Source: a virus. From it: DNA of 41,849 nucleotides. The stretch spans positions 1 to 41,849 of IMG/VR virus record IMGVR_UViG_3300042939_000524. One strand, given 5' to 3'. This document shows, one piece after another, positions 1 to 41,849 of this stretch. The stretch's first letter is position 1, and every line of letters begins with the position of its first letter. Both the position numbers and the translations under genes were made by a program. The notes under the pieces are model-generated. The model had not been told where the DNA came from and did not search any database. It worked only from the letters and a program-made list of their open reading frames with translations.

Positions 1-127
1 ATTGTGAAAAATGTACCAACACTTTTAATTTTCTCTGCGTATGCCAGCGCTTGCTCGGCATCAATAAAATGAAACAGCTTAGAAACTTCCTCCTTTGTAA
101 ACCGCACATCACGGCTGGCTCCGGTTT
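1..127. repeat. Terminal redundancy, left copy
   Basis: These 127 bases are identical to the last 127 bases of the window (41723-41849). An exact end overlap of this length is what a de Bruijn assembler with k=127 leaves on a circular contig. It is therefore more likely an assembly signature of a circular or circularly permuted molecule than a biological repeat. The true genome unit is about 41,722 bp. Confidence 0.95.
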
Positions 128-389
128 TCATGTTCGCACCAAGTATAACCACATTGCCTACGATGATTTGATTTAAGTCAGGAACAACTATGCCGCCATT
201 GATGCTGTGGAACAAGCCCTCGTCATCAGCGTAAAGCGTATCTCCGTTAGCCCATGATATAGGGCAAGTAAAGTAATCGCAGTCATCGCCTATGTAATGA
301 CTAATCTGCGTGTAATCCCTGATTTCTATGTCAGAGATAGTGCGTGCTGATACATCTATCAGGTACGCCTTTGTTGCTTTGATTTTCAT
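1..389 (-). CDS. DUF3846-like small protein (runs across the circular junction)
   Basis: The gene starts at the ATG at 387-389 and stays open to the window edge. Through the terminal overlap it continues for Ile-Gln and stops at 41716-41718 in the other copy, giving a protein of about 131 aa. Its pattern is an N-terminal AYLIDVSARTI strand, a central NGDTLYADDEG, and IIVGNVVILG followed by TKEEV. This resembles the DUF3846 family of small phage proteins, whose function is unknown. The next gene in the operon (41303-41713) has the same architecture and is a paralogue; its ATG lies two bases after this stop. A good promoter sits at 422-454. The family assignment is from memory and tentative; that the gene is real is well supported. 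Confidence 0.75.
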   Translation of the reverse strand, partial: MKIKATKAYLIDVSARTISDIEIRDYTQISHYIGDDCDYFTCPISWANGDTLYADDEGLFHSINGGIVVPDLNQIIVGNVVILGANMKTGASRDVRFTKEEVSKLFHFIDAEQALAYAEKIKSVGTFFT

Positions 390-421
390 AAATCTTAATT
401 GGTTTTGTTGAAATAACGCCG

Positions 422-454
422 CAAAGATATGGCGGCCTTTTCTTTCTGTGCAAA
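422..454 (-). promoter_or_regulatory. Bacteroidota-type promoter for the DUF3846-like pair
   Basis: On the minus strand the -7 box TATCTTTG is at 422-429 and a -33 TTTG at 451-454, separated by 21 nt. It lies about 33 nt upstream of the ATG at 389. Confidence 0.7.
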
Positions 455-505
455 TTTATTTTACTTTTTCTTTCCTTTGGCTTGGCCTTTAGGAACTAAA
501 GATAT

Positions 506-539
506 TTTGATTTTTGCGTTTGCTGGCTTAATATATTTG
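506..539 (+). promoter_or_regulatory. Bacteroidota-type promoter upstream of the 551 gene
   Basis: The -7 box TATATTTG is at 532-539, with TTTG at 506-509 (22-nt spacer) or 513-516 (15-nt spacer). Transcription would begin only a few bases before the ATG at 551, giving a nearly leaderless mRNA. Confidence 0.6.
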
Positions 540-550
540 TCCAAAAGATT

Positions 551-679
551 ATGAAAAAGGAAAAAGGCAAGCCCAGCAATACCAAGACCACCTTTGGCAA
601 AAGGCGCGATGGCAAGCATAAGAAGTTTAATGGGCCAAAGGAGAAAAGATACAAGGAATATAAAGGACAAGGAAGATAA
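551..679 (+). CDS. Very small lysine-rich phage protein (42 aa)
   Basis: A 42-aa ORF starts at ATG 551 and stops at 677-679, just before the ATG of the next gene at 682. It is extremely basic (many Lys, Arg and Gly) and ends in KEYKGQGR. Short Lys-rich proteins ending in a YRGQG/YKGQG-like tail are, from memory, common in phages of marine and freshwater bacteria; I know no function. The promoter directly upstream and the coupling to the downstream gene support it over the overlapping minus-strand frame at 461-670. It may bind nucleic acid or be a minor virion component, but that is inference. Confidence 0.65.
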   Translation: MKKEKGKPSNTKTTFGKRRDGKHKKFNGPKEKRYKEYKGQGR

Positions 680-681
680 TT

Positions 682-915
682 ATGGCTGCTCCAAAAAAAT
701 ATAAAGTAAAGGTTGGCGACCGCACCGTAAAGTTTGGCGCTAAAGGGTATAGCATCGCACCGGGTACTGCCAAGGGTGATAACTATTGTGCGCGCTCGTC
801 AGGCATCAAGCCATGTAAGAATAAACCATGCCCCAACGACCTATCTCGTCAGGCGTGGGGTTGTGTTGGTAAGAAAAGCGTAAAGAGCCGCGCTAAGAAG
901 TTTACGCGGATTTAG
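682..915 (+). CDS. Small basic Cys-containing phage protein
   Basis: The 77-aa protein begins MAAPKKYKVKVG, has a central GDNYCARSSGIKPC segment, and then NDLSRQAWGC with a Lys/Arg-rich C-terminus. Proteins with a YCARS...CPNDLSR..W.C layout are recurrent small phage genes of unknown role. The four or five cysteines in two clusters could bind a metal. The gene follows the 551 gene by two bases and shares its promoter. Its stop overlaps the convergent gene ending at 912 by 4 bases, so this is the end of a short plus-strand operon. Confidence 0.8.
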   Translation: MAAPKKYKVKVGDRTVKFGAKGYSIAPGTAKGDNYCARSSGIKPCKNKPCPNDLSRQAWGCVGKKSVKSRAKKFTRI

Positions 916-1166
916 GAATCTTCATAGGTGTCTTTAAGGTAGATGCTGGATGCAGCCTCCCAAGACTTCTCTACATTCATCCCCGCCAATACCCCAGCAT
1001 CAAAAGCGGTTTTGATGTTCTCTCTTTCCAACTCCACCATATTGGCTCCGTAGTTTTTCAGGTAGTTTAGTAGGCTTTGAACCAAAGCACCACCACCATA
1101 CGAATCAGCTTTGATGGCTACCTCTTTTGCAAATTTTTCAGTAGCCAAGCGCCGTTTCTCGGTCAT
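912..1166 (-). CDS. Hypothetical protein (84 aa)
   Basis: Not recognised. The 84-aa protein is helical and charged, with a Gly-Gly-Gly turn (SYGGGALVQSLL) in the first half and an acidic C-terminus. It starts inside the stop codon of the upstream MazG-like gene (4-base ATGA overlap at 1163-1166), so the two are translationally coupled. It is the last gene of the 2452-to-912 minus-strand operon. Confidence 0.7.
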   Translation of the reverse strand: MTEKRRLATEKFAKEVAIKADSYGGGALVQSLLNYLKNYGANMVELERENIKTAFDAGVLAGMNVEKSWEAASSIYLKDTYEDS

Positions 1167-1558
1167 AAATATTTGTCAGGCAAAATAATTTCTGCAATAC
1201 CGGGCGGACTATAATCCGGCCCCTTCATAATTTTTCCATCCTCTCTATAAATTGGCAAGCCATCCTTGCCCAGCTTGCTCATATTTGAACGCTGAACTTC
1301 ATCAAAGCATTGCTCAAGTCGATGCGCTATACCATACTCAAGCGCGTGGCCTATCAGGATATACATAGAATCAATAATGGCATCAGCAATAGATACAATG
1401 TCATTATTCTTCATCGCCTCTTCCAATTCATCAATCTCTTCGCGTAGAATGTCAATTCGCATTTCTACTCTTTCCTCTGGCAAAAAGGTCGGTTTGGTTC
1501 GCACCGGATGACCAAACGCTTGGTGAAACTTTTTTACTTGCTCAATATGACGATTCAT
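1163..1558 (-). CDS. MazG-like / PRA-PH-type nucleotide pyrophosphohydrolase
   Basis: This 131-aa protein belongs by pattern to the all-alpha NTP pyrophosphohydrolase superfamily (phage phosphoribosyl-ATP pyrophosphohydrolase-like type). The metal-binding helices are visible: E40, E41 and E44 in LREEIDELEEA, and D59 and D63 in ADAIIDSMY. The C-terminal half, with LGKDGLPIYREDGKI, is typical of the phage subfamily. Family members hydrolyse nucleoside triphosphates to monophosphates. In phages they are proposed to adjust nucleotide pools or (p)ppGpp; that role here is inference. It overlaps its upstream and downstream genes by 4 bases each. Confidence 0.82.
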   Translation of the reverse strand: MNRHIEQVKKFHQAFGHPVRTKPTFLPEERVEMRIDILREEIDELEEAMKNNDIVSIADAIIDSMYILIGHALEYGIAHRLEQCFDEVQRSNMSKLGKDGLPIYREDGKIMKGPDYSPPGIAEIILPDKYL

Positions 1559-1986
1559 TTTTTATATCGCTCAATGATTTCAAGGCTCAAAAATATTTGT
1601 TTTTCAAATCCCTGCTCCATAAATTCTAAATAAGTTCCGTTCGCTAAAATCACGCTGCGCGGAATGTCAAATACGCCAAACTCGTCTTTGAGAAGTACGC
1701 TATCAAACAGAATAGCGGTTCGGATTATGTGTTCATTAAACCCATAAGAGTTGTTTTTTCTAAACAAGTGCCTACTGCGATTGCGGTTTACCTCAAGCCT
1801 CCTATCCTTGGTATAAAGAACTCCAATTTGGCGGCTTTTATTCTCTGCCTTTAAGTTTAAGAATATCGACCGAATCAGCATAAGCTGGTCGCTTTCTACC
1901 GAAAAATAGTTACCCCGCTCGTCAGGCTGCGTTTTTATTACGCTATGAGCAATAAGCCGATGGGCAGATGGTTTACTCTTCATCAT
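1555..1986 (-). CDS. Hypothetical protein (143 aa)
   Basis: Not recognised. The soluble 143-aa protein has many basic residues in the middle (DRRLEVNRNRSRHLFRKN), alternating predicted beta strands, and a Lys/Tyr C-terminus. Two adjacent ATGs (1984-1986 and 1981-1983) could start it. It overlaps the upstream gene by 14 bases and the MazG-like gene by 4, so it belongs to the same minus-strand operon. Confidence 0.7.
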   Translation of the reverse strand: MMKSKPSAHRLIAHSVIKTQPDERGNYFSVESDQLMLIRSIFLNLKAENKSRQIGVLYTKDRRLEVNRNRSRHLFRKNNSYGFNEHIIRTAILFDSVLLKDEFGVFDIPRSVILANGTYLEFMEQGFEKQIFLSLEIIERYKK

Positions 1987-2452
1987 CTTGAATAAATATT
2001 TGAACTTTGTCTTGAGGAATAAAACTTTCTTCCTTGCTTACAGCAACCAATTGAAACTGAAAGGTTGCGTCTTTTTCAGGAATATCCTCTTCCATAAAGG
2101 CATCACGGATTAAAATGGCTGTTGGGTTTTCAGCAATCGCCTCTCGCATATTTAAAAGTGTTTTGCGCAGATAATAGGTTTCATCATCCATCACAATTTC
2201 GGGGTACTCTGAAATCAAAAATCTACATAGATTTAGGAACGGAGCCGTTTTTCCAACTTGGTTTTTCACGATTTCTTCTTTGCAAAGAGCCATAAGAGCC
2301 ACGCTGATTTGGTTTACAGCTTCACGCGCATCTTCTTCGGTTGCGTTTTCGGCGTTTACTTTTGAGGAAAGTAGGTCAAGCGACACCTCTTCGGGATATG
2401 AGCCAACAAGCATCATAACCTCTGATTTTTTGTAAATTGGGGGTATTTCCAT
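1973..2452 (-). CDS. Hypothetical protein (159 aa)
   Basis: The frame extends further upstream, but the ATG at 2450-2452 (MEIPPIYKKSEV) is chosen because a promoter (-7 box 2464-2471) lies just before it. The 159-aa protein is acidic and mostly helical, and ends IFIQDDEE. The EATEEDAREAVNQI-like region and the later LRKTLLNMREA helix suggest a small regulatory or adaptor fold, but no family is recognised. It is the first gene of the 2452-to-912 operon. Confidence 0.7.
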   Translation of the reverse strand: MEIPPIYKKSEVMMLVGSYPEEVSLDLLSSKVNAENATEEDAREAVNQISVALMALCKEEIVKNQVGKTAPFLNLCRFLISEYPEIVMDDETYYLRKTLLNMREAIAENPTAILIRDAFMEEDIPEKDATFQFQLVAVSKEESFIPQDKVQIFIQDDEE

Positions 2453-2463
2453 AACTTTTTTTG

Positions 2464-2494
2464 CAAAAGTAGTAACGCAATTTAATCCTCCAAA
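2464..2494 (-). promoter_or_regulatory. Bacteroidota-type promoter, minus strand
   Basis: On the minus strand TACTTTTG is at 2464-2471 and TTTG at 2491-2494, a 19-nt spacer. It drives the 2452-to-912 operon with a leader of only about 10 nt and shares the intergenic gap with the opposing promoter at 2507-2534. Confidence 0.75.
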
Positions 2495-2506
2495 TTTTAT
2501 TTTAAT

Positions 2507-2534
2507 TTTGAAATATGTATTGAACATATATTTG
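2507..2534 (+). promoter_or_regulatory. Bacteroidota-type promoter of the lysis cassette
   Basis: TTTG at 2507-2510 and TATATTTG at 2527-2534 have a 16-nt spacer. The endolysin ATG is at 2540, so the transcript would be leaderless or nearly so. The position rules out the in-frame GTG at 2534 as a start. Confidence 0.7.
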
Positions 2535-2539
2535 TGCCT

Positions 2540-2920
2540 ATGGAACTGAAGCATTTTTCTTTGTCAGAATTTGATAGCCCAGACCTTCCCGGTTCAGGTG
2601 TCAATATGAAGCCGGAGTTTTTGATGCGTTTAGACAATGCACGCGCAATTGCCAAGATTCCATTTAAGATAAATAGCGGGTATCGCACAGCGGCCCACAA
2701 CAAGAGCCTGAAAGATAAAGGACATCAGGCGGTACCGGATAGCCCTCATTTAAGCGGGTTCGCAGCCGACATCGCCATTCCGAACGGCGGCTCAAGAGAA
2801 CGATTTATTATTGTGCGCGCCTTAATCTCCGCAGGATTTACGCGCATAGGAATCGCTAAAACTTTTGTGCATTGTGATTGCGACCCGACAAAAGACAAAG
2901 AAGTAATATGGCTTTATTAA
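2540..2920 (+). CDS. Peptidase M15-family endolysin
   Basis: A 126-aa zinc peptidase of the M15 (D-Ala-D-Ala carboxypeptidase/endopeptidase) type that would cleave peptidoglycan stem peptides at lysis. Visible signatures are SGYRT (46-50), SPHLSGFAADI with zinc ligands H70 and D77, and the third ligand region FVHCDCD with H111 and D113. The third motif is usually H-V-D; here it is H-C-D. No signal peptide is present, so release depends on a holin. It opens a compact plus-strand cassette whose next three genes are small membrane proteins. Confidence 0.9.
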   Translation: MELKHFSLSEFDSPDLPGSGVNMKPEFLMRLDNARAIAKIPFKINSGYRTAAHNKSLKDKGHQAVPDSPHLSGFAADIAIPNGGSRERFIIVRALISAGFTRIGIAKTFVHCDCDPTKDKEVIWLY

Positions 2921-3216
2921 AAGATGCTGCCCTTCGCGACAACATTTTTCATGCGCTGGCAGACATACCCGCCTACGCTTACATCGCTTACATCAATTTT
3001 ACACAAGTTTATCTTCCTAATGACTATCCAGCTTGGGAGCAGTTTTTTCTGAAGCATGGCTGGTTAATCCTTCTTGGTGCGCGCTTGATGATTGCTATTT
3101 ATGATATTTATATTCGCGTAGTTAATGGAGAGGAATACATAGACACCAATGGGAAAATCCGGCGCAAGTCTTTGTGGGATATAATTAAAGACTTTTTTAA
3201 ATCTTTGTTCAAATGA
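2908..3216 (+). CDS. Membrane protein of the lysis cassette
   Basis: ATG 2908 overlaps the endolysin end by 13 bases and gives a 102-aa protein. A hydrophobic stretch around WLILLGARLMIAIYDIYI forms one transmembrane helix. A weaker hydrophobic segment precedes it, and the C-terminus is basic and amphipathic (DIIKDFFKSLFK). Function is not recognised. Its position between endolysin and spanin-like protein suggests a holin or antiholin role. Confidence 0.7.
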   Translation: MALLKDAALRDNIFHALADIPAYAYIAYINFTQVYLPNDYPAWEQFFLKHGWLILLGARLMIAIYDIYIRVVNGEEYIDTNGKIRRKSLWDIIKDFFKSLFK

Positions 3217-3533
3217 AATCCATTTCCATCTTTCACATCCTCGTCTTTGCTCTCGTTATTGCTTTTGGCGTGCTTGCGTATAATTTTCAGACATTTAAAA
3301 CGCACCAAATCGGGATTGATGCTCGGCAGGATTCAGCCACGCTGGATAACCAACTTTACACGCAATCTGTTAGTTCAGAGATTTCCGGTGTTAGAGAAAA
3401 CACGCAAGTTCTTGCTAAGTCGGTTTTATATTTGGATTCATGTCAGCAAGCCAAATCAATAAAGCAGGACAGAGCAGAGCGAAGAGGCAAGTTCCTCGGC
3501 GGTCTTCTCAAGGGTCTGATTCCCGGTATATGA
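3213..3533 (+). CDS. Spanin-like single-pass membrane protein
   Basis: The 106-aa protein starts 4 bases before the end of the previous gene. One N-terminal transmembrane helix (about residues 6-24) is followed by a polar, probably periplasmic, helix-rich domain containing one cysteine, and a basic Gly-rich tail (RRGKFLGGLLKGLIPGI). An anchor plus periplasmic coil next to an endolysin is the layout of inner-membrane spanins. That assignment is by position and topology only. Confidence 0.65.
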   Translation: MKSISIFHILVFALVIAFGVLAYNFQTFKTHQIGIDARQDSATLDNQLYTQSVSSEISGVRENTQVLAKSVLYLDSCQQAKSIKQDRAERRGKFLGGLLKGLIPGI

Positions 3534-3760
3534 CCACAAACTCGTATTCTAAACGAATGCAAGTTTATGCTTACACGGCTTCTACAATTGTCCTTGTTGG
3601 CCTTTTGATAGGGGTTGGCTATCTATACAAGGTAGATAGGGTAACCAATTCAGACACCGTTTTGATATTCATTCTTGGTCAGGTACTTGGGGCGTGGGTT
3701 GCCCTGACAAACAAAATTTACAGAATCACCACAATTGGTGCAGAAAAAAACGCGGAGTAA
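3530..3760 (+). CDS. Putative holin (two transmembrane helices)
   Basis: ATG 3530 overlaps the upstream TGA (ATGA) and gives 76 aa; longer upstream frames are rejected. Two hydrophobic segments (about 14-34 and 43-62) flank a short polar loop containing KVDRVTNSD, and a charged C-terminus follows. This size and topology match small phage holins. It is the last gene of the lysis cassette and is followed by a terminator at 3806-3842. Confidence 0.65.
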   Translation: MTTNSYSKRMQVYAYTASTIVLVGLLIGVGYLYKVDRVTNSDTVLIFILGQVLGAWVALTNKIYRITTIGAEKNAE

Positions 3761-3761
3761 T

Positions 3762-3769
3762 TATATTTG
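3762..3769 (+). promoter_or_regulatory. Possible second promoter box before a terminator
   Basis: TATATTTG matches the -7 consensus but has no well-spaced TTTG upstream. It lies only about 40 nt before the terminator at 3806-3842. If active it would make a tiny terminated RNA. Confidence 0.3.
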
Positions 3770-3805
3770 CCGCACTCCATACTTTTTTTGGTGTTTTGAT
3801 TTCAG

Positions 3806-3842
3806 CCCCGTGGTAAGTCATTTATCACGGGGTTTTATTTTT
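3806..3842 (+). terminator. Rho-independent terminator of the lysis cassette
   Basis: A perfect 7-bp stem, CCCCGTG (3806-3812) with CACGGGG (3826-3832), is followed by a T-rich tract. Confidence 0.85.
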
Positions 3843-3849
3843 ATCTTTG
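3842..3849 (+). promoter_or_regulatory. Probable promoter box of the 347-aa gene
   Basis: TATCTTTG directly follows the T-tract of the preceding terminator and lies 16 bases before ATG 3866. The -33 position falls in the terminator stem and lacks a clear TTTG, so this is a weaker match than the other promoters. Confidence 0.5.
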
Positions 3850-3865
3850 GCCGAACAATATAACC

Positions 3866-4909
3866 ATGAGTTGCCTACATAATTTTATCGGACTGAAAGG
3901 CTGTTCTATTGAAACACCGCTTTCAGGGATATACATAAACGATTATCCCGGTATGTATATGGAGTTGCTGGAGCAGATTTCCAGCCCCGAACAAATGTCT
4001 TATGTCGGATTTTGGAACAGCGTACAGAACATAGCCTATGAGCGCCTAAAGCGCGATGTTCAAAACGCGCTATTCATATCTTCCAAGGTTCAGTTAAATC
4101 AAGTTCTTTTTCAAACATCGCATCAATTCGTCCAGCAATGGAGAAATGTAAATCCTCTTGCCCCCAGCGCACAATATAGGGGTACATTTCTATCTCTTCG
4201 TGGTTCAAAATATCTTGGTGTTAGAATAAGGAAGCTATATGTTTACAACGCTGGCTCGGTTGCGGTTGATAATGTTCCGTATAGAATTGTTCAAACGCAG
4301 GATGGAAAAGATTTAGCCACGGGAACCATGTCCTTAAATCCCGGAATGAATTATTTTCCTATAAATCAGGTTTTCTATTCTGATTTTGACAAAATAAACA
4401 TTGCAATACTTGTTGATTGCACCGACCTAACTACACTTACCGGAAACTTTGTAGATTATGGCTTTGACCAATTGGACTTAGAATGTTCTGCCGCAAATGC
4501 TTGGTCATATATTCGTTCAAGTGGGTTCATAGTGTTTCCAATAACAGCCGATTTAAACTATCAATCAGGAATGGAGTGGACGCAAGACAACTCGCAGTCG
4601 GGTGTTTATTGCGATGCACAGCTTCTTTGCAGTTTGGATAGTTTCATTTGTTCACAGAAAGAATTTTTAACAGATGCGTGGGCCAACCTTCTTGCCTATA
4701 ATATCCTTTGGCATAAGGTAGCCAGCCCGCGTGCAAATTTCTTTGCTCAAGGCAATCGTGAGTTTAGCGAAAGGTCGATGGCGACCTACCTTGATTCTTA
4801 CAACAACTCCATGCAATTATGGGGAAGCCAACTAAACCTTTACGGAGAAGACCTTTGCTTTGATTGCTCAAAAGCTGGTCTGATTCAACAAGGATTCACA
4901 AGACCATAA
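3866..4909 (+). CDS. Conserved phage protein of unknown function (347 aa), possible virion component
   Basis: The 347-aa protein begins with MSCLHNFIGLKGC and SGIYINDYPGMYMELL. I associate this N-terminal pattern with proteins of Bacteroidota phages and prophages, but no function is known to me. It has no signal peptide or transmembrane helix, a mixed alpha/beta content with many aromatic residues, and around ten cysteines spread along its length (for example CDAQLLCSLDSFIC). It is an isolated transcription unit with a promoter box at 3842-3849 and a bidirectional terminator at 4926-4960, outside the minus-strand virion block. A structural or host-interaction role is possible but unproven. 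Confidence 0.8.
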   Translation: MSCLHNFIGLKGCSIETPLSGIYINDYPGMYMELLEQISSPEQMSYVGFWNSVQNIAYERLKRDVQNALFISSKVQLNQVLFQTSHQFVQQWRNVNPLAPSAQYRGTFLSLRGSKYLGVRIRKLYVYNAGSVAVDNVPYRIVQTQDGKDLATGTMSLNPGMNYFPINQVFYSDFDKINIAILVDCTDLTTLTGNFVDYGFDQLDLECSAANAWSYIRSSGFIVFPITADLNYQSGMEWTQDNSQSGVYCDAQLLCSLDSFICSQKEFLTDAWANLLAYNILWHKVASPRANFFAQGNREFSERSMATYLDSYNNSMQLWGSQLNLYGEDLCFDCSKAGLIQQGFTRP

Positions 4910-4925
4910 GATAAGAATTGCACAA

Positions 4926-4960
4926 AAAAAGCCTCGCTGGATTCCGGCGGGGCTTTTTCT
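4926..4960. terminator. Bidirectional terminator
   Basis: The stem is GCCTCGC (4931-4937) with GCGGGGC (4947-4953), with A and T runs on the two sides. It can end the 3866-4909 gene on the plus strand and the 6955-to-4986 operon on the minus strand. Confidence 0.8.
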
Positions 4961-4985
4961 TTAATTAACCAAAATACACCAAAAA

Positions 4986-5153
4986 TTATGGCCGATTACG
5001 GCGCATCCAATCAAAAAGGATTGTCCGCAAAATTGCAGATAATTTTCTATCTTTTACAATTCCCAGCAGTTCCTCTTTCTCTTCAAAGGTCAGATAGATA
5101 GACACTTTGTAAAGGCGTTTCTCAACTCCAGCTTTGAACTTTTCCTTTGGCAT
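4986..5153 (-). CDS. Small ribbon-helix-helix-like protein (55 aa)
   Basis: ATG at 5151-5153 and stop at 4986-4988 give a 55-aa basic protein. A beta-strand region (KRLYKVSIYLT) followed by two helices (FEEKEELLGIVKDRK and LSAILRTILFDWM) matches the ribbon-helix-helix layout of small phage DNA-binding proteins and antitoxins. It overlaps the end of the upstream gene by 32 bases and is the last gene of the replication operon, followed by the terminator at 4926-4960. A role as repressor of this operon is inference. Confidence 0.65.
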   Translation of the reverse strand: MPKEKFKAGVEKRLYKVSIYLTFEEKEELLGIVKDRKLSAILRTILFDWMRRNRP

Positions 5154-5340
5154 CTTCTAAGGCTTTAAATCTTATGTCTAAGTAAAATAGCATACTTCTC
5201 ATTACCGCCAACTCATTGCGGTACTTGGTAAATGTAACGCGGCTATTGGCGTGCGTTAATTTGTGTTCATATTTTCTGATTTTCCGGTTTAGGAATTGAC
5301 GAATATCGTCAATAGAAACCTTTTCAAATTCTACTTCCAT
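5122..5340 (-). CDS. Hypothetical protein (72 aa)
   Basis: Not recognised. A 72-aa, charged, helix-rich protein (FLNRKIRKYEHKLTHAN; YRNELAVMRSMLFYLD) whose ATG is directly next to the stop of the upstream gene at 5341. It probably forms a helical hairpin. It lies in the replication operon and overlaps the downstream ribbon-helix-helix gene. Confidence 0.7.
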   Translation of the reverse strand: MEVEFEKVSIDDIRQFLNRKIRKYEHKLTHANSRVTFTKYRNELAVMRSMLFYLDIRFKALEDAKGKVQSWS

Positions 5341-6168
5341 TTATTTTTTGTTTTTAGTTTGAAACACATCGAATAAGTCCATAAGCCGGTTTTTATCGGC
5401 TGTTTTTAAAAACGCCATTACAACATTTCGTTTTGCGTTTTTCACAATCATCCGGTGGATGAAGTTGCTTTCCATTGAGGAAAACTTAAAATCACTTTTG
5501 TCAGATACACTTTTAAAGTAGTCCTGATAGGCGTAAAGGTCTTTGCGTATCTTCCTATCGATTAGATAATCATAGGGAGGCGCGTTTACCATCTTTTCCG
5601 CGGCGGCGAAATACGCATCGTTTTTTGTTTCATCACTTACAGACATAGCGCCCATGCTAATAAGGTTGTTGTAATAGATTTCCATCATTAAATCGTTTTC
5701 GTTAGGGTCGTGGATGAACGCGAAAAACCCTTTGCGCATCATTGCCCTGATTTCATCTTCTGTTTGCTGATACATGGTTATATTTTGTGGTGGTGGTGGG
5801 GCAGTTGAAAGATGTCCAAGATTGTTACGAAAATGCTTGTACCAGCCAAAAATATTGGCCGGACTGATTGTGTTTAGCTGGTCGTCAAGTTTAATCTCTC
5901 CGTAGGAGGCCATAGAGAGGCTTCTGACGACATCATCGACCCAAGCATGAGGATAGACATCCTTAATTTTTTTGAGCGCTTCTACGGCGCTTATATTGAC
6001 TTTTTGCGCATCGATGTTCAGACCCATTACAACATGAGCCTTCAAGATGGCCTCGGTCAGTTTTAAAAGCACTTGCGCTTCGTTCTGCGCAAAGTCATGG
6101 GATAAGCGCCCGACCACATTCATTTCGGGCGGCCCGATGTTCTTATTCAGGATTTGTAAAGCGTTCAT
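5341..6168 (-). CDS. Replication-associated protein, unclassified (275 aa)
   Basis: The 275-aa helical protein overlaps the DUF4373 initiator gene by 26 bases. The stretch VEALKKIKDVYPHAWVDDVVRSLSMASYGEI, then LNTISPANIFGWYKHFRNN, resembles a domain I have seen in Bacteroidota phage and mobile-element replication proteins (a 'hydrophobic helix, GE..LD, IS..I..W...YR' pattern). That domain has no settled name. A PPPPQ linker (about 125) separates it from a second helical half. By position it may be the partner or helicase loader of the DUF4373 protein. No helicase or polymerase motif is present. Confidence 0.6.
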   Translation of the reverse strand: MNALQILNKNIGPPEMNVVGRLSHDFAQNEAQVLLKLTEAILKAHVVMGLNIDAQKVNISAVEALKKIKDVYPHAWVDDVVRSLSMASYGEIKLDDQLNTISPANIFGWYKHFRNNLGHLSTAPPPPQNITMYQQTEDEIRAMMRKGFFAFIHDPNENDLMMEIYYNNLISMGAMSVSDETKNDAYFAAAEKMVNAPPYDYLIDRKIRKDLYAYQDYFKSVSDKSDFKFSSMESNFIHRMIVKNAKRNVVMAFLKTADKNRLMDLFDVFQTKNKK

Positions 6169-6955
6169 TGGAATTAAAGTTTGCTGCCATTTGTAATGCC
6201 TTCATTGCCTCGTCCTTTTGCGTGTCAAATTTTGAACGCGGCGCGGCCCCATTTTTAAGTTCGAAAATACCCGCCCAATTGTTTCCTATGGATTGGTTCA
6301 CGATTGATTCGGCTTTTCCGTAATCGCCATCTGAAAGTTCAATCAGCCGCTTGACGAAAACATCAAGCGTCTGTTTTGTTTTGTATGATTGACCTTTTGA
6401 TTTTTTATAGGAAATCCAAGAATCAACCAGCGGTTCAAAAAAACCATATTCACCAACTTCAAAAAGTTGCTTTTTCTCAATCCTCGCGGGAAGCATTTCC
6501 CGCGTTTCTGTATTATTTATTTTACTTTCCTTTTCTTTCCTTTTCTTTTCTTTATTAGCATTGCGATTTGTATGCGTTCGCATAGCGGTCGCATTTTCTT
6601 CCGTAACAGATTGATTTCTAAACTTTTCCCAACGGGTCTGTGCGGCTTTTTTAGCACCATTTGATACCTGAATTTGTGCTTCAATTCTCTTGTTTACAGA
6701 GGCGCTATGCCAGCATTCTGCGTCCGCATAAAACAAATCGAAGTCTTGCAATACGGATTCAATCTTTTCGCATGAAGTACGCAATTCGAATGCTATGCGT
6801 TCGCATTCCGAACGCATAATGCGCCCCTGCTCTTCGTACATCATTTCTATAATGCACCAATAAATCCCGATTCCCTCCATGCCATGTTTCATGGCAAGAC
6901 GAATCAGCTTCCGGTCGTTCCGGGCGTTCAGGTCGTGTGAGAAGTATTCTTTCAT
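6143..6955 (-). CDS. DUF4373 (Lin1244/Lin1753-like) phage replication initiator
   Basis: The start is taken at ATG 6953-6955 (MKEYFSHDLNARNDRKL), just after a terminator-like hairpin, giving 270 aa. The N-terminal ~90 residues match the Lin1244/Lin1753-type (DUF4373) winged-helix domain: YFSHDLNARNDRKLIRL, MEGIGIYWCIIEMMYE, and SVNKRI. A charged Lys-rich linker (KEKKRKEKESK) follows, then a C-terminal region (residues about 160-240) containing DSWISYKKSKGQSYKT, typical of the DnaD-like tail of such proteins. Family members are thought to open or load phage replication origins. The promoter is at 7072-7104. Confidence 0.8.
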   Translation of the reverse strand: MKEYFSHDLNARNDRKLIRLAMKHGMEGIGIYWCIIEMMYEEQGRIMRSECERIAFELRTSCEKIESVLQDFDLFYADAECWHSASVNKRIEAQIQVSNGAKKAAQTRWEKFRNQSVTEENATAMRTHTNRNANKEKKRKEKESKINNTETREMLPARIEKKQLFEVGEYGFFEPLVDSWISYKKSKGQSYKTKQTLDVFVKRLIELSDGDYGKAESIVNQSIGNNWAGIFELKNGAAPRSKFDTQKDEAMKALQMAANFNSNERFTNPE

Positions 6956-6963
6956 AAGAGGCA

Positions 6964-7022
6964 ATAAAAAACCCTAACAAAATCTGCTGATGGCTAACCC
7001 GCGTAAACAGATAATGTTAGGG
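6964..7022 (-). promoter_or_regulatory. Terminator-like leader hairpin upstream of the replication operon
   Basis: On the minus strand CCCTAACA (7022-7015) pairs perfectly with TGTTAGGG (6979-6972). A second nested pair is ATCTG (7012-7008) with CAGAT (6986-6982). A run of six T follows at once (6971-6966), and the ATG of the initiator gene is 11 bases further on. It lies between the promoter at 7072-7104 and the gene, so it looks like an intrinsic terminator or attenuator in the leader. Confidence 0.65.
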
Positions 7023-7071
7023 CTATTGAAAGCAAATCACAATTACGGGTTTCGAGCCATCACCGATGCCG

Positions 7072-7104
7072 CAAAGCTATGGTTGTAAGTTTCAAGTTTG
7101 CAAA
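7072..7104 (-). promoter_or_regulatory. Bacteroidota-type promoter of the replication operon
   Basis: On the minus strand TAGCTTTG is at 7072-7079 and TTTG at 7101-7104, with a 21-nt spacer. It gives a leader of about 110 nt, the longest in the genome, which contains the hairpin at 6972-7022. Confidence 0.7.
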
Positions 7105-7138
7105 TTTTTTATTGATTTTTTTCTCAACTACCTGAATC

Positions 7139-7594
7139 TTAACAGAAAACCAGCCTTAAAAGAAACAGAGAAAAGAAAAGAATGGATGCCAGCGCAGCGG
7201 AATAGAGAGCAAACTTTTTCCAAAAATCACAATCCTTTTCAAGAAGCATCAGTTCTGACTTAGTATAGGATAGTTCGCTAATCAAATTGCGCTCATTGTT
7301 CTCGTAGGACTGCGCAATTCTTACAAGTCTATCATTGGCTTCATCGCGCTCGGCTTTGAAGTAATCACGCGACTTACGAACCGCGTCTTTTTTTCTACGA
7401 ATGGTTTCAATACGCGCAAACTCAACAACCCATTCCGCTGGAATCCATTGACCGACTTTCCCAGCCTGACCATCGCATTCTACATAAACATATTTGGTTT
7501 CCTCGTTTACCTTTGAAACCTCCCACTTATACATGGGCTTGAGATTGAAGGAACGCTGGATGAATGAGGTTCCTATTAGTGAACTTATTTCCAT
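7139..7594 (-). CDS. Tail-anchored coiled-coil membrane protein
   Basis: Not recognised as a family. The 151-aa protein has an N-terminal beta-rich part (YKWEVSKVNEETKYVYV, then GQWIPAEWV). A long charged helix with coiled-coil character (about 65-125) follows, and a C-terminal transmembrane helix (FALYSAALASILFFSLFLLR) ends in Phe-Cys. That topology would place it in the host inner membrane facing the cytoplasm. It lies between the VRR-NUC gene and the replication operon on the minus strand. Confidence 0.7.
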   Translation of the reverse strand: MEISSLIGTSFIQRSFNLKPMYKWEVSKVNEETKYVYVECDGQAGKVGQWIPAEWVVEFARIETIRRKKDAVRKSRDYFKAERDEANDRLVRIAQSYENNERNLISELSYTKSELMLLEKDCDFWKKFALYSAALASILFFSLFLLRLVFC

Positions 7595-7648
7595 ACTTTT
7601 TTAGATTTTTTTTGCAAATAAGTATCGCCGATACATCGCTTGCAAATT

Positions 7649-8002
7649 TTATTCAAAATACCAATCTATTATATCGCACACTTCATCTAAGGAATGGCTA
7701 ACAATACACTTCCAGCCTTCGCCCATAAGACGCTCCATAAATGCCAATTGGTTTTCGCTTGGCTTGTTGTAACCCACCTTTAATTCTATCGCAAGGCCAG
7801 CGCATCCGCGTCTTCTATTAAATACCATGCAATCGGGTACGCCCGACTTTACGCCCATGGCTTTTAGCTTAGAAGCCTCTATAATGTTTCGCGTTCCTCC
7901 ATTTGGCGCGTGAAACCAAAGAGCGCCCTTGCTATTCAAATAAATAGCAACGGACTTTTGAAACTCGTCCTCTTTTCCTTCGTACTTTCTATTTTTTTGC
8001 AC
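7649..8002 (-). CDS. VRR-NUC domain nuclease
   Basis: A 117-aa single-domain protein of the VRR-NUC (PD-(D/E)XK) fold. An N-terminal helix contains E11 and E13 (GKEDEFQ). FHAPNGGTR and SGVPDCMVF supply the catalytic D57, and AIELKVG supplies E73 and K75. A conserved Gln follows in SENQLAFM. The only available start is GTG at 8000-8002. Stand-alone phage VRR-NUC proteins act as structure-specific (for example Holliday-junction) nucleases, which fits its place beside replication genes. Confidence 0.88.
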   Translation of the reverse strand: MQKNRKYEGKEDEFQKSVAIYLNSKGALWFHAPNGGTRNIIEASKLKAMGVKSGVPDCMVFNRRRGCAGLAIELKVGYNKPSENQLAFMERLMGEGWKCIVSHSLDEVCDIIDWYFE

Positions 8003-8026
8003 TTAGAGTATTCTGTACTATTTTTG
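7996..8026 (+). promoter_or_regulatory. Bacteroidota-type promoter
   Basis: TTTG at 7996-7999 and TATTTTTG at 8019-8026 have a 19-nt spacer. ATG 8043 lies 17 bases after the -7 box, so the leader is very short. The -33 element overlaps the start of the divergent VRR-NUC gene. Confidence 0.75.
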
Positions 8027-8042
8027 CGCACGCAATATAGAT

Positions 8043-8384
8043 ATGGATAAATTAAGAATGACCGACTTCTGCAAGAAGTATAATCTTGCGCAGTATAAAC
8101 TGCACCGGAATATTGACCAATTTGATACTACAATGGTAGAGGGCTGGCAGAAGCCTTGGATTTACCTTACAGACCACAATATCCTTTTAGCAACTAAGCT
8201 ATCAACTTTAAATAATGTGCGCCCAAAGAACCCTCGGCTGAAAGTTGAGGACTTTATGAAAAAGTATAATATACCGGTATCAACGATAAGGAACCGATGG
8301 AAAAGTCTGTGTAAAGAAGAAATAAACGGAGAATTTTACATAGCAGATACAAAGAACAACTTGCGCCATCTAAAGGCGTTGTGA
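8043..8384 (+). CDS. Small protein with duplicated HTH-like unit
   Basis: The 113-aa basic protein contains two similar halves. MTDFCKKYNLAQYKLHR near the N-terminus and VEDFMKKYNIPVSTIRNRW in the second half both read (T/E)DF.KKYN(L/I) followed by a second helix, and each is followed by a short beta segment (PWIYLTD; GEFYIAD). This looks like a duplicated helix-turn-helix-type unit, so a DNA-binding regulator of the early operon is a reasonable guess. No known family is recognised. Confidence 0.7.
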   Translation: MDKLRMTDFCKKYNLAQYKLHRNIDQFDTTMVEGWQKPWIYLTDHNILLATKLSTLNNVRPKNPRLKVEDFMKKYNIPVSTIRNRWKSLCKEEINGEFYIADTKNNLRHLKAL

Positions 8385-8401
8385 AAAAAAAATAAAAAAA
8401 A

Positions 8402-8434
8402 TTTGCGGAAAAGAAATTCTCCGCCTTAACTTTG
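8402..8434 (+). promoter_or_regulatory. Promoter of the SSB/ParB-like operon with internal inverted repeat
   Basis: TTTG at 8402-8405 and TAACTTTG at 8427-8434 have a 21-nt spacer. The spacer carries an inverted repeat with half-sites GCGGA (8405-8409) and TCCGC (8420-8424), a plausible operator between the two promoter boxes. Confidence 0.65.
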
Positions 8435-8477
8435 CAGCGCCAACAGCACGGGGCTTTGGCTTAATCCTTATTACAAA

Positions 8478-9131
8478 ATGCCAATTACAGCATCCACCAA
8501 ACCATCGGGCAACTTTGAACCGATTCCAGCGGGTACATACCTTGCACGCTGCTATTCTATGGTACACATCGGAACCGTAGAAGACGAATACCAAGGCACT
8601 AAGCGCCTTGTAAACAAGGTCAGGATAACTTGGGAGTTACCTACCGAAATGAAGGTGTTTAATCCTGAAAAGGGAGAACAACCGCAAGCCATTAGCCGTG
8701 AGTTCACGCTATCCATGCACGAAAAAAGCACGCTCCGCGCATTCCTTACTTCTTGGCGTGGTCGTGGCTTCAACGATGAAGAAGCTAAAGACTTTGATGT
8801 AAGTCGTCTTGTAGGCGTTCCTTGTATGCTTTCAATCGTGCATGAGCCATCTAAGACCGACCCAACTCGGATGCGCGACAAGATTAGCGGCATCAGTACG
8901 GTTATGAAGGGCGTTAATATGCCAGCACAAGTAAACCCCAGCTTTGTTTTTGAGTTGGATTCGTTTGACCAAGCCAAGTTCGATTCGCTTCCTGATTGGC
9001 TTAAAGACAAGGTTCGTCAGAGCCAAGAATACCGCGCTATTGTTAGCCCTGAAATCCAGCACAGCATTGAGGTTGCTCAAAAAGTTGCTGATTGGACTGA
9101 TAGTAAAGACGAAGACGAATTGCCGTTCTAA
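8478..9131 (+). CDS. SSB-like single-stranded DNA-binding protein
   Basis: The 217-aa protein has an OB-fold-like N-terminal part (NFEPIPAGTYLARCYSMVHIG, then KVRITWELP) and a long middle region. Its C-terminus is short and strongly acidic, ending DSKDEDELPF. The acidic tail finishing in Pro-Phe is the hallmark of bacterial and phage SSB proteins, where it recruits partner proteins. It is first in a plus-strand operon with 9134 and the ParB-like gene at 9616. I infer a role in replication or recombination. The exact family name is uncertain. Confidence 0.72.
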   Translation: MPITASTKPSGNFEPIPAGTYLARCYSMVHIGTVEDEYQGTKRLVNKVRITWELPTEMKVFNPEKGEQPQAISREFTLSMHEKSTLRAFLTSWRGRGFNDEEAKDFDVSRLVGVPCMLSIVHEPSKTDPTRMRDKISGISTVMKGVNMPAQVNPSFVFELDSFDQAKFDSLPDWLKDKVRQSQEYRAIVSPEIQHSIEVAQKVADWTDSKDEDELPF

Positions 9132-9133
9132 TT

Positions 9134-9598
9134 ATGAATAATCAAGCATTTTTAAGCCCACCGCAAACGCTTGCTGATATTGAAGCCTTTGCTTACTCGT
9201 TTGTTGAGGAAATAAACGATGGCCGTGAGGATGCGCTCAATGTGTTCGTTGCCGCTAAAAAGTGGCAGCGAACCATTGAAGCGATTCTTTCCCAAATTGA
9301 ATCACAAGTCTTGGACGAAGCAACCAAGTATGGCTCTAAGCGCTTTTCGTACAAAGGAGTTACGCTGGAAACACGCGAACTTGGTTCAAGATGGTTCTAC
9401 GACAAGTGTAATGACCCTATAATGAACAAGTACATTGCAGAGAAGGCTTCGCTGTCCGAAGCAGAAAAGCAGCGTCAGGCTTTCTTAAAAGCCCTTACAT
9501 CCGCTACGCACATAATGGATGAAGAAACCGGTGAACTTGTGCGCGTTATTCCTCCACGCAAAGAGAGCAAAACCGGAGTGGTAGCCACTCTATCCTAA
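9134..9598 (+). CDS. Hypothetical companion of the SSB-like protein
   Basis: The 154-aa protein starts two bases after the SSB-like stop. It has an N-terminal helical region, a long helix (WQRTIEAILSQIESQVLDEA) and then SKRFSYKGVTLETRELGSRWFYDKCNDP. This part recalls siphovirus Gam/Gp157-type proteins that accompany recombination genes. A basic tail with PPRKESKTG closes it. Annotation beyond 'recombination or replication accessory' would be a guess. Confidence 0.65.
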   Translation: MNNQAFLSPPQTLADIEAFAYSFVEEINDGREDALNVFVAAKKWQRTIEAILSQIESQVLDEATKYGSKRFSYKGVTLETRELGSRWFYDKCNDPIMNKYIAEKASLSEAEKQRQAFLKALTSATHIMDEETGELVRVIPPRKESKTGVVATLS

Positions 9599-9615
9599 TT
9601 GTTTTTTACTTCTAT

Positions 9616-10365
9616 ATGTTTAATACGCAAACCGCACCAATGCAGAAAAATAGTACGCAAGTGCATCAGACGAAGGATTACGCGATGTTTTCAACACTAA
9701 GCGGTAATCGAGAATTGAACCCAATGCACCTAACACGGCTTAGGGATTCAATTAGGCAAAACTATCTTATGACCATCATAACGGTCAATGAAAGGTTTGA
9801 GATTATTGATGGTCAGCACAGATTTAGTGTCTGTAAGCAATTAGGGCTTCCCATCAACTATGTTGTTGTTCCCGGCTATGGGTTAAAAGAGGTTCAGATT
9901 TTGAACGCAAACTCAAAGACTTGGAGCGCAAACGATTATCTTAATGGGTACTGCGACCTCAACTATCCTGAATATCATACCTATCGCAATTTTTTTAAGC
10001 GCTATGGATTTGGGCATAAAGTAAATCTTTCCCTGCTATCCCCACACGGCTCGGGTAGTACCGGAAAGGGATATGAGGTTTTTAGGAGTGGTACATTTAA
10101 AATTGCCAACTTAGATTTTGCGATAATGATTGCCGATAAAATCAAAATGATTAGCAAGATTTATCCCGGAGCAGAGCGCTTAACATTTGTGATTGCCTTC
10201 ACGCATTGCGTTCGTAAACCAATATTTAATTTTGAAGAGTTTATGGACAAAATGCGCTATCGCTCAAGTATGCTTGTTGATTGCACGACAACAACAGCCT
10301 ACCTTGCGCTGATTGAGGAAATCTATAACTATAAGAGAAAGGAAAAAGTAAATCTTAGGTTTTAA
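9616..10365 (+). CDS. ParB-like (ParB/sulfiredoxin fold) protein
   Basis: The 249-aa protein has a ParB N-terminal-type domain in residues about 25-110. NRELNPMHLTRLRDSI, then an ITVNERFEIIDGQHRFSVCK strand-turn-helix with the DGQHR signature, is followed by LPINYVVVPGYG and LNANSKTW. The C-terminal part is helical and not recognised. Stand-alone ParB-like proteins in phages may act as regulators, nucleases or CTP-binding switches; the sequence does not decide which. It closes the operon, and the terminator at 10394-10422 follows. Confidence 0.8.
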   Translation: MFNTQTAPMQKNSTQVHQTKDYAMFSTLSGNRELNPMHLTRLRDSIRQNYLMTIITVNERFEIIDGQHRFSVCKQLGLPINYVVVPGYGLKEVQILNANSKTWSANDYLNGYCDLNYPEYHTYRNFFKRYGFGHKVNLSLLSPHGSGSTGKGYEVFRSGTFKIANLDFAIMIADKIKMISKIYPGAERLTFVIAFTHCVRKPIFNFEEFMDKMRYRSSMLVDCTTTTAYLALIEEIYNYKRKEKVNLRF

Positions 10366-10393
10366 TTTGGTGTAAATAATGTTGGACATAAAA

Positions 10394-10424
10394 AAGGGGG
10401 CTTTTGGCCCCCTTCTTTATTTTA
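10394..10424. terminator. Bidirectional terminator between early operon and capsid gene
   Basis: A perfect stem, AAGGGGGC (10394-10401) with GCCCCCTT (10407-10414), has a T-rich tract on the plus strand and an A-run (T-run on minus) before it. It ends both the plus operon and the major capsid transcript. Confidence 0.88.
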
Positions 10425-10477
10425 AGAATATCCATCCGAATAGGCTAAACTATATGGCCCATCGGTCGGCGCTGGAT

Positions 10478-11605
10478 TTACGCCGAAGTAAAAGTTGAAA
10501 GCCATACGCCATTCACGCCAGCCAAGTTATCGCTTGCGTTAAACAGAGTAGTTGGAGGGGTGAATACATCATAGTAGCACTCCATCCAAACCTCGTAATA
10601 TTCTGTATCACAAGCAACTTGCTGGATGCGAACATCACATTTAACCTGCGGAAGTCCGGGAATCGGCATAGTGAACCTATCCATGTTGGCAATCCGACCG
10701 AAGTTTCCTTCGTATTGCAGGAACGGCGTGTAAACCGCAGAGCCGGGAGCAAAAACTACGGCTGCATTAGCGGCTCCAAGAACAGAAGCTCCATTCTCGT
10801 CATAGTAGAACTGCGCAATTCCGGTGTTGTCGCGAACGGTTCCAAAGTTGATACCATTAGCAGCCTGACCGAAGTAGCGGCTATCGTTCATCCACACCTG
10901 ATGCAGAGGGCCAGCACCACCAATGATGATTGGAGCGCCCATGAATCCGGTGATGTCATACTGCTGTTTGAATTTAAAAAGTCCACCAGCGTTGATAGAA
11001 CCATCAAGTAATTCTTGAACTTTGAATGGTTGTGTAGCAAGACCACCAACCCAATCTCCAGCGCCACCTTCAATAGCGGTCAAAAGGACATTGTTCATTT
11101 TTTGAACAAGGGCATTAGCGGCAAGTTGGAAATCCAAGAAGATTTCACGCGCAACAGAGATTGCTCCCTGCGCAGCACCCATGCCGCTTACGCGCTGCAC
11201 AATCATTCCGGGGTCATTTGTTCCCGCCAAACGCTCCATTTCGGTATAAGCGGCACAAAATTGACGCACGGTAGCTTCGGTCATTTGGAAGCTGATACCA
11301 GCGTAGTTCTCGATGGTCAATACATCCTCGATGTATGGAAGTTCAGAACCGCTATCGCAAGACTTGGTGGTTTGAACATCTTCAGCCAGCAAACGCTGTT
11401 TCCATACAACGCGAACTTCCTTCGAGTGTCCGGTTCCATCCATGTTTGCACGCTGGATGATTTGGCCGTGGCGAAGGTTGGAAGGGTCGTGCAGAGCAGC
11501 AAGGGTTCCGCCGTGGATTCTTACATTGGCGGAGTTGTTGATAATATTATCTGTCAAGCTGGTCAAGACCGCTGGACAAATATTAGGGGTGTTACTTACG
11601 GGCAT
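10478..11605 (-). CDS. Major capsid protein
   Basis: The 375-aa protein directly follows a scaffold-like gene and has the composition of an HK97-fold capsid protein: few Lys, many Ala/Gly/Asn. It has a central GAPIIIGGAGPLHQVWMND segment and a C-terminal strand region (IQQVACDTEYYEVWMEC). Similar proteins act as the capsid subunit in Bacteroidota siphophages. There is no separate decoration-protein gene next to it. It is the last gene of the minus-strand virion block and ends at the bidirectional terminator. HK97 fold is inferred, not seen. Confidence 0.75.
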   Translation of the reverse strand: MPVSNTPNICPAVLTSLTDNIINNSANVRIHGGTLAALHDPSNLRHGQIIQRANMDGTGHSKEVRVVWKQRLLAEDVQTTKSCDSGSELPYIEDVLTIENYAGISFQMTEATVRQFCAAYTEMERLAGTNDPGMIVQRVSGMGAAQGAISVAREIFLDFQLAANALVQKMNNVLLTAIEGGAGDWVGGLATQPFKVQELLDGSINAGGLFKFKQQYDITGFMGAPIIIGGAGPLHQVWMNDSRYFGQAANGINFGTVRDNTGIAQFYYDENGASVLGAANAAVVFAPGSAVYTPFLQYEGNFGRIANMDRFTMPIPGLPQVKCDVRIQQVACDTEYYEVWMECYYDVFTPPTTLFNASDNLAGVNGVWLSTFTSA

Positions 11606-11618
11606 TTGCGTAAAAATT

Positions 11619-12521
11619 TTAAGAATTATCTCCCATTCCTTGCGCTATGCGAGAAATATCCGCTAATGCGCCGGAAACATAGGAGGGCAATTTAGGAGGT
11701 GTGCCTGACCCCGAAATGTTCGGAGCCGAAAATTGTGTGCCTTGCGTTCCGGTATTTGAGCCACCATTTCCCGGTTCGCGTAGAAGTTTATTCTCCTGCA
11801 AAACTAATGTTTGTAGGTCAGAATATCCAAACTCTTTTCCATTAACTACAAGCGGCAATTTCTCGTCATTAACATTGACCAATTTGCTTGTGTTTGAATC
11901 CGCGTCATATACGATTCGTCCGCCAAGAGATTGCAGTTTATCGTTTAAAACGCTTTTATAGGTGTGAACACGCGCCGCTTCAGGAATAGCATCATTCCAC
12001 GCCACATTGCTTAATTGAGCGCGTTCCCATAATTCCTGCATCCGACTTGTAAACTTTCCTTCGATGCTGCGTTTTTCATTTTCCGCACGGGAAACAGCTT
12101 CGTCAAGTTTTTGCTGTGCTTCAGCAATTTTGCGTACATATTCCTCTGAATGATTCCCTGAAGAAGAACGCGCCTTTTCTTCAAGGTCTTTAAGCGCTTT
12201 CATCGCCAGCTTTACCTTTTGGCCGGAACTTTTTGTGGATTTGATTTCTTCCACCATTTCCTGCGGAAGACCATATTCCTTTGACATTTTAATCAACTCT
12301 TCATCATATCCCATCATAAAGTCAGAGATAAAATGATTCTTTAAGTTGATGTTAGCCTTTGCTATATCAACATTGAAAAGGTTGTTGTCAAATTTGTTTA
12401 TTACCGCAGGTGGAACCTCGATTTCGCCAAGACTTGAGGCTGAAATCATAAGGTTAAATTCTGCATCATCATATACGCCGGCTTTTTTAGCTTGGGATAT
12501 TAAGAACTCCTTCAGATTCAT
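11619..12521 (-). CDS. Scaffolding-like protein
   Basis: The 300-aa protein lies immediately upstream of the capsid gene. Residues about 100-170 are a charged coiled-coil helix (KLAMKALKDLEEKARSSS, then AQQKLDEAVSRAENEKRS). The C-terminal third has a Gly/Ser/Thr-rich linker (GNGGSNTGTQGTQ) and ends with a short amphipathic helix. Coiled-coil centre plus C-terminal capsid-binding helix is the usual scaffold layout. The start overlaps the upstream gene by 35 bases. Confidence 0.7.
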   Translation of the reverse strand: MNLKEFLISQAKKAGVYDDAEFNLMISASSLGEIEVPPAVINKFDNNLFNVDIAKANINLKNHFISDFMMGYDEELIKMSKEYGLPQEMVEEIKSTKSSGQKVKLAMKALKDLEEKARSSSGNHSEEYVRKIAEAQQKLDEAVSRAENEKRSIEGKFTSRMQELWERAQLSNVAWNDAIPEAARVHTYKSVLNDKLQSLGGRIVYDADSNTSKLVNVNDEKLPLVVNGKEFGYSDLQTLVLQENKLLREPGNGGSNTGTQGTQFSAPNISGSGTPPKLPSYVSGALADISRIAQGMGDNS

Positions 12522-12807
12522 CGGATTCGTTTTTTTGTTTTTTTGTTTTTTTCGTGTTTGATTCTTCTAATAACTCTTCAGAGGGTTGTTCTACAACAAT
12601 CTTAGCCTCTACTTTTTTCTTTTTACCATGTATGGATTCGTTGTATGGGGTAGCATTAACCCAATACCCCCTGCGCTGATTGGTTGGTTTATAGAATTGT
12701 TCCAGCGCCTCTTTAGCGTTTGCTTCTGTAACAACTCCATTAACAACAATTTTAACGCGCTCGATTCCTTGCTCGATGGCATCAATGATGTATTGTGTAT
12801 TGCTCAT
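12487..12807 (-). CDS. Small virion-block protein with ALEQF.KP motif (paralogue of 12809)
   Basis: The 106-aa protein has an N-terminal domain (IEQGIERVKIVVNG, then AKEALEQFYKP) and a Lys/Glu-rich disordered C-terminus. The ALEQF-x-KP motif and the preceding V-K strand are shared with the upstream neighbour, so the two are tandem paralogues. It is two bases downstream of that gene and overlaps the scaffold gene. Function unknown; a head-associated role is inferred from position. Confidence 0.7.
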   Translation of the reverse strand: MSNTQYIIDAIEQGIERVKIVVNGVVTEANAKEALEQFYKPTNQRRGYWVNATPYNESIHGKKKKVEAKIVVEQPSEELLEESNTKKTKKQKNESDESEGVLNIPS

Positions 12808-12808
12808 G

Positions 12809-13219
12809 TTAGTCTAAATCGTAAGTTTCTGTATCTGATTTCTTTTTGCGCTTTGGCTTTTCCTCTACTTCTGTGTTTTGTTCAGCCAAGATTTGTGCGC
12901 GGATTTCGGCTTCAAGTTCAGCCTTTGCTTGTTCTTTAATCATATTCATCAATTCGGGGCTTTCAAGATTGCTTAGGCCAAATGAATTTGATTGTAAGGC
13001 TACGCCTTCGCCAATTGGGCGTATTTTTTTGTAATTATGAATACGCTTGTGGAATGGTTTTTCAAATTGTTCTAAAGCAAAAGAAGCCTGAACTTCAATT
13101 TCTTTTGGGTTTTCGTGCATTCCGGTATGGCGATTAACTTCATAACGCAACACCTTTACCCTCGCAAACTTTCCTTCTTTTTTTATTGCTTTGCGAATAT
13201 ATTCCAAATTATCTGCCAT
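12809..13219 (-). CDS. Small virion-block protein with ALEQF.KP motif (paralogue of 12487)
   Basis: The 136-aa protein has an N-terminal domain with FARVKVLRYEV and SFALEQFEKP, shared with the next gene. A helical region (MIKEQAKAELEAEIRAQIL) and a basic tail follow. It opens the capsid-end subset of the virion block, with its own promoter at 13242-13271. Function not recognised. Confidence 0.72.
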   Translation of the reverse strand: MADNLEYIRKAIKKEGKFARVKVLRYEVNRHTGMHENPKEIEVQASFALEQFEKPFHKRIHNYKKIRPIGEGVALQSNSFGLSNLESPELMNMIKEQAKAELEAEIRAQILAEQNTEVEEKPKRKKKSDTETYDLD

Positions 13220-13241
13220 AAAATATTGTTAAAGATTTAGG

Positions 13242-13271
13242 CAAAAGTAATTTTTAAATTTATTTTTCAAA
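13242..13271 (-). promoter_or_regulatory. Bacteroidota-type promoter of the scaffold/capsid operon
   Basis: On the minus strand TACTTTTG is at 13242-13249 and TTTG at 13268-13271, with an 18-nt spacer, about 23 nt before the start at 13219. It allows capsid and scaffold to be transcribed separately from the tail genes. Confidence 0.75.
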
Positions 13272-13283
13272 AATAAGACGCGC

Positions 13284-13955
13284 GTGCAAACACGAACCTC
13301 TAAGTCTTGGAAGTGCAGACCCGGCGGTTGGGATGCCCTTCATACAGAGTTTATAGATTTTTATGAGGACTATCCAACCATAAACTGCCAATCGGTAGAG
13401 TTTGAGTTCTTGGTAAACTGCAACGACAATAAGAACATCAGACCCAACGGCCTAATCAGCACCTTTCTTGATGATTATTATCTTGAGCGGTTTTGGAACA
13501 ATCCCGTTTTGTACGCGCAAAAGTTTGCCAAGTCGGGATGCGCAATAATGTCGCCGGATTATTCTTTGCTGATTGGTATGCCAAAGCCCATGCAGATTTG
13601 GAACACCTATCGAAACCGATTTATAGGACATTTTTTTACACGCTATGGCTGTAATGTGGTTCCCACAATTACTTGGAGCGATGAATCCTCTTTTGAGTTT
13701 TGTTTTTCAGGGGTTGCTCAAAACTCAATAGTGGCCGTGTCAAACATCGGCGCACTTACAGAGCAACACGATGCGTTTTTTTCTGCTGGATACAACGCCA
13801 TGCTAAAGACGCTTAATCCAAGCAAGATTATATTCATGGGTAATAAAAAGTTTGGGCAACGCTATGCAGACGAAAAGGTTATTTTTGTCAATTCATTCTT
13901 TAATCGCAGAAAACAATTATGGGCGGCAGAACGGGAAAAACCATTAACTACATAG
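13284..13955 (+). CDS. DUF4417 domain protein
   Basis: The 223-aa protein clearly matches DUF4417. Signatures are LDDYYLERFWNNP, IMSPDYSLLIGMPKPMQIWNTYRNR, VVPTITWSDESSFEFCF, and SIVAVSNIGAL. The apparent start is GTG 13284, because no upstream ATG is available. The family is widespread in phages and mobile elements and has no proven function. It sits on the opposite strand inside the virion block, between the gp10-like and capsid-side genes, so it is probably independent cargo. Its last 12 codons overlap a second gene in another frame (13919). Confidence 0.85.
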   Translation: MQTRTSKSWKCRPGGWDALHTEFIDFYEDYPTINCQSVEFEFLVNCNDNKNIRPNGLISTFLDDYYLERFWNNPVLYAQKFAKSGCAIMSPDYSLLIGMPKPMQIWNTYRNRFIGHFFTRYGCNVVPTITWSDESSFEFCFSGVAQNSIVAVSNIGALTEQHDAFFSAGYNAMLKTLNPSKIIFMGNKKFGQRYADEKVIFVNSFFNRRKQLWAAEREKPLTT

Positions 13956-14095
13956 GGGCAGCACCGGGCGCTCCTGAAAGCGGAGCAACGCCGCAAGCTG
14001 TTGTATCGCAAGGGCAGCCAACCTCACAAGTCAGCGGAGCGCAAGTTTCTCAAGGCCCAGCATCACCGGCCTCGCCTACCGTTCAGCAGGGCTGA
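13919..14095 (+). CDS. Tiny Gln/Ser/Pro/Gly-rich protein beginning MGGR
   Basis: ATG 13919 to TGA 14093-14095 encodes 58 aa. After MGGRTGKTINYIG the rest is low-complexity and rich in Ala, Pro, Gln, Ser and Gly. It overlaps the DUF4417 gene by 37 bases in a different frame and overlaps the convergent gene end at 14083. I recall some DUF4417 proteins carrying an MGGRG-like C-terminal tail, so this could be that tail displaced into another frame, reached by frameshift or by reinitiation. No function is known. Confidence 0.6.
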   Translation: MGGRTGKTINYIGAAPGAPESGATPQAVVSQGQPTSQVSGAQVSQGPASPASPTVQQG

Positions 14096-14556
14096 CAAGT
14101 TATTTTTTCGATTGCACTAAAGTCAATCGTAAAAAACGCTGTTTGGAAGTTTCGCTCTTCCAATCCAAACATGGTAACAGCCACCGCCTTTCCATCATAG
14201 TTAGATGAAAGATAAGCAATTCCGGTTGTTCCATTGATAATGCTGGTTAGAATGTACTCGTCCTGAAGTGTCTTGCTGTTTACGGCCATTTTAAAATTGG
14301 TTGTCCGATACAGCGTGTTTTTCATCCCACCAGCTTGTTGCTCATTTGGAGATGAGGATTCCCGCGTGATAAAAAGAACAATATCATACGCATCATTTAC
14401 TGCGCAGAACTGATTTCCATCTGTGGTAATGTAATTGCCAGCCTGATTCTCCAAAAGGCTCTCTACGGCCTCCCCGTAGTTCAGGCATCCATTTCCGTAG
14501 GCTTTATTGATGTTCTCGCATAGCAACTGCAATGCGCTGTTTATATTGATGTTCAT
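14083..14556 (-). CDS. Putative head-tail or tail-completion protein
   Basis: The 157-aa protein lies downstream of a gp10-like gene with a 4-base overlap. That is where tail terminator or neck proteins usually lie. It starts MNININSALQLLCENINKAYG, with a long N-terminal helix, then several beta strands (DIVLFITRESS; EYILTSIINGTTGIAYL). No family is recognised. The tail-completion assignment rests only on position and length. Confidence 0.6.
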   Translation of the reverse strand: MNININSALQLLCENINKAYGNGCLNYGEAVESLLENQAGNYITTDGNQFCAVNDAYDIVLFITRESSSPNEQQAGGMKNTLYRTTNFKMAVNSKTLQDEYILTSIINGTTGIAYLSSNYDGKAVAVTMFGLEERNFQTAFFTIDFSAIEKITCQPC

Positions 14557-15113
14557 CGGCTGATAAATTCTTGAACCTTTCTTACAATGGTTTGAAGCGC
14601 CATATCTTGTTCGGCGGTAGTGGGCTTAAAAATAAGGCCAAATCTTTCTTCGTGGTAATACGAAATCTGCATTCCATAATCGCTAATAAAAGTAATTCCA
14701 TATTGTGATTTATCTATTGGAATCACGCGCCACGAACGGAACATATCTCGGCTCAATGTTAAATCCACATGGGCAACCTGACGACCTAATGACTTCCTAA
14801 ACTCTTTATAGCCGCCGGGAAAATATAGATACTTGTCCTCGCCATACTTAGCTTTCCGTTTTTCTGTGCGCTTCTGTGAGGCAACCGCTCCCCACTTGTT
14901 TGTAATCTTGACCCATTTCAGAGGCTTTGTAGAATATCCATCTTTTTTTATTGGACTTCCATCTGCCTTCTTTCCCTCCTGCTGGACACGGCGTTTTATG
15001 GCCGCTGCTGTATTTATAGTGGCCTCTCGTAAAATCTTATTGGCATTTCGTATGTCAATATAGTTCTTCATTTGTTGTTGAAGGAACCCTTTGGTGTTGT
15101 CATAGATAGGCAT
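14553..15113 (-). CDS. HK97 gp10-like / minor virion morphogenesis protein
   Basis: The 186-aa basic protein begins with helix ATINTAAAIKRRVQQEGKKADGSPIKK. This pattern is typical of phage 'virion morphogenesis' or gp10-like proteins, which help join head to tail. It is followed by AVASQKRTEKRKAKYG, LDLTLS-like DLTLSRDMFRSW and a C-terminal helix. It sits between the MuF-like gene and the putative tail-completion gene, separated from MuF by a plus-strand cargo unit. Confidence 0.7.
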   Translation of the reverse strand: MPIYDNTKGFLQQQMKNYIDIRNANKILREATINTAAAIKRRVQQEGKKADGSPIKKDGYSTKPLKWVKITNKWGAVASQKRTEKRKAKYGEDKYLYFPGGYKEFRKSLGRQVAHVDLTLSRDMFRSWRVIPIDKSQYGITFISDYGMQISYYHEERFGLIFKPTTAEQDMALQTIVRKVQEFISR

Positions 15114-15128
15114 TTTTTCTAAATTTTT

Positions 15129-15158
15129 TTTGCAAGAATGAAAAACCCATTACCTTTG
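15129..15158 (+). promoter_or_regulatory. Bacteroidota-type promoter
   Basis: TTTG at 15129-15132 and TACCTTTG at 15151-15158 have an 18-nt spacer. ATG 15182 is 23 bases after the box. It drives the two-gene plus-strand cargo unit. Confidence 0.8.
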
Positions 15159-15181
15159 CCCCGAAATCAAACCAAAAAACT

Positions 15182-15730
15182 ATGATTAACTTCCTTAACT
15201 CCGTAGCGTTTTGTACGCACAAATCTACCCCATTTTCCATTATTGGTTACAACGCCGATGATTCGGACGAATCAACATTTTACAGCGTTGCTCGTCAGGT
15301 AGTAGAACTTAACTCACAAAGGGGCTGTAAGTATGTTCTACATAATGACAATCTTTCTTTTGAGTTTAAGTATAAGCACCTTTCTGAATTAGGCGTTGAT
15401 AGTAATCTATCCGTTGAGTTCAGGTTTAAGATTGCAAACAAGGAAAGGTTGGAGCATCTTTATTCGTGTTTGCCCACATTCTGCAAGCTAATGCGTGAAA
15501 AATCGCAAAACGATTACGCTATTAAACTTTCCAAAACACACTATCCGGTTATTGCAGATGTTGAAACAACCATTTTCAATCCTGAAAGCAAGCTGTTTTT
15601 TGGCCCATTACCGCAGTCTGCGCTTTATTTTGAGAAGACAACTTGCAACGAACATTGCTTTGTATTTGATGTTGCAACGATTAAATTTGACAACGAACCA
15701 AGTTTATTCACGGACATTAAGCCAATCTAA
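15182..15730 (+). CDS. Hypothetical cargo protein (182 aa)
   Basis: Not recognised. The 182-aa soluble protein is rich in aromatic residues and Cys (FCTHK, GCKYVLHN, TCNEHCFVFDV) and probably mainly beta with one helical segment (NKERLEHLYSCLPTFCKLM). It has its own promoter and, after the next small gene, its own terminator. The unit is inserted opposite to the virion genes between the MuF-like and gp10-like genes, in the manner of a phage moron. Confidence 0.72.
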   Translation: MINFLNSVAFCTHKSTPFSIIGYNADDSDESTFYSVARQVVELNSQRGCKYVLHNDNLSFEFKYKHLSELGVDSNLSVEFRFKIANKERLEHLYSCLPTFCKLMREKSQNDYAIKLSKTHYPVIADVETTIFNPESKLFFGPLPQSALYFEKTTCNEHCFVFDVATIKFDNEPSLFTDIKPI

Positions 15731-15731
15731 T

Positions 15732-15848
15732 ATGAATAGATTCATAAGAAATTTGCTTCACGATGTAGCCATGGCTTGTCTTGTAGCATTCTTGTATTGT
15801 TTTATTTTCTGCTCCCTATTGTATAAGCTGTGGGAGCAAATTAAATAG
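15732..15848 (+). CDS. Single-pass membrane peptide (38 aa)
   Basis: ATG 15732, one base after the previous stop, gives 38 aa ending at TAG 15846-15848. A basic N-terminus (MNRFIRNLLHD) is followed by one transmembrane helix (MACLVAFLYCFIFCSLLY) with three cysteines, and a short KLWEQIK tail. Coupling to the upstream gene and a terminator 34 bases later support it as real. A membrane-directed role such as superinfection exclusion is conceivable but not shown. Confidence 0.6.
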   Translation: MNRFIRNLLHDVAMACLVAFLYCFIFCSLLYKLWEQIK

Positions 15849-15881
15849 CATAGGTTAGTGATTTTTCATGCACATAAAAAG

Positions 15882-15912
15882 AACCGGAGCCTTGCTTCGG
15901 TTTTTTATTTTA
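15882..15912. terminator. Terminator between cargo unit and MuF-like gene
   Basis: The stem is AACCGGAGC (15882-15890) with GCTTCGGTT (15894-15902), with one G-T wobble, followed by a T-run. It ends the plus cargo unit and overlaps the last codons of the convergent MuF-like gene. Confidence 0.8.
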
Positions 15913-16774
15913 CACCGGTTTGCTTCTGCTTTTTCATTGCCTGATATTGCTCAAGGCTAATCGGGTAAAGTTCGTGCTGGCAGTTATAGCCACCGCAATA
16001 ACTAAATATGGTTGTTTTGTTTGTGTTTGGCATACGACCTTGCCATTTGCCAAGCAAAGCCCAATCTTCTACCTCTTTGCGCGTAAACCCCCTTCCGGTA
16101 CGGGCGATGCAGAAGTCGCGCGAATCTGCCACAATAACTCCAGCGTAGTAGTAATGCTTAACATTCAAATCTTCGCTTATGGTGTTTATGTATTCCCGAT
16201 TGAATATCATAACTGCATCGCTGGTGGTCTGCCGGATATATCTTTCAAGGAACGGCTTCTGCGTTGCAGAACCTTTGATAAAAGTACGCAGCGTCTTTTG
16301 TAGTTCCTTAGATGTTCCTACACCGGAAATAAAAGCCTTTAGCACTTCCTGAATCGCACCGCTAAAATTATCACGCACCCCAGCCCCAAGCAGAAGGTTT
16401 TTGGTTTGGTCAATGTTTACACGCAGGATGGCATTGTATAAATCTTTCTTGCGTGAATAATCGTCCAAAATCAAACTCATATAATCATCCGTGATTTTAG
16501 CCATCTTTTCAAATCCACCAAGAACAGACGCAACCGCGGCCTGATATGTTACATTTTCAACAAGACTATCAGAAATCTTGCGTTTTAGACTGATGGTTTC
16601 TCTAAGGGTTTTTGCTCTATCATCGGGGTCAAGGCTTAGTTCTGAAACCAAACCAATAACTTCATCAGAAAGCTGTGCAAATATCTTTGGCAACGCGGCT
16701 TCCATGTCTGCCACAAGTTGCGCTTGCAGTTTTTCAATTTCTACAATAAGTTTTTCTTGGTCTTTGCTTATCAT
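15905..16774 (-). CDS. Mu gpF-like head morphogenesis (minor capsid) protein
   Basis: The 289-aa protein has a helical N-terminal two-thirds and a C-terminal MuF-type domain: ADSRDFCIARTGRGFTRKEVEDW, then WQGRMPNT, and GGYNCQHELYPIS with the Cys and His expected of the family. Such proteins are minor head components, often injected or needed for head completion. The start codon overlaps the portal stop (TAATG), as usual for portal-MuF pairs. Confidence 0.85.
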   Translation of the reverse strand: MISKDQEKLIVEIEKLQAQLVADMEAALPKIFAQLSDEVIGLVSELSLDPDDRAKTLRETISLKRKISDSLVENVTYQAAVASVLGGFEKMAKITDDYMSLILDDYSRKKDLYNAILRVNIDQTKNLLLGAGVRDNFSGAIQEVLKAFISGVGTSKELQKTLRTFIKGSATQKPFLERYIRQTTSDAVMIFNREYINTISEDLNVKHYYYAGVIVADSRDFCIARTGRGFTRKEVEDWALLGKWQGRMPNTNKTTIFSYCGGYNCQHELYPISLEQYQAMKKQKQTGVK

Positions 16775-18615
16775 TAAACAACGACCTTAGTTTCATCAAT
16801 ATTTGTTGTAGGCGTATCAACAAGCGGAACCATATTCTGCTCTATCATCGCCAGCTTTTCTCCGGCCATTCTATACACATCTGTACGCTGTTCTGTTAGC
16901 GGTTTGGTGAACCAAGACGGGTCTTCCTGCGACAAAACCATGACGATTGATGGAAGGTTTGTAGAAAGTACAAAATCCAGCTTTGAGCAACCATTGGTCT
17001 GCACAAGAATTGTCTTTTCGTCTGTGTTTTTAAATGGCAACGGGTCGAGCGCGTTTACTATTTTCAGATATGTTTTCTGAATGCTATTCTCTCCGTATAG
17101 TTTTTCTACATAATCCATTTCGATACCATGCACGATAATAGGGTTGTAGCCGTTTCTGCGCGCCTCTGACAGCATGGTTGATATAGTTGCCGCCGTGAGT
17201 ACATCGAAGTCCGTAGGGATGGTTATATCGGGCAAGGCGTACTGAATCTTTTCATCGGTCATCATAGACGAAGCAAAAAGATTATTGTAACGCTGGTAAA
17301 GTATGTGATAGCAGGATATGCGATACACGCGGGCTAAGTGAATACAAACTGAATAGCAAAAAGTATTCAGTTCCTTTCTGTCATATTCTTTTGCGATTCC
17401 ACTTTGGTTTCCGGGTATCTGACCTAAAATCTCAAGACCGATAGCTTTGAATCCCTGATATTCTTTGAAAATAATATCCTCCTGAAAAAGACGCACCGAA
17501 TCAACCGGACGCTCAATATATCCAGCCGGAGGAACGGGTGGTACAATCGGATTTGGATTTATAGCGGAAATCCGGTCGATATTTATCTCCATCAAGCCAA
17601 AAGGCGATGAAGAAGCCCTTCCGGTTCCATTACATTGACCGCAATTTGCTTGTTCGTTCTTTTGGTTAATTATACTTCCGGAGCCGTTACAAGTCTTACA
17701 TGGCGTTAATTTGAGCGCCCACTTCTGCGGCAATGCGTGTACCGCGTACATTATATTCAGGTCGTCTGTTCTGAATAGGACTTCATTCCACGCTGGAAGA
17801 CATGGAGCAAGTACCGAATCATAAATCAAATGACCATCTTCTTCTTCATAAATAATGTTCCCGACCTTTATTACGGGTAGGTGCTGGAAGTTAAATGGAA
17901 TCCCAAAAACTTTGAATGGGTTTGGTTCGCGGTATTGCGAAACCTGACGAAACAAAAACACGCCAACTTTAGTGATTCCAAGGAATTGCTGCCACTCTTT
18001 TTTGTTTTCATCCTTATACTTTTCAACTTCTACGATTACCCATTCTTCATCTTCATAAACAAGGTCATCAGATTCAAATGTCTGTGGGTATGGCTTTGAC
18101 CAATCCAGCGTAGAGGTCTTTTCGGGTTCTTCAATAAAGTCATCCAGCTTTGGAAGAATTGCCACAACCGCATTTGCGTCCTGCAAATAGGTTTTTAAAA
18201 ACACATTAAAAAGCCAAGTTTCCAAGTTTGGAACCTTTGGCATTAGATTCTTTACATAATACTCAAGCGTATTTGGGTTGCTTTGATTTGCAATACGCTC
18301 GGCTATTCCGGTCTTTTTAAAATCTGATTCAAACCGAATTTTGAAATCATCGGCTTGCTGGATTTTTTGCAAAAAAGTAAAAACCCTTCCGGTGGCAACC
18401 TTTGTAGGGGCTTGCCATCTTCGCTTCCGGTATTCCCGCATCCATGGCTCTTCGCTTGGATGTTGTGTACGAAGAAGTTTTTCAGGGTACTCATTTTCAA
18501 AATGGTACTCAAGTGCCTCCGCCTTTTCGCGGCTTTCTTTTATGTACTCAATTTGACCATCCCTGATTTCTTGGTCAAGGAGGGTTTTATAGAGTACCCT
18601 GATTACTTCTTCCAT
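16774..18615 (-). CDS. Portal protein with zinc-knuckle insert
   Basis: The 613-aa protein immediately upstream of the MuF-like gene has the size and layout of a portal: a charged N-terminal region, a beta-rich middle, and a C-terminal helical part with an RKELNTFCYSVCIHLARVY helix. An unusual insert carries two C-x-x-C-x-G-x-G units (C306/C309 in CKTCNGSG, C325/C328 in CGQCNGTG), resembling a DnaJ-type zinc finger. The family call rests on context and length more than on a diagnostic motif. Confidence 0.8.
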   Translation of the reverse strand: MEEVIRVLYKTLLDQEIRDGQIEYIKESREKAEALEYHFENEYPEKLLRTQHPSEEPWMREYRKRRWQAPTKVATGRVFTFLQKIQQADDFKIRFESDFKKTGIAERIANQSNPNTLEYYVKNLMPKVPNLETWLFNVFLKTYLQDANAVVAILPKLDDFIEEPEKTSTLDWSKPYPQTFESDDLVYEDEEWVIVEVEKYKDENKKEWQQFLGITKVGVFLFRQVSQYREPNPFKVFGIPFNFQHLPVIKVGNIIYEEEDGHLIYDSVLAPCLPAWNEVLFRTDDLNIMYAVHALPQKWALKLTPCKTCNGSGSIINQKNEQANCGQCNGTGRASSSPFGLMEINIDRISAINPNPIVPPVPPAGYIERPVDSVRLFQEDIIFKEYQGFKAIGLEILGQIPGNQSGIAKEYDRKELNTFCYSVCIHLARVYRISCYHILYQRYNNLFASSMMTDEKIQYALPDITIPTDFDVLTAATISTMLSEARRNGYNPIIVHGIEMDYVEKLYGENSIQKTYLKIVNALDPLPFKNTDEKTILVQTNGCSKLDFVLSTNLPSIVMVLSQEDPSWFTKPLTEQRTDVYRMAGEKLAMIEQNMVPLVDTPTTNIDETKVVV

Positions 18616-18623
18616 AATAATTA

Positions 18624-19490
18624 TTACACCGTTACGGTAATTGTAACATCAAGAGTACCAAAAACACAACCAAAGGCATTGGTTACAACCGTGGTCAATT
18701 CATAGACCCCTACCGGCGTTGCTGCGTCAATCAAAATTACTCCGCTATTTGGAACAACTTCTAATCCAGCAGGAACCTCATCTGCACCATCCTGAATGCT
18801 CCATTTCAATCCTGTTGGCGTAGTTATGCCAACGGAATTAAGAAAAGCCTGATTTGGATTTTGGATAATGCCTCCTTGTGAAGCGGTAAAGGTTGATATT
18901 GGCGGGCCACTTGCGGGAGGCGCTATTTGAATATTAAAATACAACCCTTGAAGGAAATAATCTGTATCAAATTTGTACGGAAGAGGATTTACTTTAGAAA
19001 CCCATGTTACCTGAACATCTGACATCATGTAGGTATTCAGTTCGGCAGTAACAACGGGGTCGCCAATTACCGTAACATATGCGCCCGAAGCATCCCAAAT
19101 TTGATTTGGAGTGAAGTAATATAGGTCATAATTCTGCGATGCAGCAAGCATCTGATTGTACCACTCGACATTCCCAGCAACAACGCCCTGCATATCTTGG
19201 TAGGATAGGGTGTGTGTTTTTGCAAGGGCTTTTGTGTTTTGCATACCGCGTCCTGAAGTGGTGGCGGTTTCCGGTTTTGGCTTTTCGCCACTTACATTAA
19301 ACACAATAAAACCATTTCCATCAAGAACGGCTTGAAGAAGGCTAATCCTCCAAGCGTCTGCCGTTGATTTGTTGATTGTGGTTCCTTTCTCTATGTAGGC
19401 GACCGCAACAACCTTATTTTGAAACTCGGGGTCGCAGACAAAATTCTGATAGCAACCTACGGTTGGACAAGCTAAAGAAAATATTGACAT
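18624..19490 (-). CDS. Major tail protein-like, with C-terminal Ig-like domain
   Basis: The 288-aa protein has an N-terminal part with YIEKGTTINKSTADAWRI and DVQVTWVSKVNPLPY, consistent with a tail tube fold. The C-terminal ~75 residues read as an Ig/putative-Ig (He_PIG-like) domain: ITTPTGLKWSIQDG, LEVVPNSGVILI, and GVYELTTVVTNAFGC followed by a final strand. Ig-like additions to tail tube proteins are common and thought to bind weakly to cell surfaces. It lies between portal and a large tail protein, outside the canonical order. Confidence 0.6.
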   Translation of the reverse strand: MSIFSLACPTVGCYQNFVCDPEFQNKVVAVAYIEKGTTINKSTADAWRISLLQAVLDGNGFIVFNVSGEKPKPETATTSGRGMQNTKALAKTHTLSYQDMQGVVAGNVEWYNQMLAASQNYDLYYFTPNQIWDASGAYVTVIGDPVVTAELNTYMMSDVQVTWVSKVNPLPYKFDTDYFLQGLYFNIQIAPPASGPPISTFTASQGGIIQNPNQAFLNSVGITTPTGLKWSIQDGADEVPAGLEVVPNSGVILIDAATPVGVYELTTVVTNAFGCVFGTLDVTITVTV

Positions 19491-19502
19491 TTTTTTAAAA
19501 AT

Positions 19503-22115
19503 TTAGCAGTTAATACAAGTGCTGTTTTTGGGCTGGTAGCCCTGAATTAGTGCCGAAAACTTGACTTGTGCCAAATCTTCAAATGAGGATTGTGTGGTGA
19601 AGTCTTGGATAGTGGCGACCTCAATATCACCGTTCACAAATATATTCCGACCATCTACTACTAAGTTCGGGTGTCGGGTGGCATCGACAAGCGCACTTTG
19701 CGTTTCAAGGTCAAGAAAATCCGTATGCAAATCTATACTTAAATCTTGTTTATTCGATGGCCTTCTTGTAACGCCATTTGATTGACGATAGGTACTTTCT
19801 GTAATAATTGGCTTTTGCCCCCCACCATTAATGCCAAGGCGAACTTGCTGATGCCAATCGTTATAGTATTCGAACCCTTGAGCGATTGCGTTGCTTTCTG
19901 CCCAAAACTGAATCATGGTGCTGAAACAATCAGAATTGTCAAGGGAAATCAAGTTGCTGAACGAATAGATTTCACTTACATCATCTTGCGAAGTTGAGCA
20001 TTCAATACTTGATACTTCGCTAAGGTTGATGTAGTTGAATGTTGATGTTCCAAAATCATAAGTTCCGAAAAGGAATATATCGCTATTTGTAAATTGATTA
20101 TTGTAACCGCAAAGTCTAAATAAGAAATCATCCTCGGTCGGGGGTTTCGTAATTGAGTTCGGTAAAATGCCATTTATGTAATTTACAAAATCGGTAAGTG
20201 TTGAAACATAAAATGGCACAACAATCATGTACTTTATGATTGTTGGTGGATTGTTGTCACCAATTATCAAAACATGAAACTGCGAATTTGAAAGCGGGAA
20301 AGCAGATGTATCTTCAAATATAATTGTTGCGCCAAAAGAGTTTGTTTCAAATCTATACAACCCGAACCGATAGCAATCATTTTTTACCGATGGGATTAAA
20401 ACTTCGGACTTATATTGAGTTGGATTTGGAATTATCTCTACCTCATCAAATTTGGTATAAACAAATCCATCGTTAATAGGAGGATTTCCCGCGGTTATAA
20501 CACGCCAAACGAACTGAACTGCTTTTATACAACATTCGTTCAATGTTATATCGATTTGGATGTTTGGTATTTGAAGCAATGGATTTGGAGCATTTACATC
20601 ATAATTTGTAATTGAATATTCCATTCCAAATCCATCTGCCAACAACAATGTTTGAAGGTCAGCGCAAAAAGAAAATGGAGATGTGCAATCAATTTGACCC
20701 GTTGTAAAAGTTGGAACATAAAGCGAATATTCGGCCAATATTTGCGAGTTTCCATTTGAATCAATGGATAAAATCTGAATATTTTTTGTTGGATGCGCTG
20801 TTTTTGCGATTGTATGAAAAAAAGCCCAATTATACAAAATATTGAGTTCGGTCTTTTCAAATGGGCCACCCGAGACGCTATTTAAAAGATATAAAGCGAA
20901 ATTTGGATATGCTCTAAATTTTTGAGTGCAGAAATTTGTCATGTCTATTGTTCCGACCTTCTGAACTAAATTGAAATCCTTGTCAAATAGGCCAACATCA
21001 ACAACATCATAAGGCAGTACATTCGATTGATATGGCAGCACATTGAACTGATATTCATCGCCCGATTTACTTGGCATCAAGTATGATTCCTTTGCCGGAT
21101 AAGCGCAGTTGTTGAACTCGCAGAAATCGAAATCGTAGAAAATATCTCCGTACTTGTAAAAATCAGCGGGCTGATATGGCAGACTTATATTCGCAGCATA
21201 ATTAGCAATGAAATCAAATGAGGAATATTGCGGTGCGTAAAATCGTTGAAATTCAAAATCATTATCATCACGAACAACAAGTGCAAATCCCTCCGTTGAT
21301 GAATAGACATTTATCTGCATTCGCTCCGGGAGATTAGTGTCGAATGTGCGTGTGATAAAATATCCATCCGGCGCAACCCATTTAAGCGATTCCAAATAAA
21401 GGTCATTCAATGTTGTTGCTGGTTCGAGTGCCAATGGAAGCAACGAATTGAACAATTTAATTGCATACGCACCCGCAGAACTTAATTTAGGAAATTGCAA
21501 GTTTGGCCTTGCCCCCCGTGCATAAGTATCTGCGGGGAATCGGACTGCGGTGCCTTTCGCAGCATCATACTTGCATGGCCTTAGTCTTGCGACCAATGAA
21601 CTTGCAATTCCGGTTTGCGAATCAAATTTGTAGGTCTTCGGGAATATCGCAGACCCCGTTTCTGCATATTGGGTCAATGCCTTGTATGCTTCCAATTCAT
21701 CAGCGCACAATGGCTCTGAATAATTGTAGTTTCCCGGAATCGAACCCATGAACCATGCGCTGCTTGAAGTTACTTGATTCGTGTTGGGGTCAATAATCAA
21801 CACAAGACTAATCTTGTGCAATGGATACTGAACCGCGAGTATTGAATCATAAATAAAAATCTGAACCGGATATGGAATTGTTGGGTCGGGGGTGTAAAAA
21901 CAATCAACCACGAAGTTGGCATTCAAATCATCATTGTACTGCGCTGCGAGGCCGTTACAAGTCGCAAGAACTTGCGATAATGTTTGACCCACTTGCGACA
22001 CATTGATTGCGCCATAAATGTCGGTAAGCGCAAGCGAAACAATACGGCCTCGCTCACCGAGCGAACCAACTTGAATCGCATCTTCGAAGCGGTAGAATGG
22101 ATTGATTGTTGCCAT
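19503..22115 (-). CDS. Large tail structural protein (870 aa)
   Basis: The 870-aa beta-rich protein is full of Asn, Tyr and Phe and contains many Cys. It begins MATINPFYRFEDAIQVGSLG and ends with a conserved-looking domain around RRPSNKQDLSIDLHTDFLD, then ATRHPNLVVDGRNIFVNGD. Composition and position after another tail protein indicate a distal tail, fibre or receptor-binding component. No enzymatic motif is seen. Confidence 0.65.
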   Translation of the reverse strand: MATINPFYRFEDAIQVGSLGERGRIVSLALTDIYGAINVSQVGQTLSQVLATCNGLAAQYNDDLNANFVVDCFYTPDPTIPYPVQIFIYDSILAVQYPLHKISLVLIIDPNTNQVTSSSAWFMGSIPGNYNYSEPLCADELEAYKALTQYAETGSAIFPKTYKFDSQTGIASSLVARLRPCKYDAAKGTAVRFPADTYARGARPNLQFPKLSSAGAYAIKLFNSLLPLALEPATTLNDLYLESLKWVAPDGYFITRTFDTNLPERMQINVYSSTEGFALVVRDDNDFEFQRFYAPQYSSFDFIANYAANISLPYQPADFYKYGDIFYDFDFCEFNNCAYPAKESYLMPSKSGDEYQFNVLPYQSNVLPYDVVDVGLFDKDFNLVQKVGTIDMTNFCTQKFRAYPNFALYLLNSVSGGPFEKTELNILYNWAFFHTIAKTAHPTKNIQILSIDSNGNSQILAEYSLYVPTFTTGQIDCTSPFSFCADLQTLLLADGFGMEYSITNYDVNAPNPLLQIPNIQIDITLNECCIKAVQFVWRVITAGNPPINDGFVYTKFDEVEIIPNPTQYKSEVLIPSVKNDCYRFGLYRFETNSFGATIIFEDTSAFPLSNSQFHVLIIGDNNPPTIIKYMIVVPFYVSTLTDFVNYINGILPNSITKPPTEDDFLFRLCGYNNQFTNSDIFLFGTYDFGTSTFNYINLSEVSSIECSTSQDDVSEIYSFSNLISLDNSDCFSTMIQFWAESNAIAQGFEYYNDWHQQVRLGINGGGQKPIITESTYRQSNGVTRRPSNKQDLSIDLHTDFLDLETQSALVDATRHPNLVVDGRNIFVNGDIEVATIQDFTTQSSFEDLAQVKFSALIQGYQPKNSTCINC

Positions 22116-22118
22116 TGG

Positions 22119-23180
22119 TTAGTAGCCTAATGAGTAACTGAATGAAAAGCACAATTTGACATCGAGGTTACCAATATGATTTCCAATAAGTCGTATATCT
22201 AATTGCGCCATTGTTCCTCCCATACCTACACCACTATAAATTAAAAGAAATTCGTGTGCGCCACTTGTGTCAAGACCTACCCCATTAGCCATAAAGCTAT
22301 TTCCATTTAATGATTGAAAAGGAAGATTGAAAACAATAGGCGGAGGCATATGTGCAGCGAAATTAGCATCAAACTTGATTTGCCCGAAAATCATATCGTT
22401 TACCTTTTGAAAGTTTCCATAAAGGTTTGTAATAGTATTAAAACCAAGTGAATTGTCAATTTGTAATTGAGAGAATGTTCCCCCAGCAAAAGTATTATTG
22501 ATGTTAATACCCCATGTTGTTTCGTTTCCATGGTCGGGGTAAAAATATTTGCGTTGGTTTACTAAATCTTCGGGTAGGAATCCTTTGAGACGATTTTTTG
22601 GAGTTGATGGCCCGTCTTCATAAGACCCATAGATATTATGGTTTAAAATTGTGTCGGGAAATGTTGCCGCCATTTTGCCCTCGAATTGGAAATATTTACC
22701 CACCCCATTGACTGTGTTAAAATTAAAATTGCCCCCTTTTCCTAAAAATGAACTTGGAACTAAATTATCAATAAATTCATGTAATTCTCCATATAAATTG
22801 TTTCCCATTCCAATAGTAAACACAACCTGTGCATTAGTTGCATCAGGGTCTATTGATAAGAAATTAAGTGAATTATGGATGTAGGTATATGCTTGATTGT
22901 ATATTTCAGTTTGATTAATAGCAGTTACATATATTGGGTAGTTGCCAGCAGCTAAAAGATAATCTGTTATTTTGTAAACGCACCCCTCAACTAATTGTTG
23001 ATTTGTTACCAAGTCATCAAATTCGGAAGTAGTTACCGAAATTCCCGCAATGGTGAACATGGTATCGAGTACATCATCGTTCCACAAGCGATGGTTGGTA
23101 GGCACAATCTGCCCCGTGGTGTTGTCAAGGAATGTGTTATCGCTCTGCGTTACCAATTCCGCTTTTGTTTTTACTGCCAT
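22119..23180 (-). CDS. Tail fibre or receptor-binding protein (353 aa)
   Basis: The 353-aa protein starts MAVKTKAELVTQSDNTFLDN, then TGQIVPTNHRLWNDDVLDT. From memory this N-terminal pattern (KTKAEL...I...HR..NDD..D) is the attachment end of many Bacteroidota phage tail fibres. The rest is beta-rich and aromatic. Genes are packed on both sides with gaps of a few bases, consistent with a tail-tip operon. Confidence 0.65.
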   Translation of the reverse strand: MAVKTKAELVTQSDNTFLDNTTGQIVPTNHRLWNDDVLDTMFTIAGISVTTSEFDDLVTNQQLVEGCVYKITDYLLAAGNYPIYVTAINQTEIYNQAYTYIHNSLNFLSIDPDATNAQVVFTIGMGNNLYGELHEFIDNLVPSSFLGKGGNFNFNTVNGVGKYFQFEGKMAATFPDTILNHNIYGSYEDGPSTPKNRLKGFLPEDLVNQRKYFYPDHGNETTWGININNTFAGGTFSQLQIDNSLGFNTITNLYGNFQKVNDMIFGQIKFDANFAAHMPPPIVFNLPFQSLNGNSFMANGVGLDTSGAHEFLLIYSGVGMGGTMAQLDIRLIGNHIGNLDVKLCFSFSYSLGY

Positions 23181-23186
23181 GATTTT

Positions 23187-25568
23187 TTAAAGATATGCGT
23201 TTGAATATGCACCTGAATATGCCCTTTCGCCAACGGGTTCAATGTCGGGAATATTTGATGCAATTAGTGTGAATGAAGTAGTACCTCCGGAATTATCTTC
23301 CGGCTTGTTTGCTATTTCTTGTATGTAACCTGAAATCGACAAACTTCCGCTGTTTAGACTGACTTTTCCGTATGGATTAAGGTCTGCCAAATTTAGGAAA
23401 TCGCAAAGACTTTGCGGATAGTCAAATTGGATTTCTATTGGCTTAAATAAATATGTCCTTTCTTCTGTTTTTAACAAATTAGGAGCAATATCTCCATTTT
23501 CAAAAACCTGACTGCCAGCAATGGATTCCTGACAAGGCTCTGTCGAATCTGCAATAATGCTGCTATACTGCGTTTGATATTGTCCGGTTTGATATTGAAG
23601 CCTTGGATTTGCAAGACCAAAGGTGTGCATCCCAAGAACCTTCCACCAACGCATTGCATTCCGCGCAGGAGTTATGTTTATGTTATACAACGCACCCACC
23701 TCGCTATTTGATTGTTGAATCCGGTCTGAACTCATAGATGCGCTTCCTGCTGGAAGTATTACCGTACCGCTTTCCATAAAACTCGGCGGAAGAGAATACT
23801 CGCTATCCTGAATGTTGGTAATGGTAAGCGCGCTTCGATTAAGCCAAATAATAAACATTTCATAATCGTTTGGCCTATCGGACGAACCCGAATCCTCTTG
23901 GAAAAAGTAAAGCCTTCGACTAAACTCAATTGCATACCCTTCAGCAATGATTTCAGAAAGTATTTCTACCTTATTGGTAGTACCTTCCGCCATTGCTCGA
24001 TTGTTTATGTAATAATTACGGTCGGTGTGAATTGCCCAAAGACCGGCTACCTGAATATTTTTCCAAGTATCATCATATCCCAAAATCACCTCATTTGCCA
24101 ATTTATCGGTCATGGCCGATTGAGTTATTTGGCCTACATGATTCGCGGTAAAGTTGATTTGATTCTGATAGAAATAATCAATCGTTTCAACTCTTATCTT
24201 CCATTGATTATCTACCCACTCAAAAGCCCATCCAAGGCAGAATATAGAACTTAATCCATCAAAAAGTTTTTTAAAGGAAACCTTAAAATTGGTTTGTTCA
24301 AATTGTGCAAGCGGGTCGCACACCTCTGCTGCTTGGAGTGCAGTTTTTGCTTGTCGTATTTTAAGACCATTGGTTAAAGCATAATTCCAATAACATCCCG
24401 AACCATTGTCCGTTTCAAATGTATCTGAAATTAGCCCATTATCGTTTCCGGTAATAATTCGAACCAATCTTTTAAGGAAATCCTTAACTTTTAGTGTTTC
24501 AGCAAAAGAGGCGTGTTCGGTTGCGTTTTTTTCGGTTACTGATAAACAACACTCTCTTACAAAGCAACCAATTGTCCTTGATGGGCCAGCCGGAGTTGGG
24601 GTAACTCCGGGAACTATATTTCCACCATTGCCCCACCTAAGTTGTATTATTACATAGCGCTCGGGGGGTACGACATAATCGGTAGCAATTTTGGTTAAAT
24701 CAAATTCAACCAATGGGCCTAAATAAGTAGCATTTGCAGATGCTACGGGAGCAAGTTCGGAAACAAAATTTCCGTTATACCAAAGAGATACAACAAGCCA
24801 AATATTCGCAGTATTTCCGGGCTGCCCTTCCGCAGTCCATTGAATACCGCCTTTTACATTAGCACTAAAGGTAATTTTACGCGTTGTATTTGAGTTATTG
24901 TAGAAGCAGGCGTTGTAAGGCGTAAAATTTGGCTGTATTGGGTCGCGCGTGTTTCCAAACGGCCCTTTAAAATCGCTATTAGAAAAATAAGCCGGAATTA
25001 CACAAGAAAAAAATGGCAAATTCCACCCAGCGGTAAATTCGTAATACAACAATGCCCAAGGTGCTAATGGGTATTCTTTATCTAAATTTCGAGCAAAACC
25101 AACAAGATACACCTCCTGCGTGTGCAATCTCGTTTCATCAAAATCCGGTTCAGGAATGGTATTTCCATCTAAATCCTTTGTGGCATAAATATCAATATCG
25201 ACATCCATTCGGCTTTTGAATCGCTCCCGAAAATTATCATCAAGGATTCCAACCGTGATTTCCCATGAATCCGTATCGCAAACATTTCTCTCGCTATACA
25301 AAGCCATATTAACGAATCCATTAAACTCGTATGGCACTCCATCGGTGATTGTATCACCCATGATTTTAAGGGGTACTTCGGCGTTTATGAATTGCTGGTC
25401 ATAATATTGTTTGAGAATCTGTGCGCCCTTTGCGTAAAATGTTAGTTCGGTCGAAAACGGCTGGTCAATACCATGTTCCTCCGTTCTTTTAGCGGTAAAC
25501 TCTACGGCATCCCAGCCAATAGGTTCCTCAACCTCTATATTATTTAGAAAAAACCTCCAAAGCGCCAT
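23187..25568 (-). CDS. Distal tail/baseplate-like structural protein (793 aa)
   Basis: The 793-aa protein lies directly after the tape measure gene in the transcript, where distal tail and tail-associated proteins are found. The N-terminus (MALWRFFLNNIEVEEPIGWD, then FTAKRTEEHGIDQPFSTELTF) resembles phage baseplate or distal tail proteins that begin with two beta strands. A long beta-rich body follows. No lysozyme or peptidase motif is seen. Confidence 0.65.
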   Translation of the reverse strand: MALWRFFLNNIEVEEPIGWDAVEFTAKRTEEHGIDQPFSTELTFYAKGAQILKQYYDQQFINAEVPLKIMGDTITDGVPYEFNGFVNMALYSERNVCDTDSWEITVGILDDNFRERFKSRMDVDIDIYATKDLDGNTIPEPDFDETRLHTQEVYLVGFARNLDKEYPLAPWALLYYEFTAGWNLPFFSCVIPAYFSNSDFKGPFGNTRDPIQPNFTPYNACFYNNSNTTRKITFSANVKGGIQWTAEGQPGNTANIWLVVSLWYNGNFVSELAPVASANATYLGPLVEFDLTKIATDYVVPPERYVIIQLRWGNGGNIVPGVTPTPAGPSRTIGCFVRECCLSVTEKNATEHASFAETLKVKDFLKRLVRIITGNDNGLISDTFETDNGSGCYWNYALTNGLKIRQAKTALQAAEVCDPLAQFEQTNFKVSFKKLFDGLSSIFCLGWAFEWVDNQWKIRVETIDYFYQNQINFTANHVGQITQSAMTDKLANEVILGYDDTWKNIQVAGLWAIHTDRNYYINNRAMAEGTTNKVEILSEIIAEGYAIEFSRRLYFFQEDSGSSDRPNDYEMFIIWLNRSALTITNIQDSEYSLPPSFMESGTVILPAGSASMSSDRIQQSNSEVGALYNINITPARNAMRWWKVLGMHTFGLANPRLQYQTGQYQTQYSSIIADSTEPCQESIAGSQVFENGDIAPNLLKTEERTYLFKPIEIQFDYPQSLCDFLNLADLNPYGKVSLNSGSLSISGYIQEIANKPEDNSGGTTSFTLIASNIPDIEPVGERAYSGAYSNAYL

Positions 25569-25574
25569 TGATTA

Positions 25575-28500
25575 TTAAGATTTAGATGGAAATCTATTGT
25601 TTAGAATTTTTGTTGTCCTTCTTTCTGTGCGTACAAACTTTTCAAATCCTCGCTCGTCCATATTGATTTGATGAATTGGTAGTCCTTTTAGAATGCCGCC
25701 AATTTCGGTCAATTTAGATTCAAGCACATTTGATTGCTGCGTCTTTTTTACTCCGCTTTGATTGCTTGCCCAATACACCTCCTGCTTATCAAGCATATTG
25801 TTTGGAATAACTTGTGAACCTTTTGGAAGGTCTATAAGAGTTGCCGTTGGTGGAGTATAATAAACGCGACCACTTTCTGTAACAACCTTCTCAACACCTT
25901 CTTCACCAACGATAGCTGGCCCTCCTTTGTGTGGCCTTCCTTGCGTTCCTTTTCTAAATTCAGGAACGGGCTGCGCCAAGATGAATCCAATTTGTGTGGC
26001 TTGTGCTGCTAATGCAATGGCGGCCAATGGCCCCGTAAAAATACCAGCAAGATATTGGGCAATCAATGGTGCGGTTTTAAAAACAACATCCGCTATTGCG
26101 GCGGCTCTTTGTGCTTCAAATTGCTGCGTGCGTATTCTTTTTTCTTCTTCCTTACGCTTTTGCTCAATTACCTGAATCCGTTGTTTATTTCCTTCGGCAA
26201 GCCTGATTTCTTCATCCGCGTTTTCTTGCACTCGCCTTAATTGATTGTCAAGTTGAGCGCTTTGTAGGTTCATTATTTGGCCCATTGTGCTGCTGGCAAA
26301 ATCGGCAACAGAAGACAAAACTTCTATTTCGTATTGCCTTCTTTGCTCGGCATAGTCAATTGTAATTGCCGTTTTTTGTTCTTCAAGATTGCGAAGGTCG
26401 GCTAAATTTTGCTGATAGGCAGCTTGCGCTTCTTCAACGCCAGCATCAGCACCAGCTTTATTTACCTCTGCCTCCTTTTGTATTCGATAAATCTGTAAGT
26501 CAATCCTTTCCTGCGCGTGTTTTTCATCGAGTTTTAACAACTCTTGCTGACCAGCCATTCTTTCGCGCATGGCATTCCTTTCTATTAGTTGTTCTGTATC
26601 GACATTTGTTTCAAGATTTTGCATTTGCCTATCCAGCCTTTTAATTGAATTTTGATAATCCTCTTCATAGAGTTTATCAATCATGGCAAACATCTTGGCA
26701 AATTCATCGACCTCTTTTGCCGCGTATTTTGCAGTTATATCATTTCTCGCCTTGGTTCTATCTTCCCATGTTTGGTTTAAAAGGTCTGTATATCCGGTAA
26801 ATAGATTTACGCGGTCTTGATATGTAAGCCCCTCGCGGCGTGTTTCTTCATCACGGGAATCCTCTAATTGCTTTATTAGTTGAGAGTAGGAATCTTCTGA
26901 TGTTTGCAGTTCTTTTTCAAAATCACTCTTGGCAATCTTTTCGGTTTTTTGCGAAGCCTTTTTCTGCGCCTCTTCCATTTTGCCAAATTGTTTTATGGCA
27001 GCATCATAAGCGTCTTTATGATATTTATCTTCGTTGCGGCGAATGTCTGAATTGAAGTCAGCGTTTTCCGCAATGCGTAGTTTAAAATTGTTTTTAGTCA
27101 GTTCGCGCAAGTCTTTTGAGGCTTGTGTTTCGCTTAGTTGGGAAAGTAGATTATACTTTTCATCCACTTTCTTTTTCTTTTCATTAAACTCAACACTAAT
27201 CCTAATCAGTTCTTGGCTACGCTTGTGTTCGTTTTCAATGTTAGCCTCTGCGTATAGCTTTCTGATTCGTTCTTGAAGTTCTAAGGTCTGAATTTCTTTC
27301 TGATACCGTTGCGCCCTTCCCTTTTCATATTCATCAAGTTCTTCTTGATTTTGTTGTTTCTGAATCGCTTTACCTTCTTCTGCAAAACCCTTTAATACAT
27401 CCAATTGGGTTTTTCCGGCCTCTATTAGCATTTGACTATTTTTATTTATGGCCTCTCCGCGAAGTTTATAGTTATCCATAAATAATTTAAGTGTTTTGCT
27501 TTCAGTATCCTTTTGTAATTCAAGTACATAAAGAATCGGAGCAAAAGCATCTTGAACCAATGCTTTAATTAGTTTCAACGGACTTAATGCTACATCGCCA
27601 AGCGCTCCAAATGCTTTATGCGCCCCCCTAAGTATTCTATCAAAAGTATTTCCAGCGGATTCTTCTATATTTTTTAGTTCGCCCTGATACCATGCCCAAT
27701 AAGCCGCTTCGCCATTTTTTGAATCTTCAAGTAATGCCTTAGCCGCTTCTGCGGCTGTTATTTCTAATCCGGTTTTTTCTTTGTATTGCTTTTGGTATTG
27801 CTCAATGGCTAACAGCGTGTTTTTTTCAGTTTCAACCCTAAACCTTTCGTTTGCGTCTAACTGACTTTGTAGGTTGTCTTGAATCAGAACATTGAGATAT
27901 TGAAATATTACTGAAACAGACTTAAAAAGAGTTTTAATAAAATCACCAATACCTCCCTCCATAAGTCTTGTAACCGCAATTTCGATGCTTGTAAACATCT
28001 TGTTTTGAGCCGCAGTTAAAGTGTCCGTTTGGTTTGCTGCTGTTCCAAAAGCCAACTCCACCTCTTTAGCAAAAGCTGGCATTACTTCTTTTGTAATGAT
28101 TTCGCCCTTTTTTAGCATTTCATCAAGCGCGGTAACCGGAACATTCATTGACTTAGCTAAAAGTTCCATCGCCCCGGGAAGACGCTCGCCCAACTGTCCT
28201 CGCAATTCTTCAGCCTGAATTTTATTTTTTGAGTACATTTGGCCTAAAGCGCTGAACATCAACTTAGTATCTTCTGCGCTCATAGATAGTGCCGCTGCCG
28301 CCTTTGTAAATGCGACCATTTGTCGGTTGATGTTTTCTTGAGAAACACCAGCAAAAGAGGCTGCTGCTGCAAATCCTTTAAATCCATCAGTAAGAGCGCG
28401 AACATTTAAACCCAATTGCTGCGCAAGTGCAGTCATATAGGAAAGTTGCTGCTGCGCCTTTTGTGTGCTTCCGGTAACAAACGCAAGCGTCTTGCCCATT

Positions 28501-28814
28501 TGCTCGAATTGTTTCGCCGTTTCAAAAGCATAAAGAGCAAACTGCCTAAGTTTATCAGCGGCAAAGGCGGCCCCAAGCGTAGGTATAAGCGCCTTTACAA
28601 CATCGTTAATGTTAGCGAACGACCCAGCTATTTTGTTTCCGGCGCTGGCTCCGGTAGAACCCGCATTGTTAAGCTGGTCTTGTAGTTGTTTTAATGAGGC
28701 AAGCAGTTTACGCTCTTCGGCGGTAATGCCACTCATGGCTTGGGTGGCCGCCTGAAGCTGGTTTGTGTCTAAGACATACTTAACATGAATCTCATTACTT
28801 GAAACTATTGGCAT
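25575..28814 (-). CDS. Tape measure protein
   Basis: The start is ATG 28812-28814 (MPIVSSNEIHVKYVL), giving 1079 aa; the longer frame upstream crosses a terminator and promoter. The N-terminal ~250 residues are a tape measure domain: LRQFALYAFETAKQFEQMGKTLAFVTG, FGGFAAAA-like, and AEELRGQLGERLPGAMELLAK. Very long coiled-coil helices follow (about 400-900). Near residue 960 there is a hydrophobic segment (FKTAPLIAQYLAGIFTGPLA), then a Gly-rich GGPAIVGEEGVEKVV. The length predicts a tail of roughly 160 nm by the usual 1.5 angstrom per residue rule. Confidence 0.92.
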   Translation of the reverse strand: MPIVSSNEIHVKYVLDTNQLQAATQAMSGITAEERKLLASLKQLQDQLNNAGSTGASAGNKIAGSFANINDVVKALIPTLGAAFAADKLRQFALYAFETAKQFEQMGKTLAFVTGSTQKAQQQLSYMTALAQQLGLNVRALTDGFKGFAAAASFAGVSQENINRQMVAFTKAAAALSMSAEDTKLMFSALGQMYSKNKIQAEELRGQLGERLPGAMELLAKSMNVPVTALDEMLKKGEIITKEVMPAFAKEVELAFGTAANQTDTLTAAQNKMFTSIEIAVTRLMEGGIGDFIKTLFKSVSVIFQYLNVLIQDNLQSQLDANERFRVETEKNTLLAIEQYQKQYKEKTGLEITAAEAAKALLEDSKNGEAAYWAWYQGELKNIEESAGNTFDRILRGAHKAFGALGDVALSPLKLIKALVQDAFAPILYVLELQKDTESKTLKLFMDNYKLRGEAINKNSQMLIEAGKTQLDVLKGFAEEGKAIQKQQNQEELDEYEKGRAQRYQKEIQTLELQERIRKLYAEANIENEHKRSQELIRISVEFNEKKKKVDEKYNLLSQLSETQASKDLRELTKNNFKLRIAENADFNSDIRRNEDKYHKDAYDAAIKQFGKMEEAQKKASQKTEKIAKSDFEKELQTSEDSYSQLIKQLEDSRDEETRREGLTYQDRVNLFTGYTDLLNQTWEDRTKARNDITAKYAAKEVDEFAKMFAMIDKLYEEDYQNSIKRLDRQMQNLETNVDTEQLIERNAMRERMAGQQELLKLDEKHAQERIDLQIYRIQKEAEVNKAGADAGVEEAQAAYQQNLADLRNLEEQKTAITIDYAEQRRQYEIEVLSSVADFASSTMGQIMNLQSAQLDNQLRRVQENADEEIRLAEGNKQRIQVIEQKRKEEEKRIRTQQFEAQRAAAIADVVFKTAPLIAQYLAGIFTGPLAAIALAAQATQIGFILAQPVPEFRKGTQGRPHKGGPAIVGEEGVEKVVTESGRVYYTPPTATLIDLPKGSQVIPNNMLDKQEVYWASNQSGVKKTQQSNVLESKLTEIGGILKGLPIHQINMDERGFEKFVRTERRTTKILNNRFPSKS

Positions 28815-28832
28815 GGCTCTTATTATTTTGAA

Positions 28833-28840
28833 CAAAAGTA
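28833..28840 (-). promoter_or_regulatory. Promoter box of the tape measure gene
   Basis: TACTTTTG on the minus strand matches the -7 consensus 19 bases before ATG 28814. The -33 region overlaps the terminator hairpin, so spacing is not canonical. Confidence 0.5.
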
Positions 28841-28841
28841 A

Positions 28842-28868
28842 ATAAAAACCCCACCAATATTGGCGGGG
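28842..28868 (-). terminator. Terminator upstream of the tape measure gene
   Basis: A near-perfect palindrome, with CCCC at 28849-28852 and GGGG at 28865-28868 around CAATATTG, has a T-rich run on the minus strand (28848-28842). It separates the terminase-side genes from the tape measure transcript. Confidence 0.75.
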
Positions 28869-28941
28869 CATTTACGCTTTACCTATTTCTATTTGTTTAA
28901 TCTTTTTTCCTTTTTCTTTTCAGTTAGCCAATGATTATACA

Positions 28942-29703
28942 TCATATAGTATTCGTAAATTGGTCTTTCGACCAAGAACTTATATCTAACAACATCTCCA
29001 TCTGCGAATTTAAAAGATTCAGCAAATCTTCGCTTTCCTTCCCCGATGACATGAGAGAAATAGTATGTTTCAGGTCGGCTATTTTTTGAGCGGTTTCCGC
29101 TTGCAAAAAGTTCGGGAAATTCGCCTCCAATTCTTTCAAAGAGGGAACTGATTGAAAGTCCAGCATTTTCAAAAAAAAACCCGGAACATCGTTATTAGCC
29201 ATCCAGCTTTTCATCTTCTGCTGATTGTATGGGTACTGATAGTCCAATGGGTTTTCGTATTCATCAAAATAAATAACGGTAGCCAGCTTCATCTGCCGGA
29301 CAAGGCTAAAACTTAACTCAAGTTGTTCCTTTAGGCGGGTTGCCATGATGCCAATGTCAAATATCTTTTTGTCGGCAGTAACCTTGCCATTAACAACCAG
29401 CCCAAGAACGCCCTCAACCCAACCGCGTAAAAAATCAGGATTTATCTGCCACAACTCTTCGGTCAAAATATCACGCGCTGCGATAGCCCGCTGGAACGGA
29501 ATATTGACCTCGGCATTAAACTTAAAATAATGAACGCCGCCTGAAGTAAAGGCGTATTCAATTTGGTCGTATCGCTCTTTTGGCGCAGAACCATTATACT
29601 TTGGAACCTTTGGAGCCTCTGCCTCTACTATGGCTTGATTTTGCTCGTCAGGAATATCATAAATCGGATTAACAGATGGTTTACGCCTAAAAAGACTAAA
29701 CAT
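28942..29703 (-). CDS. Late protein upstream of tape measure (253 aa)
   Basis: Not recognised. The 253-aa soluble protein has a basic N-terminus (MFSLFRRKP), a beta segment (VHYFKFNAEVNIPFQRA) and then long helices. Its position before the tape measure gene is that of tail assembly chaperones, and helical content fits. No slippery frameshift site joining it to a second frame was found. Confidence 0.65.
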   Translation of the reverse strand: MFSLFRRKPSVNPIYDIPDEQNQAIVEAEAPKVPKYNGSAPKERYDQIEYAFTSGGVHYFKFNAEVNIPFQRAIAARDILTEELWQINPDFLRGWVEGVLGLVVNGKVTADKKIFDIGIMATRLKEQLELSFSLVRQMKLATVIYFDEYENPLDYQYPYNQQKMKSWMANNDVPGFFLKMLDFQSVPSLKELEANFPNFLQAETAQKIADLKHTISLMSSGKESEDLLNLLNSQMEMLLDISSWSKDQFTNTI

Positions 29704-29963
29704 AAATAAGCTGGGTATTCAAAGACAAAACATGAAATAAAAAGAAACTGCCAAGCACCGGAACACACCGGACACTCACCCAGCGGTTTCGCTAAGTTCT
29801 CCGGCAGCTTCTTTAATTGGGATAGATACCATTGACCGAATGGATGGTTGTCCATCAGGTAGTCCAAAAACAATGTCAAGCAAGATGACATGGTTGCTAT
29901 CATCGTCAGGTCTAATAATACAGCAGCCACGCCGACCTTTGCCGCAAGAAGATTCAAAAGCAT
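29628..29963 (-). CDS. Small membrane protein with C-P-V-C motif
   Basis: The frame gives up to 111 aa; starts at 29963, 29903 or 29891 are all possible. The C-terminal part reads DYLMDNHPFGQWYLSQLKKL, then KPLGECPVCSGAW, followed by one or two transmembrane helices (FLFISCFVFEYPAYLCLVFL). The CPxC-x-G-x-W motif is typical of small phage membrane proteins of unknown function. It overlaps the start of the 29703 gene by 76 bases and a competing frame at 29776-29979 over its N-terminal half. Confidence 0.55.
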   Translation of the reverse strand: MLLNLLAAKVGVAAVLLDLTMIATMSSCLTLFLDYLMDNHPFGQWYLSQLKKLPENLAKPLGECPVCSGAWQFLFISCFVFEYPAYLCLVFLGVNHLLIRFMIFLTSKIKP

Positions 29964-29979
29964 TTTTTTGGTTATTCAT
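29776..29979 (-). CDS. Small protein overlapping the membrane-protein frame (67 aa)
   Basis: The ATG at 29977-29979 overlaps the stop of the upstream gene by 8 bases. The 67-aa frame (MNNQKNAFESSCGKGRRG, then RPDDDSNHVILLDIVFG) reads like real protein and is coupled to the upstream gene. It overlaps most of the 29628-29963 frame. Both may be expressed or only one; the sequence alone does not decide. Confidence 0.4.
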   Translation of the reverse strand: MNNQKNAFESSCGKGRRGCCIIRPDDDSNHVILLDIVFGLPDGQPSIRSMVSIPIKEAAGELSETAG

Positions 29980-30361
29980 AAGGAAACAAGTCTAAAATAA
30001 AGTTTGGCTGCTCAGCGCTGCCGGGAACAAGTGGCAAATCAATGCCATCATAAGTAGTTCCGCCGATGGTAAAGTCAATCACTTCGGTAGTGGTAGCATC
30101 CAAGAATTGAATTTCATAAGAACCGCCATAAGGATTTATAAATCCTTCAGGCCAATTCTTCAGCGTTCCAGCCGAACAAATGGTAGCGAAAAGATTTTCG
30201 TCAATTGAAACCTCAAATTCCCACGCCGATTGATTGTTTTTTATCACGCGGATAATGATTGTTTCCTGAATATACCCATATGGAACCCGAATGATGATAC
30301 ACTCGGGGCAACCAACGAAAGAATCGCAGTATTGGTATTTATTCTTGCAGCATTTTAGCAT
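29972..30361 (-). CDS. Cys-rich late protein (129 aa)
   Basis: The start is ATG 30359-30361 (MLKCCKNKYQYC), inside the end of the terminase gene; longer upstream frames are unlikely. The 129-aa protein has four or five cysteines in its first 20 residues (CC, C, then GCPEC), followed by an all-beta region. A zinc-binding N-terminus is possible. Function unknown; position suggests a virion or assembly role. Confidence 0.65.
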   Translation of the reverse strand: MLKCCKNKYQYCDSFVGCPECIIIRVPYGYIQETIIIRVIKNNQSAWEFEVSIDENLFATICSAGTLKNWPEGFINPYGGSYEIQFLDATTTEVIDFTIGGTTYDGIDLPLVPGSAEQPNFILDLFPYE

Positions 30362-31679
30362 TGAACTTTCGAATATTGTAATCGGATGCAATTTCAAAAA
30401 AATTTGCAAAAGAAAAATAACGCCAAGCATCTAAGGCGTGCGACTTGTCAGGATTGCGCTGCTTCCAAGTGTCCAAACTTATACGCCTATCGACCTTCGC
30501 CTCCTTTAAGTCTGTAATGAGAATCTTATTGTTGGGCTTACTGATTCGAATCTTGGCCTTGCTAAAAAGAAGCGTGTCCACAATCCGCGTGTTTAAGTGC
30601 GAAGGAGAAGAACGCATAATCTGTATGTTGTTCATTGTCAGTTGCATATAGTTGGCTATCAATTGATAAGCAGACATATTGCCGCTGGTAAACGCAGACC
30701 TCGCCTGACCAGCAGGGTCGCCGTTGATGATGTATCGCATTCCCGGATATTCGCTGCGTATCATTTCGCACATATCGCCAAGGTCGCCAATCCGGTAGGT
30801 CTTCAAAACATTTATGGTCGCATAGTGCTTATTACCTACGGCGTTTTTTGAGAATTGGCAAACAATACAAGTGTTTGTAATGTTAAAGTCAAAGGATAAG
30901 TAAAGGTCGTATTCGGGATGCGCACGGATTTCAGCATCCACCACATGAATCGATTCTTCAAAGTATTGCGCGTAAAGCGTTTCCCTATCCCACACGCCCC
31001 AATTCCCATTTGCATAGACATCCCAATAGGTATAGTCCACTTCCTTTAGGGCTTCCATCCTGATTGGATATTCGCGGTCAAGAAAACGCAGACTATCCTT
31101 ATAGGTGCTGTGGCATATTAGAATTTTCTCACGCTCAAGGGCTGGTGGGTTATCAAAGAATCGCTCCTTTATCCAATGGCTATCGGAAACGGGATTGAAT
31201 GTCAGGAAGAACCTCTTGGTGTGCTTGCTTACCCCGCGCAAACGCAGGGTAACTTGCATATAATCCTCTTTGCTCAACTCCGTAGCCTCTTCTACCCAAA
31301 TGTATTTGGCTTGGGTAAGCGACTTTAGCTTTTCAGGATTATCCACTCCCATAAAGATAATCCGGTTGGAGCGCGACCGGATTTCAAATATGCCATCAAA
31401 GGTTTGCACAAGGTCGCTCAAACCCCACTCAAATATCTTGTTCTTAAAGTCCATATAAACCGAAGTCCTTATGGTTGCCGCCACTTTACGCAGCACTACA
31501 TAAGTTTCGTTTTCATTTTCGTCATGGTTCAATATCTCTGAAAGAAAGTATTGAATCATGGTCTGACTTTTCCCGCTACCAGCGCCTCCAAAAAGGATAT
31601 TGTGAATCTTTGGCCGCGTAATGGCTGGTAGGTATTTGGGATTCCACAAATCGGGATTGCTCAAGTCCAATAAAGGCAT
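30339..31679 (-). CDS. terL: Terminase large subunit
   Basis: The 446-aa protein has the ATPase and nuclease layout of phage terminases (Terminase_3/6-like). Walker A is GGAGSGKS at residues 31-38, and Walker B with catalytic glutamates is YIWVEEAT at 126-133. A coupling-type motif is FFLTFNPVSD. The nuclease domain begins near YLSFDFNITNTCIV, with the first catalytic Asp. It cuts and pumps DNA into proheads through the portal. TerS is directly upstream. Confidence 0.95.
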   Translation of the reverse strand: MPLLDLSNPDLWNPKYLPAITRPKIHNILFGGAGSGKSQTMIQYFLSEILNHDENENETYVVLRKVAATIRTSVYMDFKNKIFEWGLSDLVQTFDGIFEIRSRSNRIIFMGVDNPEKLKSLTQAKYIWVEEATELSKEDYMQVTLRLRGVSKHTKRFFLTFNPVSDSHWIKERFFDNPPALEREKILICHSTYKDSLRFLDREYPIRMEALKEVDYTYWDVYANGNWGVWDRETLYAQYFEESIHVVDAEIRAHPEYDLYLSFDFNITNTCIVCQFSKNAVGNKHYATINVLKTYRIGDLGDMCEMIRSEYPGMRYIINGDPAGQARSAFTSGNMSAYQLIANYMQLTMNNIQIMRSSPSHLNTRIVDTLLFSKAKIRISKPNNKILITDLKEAKVDRRISLDTWKQRNPDKSHALDAWRYFSFANFFEIASDYNIRKFNAKMLQE

Positions 31680-31700
31680 TGATTGTATTTTTTTTAGTAT

Positions 31701-31729
31701 GGGTATCGACTTTTCCGAAGCCGATACCC
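31701..31729. other. Stem-loop in the TerS-TerL gap
   Basis: GGGTATCG (31701-31708) and CGATACCC (31722-31729) form a perfect 8-bp stem. It lies in the 62-nt gap between the terminase genes. There is no T-run directly after it in the direction of transcription, so it is not a standard terminator. A pac-site or mRNA-processing role is possible. Confidence 0.55.
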
Positions 31730-31741
31730 AAAATCATTGTA

Positions 31742-32137
31742 TTATTCCTCTATTTCAGCCTCGTCATCATGCGCATCCAGCGCACGGCGTTCTTTCTGTG
31801 GCTGTAACTCCGTTCCGGTTATCTCCAGCGTGGGATTGGGCGGCGGTAGCGGCATGATTACATTGGTGAACTGCGCCAGCACATCATGTTCCTGCTTCGC
31901 TTTGCCATATCCTCTATCCAAAAGAAGTTCGGCTGCGCGCACATCCCCCTTCAGGGCTTTTTGTCGCATAGCCATCAAGATAGCCTCTATTGCCATCTTG
32001 CCTTCTTTTGTTTCTGCTAAAACATTGATTAGCACTTCTTTAAGGTCTGGCAATTTTTTTGGCCTTCCTTTAGGATTGCCGCTTTGCCCCTTTTTCCATT
32101 GATGTTTTCTCAATGGGCCTACATCGCCTCTTGGCAT
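31742..32137 (-). CDS. Small terminase subunit-like protein (DUF5681-like)
   Basis: The 131-aa basic protein has the KKGQSGNPKGRPKK signature of DUF5681-type phage proteins near the N-terminus, then a helical region (LINVLAETKEGKMAIEAILM, KALKGDVRAAELLLDRGYGKA). Members occur just before the large terminase and are taken as the DNA-recognition subunit. Here the acidic tail ends DDEAEIEE. Adjacent to terL with a hairpin between. Confidence 0.8.
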   Translation of the reverse strand: MPRGDVGPLRKHQWKKGQSGNPKGRPKKLPDLKEVLINVLAETKEGKMAIEAILMAMRQKALKGDVRAAELLLDRGYGKAKQEHDVLAQFTNVIMPLPPPNPTLEITGTELQPQKERRALDAHDDEAEIEE

Positions 32138-32183
32138 AAGGTTGTTTTTAGATTAAATTTAAGACTGCAAAATAAGGCCGCTT

Positions 32184-32906
32184 TTAGCCAATCTTCCTAC
32201 CATTCCTTCTGATTTCCATGTCAGGGAACTTTTTTGACCATTTATTTACCCACGATTCAACATCGCCCGGCTTACGCGCAATACCATAATACCTGATATT
32301 CATCGCGTGTGCGCCCATCCATTTGTCTAAATCTCCCATGGAGTAGTCAAGGAATAAATTCTGAAACGCGGGGCTGCCGGAGGTCTGCGTTGGCTTATCG
32401 CCCTGCAAAATATTTTTTACGGTAAAATCATCTAAACCGGAGCCAACTAAAATCCGGTGTGGGCCGATTTCAATCAAATCCCCTTCCTCAAATTCAACTT
32501 CTACACCTTCGCCTTCACCGAATCCCAATTCCTCATTTTCATCTTCCGCAAAAATTGGCATATCCAAACCCCACTCTTCAAGCTGGTCAATATCCCACTC
32601 ATTTGCCAGCATATCCCAATCCCACGCCCCGAAAGAACCATTGTCTTTTATGATAAATTCACGCTGCTGACCCTCGCTCCAATCCACAACCTCAACCGGA
32701 ACTTCACGCCATCCAGCCTCTTTCATGGCCTTTAAACGCATATTTCCACCCAAAACCACCATGTCCTGATTTACAACTATCGGCCTGACCTCCGCCATTT
32801 CAGGAAAATCTTTAAGGCTTTTTACCAGCTTTCTGAATTGTTCATCTTTGATGAATCTTGGATTGTTTGGGTTCTCCTTTATGGAACCGATTTTCATTTT
32901 CTGCAT
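32184..32906 (-). CDS. ParB-like protein fused to a decayed DNA methyltransferase
   Basis: The start is at 32906 (MQKMKIG) or 32897 (MKIG). Residues 5-110 are a ParB/sulfiredoxin-type domain: ENPNNPRF, VVNQDMVVLGGNMRLKAMKEAG. Then comes GDLIEIGPHRILVGSG, the normal opening of the fused methyltransferase in phage ParB-MTases. The catalytic DPPY block is absent. The region that should be the SAM motif reads FLDYSMGDLDKWMG instead of D-x-F-x-G-S-G, yet the typical end (YYGIARKPGDVESWVNKW, then RRNG) remains. It appears to be a catalytically dead methyltransferase with a large internal deletion. Confidence 0.75.
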   Translation of the reverse strand: MQKMKIGSIKENPNNPRFIKDEQFRKLVKSLKDFPEMAEVRPIVVNQDMVVLGGNMRLKAMKEAGWREVPVEVVDWSEGQQREFIIKDNGSFGAWDWDMLANEWDIDQLEEWGLDMPIFAEDENEELGFGEGEGVEVEFEEGDLIEIGPHRILVGSGLDDFTVKNILQGDKPTQTSGSPAFQNLFLDYSMGDLDKWMGAHAMNIRYYGIARKPGDVESWVNKWSKKFPDMEIRRNGRKIG

Positions 32907-32957
32907 AAAAATTTTATTTTTTCTGCAATTTTAACTTTTTTTGCGCAAAATATCACA

Positions 32958-33218
32958 ATGACCACTCCGATTGAGAAGGCTATTGCTACCATAAAAGAAC
33001 GCATGGAGGACAAAAAAACGCAGTCTGATGACATCAAGTACGCACTTAGGGTACTTGAGGCTGCGCTTGCCGACCAAAAGAAGAATTTTGCCATGGTAGA
33101 TGCAGAGCATTTTCGATATGCCATATACAACGCCTTTAACGCCGGACACAACGCAGGAATCAGAAAGCAAATACCAAACCCAATCCTATACTTTAAAAAC
33201 ACATTTAAGAAAAACTAA
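32958..33218 (+). CDS. Hypothetical protein (86 aa)
   Basis: ATG 32958 (MTTPIEKAIATIKERM) gives 86 aa; the upstream extension lacks coding character. Mostly helical with a Lys-rich C-terminus (KNTFKKN). Not recognised. It is the first gene of the plus-strand accessory operon and ends just before the small paralogue array. Confidence 0.65.
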   Translation: MTTPIEKAIATIKERMEDKKTQSDDIKYALRVLEAALADQKKNFAMVDAEHFRYAIYNAFNAGHNAGIRKQIPNPILYFKNTFKKN

Positions 33219-33219
33219 T

Positions 33220-33462
33220 ATGGCACAGAAAGACAAGCAAGCCGTTATATGGCTGCAAGAAGCCCTTAACGACCATCTAAGCCCCGACCAACGCGCTTCC
33301 TTTGAAGGATTATTCCAGCAAGCCATTGGTTTAGAAAGAGAGCAAATAATGGATGCCTATTCCAATGGCGCAGAGGATGAGTATAACTATCAAATGGACA
33401 TACAAGGAAGACGCGAAGACATAGATTCTGAAATATATTTTAACAATACCTATGGCAACTGA
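33220..33462 (+). CDS. Tandem-array small protein 1 (WL...EREQIMDA family)
   Basis: The 80-aa protein starts MAQKDKQAVIWLQEAL and has LEREQIMDAYSNGAEDE, the signature shared by the next three genes (W-L near the start, then M/LE-x-x-QI-x-D-A/S). Genes of this type are very common in Bacteroidota phages, usually in tandem, with no known function. Its stop overlaps the next ATG within the codons for a C-terminal Tyr-Gly-Asn. Confidence 0.75.
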   Translation: MAQKDKQAVIWLQEALNDHLSPDQRASFEGLFQQAIGLEREQIMDAYSNGAEDEYNYQMDIQGRREDIDSEIYFNNTYGN

Positions 33463-33682
33463 ACTCGCAACCGAATGGCTTTACAGCGTATTTCAACTCT
33501 ACCAAAAGGGAAAACGCGAAGCGCCTAACCTTTGGGATTTTGAACGCGCTGTTCAAATGGAAAAACAACACATCATGGACGCTTACGCGCAGGGCGTAGT
33601 CGATGAAGCCAACGAAATCCTTGATGTCTATAAGGACGCAGAAGAATACTTTGATAGAGTTTTTATAGATGATAGACCATAA
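33452..33682 (+). CDS. Tandem-array small protein 2
   Basis: 76 aa. It begins MATELATEWLYSVFQLY and carries VQMEKQHIMDAYAQGVVDEA, the family signature. It overlaps the previous gene by 11 bases. The C-terminus (AEEYFDRVF) keeps the aromatic Y-[YF] element seen at the same place in members 3 and 4. Confidence 0.72.
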   Translation: MATELATEWLYSVFQLYQKGKREAPNLWDFERAVQMEKQHIMDAYAQGVVDEANEILDVYKDAEEYFDRVFIDDRP

Positions 33683-33690
33683 CGAATCCT

Positions 33691-33924
33691 ATGGAGAAGA
33701 ATCAAACGGCAGTGGAGTGGCTAAAAGAAAACCTACCATCCTTGTTTACAGATGATTCAGGTTATTATCAGAAACTATTCGCCAAAGCCAAAGCAATGGA
33801 GAAGGAGCAGATAATTGATTCATTTGATGAAGCAAGAACTTATGTGCTTAAAAATGTGTGGAAGCACGATGACGGAATACGATATTATGAAAATAAATAT
33901 GGAGAAGAATCAAACGGCAGTTAG
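33691..33924 (+). CDS. Tandem-array small protein 3
   Basis: 77 aa, starting MEKNQTAVEWLKENL, with AMEKEQIIDSFDEA and YYENKYG. Its first 23 bases are identical to the start of member 4 (33899-33921), direct evidence of tandem duplication. The last 26 bases of this gene overlap member 4 in another frame, so the duplicated start of member 4 is translated here as a short tail after YG. Confidence 0.72.
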   Translation: MEKNQTAVEWLKENLPSLFTDDSGYYQKLFAKAKAMEKEQIIDSFDEARTYVLKNVWKHDDGIRYYENKYGEESNGS

Positions 33925-34108
33925 TTGGCTCTTAGACCAATATATTAAATGTCGCGGCCTTATTACCGAGGATGCTATAAAGGAGGCATTTGAAATGGAG
34001 AGATTCCAAATCATTGATGCCCACGAAGCCGCTTATGTTTCCATGAACCTTGCCTTTAGAGGATTCGATAGGGCTATTGAGTATTATGAGAAAACTTATG
34101 GTGATTAG
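33899..34108 (+). CDS. Tandem-array small protein 4
   Basis: ATG 33899 gives 69 aa starting MEKNQTAVSWLLDQY, with FEMERFQIIDAHEA and a C-terminal IEYYEKTYGD. Frames extending further upstream are overlaps with member 3 and not used. The stop lies 4 bases before the first attC-like site (34113). Confidence 0.72.
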   Translation: MEKNQTAVSWLLDQYIKCRGLITEDAIKEAFEMERFQIIDAHEAAYVSMNLAFRGFDRAIEYYEKTYGD

Positions 34109-34112
34109 TATT

Positions 34113-34246
34113 GCTGATAACGTAAAAGCATTGGCGAAGTAGCCGAAATAGAATTACAATTTTTCAATACAGCACAAATGATGATAGAAGAACAAAGCCC
34201 AATAACAGCACTGAAACGGCTATTTTGCCAATGCAGTGTTATAAGC
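34113..34246 (+). repeat. attC-like inverted repeat, site A
   Basis: The outer arms are GCTGATAAC (34113-34121) and GTTATAAGC (34238-34246), inverted with one mismatch. The inner arms, 34128-34145 and 34217-34234, pair over 18 positions with two G-T wobbles. The 71-nt centre gives a total of 134 bp. Size, AAC/GTT outer boxes, imperfect inner stem and place just after a stop codon match integron attC sites. Confidence 0.65.
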
Positions 34247-34313
34247 TGGCTGCGGTTAATTAAACGAAAAACTTAAATCGAAGCAATAAACAAAAGAATT
34301 AAAAAAAAGAGGG

Positions 34314-35114
34314 ATGGAAATAAATAAAATATACAACGAAAATTGCCTTGATACAATGGCTAAAATGCCTGATAATTTCATTGACTTAACGGTTACTTCA
34401 CCGCCTTACGATGATTTAAGAACTTACAATGGATATTGTTTTGACTTTGAAAATGTAGCAAAGGAATTATTCAGAGTAACGAAACAAGGCGGTGTTGTTG
34501 TTTGGAATGTAAACGATGCCACAAAGAACGGAAGTGAAACACTTACATCTTTAAGGCAAGTTTTGTTCTTTAATCAAATTGGTTTCAATGTAGAAACTAT
34601 GATTTGGGAAAAGACTGGAAGCGGTTGTTTAGGTAGTAATAAGTTTTATGGACAAAACTTTGAGTATATGTTTATACTAACCAAAGGGATGCCAAAAACA
34701 ACGAACTTAATTTGTGATAGGGAAAACAAAGTTAAAAGCGGAACTGTAAAGGTGAATGGAGGACTTGACAAAACAGGCAAAGGAAAAGACAGGATAGTGG
34801 AAAGAAAGCCATTTGGAAAAAGAAACAATATTTGGCGATTTGATACACAAAAAAATACTGAACATCCTGCACCTTTCCCTGAACAATTAGCAAACGACCA
34901 TATTATTACTTGGAGCAATGAAAATGATTTGATTTACGATTGTTTTATGGGAAGTGGAACAACGGCTAAAATGGCGATTTTAAACAACAGAAAATACATT
35001 GGCAGTGAAATTTCAGAAGAATATTGTAAGATTATTGAAACTCGTATTAAAGAGTGCGGTGGGCTTTTTTTTAATTCTTTTGAAACGGAATTGTCAAACG
35101 AAGCAGGAACGTAG
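34314..35114 (+). CDS. Site-specific DNA methyltransferase (N4-cytosine/N6-adenine type)
   Basis: The 266-aa protein has the beta-class layout: catalytic motif IV TSPPYDD (S29-P-P-Y32) near the N-terminus and the SAM-binding motif I DCFMGSGTT (about 209-217) near the C-terminus. A variable recognition region (NKVKSGTVKVNGGLDKTGKG) lies between, then KRNNIWRF. SPPY suggests N4-cytosine but does not exclude N6-adenine. No restriction enzyme gene is adjacent, so it is an orphan methyltransferase, likely protecting phage DNA or acting as cargo. It sits between attC-like site A and the site-B remnant. An AT-rich RBS-like AAAAAGAGGG precedes the ATG. Confidence 0.9.
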   Translation: MEINKIYNENCLDTMAKMPDNFIDLTVTSPPYDDLRTYNGYCFDFENVAKELFRVTKQGGVVVWNVNDATKNGSETLTSLRQVLFFNQIGFNVETMIWEKTGSGCLGSNKFYGQNFEYMFILTKGMPKTTNLICDRENKVKSGTVKVNGGLDKTGKGKDRIVERKPFGKRNNIWRFDTQKNTEHPAPFPEQLANDHIITWSNENDLIYDCFMGSGTTAKMAILNNRKYIGSEISEEYCKIIETRIKECGGLFFNSFETELSNEAGT

Positions 35115-35120
35115 CGGCTT

Positions 35121-35146
35121 GCTTATAACGTTTTGCGGCTAAACGA
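35121..35146 (+). repeat. attC-like half-site B and cassette leader
   Basis: GCTTATAACG at 35121-35130 is identical to the left box of site C and close to that of site A. The rest of an attC fold is missing. TGCGGCTAAACGA (35134-35146) matches the leader motif after sites A (34251-34267) and C (35511-35527). It looks like an attC reduced by deletion. A short hairpin, CGAGGT/ACCTCG, follows at 35144-35165. Confidence 0.45.
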
Positions 35147-35184
35147 GGTGGCTGATTATACCTCGAAACTTAATACGAAGAACA

Positions 35185-35415
35185 ATGGATAATTTAAACG
35201 AAAAACTTTCAGACGAAGCACAAAGCCAGCCATCTTGTTTAGGTGCTGTTGTAAGCCGTTTTAATTCAGATACATTTATTGATAATGTGTGTTTGAGTTA
35301 TAGGCACGACTTTGGATTAATGGCAGAACAAGACCGACAAAGGCTAAGGTTTGAGTGTAAAGAATGGATGAGGGCAATAAGTAATAATTGGGAGTATTTC
35401 AAAAATGGCTTATAA
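35185..35415 (+). CDS. Cassette ORF, unknown (76 aa)
   Basis: Not recognised. The 76-aa protein starts MDNLNEKLSDEAQSQPSCLG and has a helical C-terminus (RLRFECKEWMRAISNNWEYF). Its stop codon TAA lies inside the left box of attC-like site C, the arrangement seen in integron cassettes. The leader between 35131 and 35184 contains the shared TGCGG-TAA-AAACGA motif. Confidence 0.65.
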   Translation: MDNLNEKLSDEAQSQPSCLGAVVSRFNSDTFIDNVCLSYRHDFGLMAEQDRQRLRFECKEWMRAISNNWEYFKNGL

Positions 35416-35504
35416 CGGTTGGGGCATATACGCTGCCCCGTAATTGAAAAACAAAAGTTTAACAGCGTATCATCCGCAGGGGTAGCGTATATGCCTTGTT
35501 AGCG
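35408..35504 (+). repeat. attC-like inverted repeat, site C
   Basis: The inner arms, 35423-35439 and 35479-35495, pair over 17 positions with one G-T wobble. The outer boxes are GCTTATAACG (35408-35417) and GTTAGCGG (35498-35505 region). The total of about 97 bp, a long central loop and an AAC/GTT pair at the ends match the attC fold. It lies directly after the 35185 ORF. Confidence 0.65.
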
Positions 35505-35529
35505 GTTCGGTGCGGTAAATGAAACGAAA

Positions 35530-35742
35530 ATGAAAATAAAAATGACAGTTGAGTTAGATTGTAGAAGTTGGATGGACGATGACATTGAGCCAAAAAACAA
35601 AGCCGAATGGACGGAGTTCTTTATGAAATATCTTATTGAATACCCAAAGTCTATTATCGGTTCGGAAACAGAAAATGGGCAAGAAATTATTGCTTTGGAT
35701 AGTTTCAGTATAGAAGTAACGGATGTTAGCAATGACCGCTAA
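35530..35742 (+). CDS. Cassette ORF, unknown (70 aa)
   Basis: Not recognised. The 70-aa acidic protein starts MKIKMTVELDCRSWMDDDIE and appears to be an alpha/beta fold (beta MTVELDC, helix EWTEFFMKYLIEY, beta EIIALDSFSIEV). The stop TAA lies in a CGCTAAC box that pairs with GTTAGC 14 bases upstream (35725-35730). This is what remains of a fourth cassette end. The leader again holds TGCGGTAAATGAAACGA. Confidence 0.62.
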   Translation: MKIKMTVELDCRSWMDDDIEPKNKAEWTEFFMKYLIEYPKSIIGSETENGQEIIALDSFSIEVTDVSNDR

Positions 35743-35770
35743 CTATCCCATTTCCGCAATATTGCGTGAT

Positions 35771-35811
35771 ATAAAATAGGGGCGCACCCAGCTACCAGCC
35801 GAATACGCCCC
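35771..35811 (-). terminator. Possible terminator of the 35820 gene
   Basis: GGGGCG (35779-35784) pairs with CGCCCC (35806-35811). On the minus strand the stem is followed by TATTTTATAT. The stem is short and the loop long (21 nt), so this is a weak candidate. Confidence 0.4.
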
Positions 35812-35819
35812 CTCAAGCA

Positions 35820-35984
35820 TTAGCCCTTGCGCTTCCGCGTCTTACCCATCTTGGTAGCCGCCTTCGCACGCCGAGCAACATCCAACGCAATAGCGACCGC
35901 TTGCTTCTGCGGCCTCCCTGCCTTCATCTCCGTCTTAATGTTGGAACTAACGCTTTTCCGCGAATAACCCTTCTTCAATGGCAT
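35820..35984 (-). CDS. Small basic phage protein (MPLKKGYSRKS family)
   Basis: ATG 35982-35984 gives 54 aa. MPLKKGYSRKSVSSNIKTEM, followed by AGRPQKQAVAIALDVARRA and a Lys/Arg tail, is a pattern I recognise as a very common, unnamed small phage protein (KxGYS...NI..EM..GKPxKQAVAIAL..AR). It lies alone on the minus strand at the edge of the GC-rich region. The longer upstream frame is not used. Confidence 0.8.
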   Translation of the reverse strand: MPLKKGYSRKSVSSNIKTEMKAGRPQKQAVAIALDVARRAKAATKMGKTRKRKG

Positions 35985-36008
35985 CCCCAAAACTAAGGCT
36001 AAAAACAA

Positions 36009-36390
36009 TCCATTTTTAACCCAAGGCCATTTTGCGTTTTTTTAAAAAAGACCCCCCCCCCACTCATTCCCCATAAAATCCATTCATTTCAAAATGGATT
36101 CCATTGCTAACCACATAAACACGCACAAACACCCCTCAAATACGCTAAACCAGCGTATGACATTCCAATCAAAGCCCTACAAAGCCCTACAAAGACACAC
36201 CATTGCCAAACCAATGCGGAGCATTGCCAACAAAAGCCGTGCGCTACAAAGCCAATGCAAAGCCCATACAATGAATATACATCGCCACCCATACAAAGCC
36301 TACTTTTGAGAGAGGTCAATCCGGCGTTGATATTTAGGGGGGGGGTGGGGGGTAGGCCGATAACATTGCTTATTTCGGGCATGGGGTACT
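36009..36390. other. Non-coding tract with homopolymers and TACAAAG repeats
   Basis: No convincing gene. C10 at 36052-36061 and a G9-T-G6 tract at 36337-36352 flank a 280-nt segment in which TACAAAG occurs four times. ATTGCCAA occurs twice. The C and G tracts could pair. A replication origin with iteron-like repeats is one possibility; a recombination junction is another. The open frame at 36094-36309 looks like translated repeats. Confidence 0.45.
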
Positions 36391-37100
36391 TTTTCGCCCA
36401 AAAACCGCGATTCCAGCGAATTGAGCGGGTTTTTGCGCTTTGCTACGCGGAAATTCGGTTATTTGAATATTCAAATTCAGATTTTTCGCGCGCATTTTCG
36501 TCCTGACTTTGCGCGCCGGCTGGCGGTCGGTCGGATTGCGCACAAAGCGCCGGCCGGATTGCGCGCGGCCTACTTTTGCACGCGCGTTTTTTTTGGCAGA
36601 CCGGCAAAGGAAAAAACTACCTACCTACCTGACCACTGCCAGCCTTACCGCCTGACCTGACTGCTGACCGAAACGCCTGACCGCTGACCGCCTGACCGAA
36701 ACGAAACGCCTTACGCCTGACCGGCTGGCGCTGACCTTACCGCCTGACCGGCTGACCGCTGACCGCCTGACCGCCTTACCTGACCGGCTGGCGTGCTGAC
36801 CGCCTTACCTGACCGCTGACCGCATTGCTGGCATTGCTGGCGTGCTGACCGCCTGACCTGACCGGCTGGCGCTGGCTGGCTTACTTGTGCAATCCTTGCG
36901 CGATTGCCGGCGCAATCAGCGGCGCGGCTGGCGCTTACCTTACCGGCTGGCGCTGGCGTGCTGGCCTGACCTTACCGGCTGGCAAAAAGTAAGGCGCTGA
37001 AAAAGCGGCTTTGATAGCTGGCCGGATATTGCCTGAATTTCGCATTTAAAGGCATCGCTGGCGCGCTTTCTTTTGCCGGCTGATTTCTGATATTACCAAC
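36391..37100. repeat. GC-rich non-coding tract of CTGACCG/GGCTGGCG words
   Basis: From about 36600 to 36990 the sequence is made almost entirely of irregularly ordered CTGACCG, CCTTACC, GGCTGGCG and CGAAACG words, without a stable period and without a convincing ORF. At 36461-36474 there is a 14-bp perfect palindrome, TTTGAATATTCAAA. The same words appear at 40200-40440. Function unknown; it separates the amidoligase operon from the cassette region. Confidence 0.7.
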
Positions 37101-37128
37101 AAAAAAATAAGCGCTTACAAGGCGCTTA
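37101..37128 (-). terminator. Second of two tandem terminators after the amidotransferase gene
   Basis: TAAGCGC (37108-37114) pairs with GCGCTTA (37122-37128). On the minus strand it is followed by a T-run (37107-37101). Confidence 0.7.
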
Positions 37129-37151
37129 AAAATCGAAATAGAAAAAGGCAT

Positions 37152-37177
37152 AAAAAAAGCGCCATTGCTGGCGCTTT
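37152..37177 (-). terminator. First terminator after the amidotransferase gene
   Basis: A perfect 9-bp stem, AAAGCGCCA (37156-37164) with TGGCGCTTT (37169-37177), is followed on the minus strand by seven T. Strong, 26 bases after the stop of the 37203 gene. Confidence 0.85.
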
Positions 37178-37202
37178 CTTTGCTGGCTGGCTGGCTGGCC
37201 GC

Positions 37203-38147
37203 TTATCTGTAAAGCAAGGCGGCGTAAAGCGCGCCGTATGAATAGCAAGTATTTTCTTGCATGGCATCGGCCAGCGCTGATTCAGCGCCTAAATCATTCG
37301 CACCATAACCAAGTAGCGCAAGACATTCAGCGCGATAGTCGGGCGCGTAAGTGCGCGCCGGTAAGGTAGGCGCTGGCGCTGGCTTTGCGCCGGTAATGTC
37401 GGCAATAGCCGCTGGAACATTGCCGCTGCTTTTCACGCCGCCTTTTGCGGCTGGCTTTGCCGGATTGCTGGCCGCCTTAGTTACTTGTGCCGGCTTTGAA
37501 TCATTCAACCAATCATTATACCCGCCGCCGGTGTAGTAAGAGTAAGAGCGCCCGACCGACTTACTTACTACGCGCTGACCGCCGAAATCGCGGTAATTGC
37601 ACGCGGTATAGGTGTTATTTGAATACCAATTACCGACCTTATCCCAATGGCCTTGCGCCTCATTAAAAATGCGGTAATCGCCGGCGGCATTCAAAAAAAT
37701 CAACTTACTATTATGCGCGCAAAAATGCGACACAAGCGCCGCCTCACTTGTTCCATCTTTGAAAATGCGCGCTGGCGTTTTCATGGTTTGCAGCACAAGG
37801 CGGTTAAAGTGGTTTGTGTCAGAGTAACGCGCATCTGTTTCGGTAATCCGGATTACGCCGTTATGCACAAAGCCAATCTGACTATTGACCAAAAACGGAT
37901 GTAAGTTGTAATCGGCAAAGTTGCCGTGCGTACCTATCCGGAAATGTAGCAACATAGGCAGCGCGTTATTTTCGCGAATTGCTTTGTACTTTTTCCAAAA
38001 GCGTTTGAGCGATGTTGATTCCTTAAACACTTGCAAAGCGCCGTTTTCGATGTAAAGTAAGCCCGCGCCATCATTGTTATTCTCAAACGAATTGCGGATT
38101 GTGTCGTAAGACAAAACAGAAGATTTGTTAAAAATTGCAATGCACAT
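37203..38147 (-). CDS. Class II glutamine amidotransferase
   Basis: The 314-aa protein starts MCIAIF, so Cys2 would be the N-terminal nucleophile after Met removal. Class II (Ntn-type) landmarks are HFRIGTHG (68-75), H83-P-F and GFVHNG (92-97). The enzyme would release ammonia from glutamine. The C-terminal ~110 residues (from about 205) are an Ala/Pro-rich linker and a short helical domain not seen in other amidotransferases. It follows the amidoligase gene by 49 bases in one transcript. Together they match the amidoligase plus GAT-II gene pairs known in phages and bacteria. GC-rich coding with CGC, GCC and GGC codons, unlike the rest of the genome. Confidence 0.88.
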   Translation of the reverse strand: MCIAIFNKSSVLSYDTIRNSFENNNDGAGLLYIENGALQVFKESTSLKRFWKKYKAIRENNALPMLLHFRIGTHGNFADYNLHPFLVNSQIGFVHNGVIRITETDARYSDTNHFNRLVLQTMKTPARIFKDGTSEAALVSHFCAHNSKLIFLNAAGDYRIFNEAQGHWDKVGNWYSNNTYTACNYRDFGGQRVVSKSVGRSYSYYTGGGYNDWLNDSKPAQVTKAASNPAKPAAKGGVKSSGNVPAAIADITGAKPAPAPTLPARTYAPDYRAECLALLGYGANDLGAESALADAMQENTCYSYGALYAALLYR

Positions 38148-38196
38148 AAAAGATAAAATTTAAAAGATTAAAAGATAAGAAATAAGAAATTGAAAA

Positions 38197-39891
38197 TTAG
38201 GAATTTACAGATTGTTTTTTGGCCGCAAGGCGCGATGTAGCCGGCCGGTAAGTATTGAAACGCGCAAGGTCGGTAATAAGACCGGCGGCATCCGCGCCGC
38301 AATCAGGCCGGTAACTTTCAAATTTGCGCGCGTATTTTTCTACGCGCTTAATCAGCGCCTCCATTTCAACCGGCGTAGTGTACACCTTGCGCAAGTGCGC
38401 GAAAAAGCGCGGCAATTTTTCATAACCGACCGCCGGCGTGCTGGCGGCGTGCTTAAACATTTTCAGGACTAAACCAGCCCGCCAAATCAAATTGTCAAGA
38501 CCGCGCACAGCGCCGAAAATGCGAATTTCAATCCGGTCGTTTAAGATATTGATTGATTGGTACTTTTCGCGGTCTAGTAGTAATTGCGCGGCGCTTTTTG
38601 CCTCACAATACCGGCTATTATTGCCATCGGCGCGCGCCGGAAAAAGCGCGTGCAAAAGCGGCAAGTGTCCTGAAATCATTTCAAATAATTGGCGGCCATT
38701 GTAACCGCGGCGGCTTATATGAATATGCCCGCCGCACTTGGTTGAAAATGCCGCGTTGATATGCGCAACCGCGACCGGACGCGCCTCAAGATAGGCGCGG
38801 ATATTGCGCGGCGATAATTCCAGCGGCGGCGTTATGAACTCAAAGCCGGCGCGGTCGCAAAGACTGCCGTCGCGCTCTTTGCGAAAATTCGGCAATTCGC
38901 GCTGAAAATCTGAATGCCGGATGCTGCACTTTACAGCAATGTCTTCTTTTTCAACCTCAAAGCCGACCAAATAAGGCGCGTTACGGCTGAATCTTACCGG
39001 CGTGTTGGTAAGGCGCGAATTGCTGTGATAGCCGCTGACCGCATCGGCTGGCCGGCAAACCTGACCTTCGGGCTGGCTGTGAAATGTACCATCAGCCCAA
39101 AAATAGCCTTCTGTAATATGGCCATAATTGCCGCACTCTGCAAAGGTGTAAACATCAAATTCTGACATTTCAGCACCCAATATAATGGCATGGTAAAAAT
39201 CAACATAGCTATACTCGCCGTAATGGTAATGCAGCAAAGCATAATCGCTGACCATCAAAGCGCAATAGTCATTATATCCTACGCCGTTATGGTGCGGCGC
39301 GCCGGCTGTGATGTATTCATCATTGCGCGTGTAGATGCGCGATGAAAAGGCATCGCGCGCCCACTCTTTTGCGATAGGGCAAAAGAAAGTATCCGATTTG
39401 CGCACCACTGCCATTGCGCCGCTGGAGTCGGCGATTGCAAGGCGATAGTCTTCTTTTGAAAACACCCTGAAAAAGCCGCCCAAATCTTCCGACGCGCCGC
39501 GGCTGTATTCCTTTAAAAAACGCCCGTTACGCAATTCTGTCATACTTACCATGCCGCGCCGCAATGCATTGCGGTAAGAATGAAAGGCGCTAGCAAAGGT
39601 CAGGTATTGCCAAAAATCGCACACGCCGGCAATGTCGGCGGCGGCGGCTTTGCGGAAAATGCGCATTGCCTTGTCTATTTCATTGAATCCGAAAAGCCGC
39701 ACGGCATCCGTAAAAGACTGACCTACTGCCGGCGCTTTTTCATTGATACGGCGCAAGGCGTGTAATGCGGTATTTTCAAATAGCTGCCGTTCTTCTAAGG
39801 CAAGGATATTTGATGCACCTTTGTTGATTGTTTCGAAAGCGGCGGCGGCAATCATCCCGAAAGCGGCGGCGGCGGTTGGTTTGTTTTGCAT
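38197..39891 (-). CDS. Amidoligase (COOH-NH2 ligase family)
   Basis: The 564-aa protein has a C-terminal amidoligase domain, about 305-520. Landmarks are YLVGFEVEKED (E312, E314), ERDGSLCDRAGFEFITPP, CGGHIHIS (H389, H391) and DRIEIRIFGAV. These match the glutamine-synthetase-like COOH-NH2 ligase family (Amidoligase_2). The N-terminal ~300 residues (Ala-rich helices, then a YGEYSYVDFYHAIILGAE beta region with CGNYGHITEG repeats) are not recognised and may bind the acceptor. Family enzymes make amide bonds, often with a GAT-II partner as here. The acceptor is unknown. Promoter at 39954-39982. Confidence 0.85.
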   Translation of the reverse strand: MQNKPTAAAAFGMIAAAAFETINKGASNILALEERQLFENTALHALRRINEKAPAVGQSFTDAVRLFGFNEIDKAMRIFRKAAAADIAGVCDFWQYLTFASAFHSYRNALRRGMVSMTELRNGRFLKEYSRGASEDLGGFFRVFSKEDYRLAIADSSGAMAVVRKSDTFFCPIAKEWARDAFSSRIYTRNDEYITAGAPHHNGVGYNDYCALMVSDYALLHYHYGEYSYVDFYHAIILGAEMSEFDVYTFAECGNYGHITEGYFWADGTFHSQPEGQVCRPADAVSGYHSNSRLTNTPVRFSRNAPYLVGFEVEKEDIAVKCSIRHSDFQRELPNFRKERDGSLCDRAGFEFITPPLELSPRNIRAYLEARPVAVAHINAAFSTKCGGHIHISRRGYNGRQLFEMISGHLPLLHALFPARADGNNSRYCEAKSAAQLLLDREKYQSINILNDRIEIRIFGAVRGLDNLIWRAGLVLKMFKHAASTPAVGYEKLPRFFAHLRKVYTTPVEMEALIKRVEKYARKFESYRPDCGADAAGLITDLARFNTYRPATSRLAAKKQSVNS

Positions 39892-39953
39892 AACTAGCTG
39901 ATTTTTAGTGTTTTACTGTTTTTTAGCTGCCGGCGGCGTGCCGGCTGGCGCTG

Positions 39954-39982
39954 CAAATATAGCAATTTTCTTTTATTGCAAA
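39954..39982 (-). promoter_or_regulatory. Bacteroidota-type promoter of the amidoligase operon
   Basis: On the minus strand TATATTTG is at 39954-39961 and TTTG at 39979-39982, with a 17-nt spacer. The leader to ATG 39891 is about 55 nt and contains GC-rich CGCCGGCAG-type words. Confidence 0.8.
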
Positions 39983-40220
39983 AAAAATGCACAAAATTTT
40001 TTCAGCCGCCGGCCTGTCAGGTAGTTGCCAAAATTTTTAGAAAAAACTACCAAAAAAATAAGAATCGCGCTGAATGCCTCTGAATCGCGCTATAAACGAC
40101 GAAAGGCGTTTTTGATACTTTGATACCAAAAAAAAATTTGAGCGCATTTGACTGAAAATCAACAACTTACAAAAAACAAAAAAGCACGGTTGTTTTTGTG
40201 CCGAAAAAGCCGGTCGGCGC

Positions 40221-40440
40221 TTACCTACCTGACCGGCTGGCCGGCGCTGGCTACCTGACCGGCTGGCCGGCGCTTACCTACCTGACCGGCTGGCCATCGC
40301 CTACCTACCTGACCGGCTGGCCGGCGCTTACCTACCTGACCGGCTGGCCATCGCCTACCTACCTGACCGGCTGGCCGGCGCTTACCTACCTGACCGGCTG
40401 GCCGGCGCTTACCTACCTGACCGGCTGGCCGGCTTTGACC
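40221..40440. repeat. Eight-copy 27-bp tandem repeat
   Basis: The core TACCTGACCGGCTGGCC occurs eight times, with GACC starts at 40231, 40257, 40284, 40311, 40338, 40365, 40392 and 40419; after the first interval of 26 the period is exactly 27. Copies alternate between two endings (CGGCGC and CATCGC). Period 27 keeps frames open on both strands, so the overlapping ORFs are a by-product. The repeat unit contains the palindrome-like CCGGCTGGCCGG. Confidence 0.92.
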
Positions 40441-40661
40441 TTGCGCCGGCGGCGGCGGCGCGCTTGCCTTATGCTTGTATGTGAGGCGGCGCGGCGCTGG
40501 CTGGCTGGCGCTGGCGGCGCGAAAAACGACCGCCAGCCGGCCGGTTATGTTTTTTTTCAATAACCGCATAATTTTTTTGGATTTTTGGATTTTTGTTGCG
40601 AACATAACGCACACGCGCGCACACACGCACACGCGCCCGCCACGCGGGGGATGGCCGGGCC

Positions 40662-40680
40662 GGGCTACTCAAGCGAGATA
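40662..40680 (+). repeat. 19-bp direct repeat, copy 1
   Basis: GGGCTACTCAAGCGAGATA, identical to 41196-41214. Similar bases continue downstream in both copies (GGC-G-AAAACC). The copies are 534 bp apart. Confidence 0.8.
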
Positions 40681-40776
40681 TATGGCGGCAAAACCTGATT
40701 CATATTTTTCTTCAGCCAGCCGCAAAAAAAACGCACCGGATTTTTTTGTCCTGACTTTGCCAGCCTACAAAAAAAA

Positions 40777-40818
40777 CCACCACCGCTTTGAAGTGGGATA
40801 AATCTTCTGCGATGGTGG
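40777..40818. other. Stem-loop
   Basis: CCACCACCGC (40777-40786) and GCGATGGTGG (40809-40818) pair at nine of ten positions plus a G-T wobble, with a 22-nt loop. No T-run follows. Possibly part of a non-coding RNA or a protein-binding site. Confidence 0.5.
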
Positions 40819-41195
40819 CAAGTATGAAAAAACAGCTTACGGTTCAAATATACACAAAAAGCAAAAGCGGCCACAAAAGCCATTCAGCACAGCGCCGGAG
40901 TTGCGGCGGTGTCAATATACCATCGGCGAGGCAAAACGCTGTCAGGCGGCGATTGCGGAGGCGATAGCCATATATGCCAGCAAGCCAGCCGGAGCGAAAA
41001 TCAAAAATCCAGCCATCCAGCAGTTCGGCGAAAAGCCAGCAGGATGGTTTCGTGCCAGCGGCGAGGGCGCGGGCTTACATATATGTATGTGCGGGTGTGT
41101 AAGGGGCGCAGGGCGCGGGTGGGCGCAGGGCGCAGCGCGAAGGGGCGAGGGCGGGGATGGATGGGCGCGGGAGAAAAGACGCTGGCACGCACACG

Positions 41196-41214
41196 GGGCT
41201 ACTCAAGCGAGATA
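41196..41214 (+). repeat. 19-bp direct repeat, copy 2
   Basis: Second copy of the element at 40662-40680. Confidence 0.8.
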
Positions 41215-41231
41215 CTTTGGCCGAAAACCAT

Positions 41232-41258
41232 AAAAAAAATGGCCGCTAAGAGCGACCA
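41232..41258 (-). terminator. Terminator of the DUF3846-like operon
   Basis: TGGCCGCT (41240-41247) pairs with AGCGACCA (41251-41258), with one G-T wobble and a 3-nt loop. On the minus strand a run of eight T follows. It lies 45 bases after the stop of the 41303 gene and marks the edge of the GC-rich tract. Confidence 0.85.
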
Positions 41259-41302
41259 CCTTTACAGAACAAAGTTGTAAAACACTCATTTAGTCATGCA
41301 AA

Positions 41303-41713
41303 CTAAATATCTTCCATGTAATTGTAATTCAGCCATTGCATTCCCAATTCTTTAGGGAAAAACCTTGTCCAAAACATGATTTCGTCCAAAGTGCTGCGTA
41401 CATCACAATTACTATCATAACCACAATTTGTAGAATCCTTGCTACAACCCAAGACCAATACTCGGCTAAAAAATGGCCGTACATCAGTCCATATCATGTC
41501 GCTGCAAATAAGCCCCATTGATTCTGCACTAACAAGTGGATTCTCGTTCCAAAAGCCACAAGAATCAGCGAAAACCGCATCGCCATTTCTAAATCGAAGA
41601 ACCTCAATCAGCCCTTCTGTGTTTGGCCCAATAAGATGATGAGCCGAACCTACACCACCCACTTCTACCAAGTGAATAGTCTTGCTTTGAGCGTCTAATA
41701 AATAACCTTTCAT
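41303..41713 (-). CDS. DUF3846-like small protein, paralogue of the junction gene
   Basis: The 136-aa protein starts MKGYLLDAQSKTIHLVEVGG, with NGDAVFADSCG in the middle and FFSRVLVLGC, then DVRSTLDEI towards the end. Position for position this follows the layout of the gene at 1-389 (YLID-S-TI; NGDTLYADDEG; NVVILG; DVRFTKEEV), so they are tandem paralogues. Its ATG lies two bases after that gene's stop; both are read from the promoter at 422-454 across the junction. Function unknown. The terminator is at 41232-41258. Confidence 0.78.
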   Translation of the reverse strand: MKGYLLDAQSKTIHLVEVGGVGSAHHLIGPNTEGLIEVLRFRNGDAVFADSCGFWNENPLVSAESMGLICSDMIWTDVRPFFSRVLVLGCSKDSTNCGYDSNCDVRSTLDEIMFWTRFFPKELGMQWLNYNYMEDI

Positions 41714-41715
41714 AA

Positions 41716-41849
41716 CTACTGAATTGTGAAAAATGTACCAACACTTTTAATTTTCTCTGCGTATGCCAGCGCTTGCTCGGCATCAATAAAATGAAACAGC
41801 TTAGAAACTTCCTCCTTTGTAAACCGCACATCACGGCTGGCTCCGGTTT
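41716..41849 (-). CDS. 3' end of the junction DUF3846-like gene (repeat of the gene at 1-389)
   Basis: This is the same gene as 1-389, seen again because of the 127-base terminal overlap. Only the last ~44 codons lie here, ending with the stop at 41716-41718. It is not a second gene. Confidence 0.9.
   Translation of the reverse strand, partial: TGASRDVRFTKEEVSKLFHFIDAEQALAYAEKIKSVGTFFTIQ
41723..41849. repeat. Terminal redundancy, right copy
   Basis: Identical to bases 1-127; see the left copy. Joining the two gives an uninterrupted gene across the junction, which supports circular closure. Confidence 0.95.

Follow-up and report, generated by a model that had tools for sequence, protein, structure and literature searches.

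The locus analysed here raises the question whether consecutive genes of a phage that are separated by inverted repeats have been acquired as integron-like gene cassettes, and which enzyme might have moved them. The DNA under study, in the following called the window, is a viral record of 41.8 kb with phage genes including those for a tape measure protein and a large terminase. Our comparisons make it quite probable that positions 34122-35743 of the window represent a recombinase-less array of three cassettes, which belongs to an integron-like system of Bacteroidota and phages. Phage CALINs with methyltransferase genes are already known; Qi et al. (2023; PMC9892861) reported 17 phage CALINs and described DNA methyltransferase cassettes in virulent phages.

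Layout of the array and its hairpin sites

The original prediction, which was made from the sequence alone, described three ORFs separated by two attC-type sites, and its ORFs and boxes were found as described on re-examination. A grammar scan with the pattern AAC, spacer, stem, loop, stem, GTT detected exactly three sites in the 41.8 kb, all of them in the array, and none in three shuffled versions. Hence, both predicted sites were recovered by the scan, while a third complete site, attC2, had been missed; it begins with the second 'GCTTATAACG' of the prediction. All sites and ORFs of the array are located on the + strand, and each site was recognized by the scan as well as by folding. The array is preceded by the left insertion box GCTGATAAC (34113-34121), which is conserved in the sister phage L098 and there precedes a different cassette. 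Its AAC core (34119-34121) represents the last bases of the phage-derived left flank. Cassette unit 1 (34122-35129) consists of hairpin, leader, methyltransferase ORF and the 3' box GCTTATAAC, with boundaries deduced from L098 and from a 944-bp insertion in another phage, L002. Its attC1-like site (34113-34246) has the outer boxes GCTGATAACG and GTTATAAGC and arms at 34128-34145 and 34217-34234, and ORF1 (34314-35114) encodes an N6/N4 DNA methyltransferase of 266 aa (PF01555, Pfam E 3.4e-40).

The boundaries of unit 2 (35130-35416), comprising the attC2 hairpin, ORF2 and a further copy of the 3' box GCTTATAAC at 35408-35416, were set from the scan and by analogy with unit 1. Its attC2-like site (35121-35256) is composed of GCTTATAAC, the arm GCGGCTAAACGAGGTGGCTG, the loop, the arm CAGCCATCTTGTTTAGGTGC and GTTGTAAGC. 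The start codon of ORF2 (35185-35415, 76 aa) lies inside the attC2 loop, and the translation passes through the 3' arm and the R box of this site (MDNLNEKLSDEAQSQPSCLGAVVSR...). Unit 3 (35417-35743) contains the attC3 hairpin, ORF3 (35530-35742, 70 aa) and the 3' box CCGCTAAC; the attC3-like site extends from GCTTATAACG to GTTAGCGG (35408-35505). The terminal box CCGCTAAC (35736-35743), which was placed by alignment with L098 and the more distant relative L099, is the reverse complement of the start of the unit 3 GTT box GTTAGCGG, and the phage backbone restarts at 35744. The common leader, predicted at 34251, 35134 and 35511, is present downstream of attC1 (about 34249) and attC3 (about 35508), while the copy at 35134 turned out to be the attC2 5' arm. 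ORF2 and ORF3 have no Pfam match, and for ORF3 no relative was found among the viral contigs searched. As predicted, no integrase is encoded, since PF00589 has no match in the window. The array is CALIN-like, having three sites without an integrase, provided that the sites count as attC.

Some further features were noticed around the array. To its left, at 33452-34108, three short similar ORFs are arranged in tandem (e.g. MEKNQTAVSWLLDQYI...). Long C and G runs occur at about 36050 and 36340, and the G+C-rich stretch at 36600-37000 contains dense degenerate direct repeats around CTGACCG/GCTGGC.

When the + strand was folded as single-stranded DNA, a full hairpin was obtained at attC1, attC2 and attC3 with z-scores of -4.10, -3.27 and -4.79, respectively, and none of 200 shuffles equalled the + strand sites, whereas the - strand folded more weakly at all three (-1.68, +0.58 and -3.94). 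The AAC/GTT boxes, an inner stem and a variable loop are all present on the folded strand. The hairpin of this ORF-sense strand starts with a 10-bp outer stem with a G.T pair adjoining the core, which is followed by a T-rich 5' bulge of 4 nt (5 nt in attC1) and a stem of about 20 bp with G.T wobbles. The site consensus GCnn(A/C)TAACG ... T, GTTAnnnGC agrees with the classical RYYYAAC / GTTRRRY only in the AAC/GTTA part; furthermore, it includes a near-invariant A 7 nt upstream of GTT and one stem position with a conserved G.T wobble. Single extrahelical bases were absent from the folds of the window, and ungapped stems sufficed for the detection of sites throughout. Because G.T had an advantage over A.C in our initial polarity scoring, the sites were rescored with both pairs treated alike. 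The strand whose 5' spacer is long still showed an excess of G.T (178 G.T vs 52 A.C at viral sites, 87 vs 37 at bacterial sites), which indicates that wobbles and the one-sided T-rich bulge, and not extrahelical bases as in IntI integrons, mark one strand as the better hairpin. An Rfam search of the array region gave only a sub-threshold chance hit.

Cassette exchange and empty sites in related phages

The sister phage L098, from a viral contig of 10.9 kb, shares 98.4% identity with positions 30409-33683 of the window, and the flanks on both sides of the array show 91-96% identity. Between the same AAC cores, L098 harbours one unit of 856 bp with a different PF01555 methyltransferase, whereas the window harbours three units of together 1622 bp. 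The distant relatives L099 and L100 have no cassette at this locus; since L099 contains another ORF there and its core reads AA instead of AAC, it does not qualify as a clean empty counterpart of the window locus. Such a comparison was possible with the unrelated phage L002, which carries a window-type methyltransferase (94% protein identity) bounded by the same boxes. In the empty site of L208, GTTACAAAAAC is directly followed by AAACGAAATAAACG, while in the occupied site of L002 the same sequences enclose 944 bp consisting of hairpin, leader, ORF and closing box, and apart from the 3-bp core no duplication of the target is visible. The empty site among the relatives of L002 thus defines the unit, and it places the hairpin on the 5' side of the gene in phage. 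The exchange seen in L098 and these empty sites agree with the cassette behaviour and the precise core boundaries of the original prediction, and argue that the units are mobile precisely at the box.

The methyltransferase module GTTATAAGC...GCTTATAAC was found in L002, L004, L005, L006, L010, L011, L015, L018 and at 34238-35129 of the window. It is flanked by differing hairpins, hence, hairpins and ORF modules seem to swap separately, which is beyond a simple exchange of units. The interpretation of the methyltransferase unit as a simple inverted-repeat element had also been considered, and was dropped because the empty sites place the 5' hairpin within the unit.

Recombinase-linked arrays in phages and Bacteroidota

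Arrays of this type also occur next to a recombinase gene. The viral contig G004 (169 kb), which encodes a relative of the window methyltransferase, contains 38 sites, which all lie on the same strand in the interval of about 77.8-114.9 kb, and 78 of the 80 ORFs are located on this strand likewise. In this array and recombinase region (77.8-116.6 kb, loci L103-L111), the array ends with the box GCACATAAC immediately before the contig's own tyrosine recombinase gene. The recombinase of phage contig L113 is 79% identical to that of G004, and the sequences before the two genes are alike from just after the AAC but differ on the cassette side, a break as expected for attI.

Relatives of this recombinase were found with E <= 1e-30 in 113 of 296 sampled Bacteroidota genomes, for which the phylum was checked by the T9SS sorting domain (present in 78 of 99 genomes). 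The family proper is reached at about E <= 1e-40, a level attained in only 2 of 200 genomes from the phylum of a Paraglaciecola MAG; in one genome of the latter phylum, G459, a recombinase relative with 35% identity occurs in four copies of equal score (L291, L293-L295), as could be the case for an insertion element. A polar scan of 40 Bacteroidota recombinase loci (L146-L185) revealed 68 sites in 29 loci and none in the other 11. All but one of these sites (67/68) face the recombinase, regardless of the strand of its gene. Among the controls, 20 XerC/D loci (335 kb) gave one site, and shuffled sequence likewise one. The sequence on the recombinase side is conserved up to an AAC or GTT and unrelated beyond it; for example, L156 and L158 are 98% identical over recombinase and attI without any mutual similarity further on. 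Hence, an attI-like site adjoins the recombinase in these platforms, as in IntI integrons, though not in the window.

The tyrosine recombinases in question are XerA-like. They share the catalytic domain and the RKHRHY residues with XerA and XerC/D (NF040815), and lack the insert of about 41 residues that defines integron integrases, since the spacing between the KDR arginine and the HxLRH histidine is 59-64 aa in 41 recombinases vs 101 in an IntI. One recombinase that was scanned scored under the TIGR02249 cut-off, and the closest solved structure was 4a8e (annotated as XerC-like). In the phylogenetic tree, the array-linked recombinases form a clade apart from XerC/D of their hosts (support 100/100), while IntI is one clade among insert-less recombinases, with weak support. 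The insert has been found to be required for integrase activity (Messier and Roy 2001, as cited in PMC9668308), and the recognition of IntI by IntegronFinder relies on it. A platform without this domain would therefore escape tools of this kind. About one in three of the Bacteroidota genomes sampled has a relative of its recombinase.

It has to be considered whether the window harbours a classical CALIN, i.e. ordinary attC sites with cassettes moved by a true IntI from the host or a co-infecting element. From Bacteroidetes proper, one complete integron, that of Salinibacter, was reported with IntegronFinder 2.0 (PMC9024848). IntI above the family cut-off was detected in 82 of 292 sampled Bacteroidota genomes. 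Moreover, the class 1 enzyme IntI1 was reported to recombine P12002L_attC2 in E. coli, with the correct R box being used (PMC9892861), and this Polaribacter phage, P12002L, has sites of the window type. In the same paper, P12002L is described as having two attC sites of divergent direction; our polar scan of its cassette region at 31-41 kb (L115) gave eight sites, all on the ORF strand. On account of the E. coli result, IntI is a possible acting enzyme. However, 20 IntI loci from the same phylum (L271-L290, 329 kb) contained no credible site of this type, whereas such sites are numerous at XerA-like loci and, with one exception, face the recombinase. Furthermore, the sites show no extrahelical bases. 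The near absence of sites at XerC/D and IntI loci ties the site type to the XerA-like enzyme, and a classical CALIN is regarded as rather improbable. The description as CALIN-like with capture by a host recombinase, as given in the original prediction, is in keeping with the lack of a recombinase in the window, whereas the classical details do not apply: the platform recombinase has no IntI-specific domain, the sites have no extrahelical bases and the phage cassettes are inverted. The presumed rarity of phages with such arrays did not hold, since a single site-pattern search retrieved 42 viral contig stretches, and 17 phage CALINs were reported by Qi et al. (2023).

Cassette direction, proposed mechanism and cargo

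As in class 1 integrons and Vibrio superintegrons, or in CALINs, the arrays consist of tandem single-gene cassettes with AAC/GTT hairpin sites and a putative G|TT-type crossover. The bacterial arrays also show the classical direction, their ORFs running away from the recombinase (35,923 vs 2,961 aa) and the folded strand being antisense to the ORFs. The phage cassettes, unlike those of IntI integrons, have the opposite direction relative to the site. This applies to all 87 flanking ORFs in the pattern-sampled contigs, to 54 of 55 in G004 and, for the window together with P12002L, to 16 of 16, vs 18 of 104 at bacterial loci. Accordingly, the reading from attI to the own attC that characterizes gene cassettes is found in the bacterial arrays, but not in the window and the other phage arrays. 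An inverted direction of every cassette in the system had been assumed at first, but was dropped in view of the classical direction of the bacterial ORFs. A start codon in the hairpin loop, with the 3' arm and box translated in frame, occurs at 34 of 66 pattern-sampled phage sites and at 12 of 37 G004 sites as well as in ORF2 of the window, whereas bacterial sites have a start codon in the loop in 7 of 68 and 2 of 68 cases on the two strands. The recombination site thereby doubles as the beginning of the gene, which may be the reason for the inverted layout.

These data also bear on the notion that no recombination system is involved, the hairpins acting as terminators or RNA elements, with ordinary homologous recombination between their repeated copies accounting for the differing cassettes of phages. 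The G.T wobbles on the ORF-sense strand allow the RNA to fold as well, and hairpins are common to several cassettes. However, the exact insertion relative to the empty site with just the 3-bp core in common, the conserved attI-like boundaries, the dependence of site orientation on the position of the recombinase and not on its gene strand, and the antisense folding in bacteria all speak against it and make it very unlikely. MITE- or HUH-type (IS200/IS605-like) units with inverted ends and a transposase acting in trans would explain the inverted terminal boxes and further internal inverted repeats of the GTTATAAGC...GCTTATAAC module and the hairpins typical of single-stranded transposition, but can practically be dismissed, as the arrays have a tandem, polar arrangement that terminates at a tyrosine recombinase, target duplication is limited to the 3-bp core and no transposase adjoins the insertions inspected by eye.

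We therefore return to the integron-like system, in which a unit of hairpin, leader or start codon, ORF and closing box would enter at the 3-bp AAC/GTT core. The XerA-like enzyme without IntI insert, which presumably comes from the Bacteroidota host or from a phage infecting the same cell, would act on the folded single + strand and join the unit to attI or to a secondary AAC target such as that in the phage of the window. The system appears to be integron-like in its working, yet falls outside the integrons as defined by IntI. On balance, we lean towards the broader notion of a widespread Bacteroidota platform based on an insert-less XerA-like recombinase, distinct from the IntI integrons that occur in this phylum and perhaps near the ancestral stock of IntI, with an inverted phage branch in which the hairpin provides the start codon and first residues and which is used by the phages as a reserve of interchangeable DNA-modification genes. 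In the open-access literature searched, we found no description of an IntI-less Bacteroidota cassette platform or of inverted phage cassettes, and the consulted passages of Qi et al. (2023; PMC9892861) likewise contain no IntI-less platform, empty sites or inverted layout. If correct, IntI-less cassette exchange would be common in a major phylum, anti-restriction methyltransferases would be traded among phages via the platform, and one could directly test how the IntI insert and the recombination of cassettes as single strands originated.

Regarding the cargo, 49 viral cassette ORFs include 15 PF01555 methyltransferases and 5 C5 methylases, and also Mom, a TET-associated glycosyltransferase and other methyltransferases, while the 41 ORFs of the G004 array comprise 15 PF01555 and two Dam proteins. 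DNA-modification enzymes are thus present in about half of the phage cassettes, which suggests anti-restriction as the likely benefit. The N6/N4 DNA methyltransferase of the window would likewise guard the phage DNA against host restriction. The bacterial cassettes differ from these and encode LinB-like nucleotidyltransferases, GmrSD restriction enzymes, AbiEii, small multidrug resistance proteins and many singletons.
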